The position numbers were made by a program, and so were the translations under genes. Source: Holdemania sp. Marseille-P2844 (GTDB lineage: Bacteria > Bacillota_I > Bacilli_A > Erysipelotrichales > Erysipelotrichaceae). Taken from it: a stretch of 64,000 bases of DNA. Positions within the stretch are counted from its first letter, which is position 1, and the number at the start of each line of letters is the position of its first letter. Positions 1-64,000 of this stretch are shown piece by piece. The stretch is from the NCBI RefSeq assembly GCF_900120005.1, contig NZ_LT635449.1, forward strand, positions 1 through 64,000, written 5' to 3'. The notes under the pieces were generated by a model. That model made no database searches. It was not told the DNA's origin and worked only from the letters and a program-made list of their open reading frames with translations.

Positions 1-200
1 CCATTCAGTCCTTAGTGGAACGGAAAGAGGCAGTGATCAACGCCTTGACTTACTCATTTTCTAATGGCATGATTGAAGGTACGAATAATCTGATTAAGGT
101 CATCAAGCGTCTGGCTTTCGGTTATCGTTCTTTCATTCAATTTAAGACCCGCATTTTACTTATTTCTAACACCTTAGTTCCCTGCCGTTTTCTCAATTAA
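1..200 (+). CDS. ISL3-family transposase, C-terminal fragment (5' end outside window)
   Basis: These are the last 66 or so codons of a DDE transposase. The fragment carries the motif GMIEGTNN, which holds the catalytic glutamate of the ISL3-type DDE domain, and ends with TAA at 198-200. It is the same protein as the intact copy at 13975-15261 except for Arg instead of His four residues before the stop. The truncation is due to the window edge, not to decay. Whether this copy is complete upstream cannot be seen. Confidence 0.9.
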   Translation, partial: IQSLVERKEAVINALTYSFSNGMIEGTNNLIKVIKRLAFGYRSFIQFKTRILLISNTLVPCRFLN

Positions 201-280
201 AAATGAGTCCCATTTCTGGAACTCATCTGCGTCTTTCTTGTTTCGGTTTTTCTCTCACCAACACTATTTTTGAAAGAGCC
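1..280 (+). mobile_element. 3' end of an ISL3-family insertion sequence (copy 1, cut by window edge)
   Basis: This is the right end of an insertion sequence whose full second copy lies at 13851-15341. Bases 1-280 match 15062-15341 with only three differences that I see (62, 187, 208). The homology stops sharply at 280/15341, which fixes the right end. The terminal inverted repeat is at 256-280. The 8 bases after the end (281-288, tttttagt) would be the target duplication, but the left end is outside the window, so this cannot be checked. Confidence 0.93.
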
Positions 281-377
281 TTTTTAGTTTCAAAACCCTG
301 TTTCATTCATTTCTAAATCCGCGGCATAAAGATCGTCAATCTCGCCTCGGACTGATGCGGGAACGCGGAATACAAGA

Positions 378-402
378 ACGATACCGCGCTAAGCGGTATC
401 GT
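378..402 (-). terminator. Intrinsic terminator after the S9 peptidase operon
   Basis: A perfect 10-bp stem (378-387 with 393-402, 5-nt loop) lies just past the peptidase stop codon. On the minus strand it is followed by a short, interrupted T tract (TTCTTGT). It is the natural end of the ltaE-pepP-S9 peptidase transcript. The weak T tract lowers certainty. Confidence 0.6.
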
Positions 403-417
403 CATGAATTCTCTGGT

Positions 418-2403
418 TTATTTTAAATGCGACTGCATCCAGTCGGTGATCTCGTTCAATCTTCTCATCCGGTGTAGCGGTTTGCCGGACCGGCTCAGTT
501 CATGATTTTCACCCTTGAAATACACGAGCTTGGACTCGACGCCCAGATCGACCAGAGCGGTATACATCTGCAAGCCTTCCGCCATCGGACAGCGGTAATC
601 TTCATCAGAATGGATAAACAGCGTCGGCGTCGTGCAGGCACGCGCATACTTAACTGGGGAATGCCACCACAGCTTTTCCGTATCGTCGTAGATATTGCCG
701 CCCTGCTGGTCTGGTCCGAAGGTCATGCCGATATCGGAAACGCCGTAGAACGAAATCCAGTTGGCGATGCTGCGCTGGGAGGCCGCGGCCGCAAAGCGCG
801 AGGTATGGCCGATGATCCAGTTGGTCATGAATCCGCCGTAGCTGCCGCCGGTTACGCCGACACGCTGCGCGTCGATCGCCGGATACTGCTTGAGCACCGC
901 ATCCGTGAAATCCATGATGTTGTTGTAATCGCAGGTGCCGTATTTGCCGCGCAGATCCGCGAATTCATTATCGCGGCCGTCGGAGCCGATCGGGTTGCAG
1001 AAGAAGACAAAATAGCCTTCGTTCGCCCAGACCTGCATCTCATGATAGAAGACCTCGCCATACACTGTCTTCGGTCCGCCATGGATATCCAGGATTGCCG
1101 GATAGCGCTTCGTTTCATCATAATCCTTCGGCAGCAGCACCCAGCCGTTGATCGTCGTGCCTTCCGACTCGACGCTTAACCGCTGCGGAACCGCGACATA
1201 TTTATTCGTTAACACCGCTTCGTTGAAATCGGAAATCTGGGTGGTCGTCTTAGTCTCCGGATCATACTCATAGATTTCCTGCAGCTTCTGCCCCAGCATG
1301 CCCGCAAACAGAATCTTACCGTCGGCCAGCGCGAAATGATCGACAGAGCCTGTCAGCTCGATCACCGGCTGAATGCAGCCGCAGGCGCCCATCTTATACA
1401 AATGCGAGCTGTCCTCGCGCGTCGTCAAGAAATACAGCGCTTTTTCATCCGCCGCAAAACCGCAGCCGCCGCCATAACGGCAGTCGGAGCCGACCGAGGA
1501 GCCCATACTGTACTCGTACGGCGCCCACAGCGTCACCTCATGGCTCACCGGATCAAGCTTATAAAGATACGGATTTTCGTTATTGCCATGGCGGGTTGTC
1601 GTCGCAGCCGCCAGCACGATGGCCTCACCGAAAAACGCGGCTTCGTGAATCGAATATTCTTTTTTATCATAAACACATTCCGTCGTCCTGGTTTTGACGT
1701 CATACAGATAGACGGAAGCCTTGCGCTGCGGACGGCTTGTGTATTCCTCGCCGGTATACAGCACCTTGCCCTCCTTCACGTCGACGTCGCCGGTCATAAA
1801 CAGCGGCGCGGTGATCGGCGTGCAGGTCTTCGCCTTCGCATCGACGACATACAACGTATTCCGCAGCTTGTTCGTGAATCCGCCGCCGTTGGACCAGAAC
1901 GGAATTTCATCGAAAACTTCATAATCAACGTTGTCTTTCTTCGCCTTCAAAACCTGTTCGCGCTGTTCTTCGCTCATCGCCGCAAAATCGCCGATTCCGG
2001 CATCCGTGCGGGCTTTGATCAGATACAGATCCACGTCCAGCTTCCAGATCCCGATCGCCTTTAACGGTACCGTAAAGGCCTTGACCGCTTCCCCACCCGT
2101 TAACGAAATCCGGTAATACGCGGTATACGGCTCGCCGGCTTCCGCCTTCTTCTTGTCCTGGCTGTCACGGCTGGCCGCAAACAGGATTGTCGTCTCATCA
2201 TCAAAGATAAAGCTGCTTTCCTTATCCATCGCCGTCAGCTGCGCAAATCCCTGATCCTTGCGGACCCAGATGTTGCTTGTGTAGCCGTTGTTCTTCGGAT
2301 CCGCCTGCCAGACCGTCACAGCCGCCGCCGTTTTTTCCGGCGATACAGTCAGATTGGATAAAAAGCGGTAGTTGTAAAATTCATCACGTTGAAGTTTGTC
2401 CAT
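418..2403 (-). CDS. S9-family serine peptidase (acylaminoacyl/dipeptidyl peptidase type)
   Basis: A 661-residue cytosolic prolyl-oligopeptidase-family enzyme that should trim short peptides or acylated N-termini. The first 400 or so residues resemble the beta-propeller gate. The C-terminal alpha/beta-hydrolase domain carries the nucleophile motif GGSYGG (Ser about 521), an Asp in HSDEDYRCP (about 602) and the catalytic His in GENHE (about 634). There is no signal peptide. It is the last gene of a three-gene operon, starting 3 nt after pepP, so it probably works with aminopeptidase P in proline-rich peptide breakdown. The exact substrate class within S9 cannot be told from sequence. Confidence 0.9.
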   Translation of the reverse strand: MDKLQRDEFYNYRFLSNLTVSPEKTAAAVTVWQADPKNNGYTSNIWVRKDQGFAQLTAMDKESSFIFDDETTILFAASRDSQDKKKAEAGEPYTAYYRISLTGGEAVKAFTVPLKAIGIWKLDVDLYLIKARTDAGIGDFAAMSEEQREQVLKAKKDNVDYEVFDEIPFWSNGGGFTNKLRNTLYVVDAKAKTCTPITAPLFMTGDVDVKEGKVLYTGEEYTSRPQRKASVYLYDVKTRTTECVYDKKEYSIHEAAFFGEAIVLAAATTTRHGNNENPYLYKLDPVSHEVTLWAPYEYSMGSSVGSDCRYGGGCGFAADEKALYFLTTREDSSHLYKMGACGCIQPVIELTGSVDHFALADGKILFAGMLGQKLQEIYEYDPETKTTTQISDFNEAVLTNKYVAVPQRLSVESEGTTINGWVLLPKDYDETKRYPAILDIHGGPKTVYGEVFYHEMQVWANEGYFVFFCNPIGSDGRDNEFADLRGKYGTCDYNNIMDFTDAVLKQYPAIDAQRVGVTGGSYGGFMTNWIIGHTSRFAAAASQRSIANWISFYGVSDIGMTFGPDQQGGNIYDDTEKLWWHSPVKYARACTTPTLFIHSDEDYRCPMAEGLQMYTALVDLGVESKLVYFKGENHELSRSGKPLHRMRRLNEITDWMQSHLK

Positions 2404-2406
2404 TGT

Positions 2407-3654
2407 TTATTCCCCCTTGTTCATGAACGTTTCTATTTCTTCCGTCGTATGCGGCAGCTTTTCGCTTAAGTTGACCGCCCCGGTTTCGCTGACGAGCACA
2501 TCGTCCTCGATCCGAATGCCAATCCCCTCCGCTTCCAGGTACAGTCCCGGCTCCACGGTGATCACCATCCCCGCTGCCAGCGGCAGATTCGCGATGTTGA
2601 CGTCGTGAGTATCCAGACCCAGATGGTGCGACACACTGTGGAAGTAGTAATCCCGCACGGTCATGCCGTGATCTAACAGACCGATCGCGGCGAGCTGTTC
2701 GCTGTAAAAATCAACCAGCACCTGGTTCAGCTGACGCAGCGTGCGTCCCGGCCGGATGGCGGCGATCACCCGCCGCTGACCTTCCAGCACGATATCATAA
2801 ATCTGTTTCTGGCGCTCTGTGAAACGGCCGTTGGCCGGATAGGTGCGCGTGATATCGGCACAGTAATGACCAACCGCACCGCCCAGATCGCACAGCACCA
2901 GACTGCCGTCTTCGATCACTTCGTCATTGCGGCTGTAATGCAGCGTCGTCGCATTGGCGCCCGAAGCGCAGATCGTCGGGAACGCATGCTCGCGCACCCC
3001 CTGCTTCATCAAAGCGAAGTCGAAGACCCCTTCCAGCTCGGTTTCATTGATGCCCGGCGCGCAATGCCGCATCATCACCTTGACGGCGGTGATCGTCGCT
3101 TCCTGCGCCTGCCGCATCAGATTCAGTTCATCCTCGTCCTTGATCATCCGCAGCTGGGCCAGGGACGCGTGGACGTTGATCAGATCGACGCTGGGATAAT
3201 GCTGCCGCACATGACTGGCAAACCGATAGGCCGGATCATCCGGCTCCTCCCAGCTCTCCTTCGCCAGATCCAGCCCGACGCTCATACGGCGGTTGCCGCG
3301 GTTCAGCTTCATCTGACGATGGATGAAATCAAGCATTTCCGCATTCGGATACACTGCGTCGACATCGGCCTGCTGCTGTGCTTCCTCCGGTTTCATCCGG
3401 CCGCCGACCCAGCGGGCCTGTTCCGGATCAAACGGCTCGATAAACAGCACTGACTGCACGGAATCACCGTTTTTAATCAGCGCCAGCGTCATCGACTCCC
3501 GATCTAAACCGGTCAGATAGTAAAAATTACGGTTGACCGAGAACGGATAGGCCTCGTCCAGCGAACGGACCGGCGCTTTGCCGGAGAAGAATAATGCCAG
3601 GGAACCCTGCGGCATTGCCTCCATGACGCGGGTTCGGCGTGTTTTATAGTCCAT
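2407..3654 (-). CDS. pepP: Xaa-Pro aminopeptidase (M24B, aminopeptidase P)
   Basis: A 415-residue cytosolic metallopeptidase that removes the N-terminal residue before proline. The N-terminal creatinase-like domain covers about 1-165. The pita-bread catalytic domain has all five dinuclear-metal ligands: Asp256 (CDLGG), Asp267 (ADITRT), His343 (SHHLG), Glu368 (VEPG) and Glu383 (RIEDD). Its ATG overlaps the stop of the upstream threonine aldolase gene (TAATG), which implies translational coupling. Length and domain order are standard for the family. Confidence 0.95.
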   Translation of the reverse strand: MDYKTRRTRVMEAMPQGSLALFFSGKAPVRSLDEAYPFSVNRNFYYLTGLDRESMTLALIKNGDSVQSVLFIEPFDPEQARWVGGRMKPEEAQQQADVDAVYPNAEMLDFIHRQMKLNRGNRRMSVGLDLAKESWEEPDDPAYRFASHVRQHYPSVDLINVHASLAQLRMIKDEDELNLMRQAQEATITAVKVMMRHCAPGINETELEGVFDFALMKQGVREHAFPTICASGANATTLHYSRNDEVIEDGSLVLCDLGGAVGHYCADITRTYPANGRFTERQKQIYDIVLEGQRRVIAAIRPGRTLRQLNQVLVDFYSEQLAAIGLLDHGMTVRDYYFHSVSHHLGLDTHDVNIANLPLAAGMVITVEPGLYLEAEGIGIRIEDDVLVSETGAVNLSEKLPHTTEEIETFMNKGE

Positions 3655-4682
3655 TACAGTTCCTTTCTGCAGCGGTCGATCGCTGCGGCAATCCGCGGCA
3701 GATCCGCGGTCTCAATTCCCCAGTGCGTGACCAGCCGGTAAACGCCGTGATCCGCACCGTTGATTAAAATCCCCTGTTCCTTTAATGCATCGACAAACCG
3801 CTCCGGCGCGGCCAGACCGTTCAGCGTCAGAAAGACCATATTGATATCCAGCTGATCCTTCGCCACCGCAACGCCGTCCAGCTCCGCCAGCATCGCCGCC
3901 AATGTTTTCGCATTGGCGTGATCCTCGCCCAGCCGCAGGCTCATCTGATTCATCGCGATCAATCCGGCCGCGGCCAGAAATCCTGCCTGACGCAAGCCGC
4001 CGCCGATCCGCTTGCGGTTGCGCCGCGCGCGGGCAATGAATTCCTTCGTTCCGCATAACATTGAACCGACCGGCGCGCATAGTCCTTTGGACAGGCAGAA
4101 CGTCACGGAATCCGCACAGGCCGCCAGCTCTGCCGCATCAACGCCCAGCGCCGTCGCCGCGTTAAACAATCGTGCGCCGTCCAGATGGACGTTGAGTCCG
4201 GCTTCCTTCGCTGCGGCATAATCCTGCCGCATGAGTTCCAACGGCACCACTGTGCCGTTGGACAACGCGTTTTCCAGACAGAGCAGCGTTGTCGGCGGTT
4301 CGTGAATGTCATCCGGCCGGATCGCCTGACGGATATCGTCCGGATAAATCCGGTCGTCCGGGTTGTCGATCGTCCGCCCCATACATTGACAGATCTGAGC
4401 GAGATGGCCGACTTCATGGGTGATGATGTGGCTCCGCGCTCCGAGGATCACTTCATCCCCGCGCTGAGTCTGCGACTGAACGCCTAACAGATTCCCCATC
4501 GTTCCGCTGGAAACAAACAACGCCGCTTCCTTGCCTAAACGCTCGGCAGCCTGACGCTCCAGCTCGTTGACCGTCGGATCGTCGCCATACACATCGTCGC
4601 CGACAAGGGCGGAAGCGATTGCTTCCCGCATCTGAGGCGTCGGCTGCGTAACCGTGTCGCTGCGCAAATCGAGTATTTTCAT
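3654..4682 (-). CDS. ltaE: Low-specificity L-threonine aldolase
   Basis: A 342-residue PLP enzyme of fold type I that splits L-threonine or L-allo-threonine into glycine and acetaldehyde. It shows the family start LRSDTVTQPT, the PLP-stacking His in the SHI motif near residue 85, and the Schiff-base lysine in CLSKG (Lys199). The reading frame is open to 4796, but the start chosen is the ATG at 4682, which has a GGAG ribosome site 8-9 nt upstream and gives the normal family N-terminus. It is the first gene of the ltaE-pepP-S9 operon. Confidence 0.93.
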   Translation of the reverse strand: MKILDLRSDTVTQPTPQMREAIASALVGDDVYGDDPTVNELERQAAERLGKEAALFVSSGTMGNLLGVQSQTQRGDEVILGARSHIITHEVGHLAQICQCMGRTIDNPDDRIYPDDIRQAIRPDDIHEPPTTLLCLENALSNGTVVPLELMRQDYAAAKEAGLNVHLDGARLFNAATALGVDAAELAACADSVTFCLSKGLCAPVGSMLCGTKEFIARARRNRKRIGGGLRQAGFLAAAGLIAMNQMSLRLGEDHANAKTLAAMLAELDGVAVAKDQLDINMVFLTLNGLAAPERFVDALKEQGILINGADHGVYRLVTHWGIETADLPRIAAAIDRCRKEL

Positions 4683-4922
4683 GATTTCAACTCCAATTCT
4701 GATTTTCATTATAGAAAAAAACGCAGGTCTTTTAAAGTCTTTTCCCCGGATTCCTGAACTTCTTGATGATCTTTTTTCAATTTCTTCCTGAAACAATTTT
4801 CATTGAACTGATTCTTCCAGGTTAGTCCTGGTCTTCTTTGAAGCCGGTTTTCAAAATTCTTTATTTTTTCTGACGCTGATTTTTCGTTTTCTCTGGTATC
4901 CTAATGAATAGGAAGTGAGACT

Positions 4923-6011
4923 ATGGTGCTTAAATTGATATTAATTCTGGTCTTGGCCGGAATTCTGGCGGGTCTGGCCGCCCAGCAGCGCCTGCTTGAG
5001 CGCAGTCATGTTTCGTTCAGCATTCGCAAAAAAATCCAGATTTTTGACGGAGTCGCGGTACTGATATTCATCGTCCGGTTCATGCCCTTACCGCTGGGCT
5101 CTACGCAATTCGTTCAGGCTCTGGCCTTGGGCGCGTTGGTTTTCCTGGCGATTTCCACACTGCTTCTGCTGCTTTTTCAGCTGCGGCACACCGGTACGCG
5201 GACCTGGCTGCTCAGCTGGCTGAGTCTCAGCGTCCTGCTGAGCGGCGGAATCAGCGTCACAGGATGGCGGCAGGCGCATACGCTTGCCGTTCACGATACC
5301 CAGCTCACGCTGAGCTCCCGGTTTCCACATGACGAACTGCAGTTCACCGTGATCTCGGATTTGCATTTGGGAACCTCCGTCAACACGAAGGAAATCAACG
5401 CCTTAATCCGCATCCTGGAACAAACGCCGGAGCAGCCGGTGATCATCGCCGGCGATCTGTTCGACGAATACACGACGCCGCAACAGCTGCAGCAATTCCT
5501 CGATGCCGTCAATCATTCCCAACTGGAAACGGTCTATCTGGCGGCGGGCAATCATGAATACCACCAACGCCGCTATGAAGCGTATTCCCAACAAATCCAG
5601 GCCAGCCGGATCGTCCTGCTTCGCGATCAAACCATCGCGATTGACGAGCATCTTCAGCTGTTGTTCCGTCAGGACCGCTCGCAGCCGCGTCTGGCGTTAA
5701 ACGATTTGATCGGCAATCTGAACGCCGACTGGATCGTCGTCGATCATCAGCCTAAACTGAAAGAGAAAAACCCGGCGGTGCTTTTACAGGTGTCCGGCCA
5801 TACCCACGCGGGACAGGTTGCGCCGTTCTCCCTGATTGTTGGACTGGCTTATCCGTGCGTCGCCGGCCACTGCGATACCCAGCCGCAAGCGCTGGTCACC
5901 AGTGGAATGGGCGTCTGGGGATTACCGTTTCGTTTCGGCACTGTGAGTGAAATTCTGCGGGTCACGCTGCATTTTCAGGCACAGTCAGGAATTCCTGCCG
6001 ATAATGCCTGA
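4923..6011 (+). CDS. Membrane-anchored calcineurin-like metallophosphoesterase (YkuE/YaeI type)
   Basis: A 362-residue protein with about four N-terminal hydrophobic helices (residues 1-125), then a metallophosphoesterase domain. The metal-site motifs are in order: DLHLG (about 146), GDLFDE (about 178), GNHEYH (about 207) and GHTHAGQ (about 297). The relatives act on the cell surface or on UDP-sugar/lipid phosphates, but the substrate here is unknown. The ATG at 4923 follows AGGAAGTGAG. It is a single gene, read away from the ltaE operon, with its own terminator downstream. Confidence 0.88.
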   Translation: MVLKLILILVLAGILAGLAAQQRLLERSHVSFSIRKKIQIFDGVAVLIFIVRFMPLPLGSTQFVQALALGALVFLAISTLLLLLFQLRHTGTRTWLLSWLSLSVLLSGGISVTGWRQAHTLAVHDTQLTLSSRFPHDELQFTVISDLHLGTSVNTKEINALIRILEQTPEQPVIIAGDLFDEYTTPQQLQQFLDAVNHSQLETVYLAAGNHEYHQRRYEAYSQQIQASRIVLLRDQTIAIDEHLQLLFRQDRSQPRLALNDLIGNLNADWIVVDHQPKLKEKNPAVLLQVSGHTHAGQVAPFSLIVGLAYPCVAGHCDTQPQALVTSGMGVWGLPFRFGTVSEILRVTLHFQAQSGIPADNA

Positions 6012-6025
6012 AGACCTGCATCCTA

Positions 6026-6066
6026 TTTCTTAGTCAGATGTCCTTTTTCTTAGTCTAGATGTCCTT
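6026..6066. repeat. Two tandem copies of a 20-bp unit
   Basis: The unit tttcttagtcagatgtcctt (6026-6045) is followed at once by a near copy with one inserted T (6046-6066). It lies between the phosphoesterase stop and its terminator. No function is evident. Confidence 0.7.
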
Positions 6067-6080
6067 GAATTTAATCATTC

Positions 6081-6109
6081 CTGCTCAGATTCCTCGGGGC
6101 AGTTTTTTT
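6081..6109 (+). terminator. Intrinsic terminator of the phosphoesterase gene
   Basis: A six-pair stem (6081-6086 with 6097-6102, one G-U pair) is followed by seven T residues (6103-6109). Confidence 0.75.
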
Positions 6110-6228
6110 ATGTTTCGCAAGGTTACTTTCCCCTCATTCGCAGAAATCATCGTTAAAGCTATACTCAAAATCAAAAAGTACGTTCGACAGGAAAGCCTTG
6201 CATTTCCGCCTTGCTTGTTTTAAAAAAT

Positions 6229-6262
6229 GAGAAAAGCTGCGCTTCTCTCAACCTGCGCAGCT
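6229..6262 (-). terminator. Intrinsic terminator after nfnB
   Basis: An 8-bp perfect stem (6235-6242 with 6255-6262). On the minus strand the right arm is followed by TTTTCTCATTTTTT. It lies 17 nt after the nfnB stop. Confidence 0.8.
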
Positions 6263-6278
6263 CTTCAAGATTTTACAA

Positions 6279-7655
6279 TTATGCTTTGTTCGGCGTCAAC
6301 GCCTTGATAATCGAGGCGGCCGCTTTCTTCCCCGCGCCTAACGCCAGGATGACCGTCGCCGCGCCGCTGACTGCGTCGCCGCCGGCGTAGACGTTCTTCA
6401 TCGTCGTTTCCTGTTCTTCGTTGACGACCAGACACCCGCGGGCATTGGTCTGTAAGCGAGGTTCACTGCGGACAAGCAGCGGATTGCTGGAAGTGCCTAA
6501 AGCCATGATCACGCAGTCGCAGACCAAATCGATCATTTCTCCAGTCGGCACCGGCGAACGCCGGCCGCGCTCATCCGGCTCGCCCAGCTCCATCTTCTCC
6601 AGCTTCACGCCTTTGACGAAGCCTTTCTCATCCTTGTAGATTTCAACCGGATTGTGCAGCGTCATAAACGTGATGTCCTCGTCCATCGCATGTTCGACTT
6701 CTTCCTTGCGCGCCGGCATTTCCGCCAGCGACCGGCGGTAGACGATTGTAACTTTCTTCCCCAGCCGGCGGGCGCAGCGTGCGGCATCCATCGCGACGTT
6801 GCCGCCGCCCACGACGATCGTGTGATTGCTTTGATAATACGGCGTCAGATGATCCTCGCGATAGGCCTTCATCAGATTGACGCGGGTCAGCACTTCGTTA
6901 GCGCTGAAGACCCCGGCCGCAGTTTCTCCCGGAATGCCCATGAACTTCGGTAAACCGGCGCCGCTGCCGATAAAGACCGCCTGGAAGCCTTCGTCTTCCA
7001 ACTCCTGCATCGTCAAGGTCTTGCCGATAATGACGTTGGTTTCAATCGCAACGCCCAGGTGTTTCAGTTGATCGAGCTGTTCGTCGACGATTCGCTTCGG
7101 CAGACGAAATTCCGGAATACCGTAGCGCAAGACGCCGCCCGCCTCATGCAAAGCTTCATAGATCGTCACCGCAAACCCTTCCTTCGCCAAATCCGCCGCA
7201 CAGGCCAGCCCGGCCGGACCGGAGCCGACAATCGCAACCTTCATTCCGTTGGGCTGCGGCTTTTCCGGGTAAACTGGCGTGTGATGGTCGGCGACATAGC
7301 GTTCCAGCCGGCCGATCGCCACGGCTTCCCCGCGGATTCCGCGGACACAGTTCTTTTCACACTGGTTTTCCTGCGGACAGACGCGCCCGCAGATTGTCGG
7401 GAAACTGTTGGTCCTGGTAATGATGCCGTAAGCCTCGTCGATCTTGCCCTGCTTCAGCGCCTGGATAAAATCCGGAATCATGACGGAAACCGGGCAGCCC
7501 GCTGTGCATGGATGATTGACGCAGTGCAGACAACGATCTGCCTCGTTGATCATCTGTTCCTCAGTATAACCTAACGCAACTTCCTCAAAGTTTGTAATCC
7601 GCACCAGGCCCTCCTGCAAAGGCATCGGCGTTTTTTCATTCTGCATATTCGGCAT
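6279..7655 (-). CDS. nfnB: NfnB: NADPH-binding subunit of the electron-bifurcating ferredoxin:NADP+ oxidoreductase (GltA-like)
   Basis: A 458-residue flavoprotein homologous to glutamate synthase small subunit. The N-terminus holds two [4Fe-4S] cysteine sets (Cys42/45/50/54 and Cys89/93/99/103), then an FAD Rossmann motif (VGSGPAGLA) and an NADP(H) motif (VGGGNVAMDAA). The start is the ATG at 7655, because it has GAGGAGG 8 nt upstream; the frame is open 6 codons further. It begins 1 nt after the nfnA stop. With NfnA it should couple NADH and ferredoxin oxidation to NADP+ reduction. A plain GltA role is less likely because the partner is NfnA and no glutamate synthase large subunit is near. 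Confidence 0.9.
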   Translation of the reverse strand: MPNMQNEKTPMPLQEGLVRITNFEEVALGYTEEQMINEADRCLHCVNHPCTAGCPVSVMIPDFIQALKQGKIDEAYGIITRTNSFPTICGRVCPQENQCEKNCVRGIRGEAVAIGRLERYVADHHTPVYPEKPQPNGMKVAIVGSGPAGLACAADLAKEGFAVTIYEALHEAGGVLRYGIPEFRLPKRIVDEQLDQLKHLGVAIETNVIIGKTLTMQELEDEGFQAVFIGSGAGLPKFMGIPGETAAGVFSANEVLTRVNLMKAYREDHLTPYYQSNHTIVVGGGNVAMDAARCARRLGKKVTIVYRRSLAEMPARKEEVEHAMDEDITFMTLHNPVEIYKDEKGFVKGVKLEKMELGEPDERGRRSPVPTGEMIDLVCDCVIMALGTSSNPLLVRSEPRLQTNARGCLVVNEEQETTMKNVYAGGDAVSGAATVILALGAGKKAAASIIKALTPNKA

Positions 7656-7656
7656 G

Positions 7657-8475
7657 TTATTTCGCCTCCTCAAGATGACAGCGATGATCTTCCATATACG
7701 TGCGGTTACGCTGCATTAGCTCGTCGAAATCAACCTGATGGCCGTCGAAATCCGGGCCGTCGACACAGGCGAACTTCACCTTGCCGCCAACGGTGACGCG
7801 GCATCCGCCGCACATGCCGGTGCCGTCGATCATGATCGGATTCAGGCTGACCAGCGTCTTGATGCCGGCCGCTTCCGTCACCTTGCAAACCATCTTCATC
7901 ATGATGATCGGTCCGATGGCGATGACTAAATCATATTTCTTTCCCTGTTCCAGCTTTTCTTTCAGCGCATCGGTGACAAAGCCCTGCTTGCCGGTGCTGC
8001 CATCGTCGCTGATCAGCGTAAACTCGTCCGCGATCGCCGTCATTTCCTCTTTCAAAATAACCAGCGATTCATTTTTAAAGCCGGCGATCAAATCGACATG
8101 CGCGCCCCGCTGGTGGCAGGCCTTCGCACTTGGATACGCGATCGCGCAGCCGACGCCGCCGCCGATCACGCAGATATTCTGTGCTTCGCCAAAATCAGTA
8201 GCCTGACCTAATGGCCCGACGACATCGCGAATCGAATCACCGGTCTTTAAGGCGCAAAGCCGCTTCGTCGATTCGCCCGCGGCTTGTACGATCACGGTGA
8301 TCGTGCCCTCCTGCGGATCGGAATCCGCAATCGTTAACGGGATCCTTTCTGCTTTTTCATCTTGATGAAGAATCACAAACTGTCCTGGCTGAACCTTCTT
8401 CGCGATCCGCTCTGCTTTTAACTTCAGCAACGTGATCTGCGGGTTCAGGACACGAGCTTCTAAAATTTCAACCAT
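7657..8475 (-). CDS. nfnA: NfnA: NAD-binding FAD/[2Fe-2S] subunit (SudB / PyrK-like)
   Basis: A 272-residue ferredoxin-reductase-type protein. It has an N-terminal FAD-binding barrel (about 1-95), an NAD-binding domain with GGGVGCAIAYP (about 106), and a C-terminal cysteine cluster in GMCGGCRV that binds the [2Fe-2S] centre. It is the first gene of the nfnAB operon and the two subunits form the bifurcating transhydrogenase. Homologues annotated as sulfide dehydrogenase subunit or dihydroorotate dehydrogenase electron-transfer subunit share this fold, but the nfnB neighbour decides the call. Confidence 0.9.
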   Translation of the reverse strand: MVEILEARVLNPQITLLKLKAERIAKKVQPGQFVILHQDEKAERIPLTIADSDPQEGTITVIVQAAGESTKRLCALKTGDSIRDVVGPLGQATDFGEAQNICVIGGGVGCAIAYPSAKACHQRGAHVDLIAGFKNESLVILKEEMTAIADEFTLISDDGSTGKQGFVTDALKEKLEQGKKYDLVIAIGPIIMMKMVCKVTEAAGIKTLVSLNPIMIDGTGMCGGCRVTVGGKVKFACVDGPDFDGHQVDFDELMQRNRTYMEDHRCHLEEAK

Positions 8476-8528
8476 GTTCTCTCATCCTTTCTGCAATCCC
8501 TTTCATAAATTAAGTATATAGCGAACAC

Positions 8529-8545
8529 CTTGTGAATTCAACAAG
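8529..8545. promoter_or_regulatory. Imperfect palindrome in the nfnAB promoter region
   Basis: Arms CTTGT and ACAAG flank a GAATTC-containing core, about 55-70 nt upstream of the nfnA start. A possible promoter (TTGTTG, 18 nt, TATATA on the minus strand) overlaps it. It recalls a redox-regulator half-site (TTGTGAA), but the spacing does not fit the usual Rex site. Confidence 0.3.
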
Positions 8546-8625
8546 TTAAATTAATTTCATTATTCACAATCTCCATTAACAGGAAAGTGTCTGAATTCTG
8601 ATGCTTTCTGCTTGACAAAACAAAA

Positions 8626-8648
8626 AAAAGAACCTTTACGGTTCTTTT
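8626..8648 (-). terminator. Intrinsic terminator overlapping the galK stop
   Basis: A 9-bp perfect stem (8626-8634 with 8640-8648) and, on the minus strand, a run of eight T residues. The stem includes part of the galK stop codon, so the rnc-galM-galK transcript ends here. Confidence 0.88.
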
Positions 8649-9915
8649 AAATCAGCCGGACTCCGCCTTCCGGACGTATGGATAAAACATGACAGCTGCC
8701 TGAGCCGAAGCAGTCGTCCATGACCTTCTGATACGAGTCAAGCAACGCCAGCGGCACAAACGCCTGAATCGTTCCTGCCAGACCGCCGCCGTGGACGCGC
8801 CATGCGCCATGGCCCTTCAGCACGTTTTCCGACAAGGCCAGCGCCAGCGCCAGCGACTGATGCCGGATATCGCTCGGACTGGTTACGTTCTGTAAATACA
8901 TGAAGCTGGAATGCCCCGATTCGATCACCAGTTCAAAGAAACGCTTCAGATCGTGATCCTTCAGCGCCTGCACCTGCAGCGGCACCCGCGCGTCTTCCTC
9001 AAAGAAATGAATCGCCCGCAGAATTGCACGATCGTTCTGAACCTTCTCCCGCACCTCGCGCAGCCGGCGGTAGAACTCAGCCGGCTCCACCTGACGCAGC
9101 ACCTCGGCGCCGAAATACGCGGCAACCTGACGCATTTCTGAAGGCATCAGACCGTATTCATCCGACAGATCGGCGTGATCCTGGCGCGTATCGACCAGAC
9201 ACAACGCGATCTGACTGTGATTGAAATCAAAATCAACCTGTTCCACAAGCACATTCTGCGGATCCTTGAAATCAATCGTCACAAAATTGCCGACGGAACA
9301 AGCCATCTGGTCGAGCAGCCCGCTCGGCTTGCCAAAATACACGTTTTCTGCATACTGACCGATCTTGGCGATTTCCTGCGCGGAAACCTGTCCGTCATTA
9401 TACAAATGCGATAAAATCGTGCCGACCAGCACTTCAAAAGCAGCGGAGGAAGAAATTCCCGAGCCTTTCAGCACCGTGCTGTTGGAAACGGCCTGAAATC
9501 CGCCGATCTTGTAGCCGCGCTGGACAAATCCGGCCAGCACGCCGCGGATCAGTGCTTCCGAGGTGTTTTTTTCTTCCGGATGGACAAACAGATCCGCTAA
9601 CGACACTGGTTTGATCTCAAAGCCTTCCGAGTAAAAGACGACCTCGCCTTCCCGCCTGCCGGCCGCCGCTGCCGCATCCATATTGACGCTGGCTGCCAAA
9701 ACGCGGCCATGTTGGTGGTCGGTATGGTTGCCGCCGACCTCGGTTCGTCCCGGAGCCGAAAACAAAGCGCAGTCCGTATTTCCAAACGCTCTTTCGTAAT
9801 CGTCGATCAACTGGCCGTAGCGTGCGATCTGACGCTCAGCCTGTCCCTCTCCATACAGACTGGTGAACCGCGGCCGCTGTTCATTTAACGCCGCTTTAAG
9901 CTCTGTCTTGTTCAT
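8647..9915 (-). CDS. galK: Galactokinase
   Basis: A 422-residue GHMP kinase that phosphorylates alpha-D-galactose to galactose-1-phosphate in the Leloir pathway. It has the galactose-binding signature GRTEVGGNHTDH near residue 56, the ATP-binding motif LKGSGISSSAA near 150, and the C-terminal GHMP motif VHGGGLAGTIQ near 380. It overlaps galM by 4 nt, so it is translationally coupled. galT and galE are not in the window. The protein is slightly longer than the usual 390 residues. Confidence 0.94.
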   Translation of the reverse strand: MNKTELKAALNEQRPRFTSLYGEGQAERQIARYGQLIDDYERAFGNTDCALFSAPGRTEVGGNHTDHQHGRVLAASVNMDAAAAAGRREGEVVFYSEGFEIKPVSLADLFVHPEEKNTSEALIRGVLAGFVQRGYKIGGFQAVSNSTVLKGSGISSSAAFEVLVGTILSHLYNDGQVSAQEIAKIGQYAENVYFGKPSGLLDQMACSVGNFVTIDFKDPQNVLVEQVDFDFNHSQIALCLVDTRQDHADLSDEYGLMPSEMRQVAAYFGAEVLRQVEPAEFYRRLREVREKVQNDRAILRAIHFFEEDARVPLQVQALKDHDLKRFFELVIESGHSSFMYLQNVTSPSDIRHQSLALALALSENVLKGHGAWRVHGGGLAGTIQAFVPLALLDSYQKVMDDCFGSGSCHVLSIRPEGGVRLI

Positions 9916-10937
9916 GCCTGATCCTCCTGATCAAATTCAAATGCCGTGCAATGCTCCATCGTTTCACCCGGGTTCAGAATGCAGGAAATCTTCGATGGAT
10001 CATTGACGCTGTTGGGATAATACTGCGTTTCAAAACAAACTGCGCAATGCGGCGTATACCGCACCCCGCCGCGGCCAACCTCGCTGTTTAAGAAGTTGGC
10101 GGTGTAGACATGCATGTCCGGCATATCGCTCAGCACCCGCATCGTCAGTCCGCCTTTGATCAGGCTGGCGACCGGTCGGAAGCCAACGCCGTTGAGCACA
10201 TAATTATGATCCAGGCCGCCGGCGATTTCCAGCTGGCTGTGATGTTGGTTTAAGACCTCGGTCAGTTTTTTCGGCTGGCGCAGATCGAAGGCCGTGCCTT
10301 CGACCTCCAGCGTTTCCGGACGCGTGCAGCCATTGGGATCAAGCAAACCGATTTCATCGGCGTCCACCTGAATCCAATGTTCGTCTAACGACGGAATCTG
10401 TCCGTTCAGCGAGAAATAGGCGTGATTGGTCAGCGATACCGGCGTCGCGGCGGTCGTGCGGGTGCGGGTCGTAATCGACAGCCGGTTGCCTGCCAGAGCA
10501 TAGGTCACCGTGACCGTCAGCTCACCGGGAAAGCCTTCGTCGCCCGCCGGCGATACCAGCTCCAGCGTGACCGTCTGGGAAGTATGTTCCCGCACCGTCC
10601 ACAGCTTCGCGTCAAACCCTTCCTGACCACCGTGCAGCGTATTGCCTTTATCGTTGCGGTAAAGCGTGTAAGCCTGTCCATCGAGCGTGAACTGCCCGTC
10701 CTTAATGCGGTTAGCGACGCGCCCGATCATCGCGCCCATGTATTTGACGGATTGCTGATAGCCGCCGACCTGATCGAAGCCCAGCACTGCGTCCAACTGT
10801 GCGTCCTTGACCCACAGTGAAACCAGCGTGGCGCCGTAATCGCTGACGCGCACCCGCAGCTTATCGTTTTCAATTTCTAACCACTGCGCAGACCGGCCGT
10901 CCTGCAGCGTTCCGAAGTTTCCTTTGTTCATCTTCAC
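9912..10937 (-). CDS. galM: Aldose 1-epimerase (galactose mutarotase)
   Basis: A 341-residue beta-sandwich enzyme that interconverts beta- and alpha-galactose to feed GalK. The visible family motifs are NRIKDG and NTLHGG (substrate contacts), TNHAYFSL (catalytic His) and the C-terminal FETQYYPNSVN with the general-base Glu context. The start at 10937 is a GTG that overlaps the rnc stop (GTGA); the in-frame ATG at 10931 is an alternative. It sits between rnc and galK in one coupled transcript. Confidence 0.94.
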   Translation of the reverse strand: MKMNKGNFGTLQDGRSAQWLEIENDKLRVRVSDYGATLVSLWVKDAQLDAVLGFDQVGGYQQSVKYMGAMIGRVANRIKDGQFTLDGQAYTLYRNDKGNTLHGGQEGFDAKLWTVREHTSQTVTLELVSPAGDEGFPGELTVTVTYALAGNRLSITTRTRTTAATPVSLTNHAYFSLNGQIPSLDEHWIQVDADEIGLLDPNGCTRPETLEVEGTAFDLRQPKKLTEVLNQHHSQLEIAGGLDHNYVLNGVGFRPVASLIKGGLTMRVLSDMPDMHVYTANFLNSEVGRGGVRYTPHCAVCFETQYYPNSVNDPSKISCILNPGETMEHCTAFEFDQEDQA

Positions 10938-11614
10938 AGCACCATCTTTTCAAACGCGTTCTGAGCGGCTTTTTGTTCCGCCTTTTTCTTGGAGTTGCCC
11001 TTGCCTGTGCCCAGAATAATCCCGTCCAGTTTAACCTGCACTTCAAACTCCGGTTTATTGGAAGGCCCCGTCGTATTGATGACTTCATAGGTCACGGTTT
11101 TGCGGGAATCCGATTGGACATATTCCTGCAGCTTCGTCTTATAATCGACGATGATCGGTTCCTCCGGATGGCTTAAATGCGGCACGATTACCTCGGTCAG
11201 GATATTGTCGATCGGTCCCATACCGCCATCCTCATACAGTGCGCCCAGCATCGCTTCAAACATATCGGCGATGATCGAATCGCGCTCGCGGCCGCCGGTT
11301 TTTTCCTCGCCCACGCCCAGCTTCAAGAAGGAATTCAGCTGCAGCTGCCGGGCATAGATCGCCAACGCCTCCTCGCACACCAGCTGCGCGCGGAAGGTCG
11401 TCATATGCCCTTCGTCCAGCGGCGGATCCAGGCGGAACAATTTATCCGAAACCCACAGCTGCAGCACCGCGTCGCCCATGAATTCCAGGCGCTCGTTATC
11501 ATGTTTCAGCTGCTTATGTTCATTGACATACGAGGAATGCACAAAAGCCTGCTCGATCAACCGGCTGTCTTTGCAATGAATTCCTCGTGCTTCAAGCCAT
11601 TCGCATATTTTCAT
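10934..11614 (-). CDS. rnc: Ribonuclease III
   Basis: A 226-residue double-stranded-RNA endonuclease for rRNA and mRNA processing. The signature NERLEFMGDAVL is near residue 40, the second acidic site is in ADMFEAMLGALYED near 115, and a C-terminal dsRNA-binding domain covers about 155-226 (KKKAEQKAAQNAFEKM). The ribosome site AAAGGAAG precedes the ATG. It lies 42 nt after recG. In many Firmicutes rnc is followed by smc-ftsY; here it is followed by galM with overlapping codons. Confidence 0.96.
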   Translation of the reverse strand: MKICEWLEARGIHCKDSRLIEQAFVHSSYVNEHKQLKHDNERLEFMGDAVLQLWVSDKLFRLDPPLDEGHMTTFRAQLVCEEALAIYARQLQLNSFLKLGVGEEKTGGRERDSIIADMFEAMLGALYEDGGMGPIDNILTEVIVPHLSHPEEPIIVDYKTKLQEYVQSDSRKTVTYEVINTTGPSNKPEFEVQVKLDGIILGTGKGNSKKKAEQKAAQNAFEKMVL

Positions 11615-11656
11615 TTTTTTCTTCCTTTCTGATTCTCTTATTTTATTATATCGTGA

Positions 11657-13675
11657 TTAATCCATATAAGAAATAGCGGATTCATTTTCTTTCCGGATTT
11701 TAGTTAACAACGGCTGAAACTCCGTGTTGTCCGGATCGTTCAGGATCCGCGCCGCGTCCTGACGGGCAGTCTGGATGATTCTGGTATCGGCGATAAGATC
11801 GCCTAAAATCAATCCCGGCACCCCGCTTTGACGGGTACCCAGCAGCTCGCCTGGTCCGCGTTGTTCCAGATCCTTCATCGCGATCTCGAAACCATCTGTC
11901 GTCTGTTCCATGATTTTCAAACGGGCCAGACTTTCCGGATCCTTGCTTGCGGTCAGTAAAAAACAATAGCCCTGCCGGCGTCCGCGGCCAACCCGGCCGC
12001 GCAGCTGATGGAGCTGCGACAGACCGAAGCGGTGCGCGTCGTAAATCACCATGCAGCAGGCGTTAACGACGTTGACGCCGACCTCGATGACCGTCGTCGA
12101 CACTAAGATCTGCGTCTTATTGGCCTCAAAATCATGCATCGCCTGTTCCTTTTCCTCGCTGCTCATGCGCCCATGCATCAGGCCCAGCTTGGCCTTGCCT
12201 GAAAAGGCTTCGCTTAAGCTTTCAAAAATATCAAGCACGTTGCGGCCGTCGAAGTTTTCATTTTCCTCGATCGCGCTGCAGACGATGTAAATCTGACCGC
12301 CCTGCTCCAGCTGGTCCAACAGCTGCGGCATGATCGTGCGCAGGCTGTTTTCCTCCACTAACCGAGTCTGAATCGGTTTGCGGCCCGGCGGCATCGTCAT
12401 GATCGTCGAGATATCCATGTCGCCGTAGAGCGTCGCGGCCAGCGTCCGCGGGATCGGCGTCGCGCTCATCAACAGAAAGTCGACCTTCTCGCCCTTTTCC
12501 TTTAACGCGCGGCGTTGTTCCACACCGAAGCGATGCTGCTCGTCAGCGACGACCAGCCCCAATTTGGCAAACTCCACTTCCTTTTGAAAGAGCGCGTGCG
12601 TGCCGGCGACCAGATTCAGCGTTCCGTCCTTCATCGCCTGCAGCACTTCTTTTTTCTTTGCCGAAGGCAGCGACGAACAAAGCACGTCGATCTTGATCGG
12701 CAGACCGGCGAAAAGCTTCTTTAAGGAAACGGCATGCTGACGGGCAAGGATTTCCGTTGGGGCCATGATCGCGCCCTGATGGCCGCTGAGCACGCAGGCA
12801 TACAAAGCCAGCGAAGCGACCAGAGTTTTGCCGCAGCCGACGTCGCCCTGGATTAACCGATACATGATTTTATCGCTGCCCATGTCGGCCAGAATATCCC
12901 GCACCGCTTTGAACTGATCCGGGGTCATCGCGAAGGAGAGGTGATTCGCCAGCGCGTACACCTGTTCAGCATCGAATTGCTTGGCTTTCTTCGTCACGGT
13001 TTCGGTCTGTTGCCGGTGGATCATCTCCAGTACAAGATGAAATTTCAGAAACTCCTCGTATTTCAGCGTCCGCGTGGCCTGGTAGACCTCGTCCATGGAG
13101 CGTGGGAAATGCAGGCAGCGCAGCGCCGTCTTTTTCGGCAGCAGGCGGTATTGTGCCTGAAGCGAAGGCGGTACGAGCTCTTCAATATGCGATTGAGCGG
13201 TGATGAAGGTTTTTTTGATAATTTCCTGCATCATCTTCTGCGTCATGCCTTCCTTTAAAGGATAGACCGGCGTGACGCCCAGCTGTTCCTGCAGCGGCTG
13301 CGAGTTATACGTCGAAGCTGTGATCTTGTTTCCGCCCTGGTAATAGCCGATCACCGTCACGCGCTGGCCCACCGTCAGATTACTGGCCCAGGGGCGGTTG
13401 AATATCGTGATCTCAAAGCAATCGTCGTCATTTTCCAGCTGGAACTTCGTCATCGTCTTGCCGCCGCGAATCCGCATCGTCCGCGCCGGCCGCACAATCT
13501 GCCCTTCCAGAATAACCTCGCTTTTCACCTGCCATTGATCATAAGGAATCACCTCACGGCTTTGATAGCGCAGCGGCACGCACATCAGAATCGCGTCGCT
13601 GTCGGTCAGTCCCATTTTTTCCAACAGCTCGGTCCGCTTCGGGGTCATTTTCAACTGTTTTAACGTCAGCGCCAT
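11657..13675 (-). CDS. recG: ATP-dependent DNA helicase RecG
   Basis: A 672-residue superfamily 2 helicase that remodels stalled forks and branched DNA. The N-terminal wedge/OB region covers about 1-240. The Walker A motif is in GDVGCGKT, the DEAD-box variant is DEQH, motif III is SATPIPRT, and the C-terminal motif QLRGRVGRG is present. Its place downstream of yloU-yloV is the conserved Firmicutes order, but here a terminator and an IS copy lie between yloV and recG. It likely has its own promoter in 13676-13850, with rnc, galM and galK following. Confidence 0.96.
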   Translation of the reverse strand: MALTLKQLKMTPKRTELLEKMGLTDSDAILMCVPLRYQSREVIPYDQWQVKSEVILEGQIVRPARTMRIRGGKTMTKFQLENDDDCFEITIFNRPWASNLTVGQRVTVIGYYQGGNKITASTYNSQPLQEQLGVTPVYPLKEGMTQKMMQEIIKKTFITAQSHIEELVPPSLQAQYRLLPKKTALRCLHFPRSMDEVYQATRTLKYEEFLKFHLVLEMIHRQQTETVTKKAKQFDAEQVYALANHLSFAMTPDQFKAVRDILADMGSDKIMYRLIQGDVGCGKTLVASLALYACVLSGHQGAIMAPTEILARQHAVSLKKLFAGLPIKIDVLCSSLPSAKKKEVLQAMKDGTLNLVAGTHALFQKEVEFAKLGLVVADEQHRFGVEQRRALKEKGEKVDFLLMSATPIPRTLAATLYGDMDISTIMTMPPGRKPIQTRLVEENSLRTIMPQLLDQLEQGGQIYIVCSAIEENENFDGRNVLDIFESLSEAFSGKAKLGLMHGRMSSEEKEQAMHDFEANKTQILVSTTVIEVGVNVVNACCMVIYDAHRFGLSQLHQLRGRVGRGRRQGYCFLLTASKDPESLARLKIMEQTTDGFEIAMKDLEQRGPGELLGTRQSGVPGLILGDLIADTRIIQTARQDAARILNDPDNTEFQPLLTKIRKENESAISYMD

Positions 13676-13757
13676 CGGTTCTTCCTCCTTTCAAACAAGA
13701 ATAGCTTTATTATACCTTATTTTTCAAGTCAGCGCCAAGCGAACTTGAAAATCTCCG

Positions 13758-13771
13758 GCAGAGATCTCTGC
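13758..13771. repeat. 14-bp perfect palindrome upstream of recG
   Basis: The sequence gcagagatctctgc lies 83-96 nt upstream of the recG start. It could be an operator or a minimal hairpin; on the plus strand it is followed by only four T residues. The half gcagagat recurs at 13839-13846 in the broken terminator. Confidence 0.5.
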
Positions 13772-13831
13772 TTTTGCGTTTGATTTATGCCCATGGCAGA
13801 ATCCGGATCTTCATTCGCAGACAAAACAAAA

Positions 13832-13840
13832 ACGGAATGC
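13832..13840 (-). terminator. 3' arm and T tract of the yloV terminator, split by the IS
   Basis: The arm acggaatgc here and the arm gcattccgt at 15351-15359 are exact reverse complements. With the IS and one target copy removed they form a 9-bp stem, 11-nt loop and a minus-strand TTTTTGTTTTG tract, that is, an intrinsic terminator for yloV. The IS now separates the two arms by 1.5 kb. Confidence 0.8.
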
Positions 13841-13842
13841 AG

Positions 13843-13850
13843 AGATTTTC
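13843..13850. repeat. Left 8-bp target-site duplication
   Basis: The sequence agattttc directly abuts the left end of the IS and is repeated exactly at 15342-15349. Confidence 0.95.
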
Positions 13851-15341
13851 GGTTCTATAAATTTTGGTGTTGGTGGAAACCAAAGCCTTTTTTTCTTGAG
13901 CATAAAAAAAGAGACATAGGTAAGAATTTCCGTTACAATAAAATCACCACAAATTACAGAAAGGAAATCTCACTATGTCCATTACTCATTCTATCGTATC
14001 TGTTCTCAATTTAAAAGACCCTCATCTTCATTTCTCTGAGGATTGTGTCTCTTCTCAGTCGATTCGTGGTGTTGACTCCCTTGTCTTTTCCGGCTCGCTT
14101 TCTTATGACCCTCCCTCTTCCTGTCCTCTCTGCGGGTCCTCCAACCCCGGCTCGGCTATCATCAAACATGGTACGAAATCCTCCCTCATCACCCTGCCTT
14201 CCGTTTCCCGCCGCCCCGCTTATCTCCGCCTCAAAAAACAACGCTTCCTTTGTAAACATTGCGGCCATACTTTTACGGCTTCGACTTCCATCGTTCTCCC
14301 TCATTGTTTCATTTCCAATAACACTCGTCTCTCCATTGCCCTCGACGCCAAGATGAAGACTTCTGAAAAAGATATCGCTTTCCGTCACTCTGTTTCTCAT
14401 GCTACGGTGAATTCCCTTCTTCAACAGCTCTATCAGGATTTTAAAGTCCAGCGGAATTTTCTTCCCCCTCATCTCTGTTTTGACGAGTTTCGCTCTGTCA
14501 AAGGGGTTGATGCTTCAATGTCTTTTCTCTTTCTTAACGCGGAATCCGGTCAGATCCTCAATATCCTTCCTGATCGCAGAATGCCCGCTCTCATCCGCTA
14601 TTTCATGAGCTATTCCAGGAAAGCCCGCGAAGCCGTTAAAACCGTTTGTATGGATATGTATTCCCCTTACTTCTCTGTCGTTCACCACTGTTTCCCTCAC
14701 GCCAAGATCATTCTTGACCGCTTCCACATCGTTCAGCTGCTCAGCCGCGCTCTCAATAAGACCCGCGTCAATTTCATGAATCAGAGTAAGCCTCATTACA
14801 ATAAGCTCAAACGCTATTGGAAACTCCTTCTTAAATTTGAAGATGACCTGAATGATCAGGACTTCAAAAAATGGGTTTGCTTTCCATCTCTGATGCGCGA
14901 AATTGACCTTGTCCACTTCTTAGTTGAACTGGATCCCGAGCTCAAGGCGACTTATGAGCTCTATCAGAGTCTCCTTACCGCGCTCAACCGGAAAGATCCT
15001 GACGCCTTCCTCCAAGCTTGTCTGAATCCTGATCCTTTGATCTCCAAGCCCATGAATACCGCCATTCAGTCCTTAGTGGAACGGAAAGAGGCAGTGATCA
15101 ACGCCTTGACTTACTCATTTTCCAATGGCATGATTGAAGGTACGAATAATCTGATTAAGGTCATCAAGCGTCTGGCTTTCGGTTATCGTTCTTTCATTCA
15201 ATTTAAGACCCGCATTTTACTTATTTCTAACACCTTAGTTCCCTGCCATTTTCTCAATTAAAAATGAGCCCCATTTCTGGAACTCATCTGCGTCTTTCTT
15301 GTTTCGGTTTTTCTCTCACCAACACTATTTTTGAAAGAGCC
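13851..15341 (+). mobile_element. Complete ISL3-family insertion sequence, 1491 bp
   Basis: Both ends are defined in the sequence. The 25-bp imperfect terminal inverted repeats (13851-13875 and 15317-15341) match at 18 of 25 positions, with an exact GTGTTGGTG core. The element is flanked by an exact 8-bp direct repeat, the usual target duplication of ISL3 elements. One transposase gene fills it. The right 280 bp are almost identical to copy 1 at 1-280, so the element has moved recently. It lies in the loop of the yloV terminator. Confidence 0.96.
13975..15261 (+). CDS. ISL3-family DDE transposase
   Basis: A 428-residue transposase with no frameshift. The N-terminus carries zinc-finger cysteine pairs (CPLCG near 45 and CKHCG near 90), followed by a helix-turn-helix region. 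The DDE catalytic core shows FDEF near 165, MDMYSPY near 224, DRFH near 246, and EGTNN near 397. The start ATG follows AGAAAGGAAA. The gene uses TC-rich codons unlike its GC-richer neighbours, which fits a mobile origin. It should be active. Confidence 0.95.
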   Translation: MSITHSIVSVLNLKDPHLHFSEDCVSSQSIRGVDSLVFSGSLSYDPPSSCPLCGSSNPGSAIIKHGTKSSLITLPSVSRRPAYLRLKKQRFLCKHCGHTFTASTSIVLPHCFISNNTRLSIALDAKMKTSEKDIAFRHSVSHATVNSLLQQLYQDFKVQRNFLPPHLCFDEFRSVKGVDASMSFLFLNAESGQILNILPDRRMPALIRYFMSYSRKAREAVKTVCMDMYSPYFSVVHHCFPHAKIILDRFHIVQLLSRALNKTRVNFMNQSKPHYNKLKRYWKLLLKFEDDLNDQDFKKWVCFPSLMREIDLVHFLVELDPELKATYELYQSLLTALNRKDPDAFLQACLNPDPLISKPMNTAIQSLVERKEAVINALTYSFSNGMIEGTNNLIKVIKRLAFGYRSFIQFKTRILLISNTLVPCHFLN

Positions 15342-15349
15342 AGATTTTC
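15342..15349. repeat. Right 8-bp target-site duplication
   Basis: The sequence agattttc directly follows the right end of the IS and matches 13843-13850. Confidence 0.95.
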
Positions 15350-15424
15350 CGCATTCCGTCGATTTTCTGTTTCTGTCAAGTTCAAACTTCAGACTTGCAA
15401 TATTTACAACGTTGTCCCTTTGAC

Positions 15425-17053
15425 TTATTCGACACCAAAGATAAACGAGTAGACAGGCTGACCTCCGGCCTGGATATCCGTTTCCACGCCGAACTGATCT
15501 TCGATGTACCGGGCGATCTGGGACGTTTCTTCCTCGCTGGCGTCTTCACCCGCAAGCACCGTCACGATCTCCGAATCCCCGTCGATCAGGCTGTCCAGTA
15601 ACCGCAGGCACGCATCCATTTTATTCGGCGTTGAAATCACGATCGACTTCTCGGCGATGCCCATGTAATCCCCGGCTACGATCTCCATGCCGTCGAAGGT
15701 TGTATCCTTGATCGCATAGGTGATCTGCCCCGTTTTGACATGCTGCAGCGCGGCTGTCATTTCCGCTTCGTTTTCTTCCGCGGAGACTTCCGGATTGAAC
15801 ATGATGCAGGCGGATAAGCCCTGTGGGATCGATTTTGTCTGCAGAACCCGGATATCCTGGTCTTCCATCACTGCCGCGGCCTGCTGCGCCGCCAGGATGA
15901 TGTTGGAGTTATTCGGCAGGATGAAGATATGCTTCGCCTTGACCTTCTTGATCGCCGCGACAAAATCCTCAGTCGACGGATTCATCGTCTGCCCGCCGGA
16001 AATCACGACGTCGACGCGGTATTCCTCAAACAGCTTCTTCAAGCCGTCCCCGGCCGCAACCGCAATCAGAGCGTAATCTTTTTCTTCCACCGGGGCTTCC
16101 GCTTTTTCCGGCAGCGATTCGTTCATGATCGTGTTGTGCTGTTCCTGCATGTTTTCAATTTTCAGTTTGACGAATTCGCCATAGCGCTGCGCATAGTTCA
16201 GCGCGTCGCCCGGGGTCAGGGTATGCACGTGCACCTTGACCAGATCGTCATCCTGAACGACGACGATCGATTCGCCCAAGCGAGCCAGCGCCTTCTTCAT
16301 CTTCTCTTCGGTGAATGTGACCTGTCCCTGCTCGCTTAAACGCAGAATAAATTCCGTGCAGTAGCCGAATTCTTCATTTTCCAGCTCCATCGCCGCTTTA
16401 GCGGTGGTGCTTTCCTTTTCTTCCATGACGAACGGATGACCATCCATCGCCGCTTTAAAGCCTTCTAAAATAACGACCAATCCGGTTCCGCCGCTGTCGA
16501 CGACGCCGACTTCCTTTAATACCGGAAGCAGTTCCGGCGTATTGGCCAGTGAAATCCGCGATTCGTCGAGAATGCAGTTAAACACATCGTCGATCGTCGC
16601 TTCCGGATGTTCCTTCATGTATTGCTCGCCGGCCGCGCTGGCTTCGCGGACAACCGTTAAAATTGTCCCTTCCACCGGGCGCATAACCGCCTTGTAGGCA
16701 ACCTTGCTGCCATTGACGAACGCCGCCGCCAAATCCGCCGGAGTCAGCTCGCTCTTGCCTTCAATCGACTGGTAAAAACCTCTGAAAATCTGCGACAGAA
16801 TGACGCCGGAATTTCCCCGTGCTCCCATCAACAGCCCCTTCGACAAGGTCTTCGCCAACAAGCTGAGATCCTCAGTGCACGCCTGCATCGCTTCCTTCAC
16901 GCCCGAGGTGAACGTCATCGACATGTTCGTGCCGGTGTCGCCGTCCGGGACTGGGAAAACATTCAGCGCGTCAATCGCGTCGTGGCGGTTGCTCAAATGA
17001 GCCGCTCCGCTGAGCAGCATCTCTTTAAAATCCGTTCCGTTAATTCTATTCAT
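15425..17053 (-). CDS. YloV/FakA-type kinase (DAK2 domain plus EDD/DegV-like domain)
   Basis: A 542-residue protein with an N-terminal DAK2 phosphotransfer domain (about 1-200) holding the metal/ATP site PDGDTGTNM and the loop GARGNSGVIL, a middle domain, and a C-terminal domain of the fatty-acid-kinase type. In this family FakA phosphorylates acyl groups delivered by FakB for incorporation into phospholipid. No fakB is in the window. It starts 12 nt after the Asp23 gene, the conserved yloU-yloV pair of Firmicutes. Its downstream terminator is interrupted by the IS. Confidence 0.88.
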   Translation of the reverse strand: MNRINGTDFKEMLLSGAAHLSNRHDAIDALNVFPVPDGDTGTNMSMTFTSGVKEAMQACTEDLSLLAKTLSKGLLMGARGNSGVILSQIFRGFYQSIEGKSELTPADLAAAFVNGSKVAYKAVMRPVEGTILTVVREASAAGEQYMKEHPEATIDDVFNCILDESRISLANTPELLPVLKEVGVVDSGGTGLVVILEGFKAAMDGHPFVMEEKESTTAKAAMELENEEFGYCTEFILRLSEQGQVTFTEEKMKKALARLGESIVVVQDDDLVKVHVHTLTPGDALNYAQRYGEFVKLKIENMQEQHNTIMNESLPEKAEAPVEEKDYALIAVAAGDGLKKLFEEYRVDVVISGGQTMNPSTEDFVAAIKKVKAKHIFILPNNSNIILAAQQAAAVMEDQDIRVLQTKSIPQGLSACIMFNPEVSAEENEAEMTAALQHVKTGQITYAIKDTTFDGMEIVAGDYMGIAEKSIVISTPNKMDACLRLLDSLIDGDSEIVTVLAGEDASEEETSQIARYIEDQFGVETDIQAGGQPVYSFIFGVE

Positions 17054-17065
17054 GATACCCTCCGA

Positions 17066-17425
17066 TTAACCAATAACCCGGACACCCTGCACATAGACAT
17101 TGACGGCCGCAAAATCCTGCTCCAGAGTTTTCTCAAGGACATACTTCACTTTCTTCTGTACTTCACTGACGACTTCGGACACTTTAACGCCGAAACCGAT
17201 GACGATATATAGATCCAGTTCCATTCCCCTGTCGGTCTTTCTGACGACAACCCCGCGGGAATAGTTTTCTTTTTTCAATAATTCAGCCCAGCCATCCTTC
17301 ACTAACTTCTGGGAAGCCATCCCGACGACGCCGTAGCATTCGCTGACGACACCTCCGGCCAACGTTGCGATCGCTTCCTGCGAGATGTTGATATTTCCGT
17401 AGCTGGTTACCCGTTCTATGGACAT
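17066..17425 (-). CDS. Asp23/Gls24-family envelope protein (YloU)
   Basis: A 119-residue Asp23-domain protein. The family motif is in LAGGVVSECYGVVGM (about 24-38) and the hydrophobic strand-helix pattern continues to VYVQGVRV near the end. Homologues are abundant membrane-proximal stress proteins of Gram-positive bacteria. AAGGAGG precedes the ATG. It is cotranscribed with the FakA-type kinase, 12 nt upstream of it. Confidence 0.9.
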   Translation of the reverse strand: MSIERVTSYGNINISQEAIATLAGGVVSECYGVVGMASQKLVKDGWAELLKKENYSRGVVVRKTDRGMELDLYIVIGFGVKVSEVVSEVQKKVKYVLEKTLEQDFAAVNVYVQGVRVIG

Positions 17426-17481
17426 GAACGATTCCTCCTTCGCTTTATTTATTATATCAAACTATTTGTACTTTTCAAATT

Positions 17482-18342
17482 TTACTCGGTTTCTGCGCCG
17501 TTTGTGTCAGAATTTTCATCTGATTCTCCCTCTGCGGGCGCGTTGGGATCCGCTTCGCCCGGACACAGCTGGGTGTAGGCGGACTTGGACATTTCATCGA
17601 CGTAGATGCACGAGTTCGGCTTGTTGAGATTGGAAACGATGCTGTTGTACTCGCTGAGCACGTCCATCGAATAGTAGCTGGAAAAAAACTGGTTGCCGTC
17701 ATGCATGATCAGCCGGATCATGTTGGGATCGTAGGAAACCTCATATTGCTGGATCTCCGAAATCAACGAAATCATCGCTGCGGGCACATGGCGGAACGCC
17801 ATCGCCAGATCGGCGCTCTGTTCCTCGCTTTGAAAGCCGACGATCAGCGGAATTCTTGCAATCAGGCCGGTCATCCGTTCATCCATCTTGACGACGGTTC
17901 CGTCCTTGAATAAAATTTCCGGTTCTTCGATGTAGCGGTAGCCGACCGGCTCCCGTTCTTCAATTTCAATCACGATCTGGTTGCCGCGCTCATGCCGCAC
18001 TGAAGCCGAGACGATCAGCGGGTACTGCTGCAGGGCATTTTTCACCTGCGGTGCAAATACCGTCAGCCAGCGCGACTGAGCTGTGATTCCCGCCAGTTCC
18101 AGCACATCGGCACGGCTTAGACTGACGTTGCCTTTAACGCTGACGGTTTTGATTAACGAAGCGTCGCTTGAATAATACGCCAGTCCCATCACGATCAGCG
18201 CGCAGACTAACGACGCCTTGAACAGCCGGCGTTTCTGATGGCGGAAGTTTTTTTGTTCGGCCTGACGCCGCCGTTGTTCGATCAACAGATCTACCGAGTT
18301 TTTGTTTTCGTCCGGTTTGACCGGCGATGGTTTGCGGATCAC
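17482..18342 (-). CDS. divIB: Cell-division protein DivIB/FtsQ
   Basis: A 286-residue bitopic membrane protein of the divisome. It has a basic cytoplasmic N-terminus (1-43), one transmembrane helix (about 44-60), then a POTRA domain beginning IKTVSVKGNVSLSRADVLEL (about 68-88), a beta domain, and an acidic low-complexity C-terminal tail from about 260. It overlaps murB by 4 nt. The conserved order murG-murB-divIB supports the call. Confidence 0.92.
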   Translation of the reverse strand: MIRKPSPVKPDENKNSVDLLIEQRRRQAEQKNFRHQKRRLFKASLVCALIVMGLAYYSSDASLIKTVSVKGNVSLSRADVLELAGITAQSRWLTVFAPQVKNALQQYPLIVSASVRHERGNQIVIEIEEREPVGYRYIEEPEILFKDGTVVKMDERMTGLIARIPLIVGFQSEEQSADLAMAFRHVPAAMISLISEIQQYEVSYDPNMIRLIMHDGNQFFSSYYSMDVLSEYNSIVSNLNKPNSCIYVDEMSKSAYTQLCPGEADPNAPAEGESDENSDTNGAETE

Positions 18343-19247
18343 CAGTTAAACTTCTCCACTTCCAGAATCAGTTCCTCACCATAATGACGGCGCACCTGTT
18401 CCTGAATTTCCTCGACCAGTTCAATAAAATCCCGGGCCTTTCCCTGTTGATCGTTGACGATGAAATTGACGTGCTTCTCGCTGACGGAAACCCCGCCGAC
18501 ACGGCGGCCGCGGTAGCCCAGCTCGTCGATCATCTGCCAAGCCTGGCGATCCTTGGGATTGCGGAACACGCTGCCGGCGCTCGGCTTATCCAACGGCTGC
18601 GATTCCATCCGCCGCTGACGCCGGCGGTCCATCAGATCGCGGATCTCCGTCTGATCCTGTTTTGTCAAATGAAACCGGACGGCCAGAATCACCCAGTCGG
18701 GATGACTTTGGAAAATCGAAGTCCGATAGCCAAAGCCGCACTCAGCCGGACTTAACCATTCGCAGCGTCCTTGCCGCAGCACGAACACCTCGCTGACGAC
18801 CTCAGCCATGCAGCTCTTGTACGCGCCGGCATTCATAAATGTCGCGCCCCCGACCGTGCCGGGAATGCCGCTGGCAAATTCCAGTCCGGACAGCGAATGC
18901 TTCATCGCTTCATACGACAAAGCGATAATCGAACAGCCGGCCTCCGCCACTACCGTCTGGCCGTCGAAATAAAAGTCGCCGTGATAGCGGTCAAGCTTGA
19001 GTATCACGCCTTCGTAATCGTTGTCGGAGCATAACAGATTGCTCCCCTTGCCGAAGATTTTATACGGAATCCCCTGCTTGGCTAACAGCCGCAGCACCTG
19101 CGTCAGCGCCAGCATTGTCTTGGGATAGACGACCGCGCGGGCATTGCCGCCGATGCGCAGTGTCGTCAGCGTCGACATCGGAACATTTTCCGTCACATCG
19201 CCATAGCACCGCAGTCTTTCCAAGCTGTTTCTCATTGTTAAAATCAC
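18339..19247 (-). CDS. murB: UDP-N-acetylenolpyruvoylglucosamine reductase
   Basis: A 302-residue FAD enzyme that reduces UDP-GlcNAc-enolpyruvate to UDP-MurNAc. FAD-binding motifs GKGSNLLCSD (about 62) and GIPGTVGGATFMNAG (about 124), the YRTS motif, and the catalytic serine in SAGSVFRNP are all present. The YRTS motif and length fit the type IIb short-loop MurB of Gram-positives. It starts 3 nt after murG ends and overlaps divIB. Confidence 0.96.
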   Translation of the reverse strand: MILTMRNSLERLRCYGDVTENVPMSTLTTLRIGGNARAVVYPKTMLALTQVLRLLAKQGIPYKIFGKGSNLLCSDNDYEGVILKLDRYHGDFYFDGQTVVAEAGCSIIALSYEAMKHSLSGLEFASGIPGTVGGATFMNAGAYKSCMAEVVSEVFVLRQGRCEWLSPAECGFGYRTSIFQSHPDWVILAVRFHLTKQDQTEIRDLMDRRRQRRMESQPLDKPSAGSVFRNPKDRQAWQMIDELGYRGRRVGGVSVSEKHVNFIVNDQQGKARDFIELVEEIQEQVRRHYGEELILEVEKFNW

Positions 19248-19250
19248 CTT

Positions 19251-20324
19251 TTATCCTTGTTGGATCCAGTTGTATATCTGTTCGCTGGCATCCGGATGTC
19301 CCAGCCGCTTCGCAGCCGTCCGCATGCTTTCCAAACGGATCGGATCAAAAACAACACTCTCTATTTTTGCGGTTATTTCCCCTTCTGTCAAGTCTTTTTC
19401 TTCGATCATGAGCGCCGCCCCCGCGCTCTGCAGCGCTTTCGCGTTGAGCACCTGATGGTTGTTGGGAACGTAAGGGCTGGGAATGATGATCGCCGGCAGC
19501 CCTAAAACCGTGATCTCCGCGGCCGTTGTCGCTCCCCCGCGCACCACCGCCAGATCGGCGTTGACCATGACCTTGACCCCGTCGATATACGGGACTACCT
19601 TGATATTGGCACATTCCAGATGCTGCGCGCGGACTTCCTCATAAGCCGCCCGGCCGGTAACATACAATACCTGATAAGATTGGCCGGCCATCTGCTTCAG
19701 CGCCTTGACCATGACGGCATTGACGCTTTCCGAGCCCAGCGAGCCCATCACAACAACGACTAACGGCCTGGCCGGATCCAGACCCAGCTGCCGCACCACG
19801 TTGGGATCGCGCTGCGCCCGGGCCGCCACACTGGCCCGCGGATTGCCGAGGATCCGGGTTTTCTGCGGCGGAAACTGGTCTAAGTTTTCAGGATAGCAGC
19901 CGACGATCTGATCGGCATATTTCGCCAGAAAGCGGTTCGCTTTGCCGGCATAGGAATTTTGTTCGTGAAGCATCGTCGGCACATGCGCGAAGTGCGCGGC
20001 CAGAATCACCGGCGCGCTGATATAGTTGCCAAAGCCGATCGCGTAATCCGGACGGAACTGCCGCACAATCTTCCGGCAGGCGAAATACGCCTGAGCCAGC
20101 TGCATGACGGCCTGAACCTTCGCCAGGGCGGAACCGTTCAGCCCTTTGGCCTTAATCGCTTCAAACGCATAGCCGGCCTTGGGAATCTCCGTCGACTCCA
20201 TCCGTTCCGCCGTGCCGACAAACAGGATTTCCGTTTGCGGATCTTTTTCCTTCATGGCGTCGGCCAGCGCCAGCGCCGGATAGATATGACCGCCGGTGCC
20301 GCCGGTCGCAATTAATACGCGCAT
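19251..20324 (-). CDS. murG: UDP-GlcNAc:lipid I N-acetylglucosaminyltransferase
   Basis: A 357-residue GT28 glycosyltransferase that converts lipid I to lipid II on the inner face of the membrane. The donor-independent G-loop TGGTGGHIYPALALA is at residues 7-21, the second G-loop GFGNYISAP near 95, and the UDP-GlcNAc site RGGATTAAEI near 260. A hydrophobic patch near 75-85 fits membrane association. It follows ftsW by 83 nt and precedes murB by 3 nt. Confidence 0.96.
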   Translation of the reverse strand: MRVLIATGGTGGHIYPALALADAMKEKDPQTEILFVGTAERMESTEIPKAGYAFEAIKAKGLNGSALAKVQAVMQLAQAYFACRKIVRQFRPDYAIGFGNYISAPVILAAHFAHVPTMLHEQNSYAGKANRFLAKYADQIVGCYPENLDQFPPQKTRILGNPRASVAARAQRDPNVVRQLGLDPARPLVVVVMGSLGSESVNAVMVKALKQMAGQSYQVLYVTGRAAYEEVRAQHLECANIKVVPYIDGVKVMVNADLAVVRGGATTAAEITVLGLPAIIIPSPYVPNNHQVLNAKALQSAGAALMIEEKDLTEGEITAKIESVVFDPIRLESMRTAAKRLGHPDASEQIYNWIQQG

Positions 20325-20407
20325 TGCGTTTCACTCCTTTTTCATTTGCTTTTTTGCCTGCCTTATTATAGCATACATCGTCCGCCGCGCCCACCCGCAT
20401 CTTGCCT

Positions 20408-21487
20408 TTAGGCCTTGGCGATACTCATTAAGATGCCCAGCGAGGCCATGATCATCACTAACGAGCTGCCGCCGTAGGACATCAAGGGCAGCGTAATCCC
20501 GGTGACCGGAAACAAACCGACGACGACGCCGAGATTGATCATGACCTGAATCGCGAACAAACTGACGATGCCGACCGCGACATAGCACAGAAACGGATCG
20601 TGAGCGTTCTTGGCGATCCGGACACCCTCCAGGATGATCAGCAGATAAATAATAATGATCAGCGAAGCGCCGATCCAGCCCAACTCCTCCGCTGTGATCG
20701 CGAAGATGAAATCGGTCTGCGGTTCCGGCAGATAAAAGTGCTTCTGCATCGACCGGTTCAGTCCGGCTCCCAGCAAGCCGCCCGGGGCGATCGCAAACAG
20801 CGACTGGATAATCTGGAAGCCGCTGCCTAACGGATCCTGCCACGGATCAAGAAAGGAAACGATCCGCGCCATCCGGTACGGGGCTGCCAGAATCAAGCCG
20901 GTCAAGCCTGCCGCGCCCAGCAGTCCCAGACGGATAAAATACTTAAACGGCGCGTCCGCCGCCAGCACGATCACAACGATGCTGCAGACCATGACCAATC
21001 CGCTGCCGAAATCCGGCTGCAGAAGAATCAATCCGAAACCCAGCATGGTTAAAAACAGCGGCACTAACAAATCCCGGCGCAGACTTTTAATCCGGTCTTT
21101 GGAAGCCAGATAATCCGACACCGAGAGAATCAGCGCCAGCTTGAAAAACTCCGAGGGCTGGATCAAAAAGCTGCCGACGCCGAACCAGCTGCGCGAGCCG
21201 TTGCGCTGCACGCCCAGTCCCGGAATCAGCACCAGCGCCAGCGCGATATAACAGCCGATCAGAATCGGCTTCTGTTTTTCCCGCAGCTTTTGAATATTCA
21301 GCCGGCTGGTCAAATTCATCGCGACTAAGCCCAGCCCGGCAAACAGCGCCTGACGCTGGACAAAATACCAGGGGTTGTGATATTTGAACTCCGCCCAGTA
21401 CACCGAGCTGGAGGCGATCATGATCAACCCGGCGGCCACCAGCGTCAGCACTTCGATCAAAAGCAGCCTGTTTTTTCGATGGAACAT
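20408..21487 (-). CDS. ftsW: Lipid II polymerase FtsW (SEDS family)
   Basis: A 359-residue polytopic membrane protein with about ten transmembrane helices. The SEDS signature near the C-terminus (VGLFPVTGITLPLMSYGGSS) and the motif AEELGWIG near 270 are visible. RodA is the alternative, but linkage to murG-murB-divIB favours the septal enzyme. GGAGGTGAG precedes the ATG. It polymerises glycan strands with a class B PBP, not present here. Confidence 0.92.
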   Translation of the reverse strand: MFHRKNRLLLIEVLTLVAAGLIMIASSSVYWAEFKYHNPWYFVQRQALFAGLGLVAMNLTSRLNIQKLREKQKPILIGCYIALALVLIPGLGVQRNGSRSWFGVGSFLIQPSEFFKLALILSVSDYLASKDRIKSLRRDLLVPLFLTMLGFGLILLQPDFGSGLVMVCSIVVIVLAADAPFKYFIRLGLLGAAGLTGLILAAPYRMARIVSFLDPWQDPLGSGFQIIQSLFAIAPGGLLGAGLNRSMQKHFYLPEPQTDFIFAITAEELGWIGASLIIIIYLLIILEGVRIAKNAHDPFLCYVAVGIVSLFAIQVMINLGVVVGLFPVTGITLPLMSYGGSSLVMIMASLGILMSIAKA

Positions 21488-21545
21488 AAAAAAGTCTCAC
21501 CTCCCATACAGCGTATGCGCAGAGAAAGTGAAACTTGATGTCAAA

Positions 21546-21773
21546 TCAGGAAGCGGGCGTCAGCCGGCGGGAAATCCGGTTGCCGAAAATCCAGGTCAGC
21601 TGCGGATTGGGAAACAGGAGGAACAGACCCAGGACGACCCATTCGACCCCAATCCAGCCTGAGGGCAGGCACAGTTCCAGCACCGGCGGCACGATCTGGC
21701 ATTCCGCCCAGAACAGGCCGATATAAATCGCCATGCAGCTGACAAAATAAATCGCATGATGAATCAGCTTCAT
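21546..21773 (-). CDS. Small membrane protein upstream of ftsW (unknown function)
   Basis: A 75-residue protein with two hydrophobic stretches (about 5-28 and 40-55) and a basic C-terminal tail. I do not recognise the family. It is supported by a good ribosome site (AGAGGTGAAGG, 4-5 nt before the ATG) and by its place 58 nt upstream of ftsW on the same strand, where it may be the first gene of the murein operon. A longer overlapping frame (21541-21903) lacks such a site. Confidence 0.7.
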   Translation of the reverse strand: MKLIHHAIYFVSCMAIYIGLFWAECQIVPPVLELCLPSGWIGVEWVVLGLFLLFPNPQLTWIFGNRISRRLTPAS

Positions 21774-21901
21774 CGTCCTTCACCTCTTTCTTTTCATTTT
21801 CCGTTTTCGTTTCCGCCAAAAACGTTTTCAGCGTATCGAAACCTGCGCCGTTATTATATAATACATAAAGATAGAAAACAATCGAACGGGAGGAACAGAT
21901 C

Positions 21902-23227
21902 ATGAAAACGGCATGGGTATTGTGCGGCGGCGGTTCGCGGGGCGCCTATGAAATCGGAGTGTGGCAGGCGTTAAGCGCGGCCGGCCTGGCCCCGGACATC
22001 GTGACGGGAACTTCGATCGGCGCGTTAAACGGCGCGTTGATCGTCCAGCAGGATTATGCGGCGGCGCTGGATCTGTGGGCGAATCTCAGGATTGAAGACG
22101 TGATGCAGGATGGTTTTGATTTAGAGCTCAGCGCGATCATGGAAAACAAACAGAAAATCGCCCCTTTCCTAAAAAAATACATCAACACCAAAGGGGCGGA
22201 CAACACGCCGTTAAAAGAAATGATCGCCCGGCTGGTCGACGAAGAGAAGCTGCGCCGCTCGCCGATTGATTTCGGACTGGTCACCGTGCGTTATCCTTCG
22301 CTTCAGGCGGTGGAGCTGACGAAAGCGCAGATTCCCGAAGGCCGGATCAAGGATTATCTGATCGCGACTGCTTCGTGTTTTCCGGCCTTTCCGGTTTACG
22401 AGTTCGACGGGCAGCAGTATATCGACGGCGGATATCAGGACAACCTGCCGATCGCACTGGCGCTGAGGATGGGTGCGGACCGGGTGATCGCCGTGAATCT
22501 GCATTATCAAAGTCCGATCCATCCGACGCTGGAAAAGCTGCCGCAGGTCGCCGTGATTTCCCCTTCCCGCGAGCTGGGTTCGTTCCTTTCGTTTGATCCG
22601 GAGCTTTTAAAGCGCAACCGCGAGCTGGGGCTGCTGGACGCGAAGAAATTTCTCGGTCAGCTGATCGGAGAGCGTTTCGTCTTTTCTCCGCTGAACGCTT
22701 CGCTGCGTGCTCTGGCAGAGCGGATGCTGCGCGAGCTGACCTTATTCCAATGTCAGCTGGACGATTCCGATCATCCGTTCATCGACACGCTGTGGCCGCA
22801 GAACGTGCTGCTGGACAGAGTGCTGAAAATCAAGGGCGACACCGCAGAAACGGTGTTGGTGCGGATGATGGAAAACGGCGCGGAATTCATGAAAAAAGAT
22901 CCCCAGGTCATTCTCGATCCGCAGGCTTTCCTGATCGAGCTGGCCGGCTATTTCAACGCCGGATCGCCAGCCTTGGAAACCGAACGCTCGCTGTATCAGA
23001 GCCTGCTGCAGCAGACCACGAAACAATCGTTATTGACGCTGATCGGCAAAGCGGACCGGATTACGCTGTGCCGCAGTTTGTGCGATCAGATGCTTCATCA
23101 ACAGACCGCACTGCTTCAGCAGCTGCACTGGCTTGCCCCGATGATGCCGCAGGAAGTGCTCATCAGCTGGTTCGCGGCGTTTCTCGTGCGGGAATTCAGA
23201 CTCGATCCTATCTGCCAAGAGGCCTGA
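21902..23227 (+). CDS. Patatin-like phospholipase (RssA/YchK type) with long C-terminal region
   Basis: A 441-residue protein. The patatin domain covers about 1-290: oxyanion motif GGGSRGAYE (8-17), nucleophile GTSIGA with Ser38, and catalytic Asp175 in DGG. It should hydrolyse acyl esters of membrane lipids. The C-terminal 150 residues have no motif I recognise. There is no signal peptide. GGGAGG precedes the ATG. It diverges from the ftsW operon and ends at a strong terminator. Confidence 0.9.
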   Translation: MKTAWVLCGGGSRGAYEIGVWQALSAAGLAPDIVTGTSIGALNGALIVQQDYAAALDLWANLRIEDVMQDGFDLELSAIMENKQKIAPFLKKYINTKGADNTPLKEMIARLVDEEKLRRSPIDFGLVTVRYPSLQAVELTKAQIPEGRIKDYLIATASCFPAFPVYEFDGQQYIDGGYQDNLPIALALRMGADRVIAVNLHYQSPIHPTLEKLPQVAVISPSRELGSFLSFDPELLKRNRELGLLDAKKFLGQLIGERFVFSPLNASLRALAERMLRELTLFQCQLDDSDHPFIDTLWPQNVLLDRVLKIKGDTAETVLVRMMENGAEFMKKDPQVILDPQAFLIELAGYFNAGSPALETERSLYQSLLQQTTKQSLLTLIGKADRITLCRSLCDQMLHQQTALLQQLHWLAPMMPQEVLISWFAAFLVREFRLDPICQEA

Positions 23228-23340
23228 CATCCAACATAGCTCTGGCCGGCGTTAAATCTTAACCGTTCGGAAAGCGAATTGCTTATTCTTACAGAACGGA
23301 AACTTTCCGTTTCATCGCGATATCACAATCTATTGAAAAA

Positions 23341-23390
23341 GTCTGACAGCCGGAATGATTCCGGATTCTGCCAGACTTCTTTTTTATCTT
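23341..23390. terminator. Bidirectional intrinsic terminator between patatin and GNAT genes
   Basis: A long stem from gtctg (23341) to cagac (23376) with an inner ccggaa/ttccgg helix. T-rich tracts follow on the plus strand (TTCTTTTTTATCTT) and on the minus strand (TTTTTC). It serves the convergent genes at 21902 and 23409. Confidence 0.88.
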
Positions 23391-23408
23391 ACCAAGCTTG
23401 TTTTTTCG

Positions 23409-23936
23409 TCAGCCGTTGCGCTCCGGCAGCGGGATCCGGGTATAAAATTCCACCTCGTCCTCATGATCGATCCGCGCCTGATTTTTAAGCTGAACCCGCA
23501 GCGAAGCCGGATTGTCTTTATGGCAGGACAGATAGACCTCCTCCTCCCGGATCAGCTTCGCGGCTTCCTTGACCGCCAGCGCCAAGCCGCGCGTCGCATA
23601 GCCTTTTCCCCGATAAGCAGGATGGATACCATATCCGACATGACCCGCACCCTGCGCCAAGGCCTCGGTGAGGTAATGCCGGATCCGGAACAAACCGACC
23701 ATCTGATCGTCATCCCACAGAAAGAACCAGGTTTCCGGCACGTAATTTTCCTTCAGCATTTTTCCTTCGGCGTGTGCCAGAATCCGCGGCAGCTCCTGCG
23801 TTAAAAACTGATCTTTCGGACAGCCGCGGTAAGGATTCATAAAGCCGTTTTCGTCCGGAGCGAAGGCTTGCAGAAAGGCGTACGCTTGTTCGCCGTCCGC
23901 CGCCGTGAAGCGTTTTAATTGAAGCATTTTGATCAC
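23409..23936 (-). CDS. GNAT-family N-acetyltransferase
   Basis: A 175-residue acetyltransferase. The acetyl-CoA pyrophosphate loop is in HPAYRGKGYATRGLAL (about 102-117), preceded by the beta4 strand GHVGYGIH. The substrate is unknown; the family covers antibiotic, polyamine and protein targets. It is the last gene of a minus-strand run and lies 118 nt after the P-loop kinase gene. Confidence 0.88.
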   Translation of the reverse strand: MIKMLQLKRFTAADGEQAYAFLQAFAPDENGFMNPYRGCPKDQFLTQELPRILAHAEGKMLKENYVPETWFFLWDDDQMVGLFRIRHYLTEALAQGAGHVGYGIHPAYRGKGYATRGLALAVKEAAKLIREEEVYLSCHKDNPASLRVQLKNQARIDHEDEVEFYTRIPLPERNG

Positions 23937-24054
23937 CTCGTCAAAACGTGCCGCCGTTTCTGACGGCCCGCATTTTCACTTTCTTTTTTGTTCATCGTTA
24001 TTCTTCTCTTTTGCACTCGTAATCCGGGTATTCTATTTGCGCTTCGCTCTCTTT

Positions 24055-24564
24055 TCACGATTTGGAAACGCGCTCAACCTGTCCCAGCCAGTCCTCTGCC
24101 TGACGGTGCGAGCGCAACCGGATGATGGTCAGATCAGGAAATTCACGCTGCAGCGCGCTCAGATCCTCGCGTTTGAATTTTAAGATGTACCCCACAAACT
24201 CCCAATCCAGCTTCTCCGCGCAGCCCGGCGTCATATCAGGCCGGGATTGGCCGCGGTAGCGCCGCAGCCGTTTAAAATAGCCCAGCAAACTGCGCCATTT
24301 GGGCAGATCGTAAACGACCAGGGTATCCGCGAAGCCTAACCTTAACGGCAGCGTGCGGGCAAAGTTCCCGTCCATGATCCAGCGGCTTTGCTTGAGTGCT
24401 TCCGCCAACAGCTCGTCAAATTCCGCAGCTGTGCGCTGAACCCAGTTTTCCTTCCAGAACAGCTGATCCAGATGCACTGCCGGAATGCCTGTTTGCGACG
24501 CGAGGCGCGCTGCCAGCGTACTCTTGCCGCTGCCGGGACAACCGATAATACAAATCCGTTCCAT
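24055..24564 (-). CDS. P-loop NTPase, adenylate-kinase-like (FlaR/topology-modulation type)
   Basis: A 169-residue protein with a Walker A motif GCPGSGKST at 8-16 and the family segment HLDQLFWKENW (about 31-41). Homologues are small nucleotide-kinase-like proteins annotated as DNA topology modulation protein, with no firm substrate. The ATG follows GGGGGGAAAC. It starts 15 nt after the histidine phosphatase gene and is part of that operon. Confidence 0.82.
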   Translation of the reverse strand: MERICIIGCPGSGKSTLAARLASQTGIPAVHLDQLFWKENWVQRTAAEFDELLAEALKQSRWIMDGNFARTLPLRLGFADTLVVYDLPKWRSLLGYFKRLRRYRGQSRPDMTPGCAEKLDWEFVGYILKFKREDLSALQREFPDLTIIRLRSHRQAEDWLGQVERVSKS

Positions 24565-24579
24565 TGTTTCCCCCCTGTC

Positions 24580-25119
24580 CTAATCCCGGCATGCCGGCGA
24601 CCACTCCGCCTCAAAGATCCCGCCGTTGGAGATTGTTTTTTCCGCGCCAAAGGCTTGCATCAACAACCCGTGACAGACGACGATCAGGCAGTCATAGCCG
24701 GCATACCGCGCTAACGCCCGTTCCGCGCGCGTGCGCATCTGTTCCCACGTCTCCCAGGCCTGTTTTCTTTCCGGACCGGCGACGCCGTTCATCGCGTCAA
24801 ATTCCGCCCGGGCCCGCTCAACCGTTTCCACGTCGGTATGCGAATACGTGAGATCCGGCAGCCACTCGTGCAGCCCCACTTCTACACGCAGTTCCAGATC
24901 CAGCCGGTGCGAGAGGACCGCCGCCGTCTGCAATGCCCGCGTAAACGGCGAAGCGACGATCAGCTGGCCTTGCTTCAGCCGCGGATCCCGCGCCGTCTGT
25001 TCCGCCTGCGAACGTCCCAGCGCGTCCAACGGCGCCAGGTCGTTGCCAAAGCCCGGATAACCCAGCGCTTTCGGTTCGGTATAATCCGGATGACCGTGCC
25101 TGACAAAAAAGATTTTCAT
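24580..25119 (-). CDS. Histidine phosphatase family protein (phosphoglycerate-mutase superfamily)
   Basis: A 179-residue enzyme with the catalytic RHG triad at residues 7-9 (FVRHGHPDY), a second arginine in SPFTRALQTA near 62 and the second histidine in VVCHGLLMQ near 150. The superfamily dephosphorylates sugars, nucleotides or cofactors; the substrate cannot be read from sequence. It overlaps the HAD gene by 4 nt. Confidence 0.88.
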   Translation of the reverse strand: MKIFFVRHGHPDYTEPKALGYPGFGNDLAPLDALGRSQAEQTARDPRLKQGQLIVASPFTRALQTAAVLSHRLDLELRVEVGLHEWLPDLTYSHTDVETVERARAEFDAMNGVAGPERKQAWETWEQMRTRAERALARYAGYDCLIVVCHGLLMQAFGAEKTISNGGIFEAEWSPACRD

Positions 25120-25775
25120 AAGGTTTGCCCGCCGATCAAAAATCCTTTATCCGTGATGACAATCTGTTCCAGCTGATCGACCCGCATGTCCGCCTTCGAC
25201 AAGTCCTGACCAAAGTACGGATCATCCAGTCCGATCACCGTCATGCCTGCCCGTTTCCCCGCCGTCACGCCGTTCAACGAATCCTCGATCACGACACATT
25301 CCGCCGGTATGCAGCCCAGCTGCTTCGCGCATTGCAGAAAGATCGCCGGATCCGGCTTGCTGACGGGCAGATCGCAGCCGCTGACGACTAAATCAAACTG
25401 TCCCTCAAGTTTACAATCGCATAAAACCGTCTGGATATTGTCCATCGGCGAGCTTGAAGCCAGCGCGGTCAAAATCCCGCAGCGGCGGCATTGATCGATC
25501 AGCGTCTGGACGTAGGGACGGTAAATTTTTTCATAATTGACGCGCACGTCCTTGCAGAACGCGCGGTATTTGTGGAACGTGGCGGCGATATCCAGCTCCG
25601 GATTCCAGCGGGCGATCATGCCCCAGTTCACATCGTCCGTGCAGCCCAGGCACTGGCGCAGCGCGATTCGGTCCGTCTTAATGCCGTTGTCCGCAAACCA
25701 TTGCTGATCTGCCTGCTCATACACTTTTTCACTGTCGATAATGACGCCGTCCATATCGAAGATTAATGCTTTCAT
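25116..25775 (-). CDS. HAD-superfamily hydrolase (beta-phosphoglucomutase-like)
   Basis: A 219-residue phosphatase or phosphomutase. HAD motif I is DMDGV (Asp7 and Asp9), motif II is in LASSSP near 107, the motif III lysine is in SKPDP near 143, and motif IV is in VIEDSLNG near 166. The helical cap lies between residues 15 and 85. The members act on sugar phosphates. It is the first gene of the HAD-histidine phosphatase-P-loop set, with a 4-nt overlap to the next gene. Confidence 0.88.
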   Translation of the reverse strand: MKALIFDMDGVIIDSEKVYEQADQQWFADNGIKTDRIALRQCLGCTDDVNWGMIARWNPELDIAATFHKYRAFCKDVRVNYEKIYRPYVQTLIDQCRRCGILTALASSSPMDNIQTVLCDCKLEGQFDLVVSGCDLPVSKPDPAIFLQCAKQLGCIPAECVVIEDSLNGVTAGKRAGMTVIGLDDPYFGQDLSKADMRVDQLEQIVITDKGFLIGGQTL

Positions 25776-25814
25776 TGCTTATCCCCCTGTTTTCTTTTAT
25801 TTTACCCGCCGGCT

Positions 25815-26441
25815 TCAGTCAGCGCCAAAGCTCATCAGCGCCGCGCAGAACGAACAGCGCTGCCACTGCAGCTGTTGTGCGAAGACGGGTTTTAGCTGTT
25901 CCCGGGTCAGATAGATTTCGTCTGCGTCCCATCGCTTTCCCGCCTGATCGCGGCATGCGTACAGCGCCGCGGCGTTGTCAAACGCGACGTCGCCGATCAG
26001 CACCCTTCCGCCGGGCTTGAGATGGCCGAGCATTTCCTGAATCCAGGCGATTTGTCCGGCCACGCTGAGATGATGCAGCGCATACGTGGACACGATAAAA
26101 TCAAACTGTTTTTCCGCCAGCACTGCCGGCCAGCCGTCATTAAAATCATGCACGAACAATTCTGCCTGCGGCAGTTGGCGCCGGACAGTTTCAACCATTG
26201 CCAAAGCAAAATCAAAACCGGTGATCTGAGCGCCCCGCTCAGCCAGCCGCCGGGTCAGAACACCGGTGCCAAAGCCCGCGTCCAGCACCTCCGGCTGCGG
26301 CTTTGCGGCAACGATCATTTCAATCGCCTGCAGCACGGCATCGTAGCCGGCAAATGGATACTGGCTGTCAGCCTGAGTTTGAGCGACGGTTTGATCATAC
26401 TGTGCCGCCCATCGATTAAAGCCTTCTTTATCTAATACCAT
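25815..26441 (-). CDS. Class I SAM-dependent methyltransferase
   Basis: A protein of about 208 residues with the SAM-binding motif I in VLDAGFGTGVLTRRL (about 49-63 of this start), motif II FDFIVSTYALHHL, and motif III LKPGGRVLIGD. It resembles small-molecule methylases of the UbiE/YrrT type; the substrate is unknown. The frame is open to a TTG at 26453, but the AGGAG site is too close to it, so the ATG at 26441 is preferred. Confidence 0.85.
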   Translation of the reverse strand: MVLDKEGFNRWAAQYDQTVAQTQADSQYPFAGYDAVLQAIEMIVAAKPQPEVLDAGFGTGVLTRRLAERGAQITGFDFALAMVETVRRQLPQAELFVHDFNDGWPAVLAEKQFDFIVSTYALHHLSVAGQIAWIQEMLGHLKPGGRVLIGDVAFDNAAALYACRDQAGKRWDADEIYLTREQLKPVFAQQLQWQRCSFCAALMSFGAD

Positions 26442-26486
26442 GAATGAGTCCAATTCTCCTGTTCTTTGTTTATTTCCGGATTCCCT

Positions 26487-28013
<1,527 letters not shown>

Positions 28014-28053
28014 TTACCTTGAAACCGCTGTCATTGCAACAAAACCCAAACGA

Positions 28054-28095
28054 AAAGACCGTTCAGTTTTCAATACAAACCCGTTCACGGTCTTT
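28054..28095 (-). terminator. Terminator between the S24 regulator and glpK
   Basis: A 9-bp perfect stem (28054-28062 with 28087-28095). T-rich sequence follows on the minus strand and also on the plus strand. It lies 34 nt after the regulator stop. Confidence 0.7.
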
Positions 28096-28128
28096 CCTTT
28101 TTCTTTCAGATTATCCCCGCTTTTGATG

Positions 28129-28743
28129 TTAATAGCGGATCTTGTTGTGAACCAGCCGGCCCAGTATCTGCACGCGGCGGTCCATGACGTCTTTTAACGG
28201 CACGACGATCGGTTCGTAAGCGTCGTTCTCCGGCTGCAGGATCATATCGCCGTCTTTATAGAACACACGTTTAAGCGTTACTTCGTCGTTTTCCAGCAAG
28301 ACGACGGCGATCTGCCCGTTATCCACGGAATTCTGACGATGGATATACACGCGGTCGCCTTCCTCAATCCGGGCGTTTTTCATCGAATCCCCGACGACAT
28401 CGAGATAAAAATATTCGCCGCCCCGGGCTTCATCCGGGCTGACCCATTCATAATCCTCAACAATCTGTTCTGCCAGATGATCATAGCCCGCCTTGACGCT
28501 GCCCAGCACCGGTACCCGCACGCCCGACATTTCATCGCGTGTCAGATCCTGGTTGATCAGCCGTTCGATCGTCAGGTTAAAAAAGTCCGCCAGCTGCTGC
28601 AGGATGCTCATTTTCGGCATTGAGGTGCCGTCTTCCCATTTCTGAATCGTCGTAAATGATTTATAGCCGAATTTCTCCGCCAGGTCATTCTGTGTAATAT
28701 GATACTTCTTTCTGAGATATCTCAGGTTTTCCTTAAAATACAT
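28129..28743 (-). CDS. Xre-type HTH regulator with LexA-like S24 self-cleaving peptidase domain
   Basis: A 204-residue repressor. The N-terminal helix-turn-helix covers about 5-58 (NDLAEKFGYKS then TIQKWEDG). The S24 domain has an Ala-Gly cleavage site in VKAGYD near 89, the catalytic serine in GDSMK near 124, and the lysine in EVTLKRV near 163, so RecA-stimulated autocleavage is plausible. The start is the ATG at 28743, preceded by GGTGGTGATT; the frame is open to a GTG 12 nt upstream. It stands alone between terminators. It resembles phage or stress repressors rather than canonical LexA. Confidence 0.88.
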   Translation of the reverse strand: MYFKENLRYLRKKYHITQNDLAEKFGYKSFTTIQKWEDGTSMPKMSILQQLADFFNLTIERLINQDLTRDEMSGVRVPVLGSVKAGYDHLAEQIVEDYEWVSPDEARGGEYFYLDVVGDSMKNARIEEGDRVYIHRQNSVDNGQIAVVLLENDEVTLKRVFYKDGDMILQPENDAYEPIVVPLKDVMDRRVQILGRLVHNKIRY

Positions 28744-28925
28744 CGGAATCACCACCCTGGCTTCATTGTAACGGAATCTTCCCGTTTTTTCAACGACTAA
28801 TCGGAACTTTTTTCAAGTATTCCAGGTATATCCTTTAAATTTGTTCATGTTATCTGAAAATTATTCATGATCATTTAAGCAATGACCAACCCTGTCCCAG
28901 TAAAATCATCATTGAAACTTTCCAG

Positions 28926-28977
28926 AAAAAAGAAAGCGTGGTTCCATACTTTGTTTCGCCTAAGAACTTACGCTTTC
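28926..28977 (-). terminator. Intrinsic terminator after the Tat reductase gene
   Basis: An 8-bp terminal stem (28932-28939 with 28970-28977) with further pairing inside (GTTC with GAAC). On the minus strand the arm is followed by TTTTTTC. It lies 22 nt past the stop. Confidence 0.85.
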
Positions 28978-28999
28978 CTGAATGATTATTCTAATTGAT

Positions 29000-30898
29000 T
29001 TATTGAAGTTGGTTTAACGCGTTTTTAACGGCCTCTTTCAGCGCGTTACTGGTCACTGTTGCCTTGCTGACATGATCGATAGCGTCGATTTCCTCTGCTG
29101 ACGCACAGCCAATAAACTGATCTGGTAATGTGGCGAACGCCGGATCGCTAATCCCTTGCGTTTCATTATTCTCCAGAATTCTGATTCTGGCGACCGCTCC
29201 GTTTTCAATTTTCACTGCAACGACAACATCGCCGCCCATCCCTGCGCCAACACCCAGCACTTCGTTTTCCTCCAGTTCATATTCACTCGTTTTTTCATCC
29301 GTTGTACCCTGGGTGTACGTGAGTTTTGATTCAACTGCCGGAGCCAGCGTATAACTTGGTAAAGCTTCTTTCACAGTTGCTGCATTTTCGCCTGCAATCC
29401 TTCCAAACACCAGACACTCCGACAAATTGGTCGCCCCTTGATAATTTTTTGCCGTCAAACCACCGAATTCACCTGCTGAATATAAATGAGGGATGGCATT
29501 ACCGGCCGGATCCAGTACCTCGGCCCGGGCATTTCTACGCGCTCCTCCCTGCGTATTCAAAATTCGCGGGACAAGCCGCAGCGCATACCACGTCTTTCCT
29601 GCCAGTTCCCGCATCGTTTGGGGATCGCGTTCAAATTCAAGATCCTCACCTGCACTGGCAAAGCGGTTAAATTTTTTGATAGTCCGCGATAAGACTGCAG
29701 CTTCCATCTTTAATGCCGCCGCCAGTTCCAGAACGGATTCCGCAGCGATGATCTGCCCTTGAACGAAAGCTGGCCAGCTGAGGGTTTCATATTGATTCTG
29801 ATCAAAAATTAACCAGGCGTTCTGCGGATGTCCTGGCATAACGTACTCACCGCCGCGCCGGATATGTCCATGTCTGGCTTCCGCTGTTTCATTAAAATAA
29901 CGTCGACCATCTAAGCCTGTGATCAAAAAACTTCCGGCTGAAAATCCGGTAAGATCGATTCCTCGTTCACCCGCACCATAATCCGGTCCCAAACCGCCTA
30001 GGGTGTTGCTGCCTTCGAAACAGTTCATATGCCATAAATCCGCTCCGGCCTCCAAGCAAAGATGAATCCCATCCCCCTGATTATAAGTCGATCCAATGAC
30101 ATTATAGTGAGCATAGCCGATATAATCCTGAACGATTTTTGAATTATTCTCAAACCCGCCGCAGGCTAGAACAACACCGTTCGCCGCCCGAATATTCACC
30201 ATTTTCCCATCCCGCTCAAATGTGACGCCGATGATCGTTTTCGTCTGAGGTTCCTGGATTAAATGAGCCGCCCGGGAATTGAACCAGATATCAATTTTAT
30301 CTTTTTCTTCGACCACTTTTTGCCGCAGCAGTTTCCACAAAGCGGAATCTTTTGCACCGGCGTGAACGGTAAACGCGTTGATCGCCTCGCCGCCTTCCAA
30401 TTCCGGGAATTCCGGAATTGCCCAAGCCACTGCCGGCACGCCTTTCCAATACATTACGTCCGCGCCGTAATCGGACGCCATCCGGTCACCCAGTGTCACC
30501 ATATTCTCAGTATACACTTTAATGACCTCCTCGTCGTATTCCAATCCCCCGGCTAATTCATGGTAATATGTCTGTAACTTTTCCGGATTATCGCCGCAAA
30601 CAATAAACTGTTGGGCATATCGGGTATTGCCGCCTTCATGACCTTTGGGCGCCGCATCGGCAATCAGGACGTTAGCACCACTGGCGGCCGCATAGTGCGC
30701 TGCCGTAGCGCCGGCTCCGCCAAAGCCGACAACGACCACATCATATTGTCCATCCCAGGCAATGGTTTCCGCGTAAGTATAGTCTCCAGCTGCAGAACTG
30801 GTTGACGTCTGGCATCCACCCAGCAGAGACATCCCGGCAAGCCCGAGCGCCCCGGCCGCTGCGTCTTTCAAAAAATCTCTTCGTGACAGTTTGTTCAT
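29000..30898 (-). CDS. Secreted FAD-dependent reductase with C-terminal FMN-binding domain (fumarate/urocanate-reductase-like)
   Basis: A 632-residue exported flavoprotein. Residues 1-30 combine a twin-arginine motif (SRRDFLK, Arg6-Arg7) with a lipobox ending LLGGC (Cys29), so it should be a Tat-exported lipoprotein. An FAD_binding_2 domain follows (VVVGFGGAGATAAHYAAASG near 60; GGFENN; GEFGGL near 475). The last 90 or so residues form an FMN_bind domain with SKAT as the covalent-FMN site (Thr about 614; usual form SGAT). The start at 30898 is set by GAGGAG; the frame runs to 30991. The likely role is a terminal reductase for an organic acceptor, fed by flavin electron transfer. The substrate is unknown. 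Its partner is the divergent PucR regulator. Confidence 0.88.
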   Translation of the reverse strand: MNKLSRRDFLKDAAAGALGLAGMSLLGGCQTSTSSAAGDYTYAETIAWDGQYDVVVVGFGGAGATAAHYAAASGANVLIADAAPKGHEGGNTRYAQQFIVCGDNPEKLQTYYHELAGGLEYDEEVIKVYTENMVTLGDRMASDYGADVMYWKGVPAVAWAIPEFPELEGGEAINAFTVHAGAKDSALWKLLRQKVVEEKDKIDIWFNSRAAHLIQEPQTKTIIGVTFERDGKMVNIRAANGVVLACGGFENNSKIVQDYIGYAHYNVIGSTYNQGDGIHLCLEAGADLWHMNCFEGSNTLGGLGPDYGAGERGIDLTGFSAGSFLITGLDGRRYFNETAEARHGHIRRGGEYVMPGHPQNAWLIFDQNQYETLSWPAFVQGQIIAAESVLELAAALKMEAAVLSRTIKKFNRFASAGEDLEFERDPQTMRELAGKTWYALRLVPRILNTQGGARRNARAEVLDPAGNAIPHLYSAGEFGGLTAKNYQGATNLSECLVFGRIAGENAATVKEALPSYTLAPAVESKLTYTQGTTDEKTSEYELEENEVLGVGAGMGGDVVVAVKIENGAVARIRILENNETQGISDPAFATLPDQFIGCASAEEIDAIDHVSKATVTSNALKEAVKNALNQLQ

Positions 30899-31001
30899 TT
30901 TCTCCTCTTTGCATGATCTTTGATTCATGCTATCCTTTCTATGCTTACAGCATTTAATCTCTGCTGTTTTCGCAATTGTGATATAATTCATTTACATATT
31001 T

Positions 31002-31030
31002 ATTATAGAAAAGAAGAAACGGTATGCCTA
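31002..31030 (-). promoter_or_regulatory. Candidate sigma-A promoter of the Tat reductase gene
   Basis: On the minus strand, TAGGCA (31030-31025), a 17-nt spacer and TATAAT (31007-31002). It lies about 100 nt upstream of the reductase start, in the region between divergent genes where the PucR-type regulator probably binds. Confidence 0.45.
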
Positions 31031-31153
31031 TGTTGCGGCCACTAAACATTCGCTTCCATCTTTAATGCAAAATCACAAAATTGATGTGTCCTTGTGCGGT
31101 GTCACATTGAATCCTTATCGTAATTATCCGTTTAACTAAAAGGAGAAATAATT

Positions 31154-32350
31154 ATGTCTTATCTATCCGTAAAAGCTGAGTCGATTCTCTTCCCGATGCT
31201 CTATGACAATACTGATTTACAAGTTCTTGTCGATACCGCATCGGAACTTCTAAATGCTCCCGTCAGGTTTTCCCCTGACAATCGAATTGAACTAGCAATC
31301 TGCTCCAAGAATTATCCAGAAGGTGAAATGATCCGGATTAAAAAGATGCTTTCCAAAGACAGCCATGGGTTTAATACGTTTATGGGGGTTCTCAGCAAAC
31401 GCAAAGAAAATCTGATTCCATTTTATTCTCCGGCTACGGAAGATGATTATGCCCGAGTTTTTTCTAACGTTTATATTGGTGAACGCTATTTTGGCAATAT
31501 TACAATTCCAGGAACAAACCAGGAATTAGAAAATATGGATATGGAGTTAGTTCAAACGATTGCCAGAATTATTGCAATTTCCTGTTCCATTGATGGTGTT
31601 TGGGGATACAATCTCAACGAACAAAATTTATTTAAAATGATTTTATGCGGGAAAATCAAAACTTTGATGGAATTATCGGTAATGGTTTCCGACAGCGAGA
31701 AATACCACGGTAAACAATATCGTCTGCTTGCCGCCAAAGGAAGAAAATCTGAAGAAAACGCTTTGATTACATCTGCTTTACTGCGAATTTTTCCTGACTC
31801 TCTAACCGCTGAAGAACAAGGAATCATTTATACGCTTGTTGACCTCACAGAAAAGGAAATCAGAACTTACCAGATCGAGAATCTAAAAGAATCAGCGAAG
31901 GTTCTGCAGGCTGACATTTTAATCGGCTGCCGTTTTTGCAACATCTTGAACTCCAACATACAGCGGAGCTATTTATGCTCTCATCCGATCTTTAAGAAAC
32001 AACCTCGAGGCACTTTGTTCTATTTTGACGATCACCGGGAATATGCGTTATTTCTGCGCAGCAATCTTGAAACTGATGGTTACCTTGATTACTGTAATCC
32101 GGCGTTAATTGAAATGATTCGCTGGGATCAGCAGCAGAATTCTGAATATTATAAAACGTTAAAGCAATATATCAAAAATAATTTTGAAATTGGAAAAACA
32201 GCAGAAGCCTTAGCTACACATAAAAATACCATTCTTTACAGATTGAAAAAAATCGAAGAAAAATGGAATTTATCCTGCCGCGATGCTAATCAGCTATTTT
32301 CCATCCAACTGACGATGCGTTTGCTGAAATATTTTGAACAAGATGATTAA
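31154..32350 (+). CDS. PucR-family transcriptional regulator (C-terminal HTH)
   Basis: A 398-residue regulator. The last 60 residues form a PucR-type helix-turn-helix: IGKTAEALATHKNTILYRLK (about 345-365), then the second helix pair. The N-terminal 300 residues are a ligand- or effector-sensing region without a motif I can name. AAAAGGAGAAA precedes the ATG. It is transcribed away from the FAD/FMN reductase and most likely senses that enzyme's substrate. The gene is visibly AT-rich compared with the rest of the window. Confidence 0.82.
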   Translation: MSYLSVKAESILFPMLYDNTDLQVLVDTASELLNAPVRFSPDNRIELAICSKNYPEGEMIRIKKMLSKDSHGFNTFMGVLSKRKENLIPFYSPATEDDYARVFSNVYIGERYFGNITIPGTNQELENMDMELVQTIARIIAISCSIDGVWGYNLNEQNLFKMILCGKIKTLMELSVMVSDSEKYHGKQYRLLAAKGRKSEENALITSALLRIFPDSLTAEEQGIIYTLVDLTEKEIRTYQIENLKESAKVLQADILIGCRFCNILNSNIQRSYLCSHPIFKKQPRGTLFYFDDHREYALFLRSNLETDGYLDYCNPALIEMIRWDQQQNSEYYKTLKQYIKNNFEIGKTAEALATHKNTILYRLKKIEEKWNLSCRDANQLFSIQLTMRLLKYFEQDD

Positions 32351-32473
32351 CTATTATTCTTAATTCCTTGAGCTTGGGGCAATCCATGCAATTAAGATTC
32401 ATGGCGTACTCAGCTTTAAATTCTTTTCAAATCCTGCATACCCAAAATTATCCTTTCCTTTTTCTAATATAAG

Positions 32474-32496
32474 CTTGAAATTGAATTATTTTCAAG
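32474..32496. promoter_or_regulatory. Palindrome upstream of the small gene at 32529
   Basis: Arms CTTGAAA and TTTCAAG are separated by 9 nt. The palindrome overlaps a possible promoter (TTGAAT, 17 nt, TAAGAC), 33 nt before the gene start. It may be an operator for the small-protein/SRAP pair. Confidence 0.4.
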
Positions 32497-32528
32497 TAAA
32501 ATATAAGACAGAGAGGAGCGAGGATTTC

Positions 32529-32762
32529 ATGGAAAAGCAGTATGTTCGGGTGAACGGCAACTGGGAAGACGACGGCAGTTTCATTCCCTTGTTTATTCTT
32601 TGGGAAAACGGGTTAAAATATAAGATAGAGAAAATTGTTCAGCGTTGTCCTGCGGCTTCCTTAAAAAGCGGCGGCGCGGGTCTGCGCTATACCTGCCTGT
32701 TTTCCCACGGGCAGCGGCGGTATCTGTACTTTTGTGAAAACCGCTGGTTTATCGAGAAATGA
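32529..32762 (+). CDS. Small conserved-looking protein of unknown function
   Basis: A 77-residue cytosolic protein rich in aromatic residues (WED, FILWENG, RYLYFCENRWF). I do not recognise the family, but the pattern of a short beta-rich protein converting a message such as 'wanted strand GLKYKIEKIV' is consistent with a single small domain. The chosen ATG has GAGGAGCGAGG just upstream; the frame is open to 32475. It ends 10 nt before the SRAP gene and is likely cotranscribed with it. Confidence 0.65.
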   Translation: MEKQYVRVNGNWEDDGSFIPLFILWENGLKYKIEKIVQRCPAASLKSGGAGLRYTCLFSHGQRRYLYFCENRWFIEK

Positions 32763-32772
32763 GGGTGAAACG

Positions 32773-33351
32773 ATGTGCGGACGTTATTTATTCTTTGATC
32801 AGAACAACGCGCGGATCCGCTCGCTGCTGGCTTTGCTTGAGCGGCAGCTGGGCGACGAACCGCTATCGGAATTGAGTCTGGGCGAGGTTTTTCCATCGCA
32901 GCGGACGCCGGTTTGCCTGTTGTCTGAGCAGGGAGATGAACTGGTTCCGGCCGCCATGCGCTGGGGATTTACCCATCCGACGCAGAAACGGCTGGTGATC
33001 AACGCCCGCTCGGAAACCGCACCGCGCTCGCGGATGTTCGGCGAAAGCCTGCGTCAGCGCCGCTGCGTCATCTGCGCCAGCGGTTATTATGAATGGGAGA
33101 AGCCCAGCCGGAAAAAGATGTTGTTCACCCTTCCGGATCAGGCGATGCTGTGCATGGCCGGTTTCTACCGTCTGGAAGCGGATGGTCCGCACTTCGTCAT
33201 TATGACCCGTCCGGCGCTGCCGGAACTCTCCGCCATCCACGACCGGATGCCGGTGGTGCTGAACGAGGAAGGCGCGCTGCGCTATTGTCAGGGCGAAGAT
33301 CGGCTGCACTGTGCTTCCCGCCTGCAGGTCAGACCGGCGGATCGGATTTAA
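32773..33351 (+). CDS. SOS response-associated peptidase (SRAP/YedK/HMCES family)
   Basis: A 192-residue protein that shields abasic sites in single-stranded DNA by a covalent link through Cys2. The defining MCGRY start is present at 32773 with GAGGGTGAAACG upstream; after Met removal Cys becomes residue 1 of the active site. NARSET (about 77), the catalytic-Glu segment SGYYEWEK (about 105) and the His in SAIHDRMPVVL (about 158) are also visible. It is a little shorter than most members. It lies in a stretch with ruvB and ruvA, though on the opposite strand. Confidence 0.93.
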   Translation: MCGRYLFFDQNNARIRSLLALLERQLGDEPLSELSLGEVFPSQRTPVCLLSEQGDELVPAAMRWGFTHPTQKRLVINARSETAPRSRMFGESLRQRRCVICASGYYEWEKPSRKKMLFTLPDQAMLCMAGFYRLEADGPHFVIMTRPALPELSAIHDRMPVVLNEEGALRYCQGEDRLHCASRLQVRPADRI

Positions 33352-33389
33352 CGGGGAGCAGCGCACTGTAAAATCATTGAAATTCATCT

Positions 33390-33433
33390 GGATCTTTGCA
33401 GACGGCAAACGCCGGAAGCGGGGATCCTTTTTT
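33390..33433 (+). terminator. Intrinsic terminator of the SRAP transcript
   Basis: A ten-pair stem with three G-U pairs (33390-33399 with 33418-33427), followed by six T residues. Confidence 0.72.
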
Positions 33434-33599
33434 ATTGGTCTCCTCGTCTGCTTTTTTGTATTCTCAACAAGACGAAAGAATTCAATTTCCGCAAACGCAG
33501 TCAGATTCTGCCTTGCGAAGATAGAGATCCCCGTTCGAAATCAATGAAAACAGAATAAGATTGAAGATCGGATCCAAACCGAAGCAGAATCCCATCAAC

Positions 33600-33632
33600 A
33601 ACAAAAGGACGCGGTCATTGCGTCCTTTTGTT
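33600..33632. terminator. Strong 13-bp inverted repeat, terminator of ruvB
   Basis: A 13-bp perfect stem (33600-33612 with 33620-33632) with a 7-nt loop, 32 nt past the ruvB stop. Each arm ends in a T-rich segment, so it can end transcription from both sides. Confidence 0.85.
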
Positions 33633-33664
33633 CAACGAATCTTCTTTTCCCTTTGATTTTCTGC

Positions 33665-34675
33665 TTACAGATCGAACAGCTGATCGTGATAAGCAATCTT
33701 CAGATGCTCATAAGCCTTCGGCGTCGCGACCCGGCCGCGCGGCGTCCGGTTGATAAAGCCGATCTGAATCAGATATGGCTCATACACGTCTTCCAGCGTC
33801 ATCGGTTCCTCAGAGATACTGGAAGCCAGCGCTTCCAAGCCGACCGGACCGCCGCGGAAACGTTCGATAATCCCCCGCAGATAGCGGATATCGACGTCGT
33901 CCAGGCCGAGCGAATCGACCCGCAGCCGATCCAACGCTGTCTGCGCGACGTCCAGACTGATCACGCCGTCGTTGAGCACTTGCGCAAAATCCCGCACACG
34001 GCGCAGCAGACGATTCGCAATTCGCGGCGTACCGCGGGAGCGCTTGGCGATTTCCCTGACCGCTTCCGGGGCCGCGGCCACATTGAGCACCCGCGACGTC
34101 CGCGAAACGATCTGCGAAAGCTGATCCTCGTCATAATATTCCAGCTTATTGACGATGCCGAAGCGATCGCGCAGCGGCGCTGTCAGATCGCCCGCCCGCG
34201 TCGTCGCGCCGACCAGCGTAAACGGCGGCAGATCCAGGCGGATCGAACGCACGCCGGAATCCTTGCCGACAACGATATCAATGCAGAAATCCTCCATTGC
34301 CGGATACAGCACTTCCTCGACCATCTTCGGCAGCCGGTGGATTTCATCGATAAACAACACGTCGCCCGGCTCCAGCGTCGACAAGATCGCCGCCAGATCG
34401 CCGCTGCGTTCAATGCTCGGGCCGCTGGCTGTGCGCACCTTGCCGCCCATTTCATTGGCCAGAATGTAGGCCAGCGTCGTCTTGCCCAATCCCGGAGGTC
34501 CGTACAACAGGACATGATCGAGCGTTTCATTGCGCTGCAGCGCCGCCTGGATAAAAACCTTCAGGTTTTCTTTCAGCTGGGTCTGACCGATATAATCCGT
34601 CAGCCGCTGCGGCCGCAGCGATGATTCGTCATCCCCCGCTTCCGGCAGTGCAGAAAGCAGCCGTTCCTCGTCCAT
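33665..34675 (-). CDS. ruvB: Holliday junction branch-migration helicase RuvB
   Basis: A 336-residue AAA+ motor. Walker [10 protein letters not shown] near 62, Walker B DEIHRL near 110, sensor I in GATTRAG near 157, the arginine finger in LRDRFG near 170, and a C-terminal winged helix with RTPRGR near 313 are visible. It starts 3 nt after ruvA and forms the RuvAB complex with it. No ruvC is present, as is usual for Firmicutes, which use RecU. Confidence 0.97.
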
Positions 34676-34678
34676 CCC

Positions 34679-35260
34679 TTATCCCCCTCTTTTCCGCTGC
34701 AGCAGATGCTGCAGACCTAATTTCACATATTCGTCTGTCGTCTTATCCGGATGCTCGCGCATCATTTTCGATAACCCGCTCAATTCGCTTTGCTTGTAGC
34801 CCAATGCTTTGAGCGCTTCCAGCGCGTCTTCGATTGCCTGACTGGACTTGCCTTCAGCGGTTTCTTCGCGAACCAGCTTGCCCTTCAGATCCAAAATGAT
34901 CTGCGATGCGGTTTTCGCACCGATGCCCGGCATCTTTTTTAACGCCGCAACATCGCCCTGCTCAATCATCTGCACCATCTGCTGATACGTCGCCGCCGCC
35001 AGCATATTCATCGCCGTCTTCGGGCCCAGACCCTTGACGGAAATCAGCTTGACGAACAGATCCTGTTCCTCCATCGACAAAAAGCCGAACAGACTGAACT
35101 CATCTTCGCGCACGTGCTGGTAGGTAAAGACTCGCACTTCCTGATTCAGCCGGACCGCTTCCGGACGGGAAAAGAACACTTTATATCCGATACCTTGGTT
35201 TTCGATTATGATCCAATCCAAACCCACGGCAAAAACCGTTCCTTTAATCATTGCTATCAT
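34679..35260 (-). CDS. ruvA: Holliday junction DNA-binding protein RuvA
   Basis: A 193-residue protein with three RuvA domains: an N-terminal OB fold (MIKGTVFAVG), a helix-hairpin-helix region (VKGLGPKTAMNML near 75 and MPGIGAKTASQIILDLKGK near 108) and a C-terminal domain (about 145-193) that contacts RuvB. The ATG at 35260 has AGGTGATAAC; an in-frame ATG three codons later is possible. The pair is one operon. Confidence 0.96.
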   Translation of the reverse strand: MIAMIKGTVFAVGLDWIIIENQGIGYKVFFSRPEAVRLNQEVRVFTYQHVREDEFSLFGFLSMEEQDLFVKLISVKGLGPKTAMNMLAAATYQQMVQMIEQGDVAALKKMPGIGAKTASQIILDLKGKLVREETAEGKSSQAIEDALEALKALGYKQSELSGLSKMMREHPDKTTDEYVKLGLQHLLQRKRGG

Positions 35261-35471
35261 GTTATCACCTGCCGTTTATTTTACCATAAAACAAGCGCAA
35301 ACGAAACAGCCAATCAGGAAACTGACGAAGGCTTGCCTCAGGCTTAACCAACACTTGTCTGTTTCCCGGCGTTTCCGCTCCTCCGTTTGACGTCTTGAAA
35401 GAAAATACCAATGAAGAAGTAAAAAACGAGGAAATAAAAAATTTCGCGTCCGGCTTAGAGGCAGGATCCGT

Positions 35472-35915
35472 TTACAGCCAGCGCACAAAGGCGGTTTTAT
35501 CCTGATCATTAAATCCCGCTTCACGGTAAAAACGCAGCGTACTTTCCCGCTTGGAGCCCGTTGTCAGCAGCACTTTGTAACAATGATTCTCGCAGGTGAT
35601 CCGCACCGCTTCCTCCAAGACCCTCCGGCCTAAGCCCTGACACCGATACCGCGGATCCGTCACCACATTTTCGATGATCCCGCAGGGCCGCTGATCATGC
35701 GTCAGATTGCGGATGATCGTCAGTGTGCAGGTTGAGATTCCATGGCCTTGACTCTCAGCCACGATTATCGCTGTCTGCGGATCGTTCAGCAGCGTTTGCC
35801 ACAGCCGCATGAGTTTGGCATCCAACTCTGGAATAGGGTTATCGCCCAAAAACGTATAAAGCTGAAGTAAATCCGGTAAATCCTGTCGCTGAGCCAACCG
35901 CATGGTCATCATCAT
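35472..35915 (-). CDS. GNAT-family N-acetyltransferase
   Basis: A 147-residue acetyltransferase. The acetyl-CoA loop is in RYRCQGLGRRVLEEAVR (about 84-100), and GSKRESTLRFYREAGF near 125 is the typical C-terminal helix-strand. The substrate is unknown. The start is the ATG at 35915, 6 nt after AAGGAG; the frame runs to a TTG at 35936. It is transcribed alone between the obgE terminator and ruvA. Confidence 0.87.
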   Translation of the reverse strand: MMMTMRLAQRQDLPDLLQLYTFLGDNPIPELDAKLMRLWQTLLNDPQTAIIVAESQGHGISTCTLTIIRNLTHDQRPCGIIENVVTDPRYRCQGLGRRVLEEAVRITCENHCYKVLLTTGSKRESTLRFYREAGFNDQDKTAFVRWL

Positions 35916-36009
35916 TTCATTCTCCTTCACACTCAAAAACTGATCGTTTATTTAAGTCTTTTTTCAAGCCAGAAATCCCATTTCCCTCTGGTCCACTCCA
36001 TGGCCAACG

Positions 36010-36032
36010 AAAAAGAGGCGCAAACGGCCTCT
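36010..36032 (-). terminator. Intrinsic terminator after obgE
   Basis: A six-pair stem (36014-36019 with 36027-36032) followed on the minus strand by five T residues, 7 nt past the obgE stop. Confidence 0.72.
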
Positions 36033-36038
36033 GATTGC

Positions 36039-37364
<1,326 letters not shown>

Positions 37365-37371
37365 TCAAACA

Positions 37372-37393
37372 AAAATCCCCAACCGGGGATTTT
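37372..37393 (-). terminator. Terminator between rpmA and obgE
   Basis: A 9-bp perfect stem (37372-37380 with 37385-37393), a 4-nt loop and a minus-strand TTTTTGTTT tract. It begins 6 nt after the rpmA stop, so obgE is partly uncoupled from the ribosomal genes. Confidence 0.85.
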
Positions 37394-37399
37394 GTTAAC

Positions 37400-37684
37400 T
37401 TACGCTGCTGGATAGACAGAAACTCTCTTCTTGTCCTTGCCTACGCGCTCGAATTTTACAGTTCCGTCGACTTTTGCGAATAAGGTATCATCGCCGCCGC
37501 GTCCGACATTCACACCCGGATGAATCTTTGTGCCGCGCTGACGGTATAAGATTGAACCGGCTGTCGCAAACTGTCCGTCCGCCTTCTTGGCTCCCAGTCT
37601 TTTGGAATGAGAATCACGGCCGTTCTTTGTAGAACCGACACCCTTTTTGGAAGCGAACAACTGAATGTTCAATACTAACTTCAT
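37400..37684 (-). CDS. rpmA: 50S ribosomal protein L27 with Prp-cleaved N-terminal extension
   Basis: A 94-residue L27. The body shows the [13 protein letters not shown] start and the [10 protein letters not shown] motif. The extra N-terminus [11 protein letters not shown] before SKKG matches the Firmicutes extension that the protease Prp must remove before the L27 tail can reach the peptidyl-transferase centre. The prp gene lies 3 nt upstream in the same transcript. Confidence 0.97.
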
Positions 37685-37687
37685 GGC

Positions 37688-38005
37688 TTACACCTCCTGT
37701 TTTTTGAGTTTTATAAATTCTGGATAACTCTCTGCAATGGTCTGCAGCTGAATCCAGGCTGTTCGGAGAATCAGCTGGGCGGTCGGATCGTCCGGATTCA
37801 GAATCCGGATTTTCAGATATCCCTCCCGGGTTTCCGTTTGAAACGTTCCGGGCGCTAATTCATCCAAAGCATTATTGGTTCCGATCGTAATGCAGCTGAC
37901 GCCGGCGCAGACAAGATCTTGTCCCATTTCAGCGTAGCCCGCATGACCCTCCGCCAGTAAGGTTTCCGCCTTTCCCTGACGTTCAGTCAGCTTGATCCGA
38001 ATCAT
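37688..38005 (-). CDS. prp: Ribosomal-processing cysteine protease Prp
   Basis: A 105-residue protease that trims the N-terminus of L27. The catalytic histidine is in GHAGYAEMGQD (His21) and the catalytic cysteine is in DLVCAGVS (Cys33), the expected spacing. It sits between rplU and rpmA, the invariant location of this gene in Firmicutes. Confidence 0.95.
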   Translation of the reverse strand: MIRIKLTERQGKAETLLAEGHAGYAEMGQDLVCAGVSCITIGTNNALDELAPGTFQTETREGYLKIRILNPDDPTAQLILRTAWIQLQTIAESYPEFIKLKKQEV

Positions 38006-38010
38006 GAGAC

Positions 38011-38322
38011 TTAAGCTTCGATGGCTTCAACGGTCAGCTTTGTATACGGCTGTCTGTGGCCCTGTTTGCGGTGAGAAGAACCGTCCTTGGCTTTGTACTT
38101 GAAGATCGTGACCTTCTTTTCCTTGCCCTGCTTCTCAACTTTGCAGGTGACCTTAGCACCCTTGACATACGGCGTACCGATTTTTGTTGTTCTGTTGGCA
38201 TAGAGCACAACGGTGTTGAAGACGACTTCTTCACCCGGCTGAACGTCCAGCTTTTCTACATAGATCGACTGGCCGACTTCAACGCGCAGCTGCTTTCCGC
38301 CTGTTTCAATTACTGCGTACAT
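38011..38322 (-). CDS. rplU: 50S ribosomal protein L21
   Basis: A 103-residue protein with the L21 start [11 protein letters not shown] and the C-terminal signature [13 protein letters not shown]. The start is the ATG at 38322, preceded by GGAGGTGCAAG; an in-frame GTG lies three codons upstream within the ribosome site. It is the first gene of the rplU-prp-rpmA transcript, with a promoter at 38448-38476 and a structured leader. Confidence 0.97.
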
Positions 38323-38442
38323 GACTTGCACCTCCGTTCATATTCTCATGTATTTCTGAAAGAGACTCGCCAGCGCAGGGGACGATTTCCCGTCTTAAAA
38401 CCCTGTTATGAGCGGTTGCAGCCATCAGAGGGGCATACAACG
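38323..38442 (-). ncRNA. Ribosomal L21 leader (5' untranslated regulatory RNA)
   Basis: About 120 nt of GC-rich, foldable RNA lie between the promoter and the rplU ribosome site. A hairpin is visible (ggacgatttcccgtc and the CCCC/GGGG segments around 38375-38395). Firmicutes rplU genes usually carry an L21-binding autoregulatory leader here. The call rests on position and foldability, not on a motif match. Confidence 0.5.
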
Positions 38443-38447
38443 TGATA

Positions 38448-38476
38448 ATAATAGCACAACAGCTATTTCCAGTCAA
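38448..38476 (-). promoter_or_regulatory. Sigma-A promoter of rplU-prp-rpmA
   Basis: On the minus strand, TTGACT (38476-38471), an exact 17-nt spacer, and TATTAT (38453-38448). It is near consensus, as expected for a ribosomal-protein operon. Confidence 0.85.
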
Positions 38477-38718
38477 TGTAATTTTACCAATCTGTCCGCT
38501 TGTTTTCAATCATTTTTCTTCTGTTTTATAGTTTTTATCCCACCAGGAATTATCAGAACAGGTGATTATTTCTTAACTGGATTGTCGTTGATCACGCTGG
38601 ATATCATCGTCAATATCCTCTATGATGCAGGAATCTCTTATGGTATGCAGGACGTCAAAATACTGAGAAGGATTCCCATAGATGCAAAAGCTTTAAATTT
38701 TGTTCGCCTCTTCTATTT
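38477..38718. other. Intergenic stretch with no gene recognised
   Basis: About 240 nt between the rplU promoter and the end of the pyridoxal kinase gene. A plus-strand frame crosses it and runs into the kinase gene, but it has no ribosome site and no recognisable domain. No terminator or repeat was found. Confidence 0.5.
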
Positions 38719-39555
38719 TTATAAACCGAGACGGCGGATCAGCTGCGGCAGCACGCGTTCAAAATTCACGCCGTATTTCTTTTCAGCGTCGTGTTCCATC
38801 GTTTCGCGGATACAAGCGACGGTGTAGTCGGCCGCAATCTCCAGCGCTTCCTGCAAGCTTTTTCCCAGTGCCAGAGCGCCGACAGTCGTGCTTGAGAAAA
38901 TATCCCCGGTTCCATGGTAGCTGACAGGGATCCGGTCATGCACATAGCGGATTTTCTTCCCGCTTACAAGATCCCGGCCGGCGACGCCGGTCTTGCCGGG
39001 TTCCAAAGCCACACCGGTCAAAACGACCGCACGTTTTGTTCCCAAAGCGGCCAGCTTATCCAGCAGCGTTTCGATGTACTGCTCGTCATAGTGTTCGCGG
39101 TATTCCATCCCCGTCAGAAAGCATGCTTCCGTCAGATTCGGCACGATGATATCCGCCTTGGCGCACAGCCTGGCCATCTGGGCGGCAAAGTCCAGGTCAA
39201 ACAGTGGATAAAGCTTGCCGTTATCCGCCATGACCGGATCCACAAAGATAAAATTATCCTCAGATTTGAATTGATCAAAGAAATCGGAAATCAGCTGAAC
39301 TTGCCGTTTCGATCCTAAATATCCCGTATAGATCGCCGCAAAATCAATCTGTTCCTGCTGCCAATGCCGTGCGATCGGCGCGATTTCGTCGGTCAGGTCA
39401 TGAAATGTATAGTTCTGAAACATTGTATGGGTCGACAACACCGCCGTCGGGATGATCGCTGTTTCCACACCCATCGCCGAAATGATCGGCAGCGCCACGG
39501 TCAGCGAACATTTACCGACGCAGGAAATATCCTGAATGGTTACGATTCTCTGCAT
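38719..39555 (-). CDS. pdxY: Pyridoxal/pyridoxamine kinase (PdxY/PdxK type)
   Basis: A 278-residue ribokinase-fold enzyme that phosphorylates B6 vitamers in the salvage path to PLP. Family motifs are DISCVGKCSLTVALPI at 8-23, the loop TAVLSTHT near 37, and the C-terminal anion-hole motif YHGTGDIFSS near 214 with catalytic Asp. Gram-positive homologues may instead act on hydroxymethylpyrimidine (ThiD/PdxK). It is transcribed alone. Confidence 0.88.
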   Translation of the reverse strand: MQRIVTIQDISCVGKCSLTVALPIISAMGVETAIIPTAVLSTHTMFQNYTFHDLTDEIAPIARHWQQEQIDFAAIYTGYLGSKRQVQLISDFFDQFKSEDNFIFVDPVMADNGKLYPLFDLDFAAQMARLCAKADIIVPNLTEACFLTGMEYREHYDEQYIETLLDKLAALGTKRAVVLTGVALEPGKTGVAGRDLVSGKKIRYVHDRIPVSYHGTGDIFSSTTVGALALGKSLQEALEIAADYTVACIRETMEHDAEKKYGVNFERVLPQLIRRLGL

Positions 39556-39703
39556 TGTTCAATTCCTCCTTCAAGTCCGATGACTTCAATCCGATTATAA
39601 ACATCTCTCACGGCAAACACAAGCCCCGCCCGCACTTGGGGAAAGGCTTCGCTTGCTTTTTCAGACAGAATGCCAAAGTTTTCAGCCTTTCAAAGAGTCT
39701 GTT

Positions 39704-39725
39704 AAAAAAGCCGCTTCCCGCGGCT
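39704..39725 (-). terminator. Terminator of the lysine-riboswitch operon
   Basis: A six-pair GC-rich stem (39709-39714 with 39720-39725) followed on the minus strand by six T residues, 70 nt past the M20 amidohydrolase stop. Confidence 0.8.
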
Positions 39726-39794
39726 CTTGGTTTTATTTCGTCGTTTGTTTTGGAAATTTCTGAATCCCGCTGATTGCTGAGCGTTGGGAACGCT

Positions 39795-40979
39795 TTACAG
39801 TCCGCCTTTTAACAGCTCCGGGTTCAGAAAAACCTGCAGCGCGCTGAAGGCCATCGCTTTAATCGCTGTGTGCAGCGAATGATCGGCGGCATGACCATGA
39901 ACATAGTCCAGAAAATCTTCGTTGTGCGCATACACCGGCGGACAAGCGTCGGTTTCAATTTCGCAATACACCGTCGGACAAACATGCGAGACATTGCCGA
40001 TATCGGTCGAGCCGGAGGCTTCGTTGGACTGCGGCACAAAATGAGTCACGCCCAGCGCTTCCAGATTTTCCTTCAACAGCTTCCGTAACGGCTCGCTGTA
40101 AACCAGATCGTCATACGAGTTCTCAAAGTTATGATAAGCTAACGACGCACCCGTCATCAGCGCCGCGCCCTTGGCACAGTTGATGATCCGCTGTGTCAAT
40201 TCTTCCAGATAAGCGCGGGATTTCGCCCGGATATAGAACTGACAGGACGCGCTTTCCGGCACAATGTTGGCGGCCGCTCCGCCGTTGGTTACAATCCCAT
40301 GCACCCTTGCGTCGCTCTGCATGTGCTGGCGCAGGGCGTTGATCCCGGCAAACGTGAGCTGGACAGCATCCAGAGCATTGATGCCTAAATGCGGATATGC
40401 CGCGGCGTGCGCCGCTTTCCCGGTGAAGTCAAACTGCAGGGAATCCATCGCCAGCGACACGACATGAATGTTGTTTTCCGCGCCTAAATGCATCTGAAAT
40501 GCCGCGTCAATATCGTCAAAGCAGCCCGCGTCAACCAGGTCGCACTTGCCGCCCAGCGTTTCTTCCGCCGGCGTTCCGATCAAAACGATTGTACCGCTGA
40601 ATTCTTCGCTGATCTGCGCCAGCAAGACAGCTGCGCCCAGCGTTGAAGCTGCGATCCAGTTATGACCGCAGGCATGGGCGTTCTGGTTATGCTCAGGGCC
40701 ATAGCCCGGCAGCGCGTCATATTCCGCCAAGAAAGCAATTTTCGGACCATCGCCGCAGTTCAGCTCAGCGCGAAACGCCGTTGCCAGACCGCCGTAAGGC
40801 TGCGTAACCGCAAAACCATAGCCGCGCATTTTTTCACACAAATACTGCGACGACCAGACCTCATCACACCCCAGTTCCGGATGGGCGTAGATTTCATCGC
40901 GGACCCTTTCAAACTGTTCAGCCATTTCCGCTTCCCGCGCAAACAGCGCCTCGCGCAGCGTCGCCAAGTTCTTTTCCAT
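39795..40979 (-). CDS. M20-family amidohydrolase (peptidase M20D, AbgB/hippurate-hydrolase type)
   Basis: A 394-residue zinc hydrolase that cleaves N-acyl or peptide amide bonds. Metal-site motifs: FLAEYDALPG near 84, HACGHNWI near 103, the catalytic Glu in GTPAEETLGGK near 135, and the metal His in FQMHLG near 160; a dimerisation domain lies at about 195-300. It follows the YfcC-type carrier by 16 nt and is under the same lysine riboswitch. It may release lysine, or a relative, from an imported conjugate; that role is inference. Confidence 0.87.
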   Translation of the reverse strand: MEKNLATLREALFAREAEMAEQFERVRDEIYAHPELGCDEVWSSQYLCEKMRGYGFAVTQPYGGLATAFRAELNCGDGPKIAFLAEYDALPGYGPEHNQNAHACGHNWIAASTLGAAVLLAQISEEFSGTIVLIGTPAEETLGGKCDLVDAGCFDDIDAAFQMHLGAENNIHVVSLAMDSLQFDFTGKAAHAAAYPHLGINALDAVQLTFAGINALRQHMQSDARVHGIVTNGGAAANIVPESASCQFYIRAKSRAYLEELTQRIINCAKGAALMTGASLAYHNFENSYDDLVYSEPLRKLLKENLEALGVTHFVPQSNEASGSTDIGNVSHVCPTVYCEIETDACPPVYAHNEDFLDYVHGHAADHSLHTAIKAMAFSALQVFLNPELLKGGL

Positions 40980-40995
40980 CGTGATTTCCTCCCGT

Positions 40996-42390
40996 CTAGT
41001 ATCCGATCAGCACGGCGATCGTCAAGAGCACAATTTCCGCGATAAACAACAAACCGAACAACGGCGTCACAAACTTATACCACTTGTTGACGGGCAGGCC
41101 CATAATTCCGCACATCATAAAGACGGAGGTCGGCCAGAAAATATTGGAGAACCCGTCGCCGAACTGGAAAGCCAGAACTGCGATCTGCCGGCTCAAGCCG
41201 ACCATTTCAGAAACCGGCGCTAAAATCGGCATCGTGACGACCGCCTGTCCGCCGCCGGACGGAATGAAGAAGTTAATGATATTCTGCACAAACAACATGC
41301 CCATCGCGCTCGCAATGCCCTGAAACTGCGCCAAGCCGGTCGACAGCCAGTACACAATCGTGTCGATGATGTGCGCATTGTCCATGATGACCGGAATCGC
41401 CCGGCTCAGTCCGACAATCAATGCACCGAACATCATATCCTTCGCCGCTTCGATGAAATACTGCGCGATCTGACTCGGCGTAAACCGGGACACCAGACCG
41501 ATCACAAGCATCATGATGATGAACAGCGCCGCGATTTCATTGATATACCAGCCCAGCTTGATCGTGCCGATCAAAAGCATGACCACGGTGAAAATGAAGC
41601 ACAGCCCGGAAATTTTCTGCGTCAGCGTAAAATCACGCTTCATCAACTCTTCCTTGGTACCGACTTCGCGGAAATTCAGATTTTCACCGGCCAGAATTGA
41701 TTTTTCCGGATGCTTTCTGACCTTCTCCGCATAGCGCCAGACATAAATGATCGAGATGCCCATGAAAATAACAAAGCAGAAGACCCGGTAACCCAGGCCA
41801 GAAAACAGCGGAACCTGAGATACTTCCTGCGCGATGCCGATCGTGAACGGATTGATCGTCGCCGCCGCAAAGCCGACCGCGACCGCGATATAGACGATCG
41901 AACCGCCGACGATGGCGTCAAAGCCCAGCGCAATCGCAATTGAAATGAAGATCGGAAGCAGGCCGTAGGTTTCCTCAAACAGACCGATGGTTGAGCCGAG
42001 GATCCCGAAGGCGATCATGCAGATCGGAATCAACAGGTGTACGCGGTTGCCGATCTTTCGCAAAACGGCGCCGACGACCGCATCGAACGTTCCGTTTTTC
42101 AATAACATATAAACAAAGGCGTAAGCAAAGACGATGAAGAAAATAATCTGAGCACCGTCAATGAAGCCTAACTGAATCGAAGTGAAAATTTCAAACAGAC
42201 TGCAGCCGGTTTTCGGCAGGTAATGGAACGAATCGGCGACGACGACCATCTTGCCGCTGGCTTCGTCCAGGACACGGGTGAATTCCCCGGCCGGCACAAT
42301 GTTCGCCAACAGCGCGGTCAGCAGGACCATGCCGAAGATAATGACATAGGTATGGGGCATTTTGAATGATGTGGCAGTTTTCTTGCGCAT
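40996..42390 (-). CDS. YfcC-family membrane carrier under lysine control
   Basis: A 464-residue integral membrane protein with about 12 hydrophobic helices and the YfcC/C4-dicarboxylate-carrier family segments (GGQAVVTMPI near 374; FGDGFSNIFWP near 408; GLFEETYGL near 140). Family members are annotated as putative basic amino acid or dicarboxylate carriers. The 5' leader holds a lysine riboswitch, so lysine or a lysine derivative is the likely substrate. AAGGAGGAAA precedes the ATG. It is the first gene of a two-gene operon. Confidence 0.87.
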   Translation of the reverse strand: MRKKTATSFKMPHTYVIIFGMVLLTALLANIVPAGEFTRVLDEASGKMVVVADSFHYLPKTGCSLFEIFTSIQLGFIDGAQIIFFIVFAYAFVYMLLKNGTFDAVVGAVLRKIGNRVHLLIPICMIAFGILGSTIGLFEETYGLLPIFISIAIALGFDAIVGGSIVYIAVAVGFAAATINPFTIGIAQEVSQVPLFSGLGYRVFCFVIFMGISIIYVWRYAEKVRKHPEKSILAGENLNFREVGTKEELMKRDFTLTQKISGLCFIFTVVMLLIGTIKLGWYINEIAALFIIMMLVIGLVSRFTPSQIAQYFIEAAKDMMFGALIVGLSRAIPVIMDNAHIIDTIVYWLSTGLAQFQGIASAMGMLFVQNIINFFIPSGGGQAVVTMPILAPVSEMVGLSRQIAVLAFQFGDGFSNIFWPTSVFMMCGIMGLPVNKWYKFVTPLFGLLFIAEIVLLTIAVLIGY

Positions 42391-42407
42391 ACAATTTCCT
42401 CCTTAAC

Positions 42408-42442
42408 AAAAAAAATCTTTACATCCTAAAACATGTAAAGAT
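42408..42442 (-). terminator. Riboswitch expression-platform terminator
   Basis: A perfect 10-bp stem (42415-42424 with 42433-42442), an 8-nt loop and seven to eight T residues on the minus strand. It lies between the lysine aptamer and the carrier's ribosome site, so lysine binding can stop transcription. Confidence 0.88.
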
Positions 42443-42475
42443 CAATGGAAATCATCATTCATCCCTATATGCCTT

Positions 42476-42652
42476 AAGATAGTGCTCCTTTGTAAAATGG
42501 CATCTTTACAAAGACAGTGACCTACCTGTTCGATAGGTCCCCAGCCGCTTTTATGACAAAGCGACTTCGGCGGATCATCCTTTCCGGCTGACTTCTCAGG
42601 CTTTCGGCCTCCATCAGCGTACTCTTAATCTCCGCGCCTCTAGCTGTGCTTT
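42476..42652 (-). ncRNA. Lysine riboswitch (L-box) aptamer
   Basis: Read on the minus strand, the conserved core appears in order: AGAGGCGCGGAG then TTAAGAGTA, a P2-P3 segment ending in GCCGGAAAGG, CCGCCGAAG, GGCTGGGG, CACTGTC, then the P5 hairpin CTTTGTAAA...TTTACAAAG followed by GGAGCACTATCT closing P1. These match the lysine-aptamer signature in sequence and order. A terminator follows. Confidence 0.92.
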
Positions 42653-42667
42653 CACACAAGCATGTTT

Positions 42668-42696
42668 AGATTACCATATTCAATTTTACATTTCAA
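42668..42696 (-). promoter_or_regulatory. Promoter of the lysine-riboswitch operon
   Basis: On the minus strand, TTGAAA (42696-42691), a 17-nt spacer and TAATCT (42673-42668), placing the transcript start just before the aptamer. Confidence 0.65.
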
Positions 42697-42756
42697 CCGG
42701 AAAACACAAGAAAAAAGGAAATTCTGACAGAATTTCCCAAGGACTTGAAAAACAGA

Positions 42757-43377
42757 TCAAACGGCGGACGACAGCGGATCTTTGGTATCGTAATCCTCCA
42801 ATTTTAATAAGGAATAAAGTATGGCACGGAACGGTTTGGCATCATAGGTGAAGCGCTGCAGCCGATCGGCATAACGCATCGCATAGCTGTTGAGCAGACA
42901 ATGAACGACGTTCGCCCGGGTCCGGGCTTCGCTTTCACTTAAGTCGGGATCATGGCGCTGGATGTATTCCTGAAGCTGACGCCGGTAACGCATCGACCAC
43001 TCCGCGATCGCCGGAAAATTATCGACCCGGTGGGAGCTGATCAAGGAAGCCTGCGTCGAATAGAGCGCCGCCGTGACCGGATCATCCGCGAACAGTTCGT
43101 TTTCCTGCATCAGAATATCCAGAAACGATTTCAGATCCCCGGCCGCTTCCGCCTTCTTCAACGTTTCACGGATATTCTTTGCCGCATATTCGTCCCAAAT
43201 CTCGACAAAAATCTCCTCCTTGCATGGAAAATGCCGGTAAAAGGAACCGACCGCTAACCCGGCGCGTTCCGTGATTTCCTGAATGCTCGTCTGTTCATAG
43301 CCTTTTTCAAGGAACAACGCCAGCGCCTGTTTCTTAAGCAGATCATGCGTTGTCGTAAAGCGTGCGGATCGCGGCAT
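42757..43377 (-). CDS. TetR-family transcriptional regulator
   Basis: A 206-residue repressor. The N-terminal helix-turn-helix is at about 24-60 (GYEQTSIQEITERAGLAVGS then FYRHFPCKEE); the helical C-terminal domain (about 65-200) should bind a small ligand. It diverges from the enoate-reductase gene, and the shared intergenic region carries two matching palindromes, so local control is likely. Confidence 0.93.
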   Translation of the reverse strand: MPRSARFTTTHDLLKKQALALFLEKGYEQTSIQEITERAGLAVGSFYRHFPCKEEIFVEIWDEYAAKNIRETLKKAEAAGDLKSFLDILMQENELFADDPVTAALYSTQASLISSHRVDNFPAIAEWSMRYRRQLQEYIQRHDPDLSESEARTRANVVHCLLNSYAMRYADRLQRFTYDAKPFRAILYSLLKLEDYDTKDPLSSAV

Positions 43378-43466
43378 ACTATCCCTCTTTTCTGTGCTTA
43401 ACTATAGCCCAGCCCACCGGTGGTGTCAAGATTGCGTCAGAAGAGAGCGCTTTGTTTAAAGTTTTT

Positions 43467-43481
43467 GTGAATCTAATTCAC
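43467..43481. promoter_or_regulatory. Operator 1: GTGAAT-N3-ATTCAC
   Basis: A perfect 6+6 palindrome with a 3-nt centre, just upstream of the -35 element of the enoate-reductase promoter. Its arms are identical to those of the palindrome at 43529-43545. Confidence 0.75.
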
Positions 43482-43488
43482 TTTCATA

Positions 43489-43517
43489 TTGATAAAATTT
43501 GCACATACCCGTATAAT
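43489..43517 (+). promoter_or_regulatory. Sigma-A promoter of the enoate-reductase gene
   Basis: TTGATA (43489-43494), a 17-nt spacer and TATAAT (43512-43517). Confidence 0.85.
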
Positions 43518-43528
43518 AGAAGCAACAA

Positions 43529-43545
43529 TGTGAATCACATTCACA
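43529..43545. promoter_or_regulatory. Operator 2: TGTGAAT-N3-ATTCACA
   Basis: A perfect 7+7 palindrome with a 3-nt centre covering the expected transcript start (+6 to +22 region). It shares the GTGAAT-N3-ATTCAC core with operator 1, so the same dimeric protein should bind both. Confidence 0.8.
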
Positions 43546-43560
43546 AGAAAGGAGAATTTT

Positions 43561-45579
43561 ATGTCTGATTTATTTCCAATCCTCACCTCGCCGGGCAAAA
43601 TTGGCACACTGGAACTGAAAAACCGCATCGTCCTGCCGCCAATGGGGACCGATGCCGGACGAGATGGCTTCGTCACGGATGCGATCGTCAACCGCTACGC
43701 CGAAAACGCCAAAGGCGGCACCGGCCTGATCATCACCGAGGTCACCTGCGTCGATCCGCCGCTGGGCATCAACACCGCCCAATACATCGCACTGAGCGAC
43801 GACAAGTACATTCCGGGCTTTCGCCGGATCACCGACGTCATTCATCAATATGGTTCCAAGTGTGCGATCCAGCTCAGCCATGCCGGACGCGGCGCCAATC
43901 TGGATGTACTGCACAAGCTGAACCAGCCGGCTGTTGCCCCTTCCGCAGTCGCGATGCCGTATAGTTTTCTGACCGGGCTGACCGGAGAAACGCCGCGGGC
44001 TTTTGAGCACGATGAAATCGTTGCACTGGAGGATAAATTTGCGGATGCCGCCTACCGTGCCAAGCAGGCCGGCTACGACGCCGTAGAGGTGCATGGGGCC
44101 GGGTATTATCTGGTCGCTCAGTTCTTCTCCGCCACCGCGAATCTGCGGACTGACGAATATGGCGGCAGCGCGGAGAACCGGGCGCGTTTCGCCTGCAACA
44201 TCATCCGCAAGATCAAAGCTCGCTGCGGAGCTGACTTCCCGGTTCTGATCAAGATGAACGTCATCGACGGCGGCCTCAACGGCGGTGTCAGCGTCATGGA
44301 CGGCTTGTTGAATTGTTATCTTGTGCAGCAGGCCGGCGCGGATGCGATCGAGGTCATCGCCTGCAACTGGAGCGATGTGGCGACGTTGAAGGATATTCCA
44401 GCCGGTGGTCAGCCGAAAGGCATGACCTTCCCGTTAGCGGGTATGATCCGCAAAGCGATGATCGCGGAAAACGAAGACCGGCCGAATCTGGAAGGCCGCG
44501 GCCGGCCGGCGATCACGATTCCGCTGATTTCCGGCGGCCGAACCTATGATCCGGAATTGGCGGAAGGCGCGCTGGCCCAGGGAGTCTGCGATTTCATCCA
44601 CATGGGACGCGGCTTATTGACAGAACCGAACCGGCCGAACATGATCCTCAACGGCACATGGAAATATGCCCGGCCGTGCATCGGCTGCCAGAAGTGCATG
44701 GACAACCAGCTGCACCATGACGGAGAACTGATTTGCAGCGGCAACGCCGTATTCGGCCACGATGATAACGACGCGTCGCTGCCGGAACCGGAAACGATTA
44801 AAAACGTGATGGTGGTCGGCGGTGGGCCGGCTGGCATCGAAGCCGCTCGAGTGGCAGCGATCCGCGGACATCATGTCACCGTTTACGAAGCGGCAGACCG
44901 GTTAGGCGGTCAGCTGATCCCGGCCATCGTTCCGCCTTATAAGCAGAATCTTGCCGATTATATTCCTTATATGGAAGGCCAGGCCGAATACCGCGGCTTC
45001 ACGGTCGAACTCAATCATCCGATCACCCGCGAGGAAGTCGAGCGTCTGAAACCGGACGTCGTCATCGTCGCGACCGGCGTTCTGCCGGCAGTTCTGCCGA
45101 TTCCGGGCTTTGACAAACCGCTGGTCATGAACGCCAAAGAAGCGCTGCTGGGCAAGTCGACAGGCAAAAACATTGTGATCATCGGCGGCGGCACGGTCGG
45201 CTGCGAAACGGCGGAATGGATGCTGGACGCGGGCAAATCCGTCACGATCGTGGAAATGAGCGACCGGCTGATGGGCAAGATGGTGGAAACGACGCGGTTT
45301 GTCCTCAAAGCACATCTGCGCGAGCTGAACTGCCGCGAATTATTGAATACCCGCTGCGTGGAAATTCAGGATCAGGCCGTCGTCGTCGAATCGGCCGAAG
45401 GACAACAGACAATTCCGGCAGACAATGTCATCATCGCAGTCGGCGACCGGCCGAACAACGCATTAGCAAACCAGATTCAGGATCTGTGCCCTGAGGTCAT
45501 CACGATCGGCGACGCCCAGGGGATCGGCAGTGTCCTGGAAGCCGTGCGGACCGGTTATGTCGCGGGGAAATCAATCTAA
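43561..45579 (+). CDS. Old-yellow-enzyme-type NADH:flavin oxidoreductase / 2-enoate reductase
   Basis: A 672-residue multi-cofactor enzyme. The FMN TIM barrel covers about 1-345 (PMGTDAGRDG; AIQLSHAGRG; VEVHGAGYYL). A [4Fe-4S] cluster motif CIGCQKC lies near 370 with the fourth Cys near 385. An FAD Rossmann motif (VGGGPAGIEAARVA) is near 417 and an NAD(P)H motif (IGGGTVGCETAEWM) near 540. The family includes 2,4-dienoyl-CoA reductase, enoate reductase and the bile-acid enzymes BaiCD/BaiH; the substrate here is open. AAAGGAGAA precedes the ATG. A divergent TetR gene probably controls it. Confidence 0.92.
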   Translation: MSDLFPILTSPGKIGTLELKNRIVLPPMGTDAGRDGFVTDAIVNRYAENAKGGTGLIITEVTCVDPPLGINTAQYIALSDDKYIPGFRRITDVIHQYGSKCAIQLSHAGRGANLDVLHKLNQPAVAPSAVAMPYSFLTGLTGETPRAFEHDEIVALEDKFADAAYRAKQAGYDAVEVHGAGYYLVAQFFSATANLRTDEYGGSAENRARFACNIIRKIKARCGADFPVLIKMNVIDGGLNGGVSVMDGLLNCYLVQQAGADAIEVIACNWSDVATLKDIPAGGQPKGMTFPLAGMIRKAMIAENEDRPNLEGRGRPAITIPLISGGRTYDPELAEGALAQGVCDFIHMGRGLLTEPNRPNMILNGTWKYARPCIGCQKCMDNQLHHDGELICSGNAVFGHDDNDASLPEPETIKNVMVVGGGPAGIEAARVAAIRGHHVTVYEAADRLGGQLIPAIVPPYKQNLADYIPYMEGQAEYRGFTVELNHPITREEVERLKPDVVIVATGVLPAVLPIPGFDKPLVMNAKEALLGKSTGKNIVIIGGGTVGCETAEWMLDAGKSVTIVEMSDRLMGKMVETTRFVLKAHLRELNCRELLNTRCVEIQDQAVVVESAEGQQTIPADNVIIAVGDRPNNALANQIQDLCPEVITIGDAQGIGSVLEAVRTGYVAGKSI

Positions 45580-45662
45580 CTTTCTCCAATCAGGATGTTC
45601 TAAAGCTCTTGGGGAAAGCATGGACGAAATTGTCTTCTGCCCCAGATTCTGACATAGACAAC

Positions 45663-45686
45663 AAAGAGGAGTGTATGCTCCTCTTT
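45663..45686 (+). terminator. Terminator of the enoate-reductase gene
   Basis: A 9-bp perfect stem (45663-45671 with 45678-45686) ending in four T residues. Confidence 0.7.
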
Positions 45687-45730
45687 TAGTATCCTAATCA
45701 ACTTTTCTTTCTTACTTTGATATTTCCGTT

Positions 45731-46963
45731 CTATTCCGCGGATGCCTGACTTACGGCTTCAATCCATTTCTTTAAGATTGGATCCTCCCCGTGCAGTCCA
45801 AAATCAGCCTGATCCAGAAATTTCTCAATCGCCGCGGCCAGTTCCGGGGAAAGTTCCCGGCGGATTGCTTCCAGCAGAGCTGCCGTGGACTTAACCGTCA
45901 GGTTCGCTAACAAGGAAAGGATTTGATCGACGACCGTCATTCCATGATCAAACGCCAGTTTTAAAAACAAAGCCGTTCCTTTTTGATGGATGCTTTTTGC
46001 ATCGTTCTTCCCTTCCGGCGTGCGGATCGGCCGCAGCGGTGCACAAGTGGAAACGAGCATGTTCAATTTTTGCTTAAGCAGCCATGTCGGGCCGTGTTTC
46101 ATCAAGTAACGCAGGCAAGCCCATTCCGCCCCTGTTTCATTCAGCCAGTCCTCCCAGGAAGAAACGTCGGCGCCGGTAAACCAGAGATGACCCAGTTCAT
46201 GCGCCATCAAGCCAATCATCCGATCGGCATGTTCCTGGATTTGAGAACAATCTTCCGGCAGAATCCGCGTGTAAAACGTCCACTCCCCACGCTGGAAAGC
46301 GCCGGCATTTTGATAGTCGGGAATATCCAAAGATATCATTTTTCGCTGCGGCAGCTTCCGCGCGCCATAGGCTGTCTGATATTCCATCAGAATTTGTTCA
46401 ACTTCCTCGACCATGCGGGAAATGATTTCCGTTTCATCCGGATTGAAATAGATAAACTGCACTGCGGCATTTTCCTGCGTCAGTTTGCTTTCCGGCTTAT
46501 AGATCACGACATTGCCGGAATCCCCGGCCAGCCCTGAAGAAAACCAGGCCTTCTGAGCTTCATCCCATTGTCCCTCCAGCATGACCTGTCCTGGCCGGCC
46601 TCGATATGTCAGTAGAAACGGAATGAGGGACAAGGTCTTCGGCTGCGGATAGTAAACGGAATAAACGTTAAGGGCCAATAAATCGGAGCGGTTGACATTC
46701 CCCCATCCAACCGGCTGTCCTTGATATTCGATCACGATTTCCCCTGCCTGAACGATCTGCGGCGTAATCTTGCGGGCAGCCGAGCGGAATAGCATCGGTT
46801 CTGAGGGACCTGCTTCGAAGGCAATTTCTTGATCCTGGCTCACGATGCGATGGAGAGTCAGCTGATCGGAAAGCCAGAAGCTTTCATCCTTTTCCAAATA
46901 CAGCTGACAGCGAAACAACAGGTCCGAGGCTTGTTCAAATAGTTGCAGGTGAATGATTTTCAT
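45731..46963 (-). CDS. M1-like (gluzincin) metallopeptidase domain protein
   Basis: A 410-residue cytosolic protein with a zinc-binding HELGH at residues 255-259 and the M1-type WLNE motif carrying the third ligand (Glu276). The gap between them is 16 residues rather than the usual 18 of M1 enzymes. No GAMEN exopeptidase motif is evident, so aminopeptidase activity is uncertain. The N-terminal 190 residues are beta-rich, like the M1 saddle domain. It is transcribed alone. AAGGAGGGA precedes the ATG. Confidence 0.75.
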   Translation of the reverse strand: MKIIHLQLFEQASDLLFRCQLYLEKDESFWLSDQLTLHRIVSQDQEIAFEAGPSEPMLFRSAARKITPQIVQAGEIVIEYQGQPVGWGNVNRSDLLALNVYSVYYPQPKTLSLIPFLLTYRGRPGQVMLEGQWDEAQKAWFSSGLAGDSGNVVIYKPESKLTQENAAVQFIYFNPDETEIISRMVEEVEQILMEYQTAYGARKLPQRKMISLDIPDYQNAGAFQRGEWTFYTRILPEDCSQIQEHADRMIGLMAHELGHLWFTGADVSSWEDWLNETGAEWACLRYLMKHGPTWLLKQKLNMLVSTCAPLRPIRTPEGKNDAKSIHQKGTALFLKLAFDHGMTVVDQILSLLANLTVKSTAALLEAIRRELSPELAAAIEKFLDQADFGLHGEDPILKKWIEAVSQASAE

Positions 46964-47083
46964 CGCTGAGTCCCTCCTTGTTTATCGGTTATCTATAATT
47001 TAACATATACTATATAGTTTTACAATATAGTTGCTATGAAATAATAAAATCAACGTTGATTTACAGGATCGCGCTTTTCCTGA

Positions 47084-47115
47084 TAAAAAAAGCCGGAAAC
47101 CCCAGCTCCCGACTT
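47084..47115 (-). terminator. Terminator after uxaC
   Basis: A nine-pair stem with G-U pairs (about 47089-47098 with 47107-47115) followed on the minus strand by seven T residues. Confidence 0.75.
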
Positions 47116-47164
47116 TAAAGTTAAAACCGTTGAAAACGCTTATTCTTCATCCTATATTTGAAAT

Positions 47165-48559
47165 TTAGAACTCAAAATACCGAACGGCGTTGTCGTAACA
47201 AATATCTCTGACCATTTTCTCCAGCTGCGTCCAATCCTGCGGCGCTTCCCCATTTTCAACCCAGGTTCCTAACTTATTGCAGAGAATCCGTCGGAAATAT
47301 TCATGACGTGGAAACGACAGGAAGCTGCGCGAATCCGTCAGCATCCCGACAAACCGGGATAACAAGCCGACCTCCGCCAGCGTATCCAGCTGCTTTTCCA
47401 TTCCGCGCTTCTGGTCGCAGAACCACCAAGCCGAACCGAGCTGGATCTTGCCAGGAAGGCTTCCATCCTGAAAATTCCCGGCGGCGGTGGCCAACACTTC
47501 ATAATCCTTGGAGTTCAGACTGTACAGAATCAGCTTCGGTACGCCTGCGTTTTGTTCCATCGCGTCCAACAGCGAATTCAGCTGACCCGCGATCATCGGA
47601 TCATCCGTGCTGTCATATCCGGTATCCGCCCCCAGTTTGGCAAACATTCGTGAATTGTTATTGCGCAGCGCGCCGATATGCAGCTGCATCGCCCATCCCC
47701 GCTTCACATATTCACTGGCTAAAAAAACAAGCACTGCGCCGCGGTATTGACGCAGCTGTGAGATCGTAAGGGGCTGGCCGGCTTTCTTCTGGTCCAGCAG
47801 TTTTTGAATCTGAGCCTCATCCGCCGGCGCATAAAAATCTCCGTTTAACGCATGATCGCTCAATTTACAACCCTGTTCGGCAAAATGATCCATACGTTTT
47901 TTCAACGCAGCCTTCAGCCCTTCCCAGCTGCCGCAGTCTTCGCCTGTCAGCTCAGCTAACTTTCCAAGATACTCCAGATAACCCTCTTTCTCAATGTTTA
48001 AAACAGGATCCGGACGGAAGGCCGGCAGCACCCGGATTTCAAAGTCAGCCTTCAACAATTTATGCCAGCGCAGATCATCCAGCGGATCATCCGTTGTACA
48101 CAGCGTCTTAACATTCATTTTCCGAAGCAGGTTCCGCACCGAATATTCCGGCGTGTTCAGCATCGCGTTGGTTTGTTCCCAAATCTGATCGGCATTCTCC
48201 GGACAGATAATCGTATCCATGCCGAAATATCGTTTTAATTCCAGATGTGTCCAATGATACAGCGGGTTGCCGATCAAATCCGGCATCACCGCGCACCAGG
48301 CATCAAATTTTTCCCGGCCGCTAGCCTTGCCTGTGATCTTATCCTCGCCGATGCCGTCAGCCCGCATCGCCCGCCATTTATAATGGTCGCGGCCCAGCCA
48401 GACTTCCGCAATATCCGGATAACAGCGGTCTTCGTAAATAACCTGCGGTTCCAGATGATTGTGATAGTCCAGGATTGGCATCGTCTCCGCCGCCTGATGA
48501 TATAATTGTTTCGCCGTATCATTTTGAAGCAGAAAATCTTCGTCCATAAATTTTTTCAT
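47165..48559 (-). CDS. uxaC: Glucuronate isomerase
   Basis: A 464-residue amidohydrolase-fold isomerase that converts D-glucuronate to D-fructuronate and D-galacturonate to D-tagaturonate. The metal motif DYHNHLEP is near 32, followed by LGRDHYKWRAMRA near 55 and TDSRSFLSFPRHEYFRR near 415. The ATG at 48559 is chosen because the family starts MKKFMDEDFLL; the frame is open to 48583. No other uronate genes are beside it. Confidence 0.95.
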   Translation of the reverse strand: MKKFMDEDFLLQNDTAKQLYHQAAETMPILDYHNHLEPQVIYEDRCYPDIAEVWLGRDHYKWRAMRADGIGEDKITGKASGREKFDAWCAVMPDLIGNPLYHWTHLELKRYFGMDTIICPENADQIWEQTNAMLNTPEYSVRNLLRKMNVKTLCTTDDPLDDLRWHKLLKADFEIRVLPAFRPDPVLNIEKEGYLEYLGKLAELTGEDCGSWEGLKAALKKRMDHFAEQGCKLSDHALNGDFYAPADEAQIQKLLDQKKAGQPLTISQLRQYRGAVLVFLASEYVKRGWAMQLHIGALRNNNSRMFAKLGADTGYDSTDDPMIAGQLNSLLDAMEQNAGVPKLILYSLNSKDYEVLATAAGNFQDGSLPGKIQLGSAWWFCDQKRGMEKQLDTLAEVGLLSRFVGMLTDSRSFLSFPRHEYFRRILCNKLGTWVENGEAPQDWTQLEKMVRDICYDNAVRYFEF

Positions 48560-48667
48560 CTTCTCGCCCTTCCCTCTTTTCATCAGTATACCGCGTTTTG
48601 CGAATCCGCGGATTCTGAAATTCTTAGTTTTCCCATTTTTAAATCTCTTTTTTTATGAGTCTTCCGT

Positions 48668-49201
48668 CTAATCGCCTTTATTATCCAGTTGTCTTTTATA
48701 CAGCTGCGCATCTTCGCTTTCATAGCAGCAGAAAATGACGTCGATCTCCTTTTCAGCCTGCAGCTCGCTTAACGTATCCCGCACCGTGTCCACAGCGATT
48801 GAACAGGCCAGCGCTTTAGGGAAATGATAGATGCCTGTGCTGATGCACGGAAACACAATCGTCAACGAGGACAGTCTGTATTCCTTTTGCAGCTGACGAG
48901 CCAGGCGCAGCGACTGCCGGTAACAGCTTGCCAACAAATCCACTTCCTGATGTCGTCCTCCGCTCCACACTGGACCGACAGTATGGATAATCCAGCGGCA
49001 TGACAGATCATAAGCTTTTGTCACTTTCGCCTGACCGGTTTCACAGCCATGCAGAGTCCGGCATTCCGCCAACAGCTGCGGACCCGCTTTCTGGTGGATT
49101 GCCCCGTCGACGCCTCCGCCGCCCAACAATGAGCGGTTCGCAGCATTGACGATGATCTCGGCCGGCACTGAAGTGATATCCCCCTGAATAAAAGTAATCA
49201 T
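48668..49201 (-). CDS. Macrodomain protein (O-acetyl-ADP-ribose deacetylase, YmdB-like)
   Basis: A 177-residue macrodomain that binds ADP-ribose. The motifs are IQGDIT (5-10), VNAANRSLLGGGGVDGAIH (about 18-36), and CISTGIYHFP near 125. Members remove O-acetyl or mono-ADP-ribose groups; the exact reaction is unresolved. It diverges from the EamA transporter gene and is transcribed alone. Confidence 0.93.
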   Translation of the reverse strand: MITFIQGDITSVPAEIIVNAANRSLLGGGGVDGAIHQKAGPQLLAECRTLHGCETGQAKVTKAYDLSCRWIIHTVGPVWSGGRHQEVDLLASCYRQSLRLARQLQKEYRLSSLTIVFPCISTGIYHFPKALACSIAVDTVRDTLSELQAEKEIDVIFCCYESEDAQLYKRQLDNKGD

Positions 49202-49285
49202 ATTCTTGCCCTCTTTTCATTGACAGCGATCTGCTTCTTTTCTATTCTATAACTAAGAAGAAGTGGAAAGCAAGGTGAATCCGGT

Positions 49286-50173
49286 ATGAAACGAAGTCAG
49301 ATCCAGCTGATCAGCGCGATGTTGATTTTCGGCAGTCTGGGATTGTTTGTCCGCCAGCTCACTCTGTCCTCAGCGCTTATCGCTTTTTTCCGTGCCGCGA
49401 TCGGCGGTTGTTTTTTATTCCTGTATCAATGCCTTCGCCGCAAACCGCCGCACCTTCCGCAAAGCCGCAAATCCCGGATCGCCTTGTTGATATCCGGCAT
49501 TTTATTAGGCTCCAACTGGGTCTTCCTGTTTGAAGCTTACCGGCTGACGACGGTCTCGATCGCCACTTTATGTTATTATCTGGCGCCGATTCTCGTTGCT
49601 TTGTTTGTGCTGTTTCGTTCCCATCGTTTTTCCGGAAAAGCCGCGCTGCTTTTAGTTCTGGGACTGACGGGTCTTTGTCTGTTGATCAATCCCGGTTCCG
49701 CTCTGGGAATCCATCCAGGACTGGGCATCGGGCTTGGCCTCATCGCCGCGCTCATGTATGCTGGGATTATTTTGATCAACCCCTATTTCAAAGAGGTCGA
49801 CGGCCTGGACAGCTCCTGCCTTCAGCTTTTGATCGCGGCCGCGGTTTTATTCAGTTATCTTTTAACTCAGCCGATGTTGTGGAACGGCCTTAAAATATCG
49901 CTTTTGCAATGGGGTCTTCTATTATTGCTTGGCATCGTGCACACCGGATTGGCTTACGCCTTGTACTTTAGCGCGCTGCCGCGTTTAGACAGCACCACGG
50001 CCGCATTTTCCAGTTATCTGGATCCCGTCAGTGCGATTTTCTTTTCTGTTATCTTCCTTCACGAACAGCTTAACGCCATTCAGCTTGTTGGCGCGGTCTT
50101 GATTCTGGGAACCTCCTGGCGCTTAAGCCGGCTGGAGAAAGAAGCGGGACTGCCTGAAAAGACTTCTTCATAA
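49286..50173 (+). CDS. EamA/DMT-superfamily transporter
   Basis: A 295-residue membrane protein with about ten transmembrane helices in two EamA repeats (about 5-137 and 148-280). The repeat signature is visible in SALIAFFRAAIGG near 30 and LDSTTAAFSSYLDPVSAIFF near 237. Members export amino acids or other metabolites. The start at 49286 lies 8-9 nt after AAGGTGAA. Function is unassigned. Confidence 0.9.
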   Translation: MKRSQIQLISAMLIFGSLGLFVRQLTLSSALIAFFRAAIGGCFLFLYQCLRRKPPHLPQSRKSRIALLISGILLGSNWVFLFEAYRLTTVSIATLCYYLAPILVALFVLFRSHRFSGKAALLLVLGLTGLCLLINPGSALGIHPGLGIGLGLIAALMYAGIILINPYFKEVDGLDSSCLQLLIAAAVLFSYLLTQPMLWNGLKISLLQWGLLLLLGIVHTGLAYALYFSALPRLDSTTAAFSSYLDPVSAIFFSVIFLHEQLNAIQLVGAVLILGTSWRLSRLEKEAGLPEKTSS

Positions 50174-50275
50174 AGAAAGATTTTTCAAAGATAATGTTTT
50201 GTTTTTTCAATTTGTTCTTTTCATTTTTTCTTTCCTGCGGTACACTTAAAAGCAAATAGAAAGAAGGCATCAGCC

Positions 50276-51274
50276 ATGACCCAAACAATTACTTTGATCG
50301 AAGGCGACGGGATCGGCCCGGAAATCACCGCTCAGGTTGTCCGCGTCTTACAAGCGCTCCAGCTCCCCCTGACCTTTGACCGCCAAACGCTCGGACAGAC
50401 CGCGCTGGAACAAACCGGCAGTCTGATTCCGGAAGCCACGCTGCAGTCGATCCGCAAAAATCACATTGCGCTTAAAGCGCCATGCACGACGCCGGTTGGT
50501 CAGGGCTTCCGCAGCGTCAACGTCCAGCTGCGCCTGGCGTTTGACCTGTACGCGAACATCCGGCCAGCCCGTTCACTGGAAGGTGTGAAAACCCGGTATG
50601 AGAATGTCGATCTGATTATCTTCCGGGAAAATACCGAAGATCTGTATATCGGCGAGGAACGGAAGATCGACGAGGATACGATAGAAGCGATCAAGCGGAT
50701 CACCCGTCCCGCTTCACAGCGAATCATCCAGGCGGCATTTGAATACGCGGCAGCTCATCAGCGGAAGAAAGTTACATGCGTGCATAAAGCGAACATCTTA
50801 AAACAAAGCGACGGCCTGTTTCTGCGGATCTTCCGGGAGATCGCCGCGCAGTATCCGCAGATCGAAGCCACTGATCTGATTGTCGACAACGCGTGTATGC
50901 AGATGGTCATGCATCCGGAGCAATTTGACGTCATGGTCATGCCGAATTTATACGGTGATATCCTTTCTGATCTGTCCAGCGGTTTGATCGGCGGACTGGG
51001 GCTGCTTCCCGGTGTGAATCGGAATGAGGAAATCGCAATCTTTGAAGCCGTGCATGGCTCTGCCCCGGATATCGCGGGAAAGAACCTGGCGAATCCAACT
51101 GCCCTGCTTCAATCCGCCTGCATGATGCTGGACTATTTAGGTTATGGAGACGCGGCTCAGCGGATTCACAAGGCGTTGGTTTCCGTTTTGTGCGACACTC
51201 CGGTCCGCACGCGCGATTTAGGCGGAACCGCGACGACCACCGCGTTTACCGACGCTTTGATCGCTCGGCTTTAA
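50276..51274 (+). CDS. NAD-dependent isocitrate dehydrogenase (isocitrate/isopropylmalate dehydrogenase family)
   Basis: A 332-residue beta-decarboxylating dehydrogenase. Motifs: EGDGIGPEIT (8-17), the substrate loop NVQLRLAFDLYANIRPAR (about 82-99), FRENTEDLYIG near 118, the metal motif NLYGDILSDLSSGL near 222, and HGSAPDIAGKNLANP near 261. The ENTEDLY motif favours isocitrate over isopropylmalate, and no leu genes are near. Homoisocitrate or tartrate relatives cannot be excluded. AGAAGG lies upstream of the ATG. Confidence 0.88.
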   Translation: MTQTITLIEGDGIGPEITAQVVRVLQALQLPLTFDRQTLGQTALEQTGSLIPEATLQSIRKNHIALKAPCTTPVGQGFRSVNVQLRLAFDLYANIRPARSLEGVKTRYENVDLIIFRENTEDLYIGEERKIDEDTIEAIKRITRPASQRIIQAAFEYAAAHQRKKVTCVHKANILKQSDGLFLRIFREIAAQYPQIEATDLIVDNACMQMVMHPEQFDVMVMPNLYGDILSDLSSGLIGGLGLLPGVNRNEEIAIFEAVHGSAPDIAGKNLANPTALLQSACMMLDYLGYGDAAQRIHKALVSVLCDTPVRTRDLGGTATTTAFTDALIARL

Positions 51275-51321
51275 GCTGTCCGAGAAATTCTGATCTCAGC
51301 TTGCTTTCATTACAGTCAATT

Positions 51322-51375
51322 AAAAAGAGAAATTCCGCTTTCGGCTTCCAACGCCAAACTGGAATTTCTCTTTTT
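51322..51375. terminator. Bidirectional terminator between the dehydrogenase and acetyltransferase genes
   Basis: A 15-bp perfect stem (51322-51336 with 51361-51375) flanked by A and T runs, so it works for both convergent genes. Confidence 0.92.
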
Positions 51376-51381
51376 TTCTGG

Positions 51382-51957
51382 TTAAAACTCATCCGGTTTC
51401 TGATCAAGATCGATCCGCCGCTGCACCCGGCACGGATTTCCATAGGCGATGACATTCGCCGGCATGGACTTCGTGACGACGCTGCCGGCTCCGATCACCG
51501 TATTATCCCCGATGGTCACCCCCGGACAAACGATCGCCCCGCCGCCAATCCAGACATTTCGGCCGATTGTGATCGGTTTTCCGAATTCCACATCTTGTTC
51601 GCGCAGCTTGGGATCCAGCGAATGACAGGCCGTCAGCAGCTGAACGTTCGGACCGATCAGCGTTTTATCGCCGATTATGATCGGACAGACGTCCAACAGT
51701 ACGCAGCCATAGTTCAACATCACATCGTTTCCCAATGTAATATTAAAACCGTAATCGCAATAGAACGGCGGCTTTACCCAGAAGTTGCCCTCAGTCCGCA
51801 GCAGCTTCCGCAACAGGCGGCTGCGCAGATTCACTTCATGAAAGGTTTTCTTGTTATAGCGATGACAGAGCCGGGAAGCCCGGTCACGAAGCAGAATCAG
51901 CTGCGGATCCAGCGGATTATAGTTCATGCCGGCAATCATTTTTTCTTTTTCATTCAT
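51382..51957 (-). CDS. Sugar O-acetyltransferase (maltose/galactoside acetyltransferase family, left-handed beta-helix)
   Basis: A 191-residue hexapeptide-repeat enzyme. The Mac domain is at 1-60 (MIAGMNYNPLDPQL). The left-handed beta-helix covers about 70-180 and includes the catalytic His in TACHSLDP near 112 and IGGGAIVCPGVTIGDNTVIGAGSVV near 137-161. It acetylates a sugar 6-OH with acetyl-CoA. It overlaps mtnN by 4 nt and is the last gene of the yaaA-mtnN set. Confidence 0.92.
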   Translation of the reverse strand: MNEKEKMIAGMNYNPLDPQLILLRDRASRLCHRYNKKTFHEVNLRSRLLRKLLRTEGNFWVKPPFYCDYGFNITLGNDVMLNYGCVLLDVCPIIIGDKTLIGPNVQLLTACHSLDPKLREQDVEFGKPITIGRNVWIGGGAIVCPGVTIGDNTVIGAGSVVTKSMPANVIAYGNPCRVQRRIDLDQKPDEF

Positions 51958-52661
51958 TCCGGTCTATTTTCTCCCAGCTCGCCCATCATTCTTTCCAGCA
52001 GAGTCAGCGCCTGAAGCGCGGCCCAGGAAGAATTCTGATGATATGCTTTTGAACCGCTTTGATGCGGCGTGTCGGAAATTGCGCGCAATGCTAAAAACGG
52101 AATCTGGTTGACATAACAAACATGGGCTGCCGCGGCGCTCTCCATATCGACGCAATCCGGATTGAATTTTTCAATTATTGATGAGCGTCCCGCCTGATCA
52201 ATGAACTGATCTCCGCTGACGCTCCGGCCTGTCCGGATTTTTCCTTCTCCGTTTCCCTGACCGGCAGCGCGTTCTGCCAGATGAACCAAGTCCGGATCGC
52301 TGAGAAACCACAGGTCTTTCATATAGGGGTGATAATGAATCAAAACACCCGAATGATCAACATCGTGATAGGTGCATCGCTCGATAATGATCACGTCCCC
52401 GATCCTTAAGTTCGGATCCAACGCCCCCGCCGTTCCGATCATGATCACAACGGATACCTGCTTATCGATCAGCAGCTGAGTTGCTAAAGCTGCATTCACT
52501 TTACCGACGCCGCAGCGTACCGCAGTGATGGATTGTCCCTGCCATGTCCCCTCGATGAGTTTCAGCATCGCGGCTGCTTCTGTTTTCTCGATTCGCATCT
52601 GCGCGATCAACGGTTGAATTTCATCGTCGGCCTCCGCGATAATTCCGATTTTTTGTTTCAT
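51954..52661 (-). CDS. mtnN: 5'-methylthioadenosine/S-adenosylhomocysteine nucleosidase
   Basis: A 235-residue nucleosidase that cleaves adenine from MTA and SAH. The motifs are IIAEADDEI (6-14; the usual form has AM(E/D)EE), the CGVGKVNAA loop near 50, GTAGAL near 77, and the catalytic Asp in RAISDTPH near 197. The start is the ATG at 52661 with AAGGAGAAAC; this lies inside the yaaA reading frame. It overlaps both neighbours. Confidence 0.92.
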   Translation of the reverse strand: MKQKIGIIAEADDEIQPLIAQMRIEKTEAAAMLKLIEGTWQGQSITAVRCGVGKVNAALATQLLIDKQVSVVIMIGTAGALDPNLRIGDVIIIERCTYHDVDHSGVLIHYHPYMKDLWFLSDPDLVHLAERAAGQGNGEGKIRTGRSVSGDQFIDQAGRSSIIEKFNPDCVDMESAAAAHVCYVNQIPFLALRAISDTPHQSGSKAYHQNSSWAALQALTLLERMMGELGENRPE

Positions 52662-53415
52662 AGGTTTCTCCTTTGTCACGGGTAAACACAAAATTATGAT
52701 CATTCGAAAGTTTGGCTTGATAACGATAACCACGCCGATTGAACGTTTTCAGCTGTTCTGGATTGTCCGCTCGGATTTCCGCTAAATAGCGGATCATTTC
52801 ACCCCGTGCGATCTTTACATAAACACCCTTCTCCCGCAGCCCCATCCCGGTTTCTTCATAGAACCAGCATTTAATATACCGGACAGGCGAAGCCGCATAT
52901 CGGCTGACGCTGCGAGCATGCTGAGCGCTGGCTAAGTCGATTAAAACAGAATCTGACTGAGCCAGGTGCTGATATAAACGATCGCCCCAAAATTCATAAA
53001 GACTGCGAAACGCGGGTGTTCTTAATGGAGAATCCATTTCCAGGCGATGCGGATGGATACCATCCAGCGGCCGCAGCAGACCGTAAAATCCGGAGAGAAT
53101 CCGGACGTGGCGTTCCACGTAGTCCAGCTGCTCATCCGTAAATACATGCGGCGCCATCGTCTGGTACTGAATACCGTCATAGCTCAGAATCGCGGGTGTC
53201 CCTTCCTTATTCAGATCCAGGATTTGATACTGCTTTCTTGCTTCTTCGGCAATCTGCGGACTGCATTTCAATAGTCTGCGCAGTTGTTCCTGATTGAGCG
53301 CTTTGAGGGTTGGCAGCAATTTCCGACTGTCTTCAAGAAAGAAAGGCTGATGTCTGGGCGATATAAAAACTTCGTCTGTTTTAATGCGCTTTGCCGGCGC
53401 GATGATACACAACAT
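52621..53415 (-). CDS. yaaA: Peroxide stress protein YaaA (DUF328)
   Basis: A 264-residue protein of the YaaA family, which lowers free iron and DNA damage under peroxide stress. It starts MLCIIAPAKRIK, has SGFYGLLRPLDGIHPHRLEM (about 109-128) and ends with FNRRGYRYQ. The reading frame runs 41 nt into mtnN, a larger overlap than usual for coupled genes, so the last 13 or so residues are extra. AGGAGG precedes the ATG. Confidence 0.92.
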   Translation of the reverse strand: MLCIIAPAKRIKTDEVFISPRHQPFFLEDSRKLLPTLKALNQEQLRRLLKCSPQIAEEARKQYQILDLNKEGTPAILSYDGIQYQTMAPHVFTDEQLDYVERHVRILSGFYGLLRPLDGIHPHRLEMDSPLRTPAFRSLYEFWGDRLYQHLAQSDSVLIDLASAQHARSVSRYAASPVRYIKCWFYEETGMGLREKGVYVKIARGEMIRYLAEIRADNPEQLKTFNRRGYRYQAKLSNDHNFVFTRDKGETYETKNRNYRGGRR

Positions 53416-53604
53416 CGTTTAGCCTCCTTTTTCTTTGTTCACACTTCCAGCGCAACTTTTTGGGATATCGCTTCTCTATTTTTAGTTTTTTTCCTAGATT
53501 CTCTGTTTCGATGATATATTTCAGAGATAGAAAACAGGTAAACATAGGGCCAGAAATTCAAAAGTATTCTTCTACTTTTCTTAGCCTTAATTCTGAAAGT
53601 TTAA

Positions 53605-55035
53605 TTATTTGCACTCTGCACAAACAGGCGGAATCTCCGCCGACGGCCGCCGCTGGCTTAACGGCGCCGAGGTTTTACTGCTCGGCCGGGTTTTGACTAA
53701 CAAACAAATTGTCTCCACGTGTGATGTCATCGGAAAGAGATCGACCGGTACGATCGAACGCACCTGATACCCCTCATGCGTCAGATGCCGTAAATCCCGT
53801 GCCTGCGTCGACGGATTACACGAGATATACACGATCCGATCCGGATTTAACCGGCATAACGACTTCAGGAAACGCTCATCCGCACCGGCGCGCGGCGGAT
53901 CCATAAACACAACATCGTAAGCCTGCCCTTCCCGGGCTGCCTGTTCCATAAACAAACCGGCATCCGCTTCCACAAACCAGGCGTTGCGAAGATGGTTCAT
54001 GCGCGCGTTTTCAATCGCGTTTTTGACCGATACCGGATTGACTTCCACGCCGACGACCTCCTTCGCCGCCTTCGCCGCGACCAGGCTGATCGCCCCGATT
54101 CCGCAATACGCGTCCAGCACCCGTTCCTTGCCGGTCAGATTGGCCAGCTCCATCGCTTTCCCATAGAGAACCTCGGTCTGAACTGAGTTAATCTGATAAA
54201 ACGACTTCGCGGCGATCGAAAACTTCAGTCCGCAAAGCTCGTCCTGGATTTTTCCGGTCCCCACGAGCACTCGCTCCTGCGATCCCAGAACGACGCTGGT
54301 ATTGCGGGAATTCACGTTCATGACGATAGTCGTAATTTCCGGATGCCGCTGGCGCAGCCGCTGAATCAGCTGCTTGCGGGCCGGAAAGATCGGCGAAGCG
54401 CAGACCAGACACACCAGCACCTCGCGGCTCACATGCCCAACGCGAATCAAACAATGCCTGACCAACCCTGTCCGCTGATCCTCGTCATACGGTTCGATCC
54501 GCAATTCCGTCATCAGCTCGCATACCGTGGCGAGAATTTTCTCCGCGATCGGATCCTGGATCCAGCATGACGAATACGGTACCAGCTGATGGCTGTCCTC
54601 CTCGTAAATCCCGGCGATGACTTTTCCTTTTTTACTGAGTGAAAACGTCGCGATCACCTTGTTGCGATAAGCCCACGGTTCTGCCATGCCCAAAACATCA
54701 TGCACCCGGCCATACCGTCCTAAAAGCTGCTGGACCTTTTCCTTCTTCCAATCCAGCTGGGCAGGATAATCGACATGCTGAAGCTGGCATCCACCGCAGC
54801 GATCAAACACCCGGCAGCGCGGCTTCACCCGCAGCGGACTGTCCGTCAGCCGGACCGCGGATACGACTCGAATGCCCCTTCCCCGTGTATATTCCAACTC
54901 AACTTCCTCGCCCTGAAGCAGATTCTCGATCAAAACCTTTTCGTCCTTTATTTTAACAAGCCCTTTGCCGGAAGCATCAAGCTGAATGCACTTTGTCCGA
55001 ACTGATAATATCGGATCCTTTTTCTTTTCTTTCAT
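53605..55035 (-). CDS. 23S rRNA (uracil-5-)-methyltransferase, RlmD/RumA family
   Basis: A 476-residue SAM enzyme that methylates uracil C5 in rRNA or tRNA. It has a TRAM domain (about 10-68), [4Fe-4S] cysteines in CRVFDRCGGCQLQH near 73-86, the SAM motif DAYCGIGAISL near 316, the MDPPRAG motif near 380 and the catalytic cysteine in YISCNPSTQARDL near 408. The start is uncertain: 55035 gives the usual N-terminus, but ATG codons at 55056 and beyond are in frame. The Ser/Pro-rich C-terminal tail is unusual. Confidence 0.92.
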   Translation of the reverse strand: MKEKKKDPILSVRTKCIQLDASGKGLVKIKDEKVLIENLLQGEEVELEYTRGRGIRVVSAVRLTDSPLRVKPRCRVFDRCGGCQLQHVDYPAQLDWKKEKVQQLLGRYGRVHDVLGMAEPWAYRNKVIATFSLSKKGKVIAGIYEEDSHQLVPYSSCWIQDPIAEKILATVCELMTELRIEPYDEDQRTGLVRHCLIRVGHVSREVLVCLVCASPIFPARKQLIQRLRQRHPEITTIVMNVNSRNTSVVLGSQERVLVGTGKIQDELCGLKFSIAAKSFYQINSVQTEVLYGKAMELANLTGKERVLDAYCGIGAISLVAAKAAKEVVGVEVNPVSVKNAIENARMNHLRNAWFVEADAGLFMEQAAREGQAYDVVFMDPPRAGADERFLKSLCRLNPDRIVYISCNPSTQARDLRHLTHEGYQVRSIVPVDLFPMTSHVETICLLVKTRPSSKTSAPLSQRRPSAEIPPVCAECK

Positions 55036-55193
55036 TTCTATCACCGTTACCATCATATCATAAAATAACCGCGGGCGGCAGTGCTTTGTTTCTGACCGCC
55101 GCATTGCGGGCATGGTATTTTCACAAAGAAAGTGCTATCATGAACTTAGAGATGAACTGATTCATCCCGGGCAAGAGAAAAGGAGGGTTTCGC

Positions 55194-56081
55194 ATGAATC
55201 AAGAACAACTGAACCGAATGCATTCCGCCAAAGGCTTTATCGCCGCTCTGGACCAAAGTGGAGGAAGTACGCCGAAAGCTCTTCGGCTGTATGGAATCGA
55301 GGAAGATCAGTACAACGGCGAGGAAGCGATGTTCGATCTGATCCATCAGATGCGCTCACGAATCATCACCAGTCCGGCTTTCACCAGCGAGCATATCCTG
55401 GCAGCCATCCTGTTTGAAATGACGATGGACCGTCAGATTGAAGGCCAGTACACCGCCGACTATCTGTGGGAAAAGAAAGGCATTCTTCCGATTCTCAAGG
55501 TTGACAAAGGCCTGGCCCCGTTAGAGAACGACGTTCAGCTGATGAAGCCGATCGGCAATCTGAAGGAATTGCTGGAGAGAGCAGGTCAGCGGCATATCTT
55601 CGGCACAAAGATGCGCTCCGTGATCAAAGGTGCAAATCCGGACGGCATCCGCGCGATTGTCGATCAACAATTTGAAATCGGTCTTGAAATCGCAAAAGCC
55701 GGCTTCGTTCCGATTTTGGAGCCGGAAGTCGACATCACCCTGCCGGACAAGGAAAAATGCGAAATCCTGCTGAAAGCGGAAATTGAACGTCATCTGAAAA
55801 CGTTGAAGGACAATGTTCGTTTGATGTTTAAGCTTTCGATTCCGACAGTTGATGGTTTCTACAGTGATCTGATGAACGATCCGCATGTCGTCCGTGTCGT
55901 CGCGTTATCCGGCGGCTACTCCCGCAAGGAAGCCAACGAAAAACTGGCGCGCAATCCAGGCTTAATCGCCAGCTTCTCCCGCGCGTTGACCGAAGGGCTT
56001 AAGGCGCAGCAGACTGACGATGAATTCAATGCGCTGCTGCAGGAATCGATCCAGACTATTTACGACGCATCCATCCGATAA
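55194..56081 (+). CDS. fda: Class I fructose-bisphosphate aldolase
   Basis: A 295-residue Schiff-base aldolase of the bacterial class I type. It has [14 protein letters not shown] (17-30), the segment [30 protein letters not shown] near 137, EPEVDI, and the catalytic lysine in LMFKLSIP near 206. It carries the glycolytic cleavage of fructose-1,6-bisphosphate. GGAGGGTTTCGC precedes the ATG. It diverges from the RlmD-type gene and stands alone. Confidence 0.93.
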
Positions 56082-56104
56082 GCAAACGAAGTTTAACCCG
56101 TACA

Positions 56105-56148
56105 AACAGGACGAACTTGGGATATTCTCTGATTTCGCCCTGTTTTTT
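56105..56148 (+). terminator. Terminator of the aldolase gene
   Basis: A ten-pair stem with one mismatch (56105-56115 with 56134-56144) followed by six T residues in total. Confidence 0.8.
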
Positions 56149-56268
56149 CAATTCTTCCCGCCGCTTTTTGCCTCTGTTTGTTTTCTTTTCTAACGACAGG
56201 CCGGTCATTTCGATATTTTTTTCCAGTCTTCGCGTTTATAATTAAACCATTACATCAAGGAGAAAACT

Positions 56269-57072
56269 ATGCGATTAAAAGACAAAGTAGTATTGGTTAC
56301 CGCTTCGACGCGGGGCATCGGCTTAGCGACGGTACAGGCATGCGCAAAGGAAGGCGCAATCGTTTACATGGCCGCGCGGAATTTGGAACGGGCCAGCCAG
56401 CGGGCTGAGGAATTGAATGCGATGGGTTACCGCGTCCGCACTGTTTATAACGACGCGACCGATTTAGAATCCTACCGCACGATGATCGAAGAAGTCTTCA
56501 AGCTGGAGGGCCGGATCGACGTGCTGGTCAACAATTTCGGCACCTCCGATCCCAAGACAGATTTAGACATTGAACACACGCGCTGGGAGGATTTCCAGGC
56601 CACGGTCGATATCAATCTGGCCAGCGTTTTCGTCAGCAGCCAGGCGGTCATTCCGCACATGAAGAAACAAGGCGGCGGCAGCATTGTCAACATCAGCTCC
56701 ATCGGCGGACTGACGCCTGATATCGCGCGGATTGGTTATGCCGTCAGCAAGGACGCAATCATCTACTTATCAAAAAATATCGCCGTGCAGACCGCCCGCA
56801 GCAACATCCGCGTCAACGTCGTCTGCCCGGGCCAGACCGCAACCGATGCGGTGATGAACAACATGTCTAAAGAATTCCAGGACTTCTTCCTGCGGCATAC
56901 GCCGATCCAGCGCATGGGCAAACCGGAAGAAATCGCAGCAGCCGTGGTTTATTTCGCCAGCGACGATGCGGCCTACACGACCGGTCAGGTCATGGCGGTG
57001 CATGGCGGATTCGGCTTGCCGACACCGGTCTATGCCGACATGATCGACTTGAGCGCCGATCGGAAACACTGA
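56269..57072 (+). CDS. Short-chain dehydrogenase, 7alpha-hydroxysteroid-dehydrogenase-like
   Basis: A 267-residue SDR. It has the cofactor loop TASTRGIG (11-18), NNFGT (88-92), and the Ser-Tyr-Lys catalytic set (Ser143/144, Tyr157, Lys161). From memory, the blocks GAIVYM, NNFGT-P-DLD, PDI-RIGY-VSK, ATDA-MN-M and the C-terminal GTP/LPTP-YA resemble clostridial NADP-dependent 7alpha-HSDHs more than FabG. If right, it oxidises the 7alpha-hydroxyl of bile acids. FabG-like or other HSDH activity is the alternative. AAGGAG precedes the ATG. It is a single gene ending at a strong terminator. Confidence 0.72.
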   Translation: MRLKDKVVLVTASTRGIGLATVQACAKEGAIVYMAARNLERASQRAEELNAMGYRVRTVYNDATDLESYRTMIEEVFKLEGRIDVLVNNFGTSDPKTDLDIEHTRWEDFQATVDINLASVFVSSQAVIPHMKKQGGGSIVNISSIGGLTPDIARIGYAVSKDAIIYLSKNIAVQTARSNIRVNVVCPGQTATDAVMNNMSKEFQDFFLRHTPIQRMGKPEEIAAAVVYFASDDAAYTTGQVMAVHGGFGLPTPVYADMIDLSADRKH

Positions 57073-57092
57073 TCCGAACACACAATAACAGA

Positions 57093-57139
57093 AAAACGCT
57101 GAAGCCGTACAGGAGTATTCCTGTTCGCCTCAGCGTTTT
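57093..57139. terminator. Bidirectional terminator between the SDR gene and nadE
   Basis: A 10-bp perfect outer stem (57093-57102 with 57130-57139) with an inner hairpin (acagga/tcctgt). T-rich sequence follows on both strands. The genes converge here. Confidence 0.85.
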
Positions 57140-57168
57140 CTTTTCAATTCGAGTATGCGCCTAATTCA

Positions 57169-59046
57169 TTAACACGGCTTTGGCATGGCCAGAATCTGTT
57201 CACGCAGCTGACGGTAGCGTTTCGTTGCTTCCGGGCGCATCTGCGCCTCGCGCACATCGTTACCAAACGCGCCGCGGCTGATCAAAATTAGCGGCGGGAA
57301 CTGGATTCGTTTGAACACCGCGCCCTGCATTGTGCGCAGCACCCATTCCAGATCCTGAATAAAAGCTTCCGGCTCGTCCAGCCCATAGTATCGCAGCCAC
57401 TGTCCGATCTCGCTGGTCTGCAGCCGCCCCTGCAAATAGTCGTCCATGATTTCCTCAACCCGGCCGCCCGGATACTCCGTCAGCTGGTTAATCAACCAAT
57501 CATGATAAAACCACTTCATCGGATCGCGCTGATCATCTTTCAGCTCAGCTGACGGCGGGAATTCCCAGATCAGGCGGTCGCCGTCCATTTCCGGAAGCAG
57601 GTTGGCCGGAATGATCTCGCGGCCAAACGCCGCGTTAATCTGCTTCGCCAGGTCAAACAGCTGGACCTTCGTACAGTCGGCAATCGGCGACAGCGCGCCG
57701 ATCGCGTCGCCATACAGCGTGCAGTACCCCAGCGCCGCTTCCACCTTATTGCCATTGTTGACGATCACGCCGCCTTCCATCGAAGCAAAGCTTGACAACA
57801 AATGACCGCGCAGCCGGGCCTGAATATTTTCCAGCGCCAGCCCTTCCGCCTGCGGATAGCCATAATCCTGCAGCGTATCGACCGTCGCGTCGACGATCTT
57901 TTCAATGCTACCCTCGCGGATCAAAATCCCCAGGCGTTCCGCCAGCGCCTTCGCGTTGTTTTTCGTCGTCAGGCTGTTATACCGGCTGGCCATGTTGTAG
58001 CCGACAACCCGCTGAGCGCCCAGCGCGTAAACCAGAAGCGCCGAAGTGATGCTGCTGTCAAGCCCGCCGGACAAACCGACGATCCATTTCATCTTCGGTG
58101 AAAACATCTGCTTGTCAAACTCCCGGATCGCGCTGACCAACGCGCGCATCAGCTTGGTTTCCGGCTGGCGCGTAAGAACTCCGCGCTCATGCAGATCGAC
58201 GATCCGGCACTCCGGCTCAAACTGATCGTTCAGCGAAAGCTGGCGTTCGCCCTGTTCATCATAAATCGTGCTGTCGCCGTCAAACACCATTACATTTTTG
58301 CCATTGTTCTGCATCCCGCAGGCATTGACATAAACCAGCGGCACAAAGGCTCCCTGCGCCAAAGCGGCATGCTGGCGCACCCGTTTATCCCGCGAGCGTT
58401 CTTTATTCAGCGTCCAGGGGGAACAGGACAGATTCACGATCAGATCGACGTCCTGCTTTAAATAAGCATCCGTCACATCCAGCGCGTAATCCTCGCTCCA
58501 CAGATCCTCGCAAATCTCAACGCCGATCCGCCAGGTCTGACCGTCTTTCTCAAACAGAAACGGCCGCAGCCCTTCCTCAACCGGCGTTTGATTCCGCATT
58601 GCGATTTCCATTCCGGACAGGAAATAACGGGAATCGTCGAACACCCGGTAATCTGGATTGAGATGCTTGATATACATCCCATCCAGACTGCTGTTTTCCC
58701 GTTTCACCCACTGACCGTCAGCGCAGAAGTAAGCGGCATTGTAGCGCACCGGGCGTCCGTCGCGCCCACGCTGGGCCTGACCGATCGGCCGGGTTCCCAG
58801 ATTGCCATAGAGGATCCCGATCCCCTGCGACAACGCCAGAAGCTCGTCGTTCAGACTTTCCAGATACGCGCACCAATCCTGATCCAGCCATTTGTCCTGC
58901 AGACAGTAGCCGCTCAGCGCCATCTCCGGAAAGACGATCAAATCTGCCTTCTCCGCTTTCGCCTGTGCGATCATTTCACGCATGGCCGCCAGATTTTCCG
59001 TCGGCTGGCCCTGCTTAACGTTGATTTGTCCTAACGCGATTTTCAT
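57169..59046 (-). CDS. nadE: Glutamine-dependent NAD+ synthetase
   Basis: A 625-residue two-domain enzyme. The N-terminal nitrilase-type glutaminase (about 1-270) carries the catalytic Glu in FPEMALSGY near 44, a Lys near 122, and Cys in EICEDLW near 176. The C-terminal synthetase has the ATP pyrophosphatase loop SGGLDSSIT near 310 and the deamido-NAD site. It makes NAD from deamido-NAD with glutamine as ammonia donor. It lies 24 nt after pcp in the same transcript. Confidence 0.96.
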   Translation of the reverse strand: MKIALGQINVKQGQPTENLAAMREMIAQAKAEKADLIVFPEMALSGYCLQDKWLDQDWCAYLESLNDELLALSQGIGILYGNLGTRPIGQAQRGRDGRPVRYNAAYFCADGQWVKRENSSLDGMYIKHLNPDYRVFDDSRYFLSGMEIAMRNQTPVEEGLRPFLFEKDGQTWRIGVEICEDLWSEDYALDVTDAYLKQDVDLIVNLSCSPWTLNKERSRDKRVRQHAALAQGAFVPLVYVNACGMQNNGKNVMVFDGDSTIYDEQGERQLSLNDQFEPECRIVDLHERGVLTRQPETKLMRALVSAIREFDKQMFSPKMKWIVGLSGGLDSSITSALLVYALGAQRVVGYNMASRYNSLTTKNNAKALAERLGILIREGSIEKIVDATVDTLQDYGYPQAEGLALENIQARLRGHLLSSFASMEGGVIVNNGNKVEAALGYCTLYGDAIGALSPIADCTKVQLFDLAKQINAAFGREIIPANLLPEMDGDRLIWEFPPSAELKDDQRDPMKWFYHDWLINQLTEYPGGRVEEIMDDYLQGRLQTSEIGQWLRYYGLDEPEAFIQDLEWVLRTMQGAVFKRIQFPPLILISRGAFGNDVREAQMRPEATKRYRQLREQILAMPKPC

Positions 59047-59070
59047 GTTTCTGCCCCCGCTGCTTCTTTT

Positions 59071-59715
59071 TTAACAGATCGTTCCGCCGGTGATCTTCAC
59101 ATCTTCCTGATGCTCGATCATCGCTTCGATCGCCACGGTCAGACCCTTCACAATCGTATCCAGCTCCATCGACGGCATGCCTTTTTTCGTCGCCGCCTGC
59201 GATGGCAGATACGGAATGTGAATGAAACCGGAGCGTTTGCCCGGAAATTCCGTCTCGATCAGATAACGCACGCCATAGGTCACATGGTTGCAGACAAACG
59301 TCCCGGCGCTGTTGGATACGGAAGCCGGAATCCCAGCTTCCTGCATCGCCTTGACCATCGCCTTGATCGGCAGCGTAACAAAATACGCGTCCGGGCCCTC
59401 CGGATAAATCGGTTCGTCCACCGGCTGATTGCCCGCGTTATCCGCGATCCGGCAGTCGTCGACATTAATACCGACTCGCTCCACTGTGATATCCGGCCGG
59501 CCGCCGGCCTGACCGATCGAAAGAATCATATCCGGGTCTTCCTTCCGGATTGCTTCCCGGATCACGGCCAGCGATTGATGAACAACCGTTGGGATTTCCA
59601 GCTTGACGATCTGCGCACCGCCGATAACCTCCGGCAGCCGTTTTACCGACTCAATGGCCGGATTGATTTTCTCACCGCCAAACGGATCAAAACCTGTCAC
59701 TAATATTTTCATCAC
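59071..59715 (-). CDS. pcp: Pyroglutamyl-peptidase I
   Basis: A 214-residue C15 cysteine peptidase that removes N-terminal 5-oxoproline from peptides. The signature [13 protein letters not shown] (8-20), the catalytic Glu near 80 in the [10 protein letters not shown] block, the catalytic Cys in FVCNHVTYG near 143, and the His in [11 protein letters not shown] near 167 are present. It is cotranscribed with DUF979 and DUF969, whose families are linked with 5-oxoproline transport. Confidence 0.96.
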
Positions 59716-59791
59716 AACGTCCTCCTTTTTATTTATCCGCGGACCAGGGGAATCCGCTTGCGCCCTTTCCCCTGATCTTAATTTATTAAGC

Positions 59792-60946
59792 TTAGAAAGC
59801 CAATACGAGCATCAGCACGACGTGAACGACGATCATGATCAGCGCCATCGGCAGCTGCGCCTTGATCACCGTGTATTTGTTTTTCGTTTCGAGTACCGCC
59901 GCCGGCACAATATTGAAGTTCGCCGCCATCGGTGTCATCAGGGTGCCGCAGAAACCGGCCGTCATTCCCAGTGCGCCGACGATTGCCGGATCTCCACCCT
60001 GCAGGATCACAAACGGAACACCAATCCCCACGGTGATGACGGAGAACGCCGCAAACGCGTTGCCCATAACCATCGTAAACAGAACCATCCCGGCGACATA
60101 AACGATCACGCCCAATACCACGCTGCCCTGCGGCACGACGTTCGCCATAATGCTGGAAATCACCGCTCCGACGCCAGCCTCCGTAAAGACGGATCCCAAT
60201 GCCCCTAACAGCTGCGGCAGCAGGCTCGCCGCGCCGACCGTCATCAATAACCGCGCCGTATCGTCACGCGTTTCCGCAAACTTCGGCCGGGTGATCGCCA
60301 CGCCGATCAAGTACGCCAGGATCGAAGCCAGACCGATTGCCAGCGCTGACGGGAAAGTCACGCCGCCCTCGGCCACTTTAAACTTCAGCTGCGCTAAAAT
60401 CACCGTGATCACCGCTAAGATACCACCCGCGATGGCCCATTGTACCGCTTGCCGCTGGGCGCGTTTCTTTTCCTCAGGCGTCAGCTTTCTCGCCTGGATT
60501 CCTTTCGCAGCCGCCAAGATCACAAACACAGCCGCGGGAATCAAGCCCAATAACAATGGAAAAGTAATCACCGGCGTCTTATCTGAAAATTTCAGCATTG
60601 ACAAAGCCAGGGCGACAACGCCGATCGTGATCGCCGGCAGGAAAATCTTATTACCCAGCTTGTCCGCCTGCGCCTTGCGGAACGACGCCTCCGACGGCAC
60701 AAACTTGCCCATCTGCACCTGCTTGGTCGCCGTCAGGCAGCCCAGCACCAGAAGCAGCGCACCGGTCAGCGCATACGGAATATACGGGCCTAAAATAAAG
60801 ATCAATCCGAGAATCGTCCAGAACACAAACGTGCCGATCCGGCATTTTTCATTCTGAAGACCGCGCCAGGCCGCGTTGAAGCTGACCAGACCGCACAGGC
60901 AGAACACAATCTCGCTGCCCCAGTTTAACAGTGTTTTTAAATCCAT
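59792..60946 (-). CDS. DUF979-family membrane protein (putative 5-oxoproline transporter subunit)
   Basis: A 384-residue membrane protein with about ten hydrophobic helices. It belongs with DUF969 as a two-subunit permease that often lies beside pcp. Its ATG overlaps the DUF969 stop (TAATG). Glycine-rich loops ([17 protein letters not shown] near 280 and [19 protein letters not shown] near 335) resemble the re-entrant loops of ion-coupled carriers. The 5-oxoproline substrate is inferred from family linkage. Confidence 0.85.
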
Positions 60947-61620
60947 TACGCCTGCGCCTCCTTTTTCAGCTTGCGGTCCGCTAACAGAACCTGAATGATC
61001 GTAAAGATCGTCACAATGATGCCGACCGGAATCGACGCCTGCGCGATTGAGCCGAGCGTGACCTCATAACCGGCCGCCGCCAGCGTCCCCTGGATCAACA
61101 GCACGCCGCTGTTGCCTAAAAAGATATTCTGACCGAAGAAGTTGCCGTAGTTTTCAACCGCGGCCGCCAAGCCTTTAATCCGCTCGCTCTGTTTTTCGTT
61201 CAGCGGTTTTTTAATCGACGTTTCCCCAGCCGCCTCGCTCATCGGCAGGATCAGCGGACGCACAAACTGCACGTGGCCGCCCAGCCGGATCGACATCGCC
61301 GAAGCCAGAATCCGCACGACCATATAGATGGATAAGACCTTGCCTGCCGTCGCATTTTTGATCTTGCCGATCAATTCCGCCGCGCGCTCTTTCATGCCGT
61401 AGCGCTCAATCAGCGCGATCGCTGGAAAGCTGATCAAAAAGATCGACATCAGGCGGTTATCGACAAACGCCTTGCCCATAATCTCCAGAATCTGAATAAA
61501 GTTCAGGCCGGACACCAGACCGGTGACCAGACCGGAAATCAGGACGACCGCAATGACGTCCCATTTTAAGGCAAATCCGACTACGATGATCAGAATGCCG
61601 ATAAGTTTCAAATATTCCAT
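60946..61620 (-). CDS. DUF969-family membrane protein (putative 5-oxoproline transporter subunit)
   Basis: A 224-residue membrane protein with about six helices and the family segment RLGGHVQFVRPLILPMSEAA (about 116-135). It is the first gene of the DUF969-DUF979-pcp-nadE operon and should form the permease with DUF979. The TATAAT element at 61653-61658 (minus strand) lies just upstream. Confidence 0.85.
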   Translation of the reverse strand: MEYLKLIGILIIVVGFALKWDVIAVVLISGLVTGLVSGLNFIQILEIMGKAFVDNRLMSIFLISFPAIALIERYGMKERAAELIGKIKNATAGKVLSIYMVVRILASAMSIRLGGHVQFVRPLILPMSEAAGETSIKKPLNEKQSERIKGLAAAVENYGNFFGQNIFLGNSGVLLIQGTLAAAGYEVTLGSIAQASIPVGIIVTIFTIIQVLLADRKLKKEAQA

Positions 61621-61652
61621 AACTGAGTTCCTTTCCCTTTTTGAGTATTCCC

Positions 61653-61701
61653 ATTATACCAGATTTTCACCAGGGCTTGAATGGAAAATTTTCAAGCCCT
61701 G
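61653..61701 (-). promoter_or_regulatory. -10 element and 11-bp inverted repeat upstream of DUF969
   Basis: A TATAAT with an upstream TGG (minus strand, 61658-61653) lies 32 nt before the DUF969 start. A perfect 11-bp inverted repeat (61671-61681 with 61691-61701) covers the place of the -35 element. It could be an operator for the pcp operon or a terminator for azlCD; no T run follows on the minus strand. Confidence 0.5.
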
Positions 61702-61734
61702 TTCCCTCGATTTCCGCGTCCCTCTTTTTACAGA

Positions 61735-62061
61735 CTACCGGAAAATCTGCTGGACAAGAACCATATAGAACAGCGTGCCGCAGCCGATGCTGAGCAGACT
61801 GTTGCGCTTCCAGCCATGAATAACGCCGGTCACCGCCAGCGCCAAAAGCTCCGGCAGGCCGTGATTGGATCCCAGCCAGTCCGTAGAGCGCAGACCGTAC
61901 ACCACCAGCATCGCCATCATCGCTAACGGCAGCACCTGCCCCAGGTATGCGATGGTCTTCGGGATCGGCTGCCCGGGTCGAAACGCCGCAAACGGCAGCC
62001 AGCGCGTAAGAAACGTCACCCCCGCCATCAACAGAATCGCTAAAAACATTGACGAATTCAT
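61735..62061 (-). CDS. azlD: AzlD-family branched-chain amino acid export subunit
   Basis: A 108-residue membrane protein with three or four helices and the family motif TFLTRWLPF near 17. It overlaps azlC by 4 nt. AzlCD exports branched-chain amino acids or analogues. Confidence 0.9.
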   Translation of the reverse strand: MNSSMFLAILLMAGVTFLTRWLPFAAFRPGQPIPKTIAYLGQVLPLAMMAMLVVYGLRSTDWLGSNHGLPELLALAVTGVIHGWKRNSLLSIGCGTLFYMVLVQQIFR

Positions 62062-62750
62062 GCCTTCAGCCCCCTTCTTTCCAAAACCGGGCGCAGGCCG
62101 AGCAGACCTGCGGCAATCATCACCAGCGCCGGCAGAATCATCCCGTCCGCGCCGAACAGGACCAGCGCCGCGACTGCGCTGATCAAACCCACCAGCGTCG
62201 GAATCGGAGTGACCGCTGATTTCAGCTGATCCAGACAGGTGACAAAAAACAGCGCCGTCATCGCAAAATCAATCCCGGTCGTATCAAAGGGAATGACGGC
62301 CCCGGCAGCCGCGCCGATCAGCGTGCCGAGAATCCACCACAGCTGATCCAGAAGCGTAATCCAGAAATACAGCCGCTGCGGCTCCGCTTTGTTCTCCAGC
62401 TTCTTCTGACATAACAAACCATACGTTTCATCCGTCAGTCCGAAGATCAGATACAAGCGGCGCACTCCCTGTTCGCCGAACTCCCGCAGAAACGAAAAAC
62501 CGTAAAACAGATGCCGCAGATTCACCGCCAGCGTCATCAGGATGACCTGCAGCGGACTGGCCGCCTGCGCGAGCAGCTGAATTCCGACAAACTGCATCGA
62601 ACCGGCATACACCAGTACGCTCATCATCAGCGCCCAGCCCCAGCCGATCTGATGTTGCTGAGCGAGCAGCCCGAACGCGATGCCGACGACCAGATAGCCG
62701 GGAAACACCGCCAGCGAAGATGTCAGCGCCTCTTTTTTTGTTTGATCCAT
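62058..62750 (-). CDS. azlC: AzlC-family branched-chain amino acid export subunit
   Basis: A 230-residue membrane protein with about six helices. The AzlC signature is in PGYLVVGIAFGLLAQ near 16 and VNLRHLFYGFSF near 80, followed by LTDETYGL. The start is the ATG at 62750 after GGGGGAAG; the frame extends to a TTG at 62771. It is the first gene of azlCD. Confidence 0.92.
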   Translation of the reverse strand: MDQTKKEALTSSLAVFPGYLVVGIAFGLLAQQHQIGWGWALMMSVLVYAGSMQFVGIQLLAQAASPLQVILMTLAVNLRHLFYGFSFLREFGEQGVRRLYLIFGLTDETYGLLCQKKLENKAEPQRLYFWITLLDQLWWILGTLIGAAAGAVIPFDTTGIDFAMTALFFVTCLDQLKSAVTPIPTLVGLISAVAALVLFGADGMILPALVMIAAGLLGLRPVLERRGLKA

Positions 62751-62832
62751 ACCTTGCTTCCCCCTTATCAAACTCTTGCATTCCGTCGTCTCCCTCTCCT
62801 TATCCAGATTCCTGTCGGGGGATACGATAGAG

Positions 62833-62864
62833 AAAAGCGGAAGTTCCGCATTGTCCTTCCGCTT
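62833..62864 (-). terminator. Terminator after the small membrane peptide / purD
   Basis: A 9-bp perfect stem (62835-62843 with 62856-62864) with a minus-strand TTTTCTCT tract. It ends the purD-small ORF transcript before azlC. Confidence 0.8.
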
Positions 62865-62948
62865 CCTGATTCATTGTTAGCTTCTATTCCCGCCCGGGCT
62901 TTCACCGCGCAGCCTTTTATGAGCGACCTGATTGACTGTCCTTAACGA

Positions 62949-63047
62949 TTAGAACATCAGGATGGTATTCAGGATCATCATCAGACAGATGAAGCTGACC
63001 AGGCCGATCACCAAGATTTTCTGAAATGTTTTCTTGGGTTTCGTCAT
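62949..63047 (-). CDS. Small 32-residue single-span membrane peptide
   Basis: A short gene of 33 codons with an excellent ribosome site (AGGAGGGTG, 4 nt before the ATG). The peptide has a lysine-rich N-terminus (MTKPKKTFQK), then about 20 hydrophobic residues to the stop, so it should be a single-span membrane peptide. It lies 52 nt after purD on the same strand, between purD and its terminator. Function is unknown. Confidence 0.72.
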   Translation of the reverse strand: MTKPKKTFQKILVIGLVSFICLMMILNTILMF

Positions 63048-63099
63048 GACACCCTCCTATCCGTATCGCTAGTTTACCGCAAAGAGCGGGCTCTGTCAA

Positions 63100-64000
63100 C
63101 TAATCCGCCAGTCCCCGCGCGCCAATATCATGACGATAAAACAGCGCGTCGCAGTCGATTTTCGCGATCTCGGCATACGCCGCGGCCTGCGCTTCCTTCA
63201 GCGTCGGCCTCTGGGCGGCGACAAACAAGACGCGGCCCCCGGCGGTAACCAGCTGACCGTCCTTTTCCGCTGTTCCCATGTGGAACACCGTTGTGTTTAC
63301 CGTTTCCAGATTCCGGATCAGCGCGCCTTTGGTCGAGCTTTCCGGATAGCCCTGGCTGGCCAGAACGACGCCCAGGACTGGTTCCGATGACCAATGCAGC
63401 GGCATTTCCTGATGCTTCAGCACCTGCGTGCAGATTTCATACAGGTCGTCCTGCAGCGCGATCATCAGCACTTCCGTTTCCGGATCGCCGAAGCGCACAT
63501 TGTATTCGATCGTCTTCACCCCGCGCGCGGTTGCCATGCAGCCGGCGTAGAGAATTCCGGTGAACGGACAGCCTTCCGCCACCATCGCCGCAGCCATCGG
63601 CCGGACGATCTTGTCGATCGCTTCCCTCACGACTTCCCGGGATAAATGCGACACCGGCGTGTAAGCGCCCATGCCGCCGGTATTGAGGCCTTCGTCATGG
63701 TCGAAAGCCCGCTTGTGATCCTGCGCGATCTCCATCGGGATCACGGTCGTCCCGTTGACAAACGCCAACTGCGAGAACTCCTCGCCTTCTAAGTATTCCT
63801 CAATGACCACCGAAGATCCGGCCTGATCGAACAGACCCTCGCACATCATTTCTTTCAGCGCGGCCTGGGCCTGTTCCTGCGTCTGGGCGATGATGACGCC
63901 CTTGCCCGCAGCCAGGCCGTCCGCCTTTAAAACAACCGGAACCGGCTGCTTCTCTAAATACGTTTTCGCTTCTTCATAATCGGAAAAGCTGGCATACGCC
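63100..64000 (-). CDS. purD: Phosphoribosylamine-glycine ligase, C-terminal part (5' end outside window)
   Basis: An ATP-grasp enzyme of purine synthesis that joins 5-phosphoribosylamine and glycine. The visible 300 codons include the LKADGLAAGKGV motif (ATP-grasp), EEYLEGEEFSQLAFV, QDHKRAFDHDEGLNTGGMGAYTP, and EYNVRFGDPETEVLM with the metal-binding Glu/Asn. The C-terminal domain (GVVLASQGYPESSTKG) is complete and the stop is at 63100-63102. The frame is open to the window edge. Confidence 0.96.
   Translation of the reverse strand, partial: AYASFSDYEEAKTYLEKQPVPVVLKADGLAAGKGVIIAQTQEQAQAALKEMMCEGLFDQAGSSVVIEEYLEGEEFSQLAFVNGTTVIPMEIAQDHKRAFDHDEGLNTGGMGAYTPVSHLSREVVREAIDKIVRPMAAAMVAEGCPFTGILYAGCMATARGVKTIEYNVRFGDPETEVLMIALQDDLYEICTQVLKHQEMPLHWSSEPVLGVVLASQGYPESSTKGALIRNLETVNTTVFHMGTAEKDGQLVTAGGRVLFVAAQRPTLKEAQAAAYAEIAKIDCDALFYRHDIGARGLAD

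Follow-up and report, generated by a model that had tools for sequence, protein, structure and literature searches.

In Holdemania sp. Marseille-P2844, a lysine riboswitch, a YfcC-type carrier gene, and a gene for an M20 amidohydrolase form one unit in the window (the whole 64,000-nucleotide stretch of DNA analyzed here). With moderate confidence, we read this unit as a lysine-scavenging system under an OFF switch, which would import an X-lysine amide, cleave it to lysine, and be expressed when lysine is short. The observation from which the analysis began was confirmed. Its interpretation, uptake of an acyl- or peptidyl-lysine that is then cleaved inside the cell, is partly supported: the suggestion of a lysine amide survives, and the subfamily of the M20 enzyme makes an X-lysine dipeptide likelier than a generic N-acyl-lysine. 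The aptamer, terminator, gene order, family placements, and absence of lysA were established computationally. The direction of switching, the substrate, and the direction of transport are what we infer.

Locus layout and riboswitch

The unit runs from aptamer to terminator, ribosome-binding site and ATG, carrier, and M20 gene, with 16 nt separating the two genes (Table 1). Since the terminator of the upstream tetR lies on one side and a closing hairpin with a T6 run, the likely transcript end, on the other, the unit is probably transcribed on its own, in agreement with the original prediction that carrier and enzyme are transcribed together. The promoter with a 17-nt spacer proposed there fared less well. 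The sequence does contain it, yet the element is weak: it agrees with the consensus at 8 of 12 positions, and a promoter scan with a threshold of 9/12 does not list it. Elsewhere in the window, the L21 gene is preceded by a ribosomal protein L21 leader (38427-38353, minus strand), which is nothing unusual.

Table 1. Features of the riboswitch-carrier-M20 unit and its borders, in window coordinates.
Feature	Position	Strand	Evidence
Terminator of upstream tetR	42738-42716	minus	separates tetR from the riboswitch unit
Weak sigma-70-like promoter, TTGAAA-17-TAATCT	42696-42668	minus	read in sequence
Lysine riboswitch aptamer, RF00168	42650-42472	minus	cmscan 100.7 bits, E 1.3e-25
Predicted antiterminator helix	42481-42422	minus	minimum-free-energy fold of leader
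Intrinsic terminator of riboswitch	42442-42407	minus	arms 42442-42433 and 42424-42415, then T run
YfcC/DcuC-family carrier, 464 aa	42390-40996	minus	PF03606 5.4e-80; NF008611 289.7 bits
M20D hydrolase, HmrA/PM20D2 type, 394 aa	40979-39795	minus	TIGR01891 251 bits, tree, structure match
Hairpin AGCCGC-GGGAA-GCGGCT, then T6	39725-39700	minus	sequence; hairpin 39709-39725 in plus-strand scan listing

The aptamer covers the full RF00168 model (1-182) with its core motifs intact, and its score of 100.7 bits, where the gathering score is 30 bits, bears out the lysine aptamer originally noted upstream of the carrier. The transcription terminator is also present: upstream of the start codon, the aptamer is followed by an 11-bp hairpin (GATCTTTACAT-GTTTTAGG-ATGTAAAGATT) with a T run. 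The minimum-free-energy (MFE) structure of the leader (-81.8 kcal/mol) is a predicted antiterminator in which 42481-42469 pairs with 42434-42422 and 42467-42461 with 42442-42436; it sequesters the 5' arm of the terminator along with 5 nt from the 3' strand of P1. When the terminator is forced, the energy becomes -76.3 kcal/mol. Antiterminator and P1 are mutually exclusive in leader folding, and the expression platform is coupled to P1 through this predicted overlap, with the terminator downstream. Lysine holding P1 would favor the terminator, so the folding energies predict an OFF switch. Intrinsic terminators likewise lie between aptamer and gene in the other yfcC leaders examined. In six of these the ligand-free MFE structure is already the terminator form, which limits the folding argument to Holdemania, L074, and L079.

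A different antiterminator, in which the P5 strand TGTAAAGAT (42510-42502) pairs with the terminator 5' arm, was rejected: despite a perfect 9-bp match, it is ~17 kcal/mol worse than the P1-proximal form and shows zero ensemble pairing.

Other riboswitch arrangements were seen elsewhere. The aptamer 3' end GTGGAGxGCTATCATT is repeated after the first terminator in the yfcC leaders of L003 (1656-1860), L037 (1200-1400), L039 (1156-1365), and L176 (1228-1370, reverse); another terminator follows the repeat in the first three, so that a single aptamer is followed by two copies of the expression platform. Lysine riboswitches also lie ~400-460 nt upstream of ORFs starting at about 2070-2130 (plus strand) in L011, L012, L016, L019, and L027. 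By eye, these ORFs resemble the beta-keto-acid (3-keto-5-aminohexanoate) cleavage enzyme of lysine fermentation, and such a gene would suggest an ON switch at those loci.

Carrier, M20 enzyme, and their recurrence

The carrier gene encodes a YfcC-type protein, as first described. It matches PF03606 (DcuC) with an E-value of 5.4e-80 (269.6 bits; threshold 23.1), and its top NCBIfam match is YfcC (NF008611). Since the latter score of 289.7 bits is under the cut-off of 500, the protein is a relative and not itself an E. coli-type YfcC. Its closest match among the named genomes is the YfcC of Holdemania filiformis DSM 12042 (99%). The predicted structure (pLDDT 86) has an ion-transporter-superfamily fold and is most similar to MleN (9a59, Z 24.9), followed by LaINDY (Z 24.7) and YdaH of the AbgT family (Z 22.4); these matches do not fix a substrate.

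The tie to lysine that the riboswitch gives this carrier is strengthened by its recurrence. In a set of 247 genomes from the class, the riboswitch lies immediately before each of the seven top-scoring YfcC matches, and the count reaches 14 riboswitch-yfcC loci once named genomes and a second class (393 genomes) are added. The scan used Rfam or a model built from the yfcC-linked aptamers; it found no riboswitch directly before yfcC in the remaining loci of the 113-row YfcC tree, a result that does not extend to L097, L141, L152, L091, and L089, whose upstream sequence is short. On this tree, the 14 loci fall into three lineages, namely Erysipelotrichaceae with Oscillospiraceae, family f13 with G716, and G847. 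As a single clade is rejected (p-AU 3e-5), the riboswitch was either recruited or lost more than once.

Pairing with the enzyme is similarly frequent. An M20 gene is adjacent in 12 of the 13 informative riboswitch-yfcC loci (L075 ends at a contig end and was left out of the count), and YfcC-M20 pairs are also common in loci lacking the riboswitch. Locus L187 (G847) has the riboswitch and yfcC with no adjacent M20 gene; the carrier can therefore be lysine-linked without the enzyme. Two further loci have riboswitches in other positions. In Sporosarcina cyprini, a YfcC-M20 pair of the other M20 type is followed at a distance of 1.3 kb by a lysine riboswitch (L093 7875-8059, plus strand), and in G012 two c-di-GMP-I riboswitches (L045 656-730 and 1332-1406, minus strand) lie near a YfcC-family gene.

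The M20 amidohydrolase assignment was upheld by matches to PF01546 and TIGR01891 (251 bits; threshold 153.75). The metal-binding and catalytic residues (Cys104, His106, Glu139, Glu140, His164, His191, His352) are intact and are invariant in a 32-sequence alignment. In a tree of 78 M20 proteins, a branch with 100/100 support divides the family into two halves, one with AbgA, YxeP, ILL2, AgaA, and 4ewt and the other with HmrA and PM20D2. The Holdemania enzyme is placed in the second half, as are all 12 riboswitch-linked M20 proteins (0 in the first). As the loci are related, these are not 12 independent events; two lineages carry the M20 gene. In contrast, yfcC genes without the riboswitch have M20 partners from either half of the tree.

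Human PM20D2 is matched at 1.8e-56, and the predicted structure (pLDDT 95) superimposes on it with a Z-score of 50.0 and 1.7 A over 376 residues; after HmrA and PM20D2, the next kind of structure match drops to Z 38.5. PM20D2 hydrolyzes dipeptides whose C-terminal residue is basic, and a 2014 study reportedly identified it as a beta-alanyl-lysine dipeptidase. Two of the PM20D2 structures carry a mutation at Tyr314; at the aligned position, 8 of 10 riboswitch-linked M20 proteins have Tyr, compared with 5 of 22 others. A search for residues distinguishing the riboswitch-linked enzymes returned 12 positions. None of them is decisive as to a basic substrate, and the 35% identity to PM20D2 is too low to fix the substrate.

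Lysine supply and proposed function

A search for lysA, which succeeded in 13 of 14 control genomes, did not find the gene in the genome of the window (completeness 96.6%) or in H. filiformis. On this gene alone, both are predicted to be lysine auxotrophs. Among the other riboswitch-yfcC genomes, lysA is above the cut-off in six (G072, G011, G043, G034, G023, G454) and was not found in G455, a Pygmaiobacter MAG, or in G061, an incomplete genome. The genome of the window contains two lysine riboswitches. The second (contig 17, 308206-308036; L032 12207-12037, minus strand) directly precedes a gene for an SBP_bac_5 (family-5, oligopeptide-type) solute-binding lipoprotein (L032 11997-10327, minus strand), which starts ~40 nt after the aptamer.

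We propose the following mechanism. At low intracellular lysine, the antiterminator would form in the leader from the P1 3' strand and the terminator 5' arm, and both genes would be transcribed. Bound lysine would hold P1, allowing the terminator to form and halting transcription before yfcC. The carrier, as an ion-transporter-superfamily member, would import an amide that contains lysine. The likeliest candidate is an X-Lys dipeptide, for instance beta-alanyl-lysine, or some other conjugate with C-terminal lysine, from which the M20 enzyme would release free lysine in the cytoplasm. In favor of scavenging we count the aptamer, terminator, and gene order, the folding of the leader, the absence of lysA, the peptide-binding lipoprotein behind the only other lysine riboswitch, the recurrence in three lineages, the placement and structure match of the enzyme with HmrA and PM20D2, the Tyr aligned to Tyr314, and the AbgT-like fold of the carrier. 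Against it we count L187, the lack of this Tyr in HmrA (the bacterial relative with a solved structure that is nearest), the modest identity to PM20D2, the six terminator-form leaders, and the genome completeness.

The main competing explanation, which we consider possible though doubtful, is import of lysine itself by the carrier, or an exchange of basic amino acids, with the M20 enzyme as a separate peptidase that releases lysine from peptides taken up by other routes, for example through the riboswitch-linked peptide-binding protein. This would fit L187 and the second riboswitch, as well as the NCBI name of the YfcC family, "putative basic amino acid antiporter". In addition, the lysine-riboswitch carrier LysW belongs to the NhaC group, and the top structure match here, MleN, is an NhaC-family protein. 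However, the frequent adjacency of YfcC and M20 genes, with and without the riboswitch, points to one shared substrate.

Two other readings are unlikely. The enzyme could be a biosynthetic N-acetyl-diaminopimelate deacetylase (YkuR/DapL type) repressed by the riboswitch together with biosynthesis, given that lysine riboswitches often control dap genes, that an "amidohydrolase" occurs in such operons in Thermotoga, and that the genome has a dapB homologue. We regard this as very improbable: lysA is missing in two Holdemania genomes, the enzyme is cotranscribed with a carrier rather than dap genes, and in the M20D tree it is well separated from the YxeP-like half, where YkuR presumably belongs. 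Equally little credence is given to an ON switch driving export or catabolism of excess lysine, a reading with a parallel in the keto-acid-cleavage-like genes behind lysine riboswitches of other Bacilli, but opposed by the OFF-type terminator/antiterminator layout and the little need for lysine export in a genome without lysA.

Lysine scavenging thus remains our preferred function for the unit. More tentatively, riboswitch-linked YfcC-type carriers in general may import lysine dipeptides or amides and pair with a beta-alanyl-lysine-type dipeptidase, providing dedicated scavenging for gut lysine auxotrophs. YfcC carriers have no settled substrate, and their recurrence behind lysine riboswitches with a dipeptidase-type partner narrows the candidates to a few purchasable compounds. 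If the proposal is true, this orphan carrier family would gain a substrate, and there would be a hint of how gut bacteria that do not make lysine obtain it.

Relation to known systems

Lysine-riboswitch-controlled transport is already known for LysW/NhaC, LysP, and YvsH, which belong to other carrier families and have no linked peptidase; YfcC is absent from the carrier table of the same study (PMC5584792). For the enzyme, Staphylococcus HmrA (3ram) is the best match in both sequence (1.4e-66) and structure (Z 50.8). It differs in having no Tyr at the Tyr314-aligned position and is not known to be lysine-regulated. Human PM20D2, a cytosolic beta-alanyl-lysine dipeptidase (7yh4, 8zel), shares the M20D subfamily, the catalytic residues, and 35% identity (Z 50), but unlike the Holdemania enzyme has no link to a carrier or riboswitch. 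A parallel in plan is p-aminobenzoyl-glutamate uptake and cleavage by AbgT with AbgA/AbgB, where AbgT imports an acyl-amino acid that its M20 partners cleave. Here too, a carrier of the same superfamily and M20 amidases share one operon, although AbgA belongs to the opposite M20D half and AbgT is only distantly similar to the Holdemania carrier by sequence.

The arrangement itself is not new, because C. difficile CD3100-3099 is listed in a 2024 review (PMC11477304) as a lysine riboswitch, yfcC, and an M20D amidohydrolase. By that listing, the three parts, their families, and their gene order are as in Holdemania, which is a further case; the entry comes without a substrate, M20 subfamily, or mechanism. 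What is added here is that the riboswitch recurs before yfcC in separate lineages, that the enzyme can be assigned to a subfamily, and that auxotrophy is predicted; none of these points was found in the open-licence literature searched. If the scavenging function is true, the matching C. difficile operon would likewise acquire a candidate substrate.
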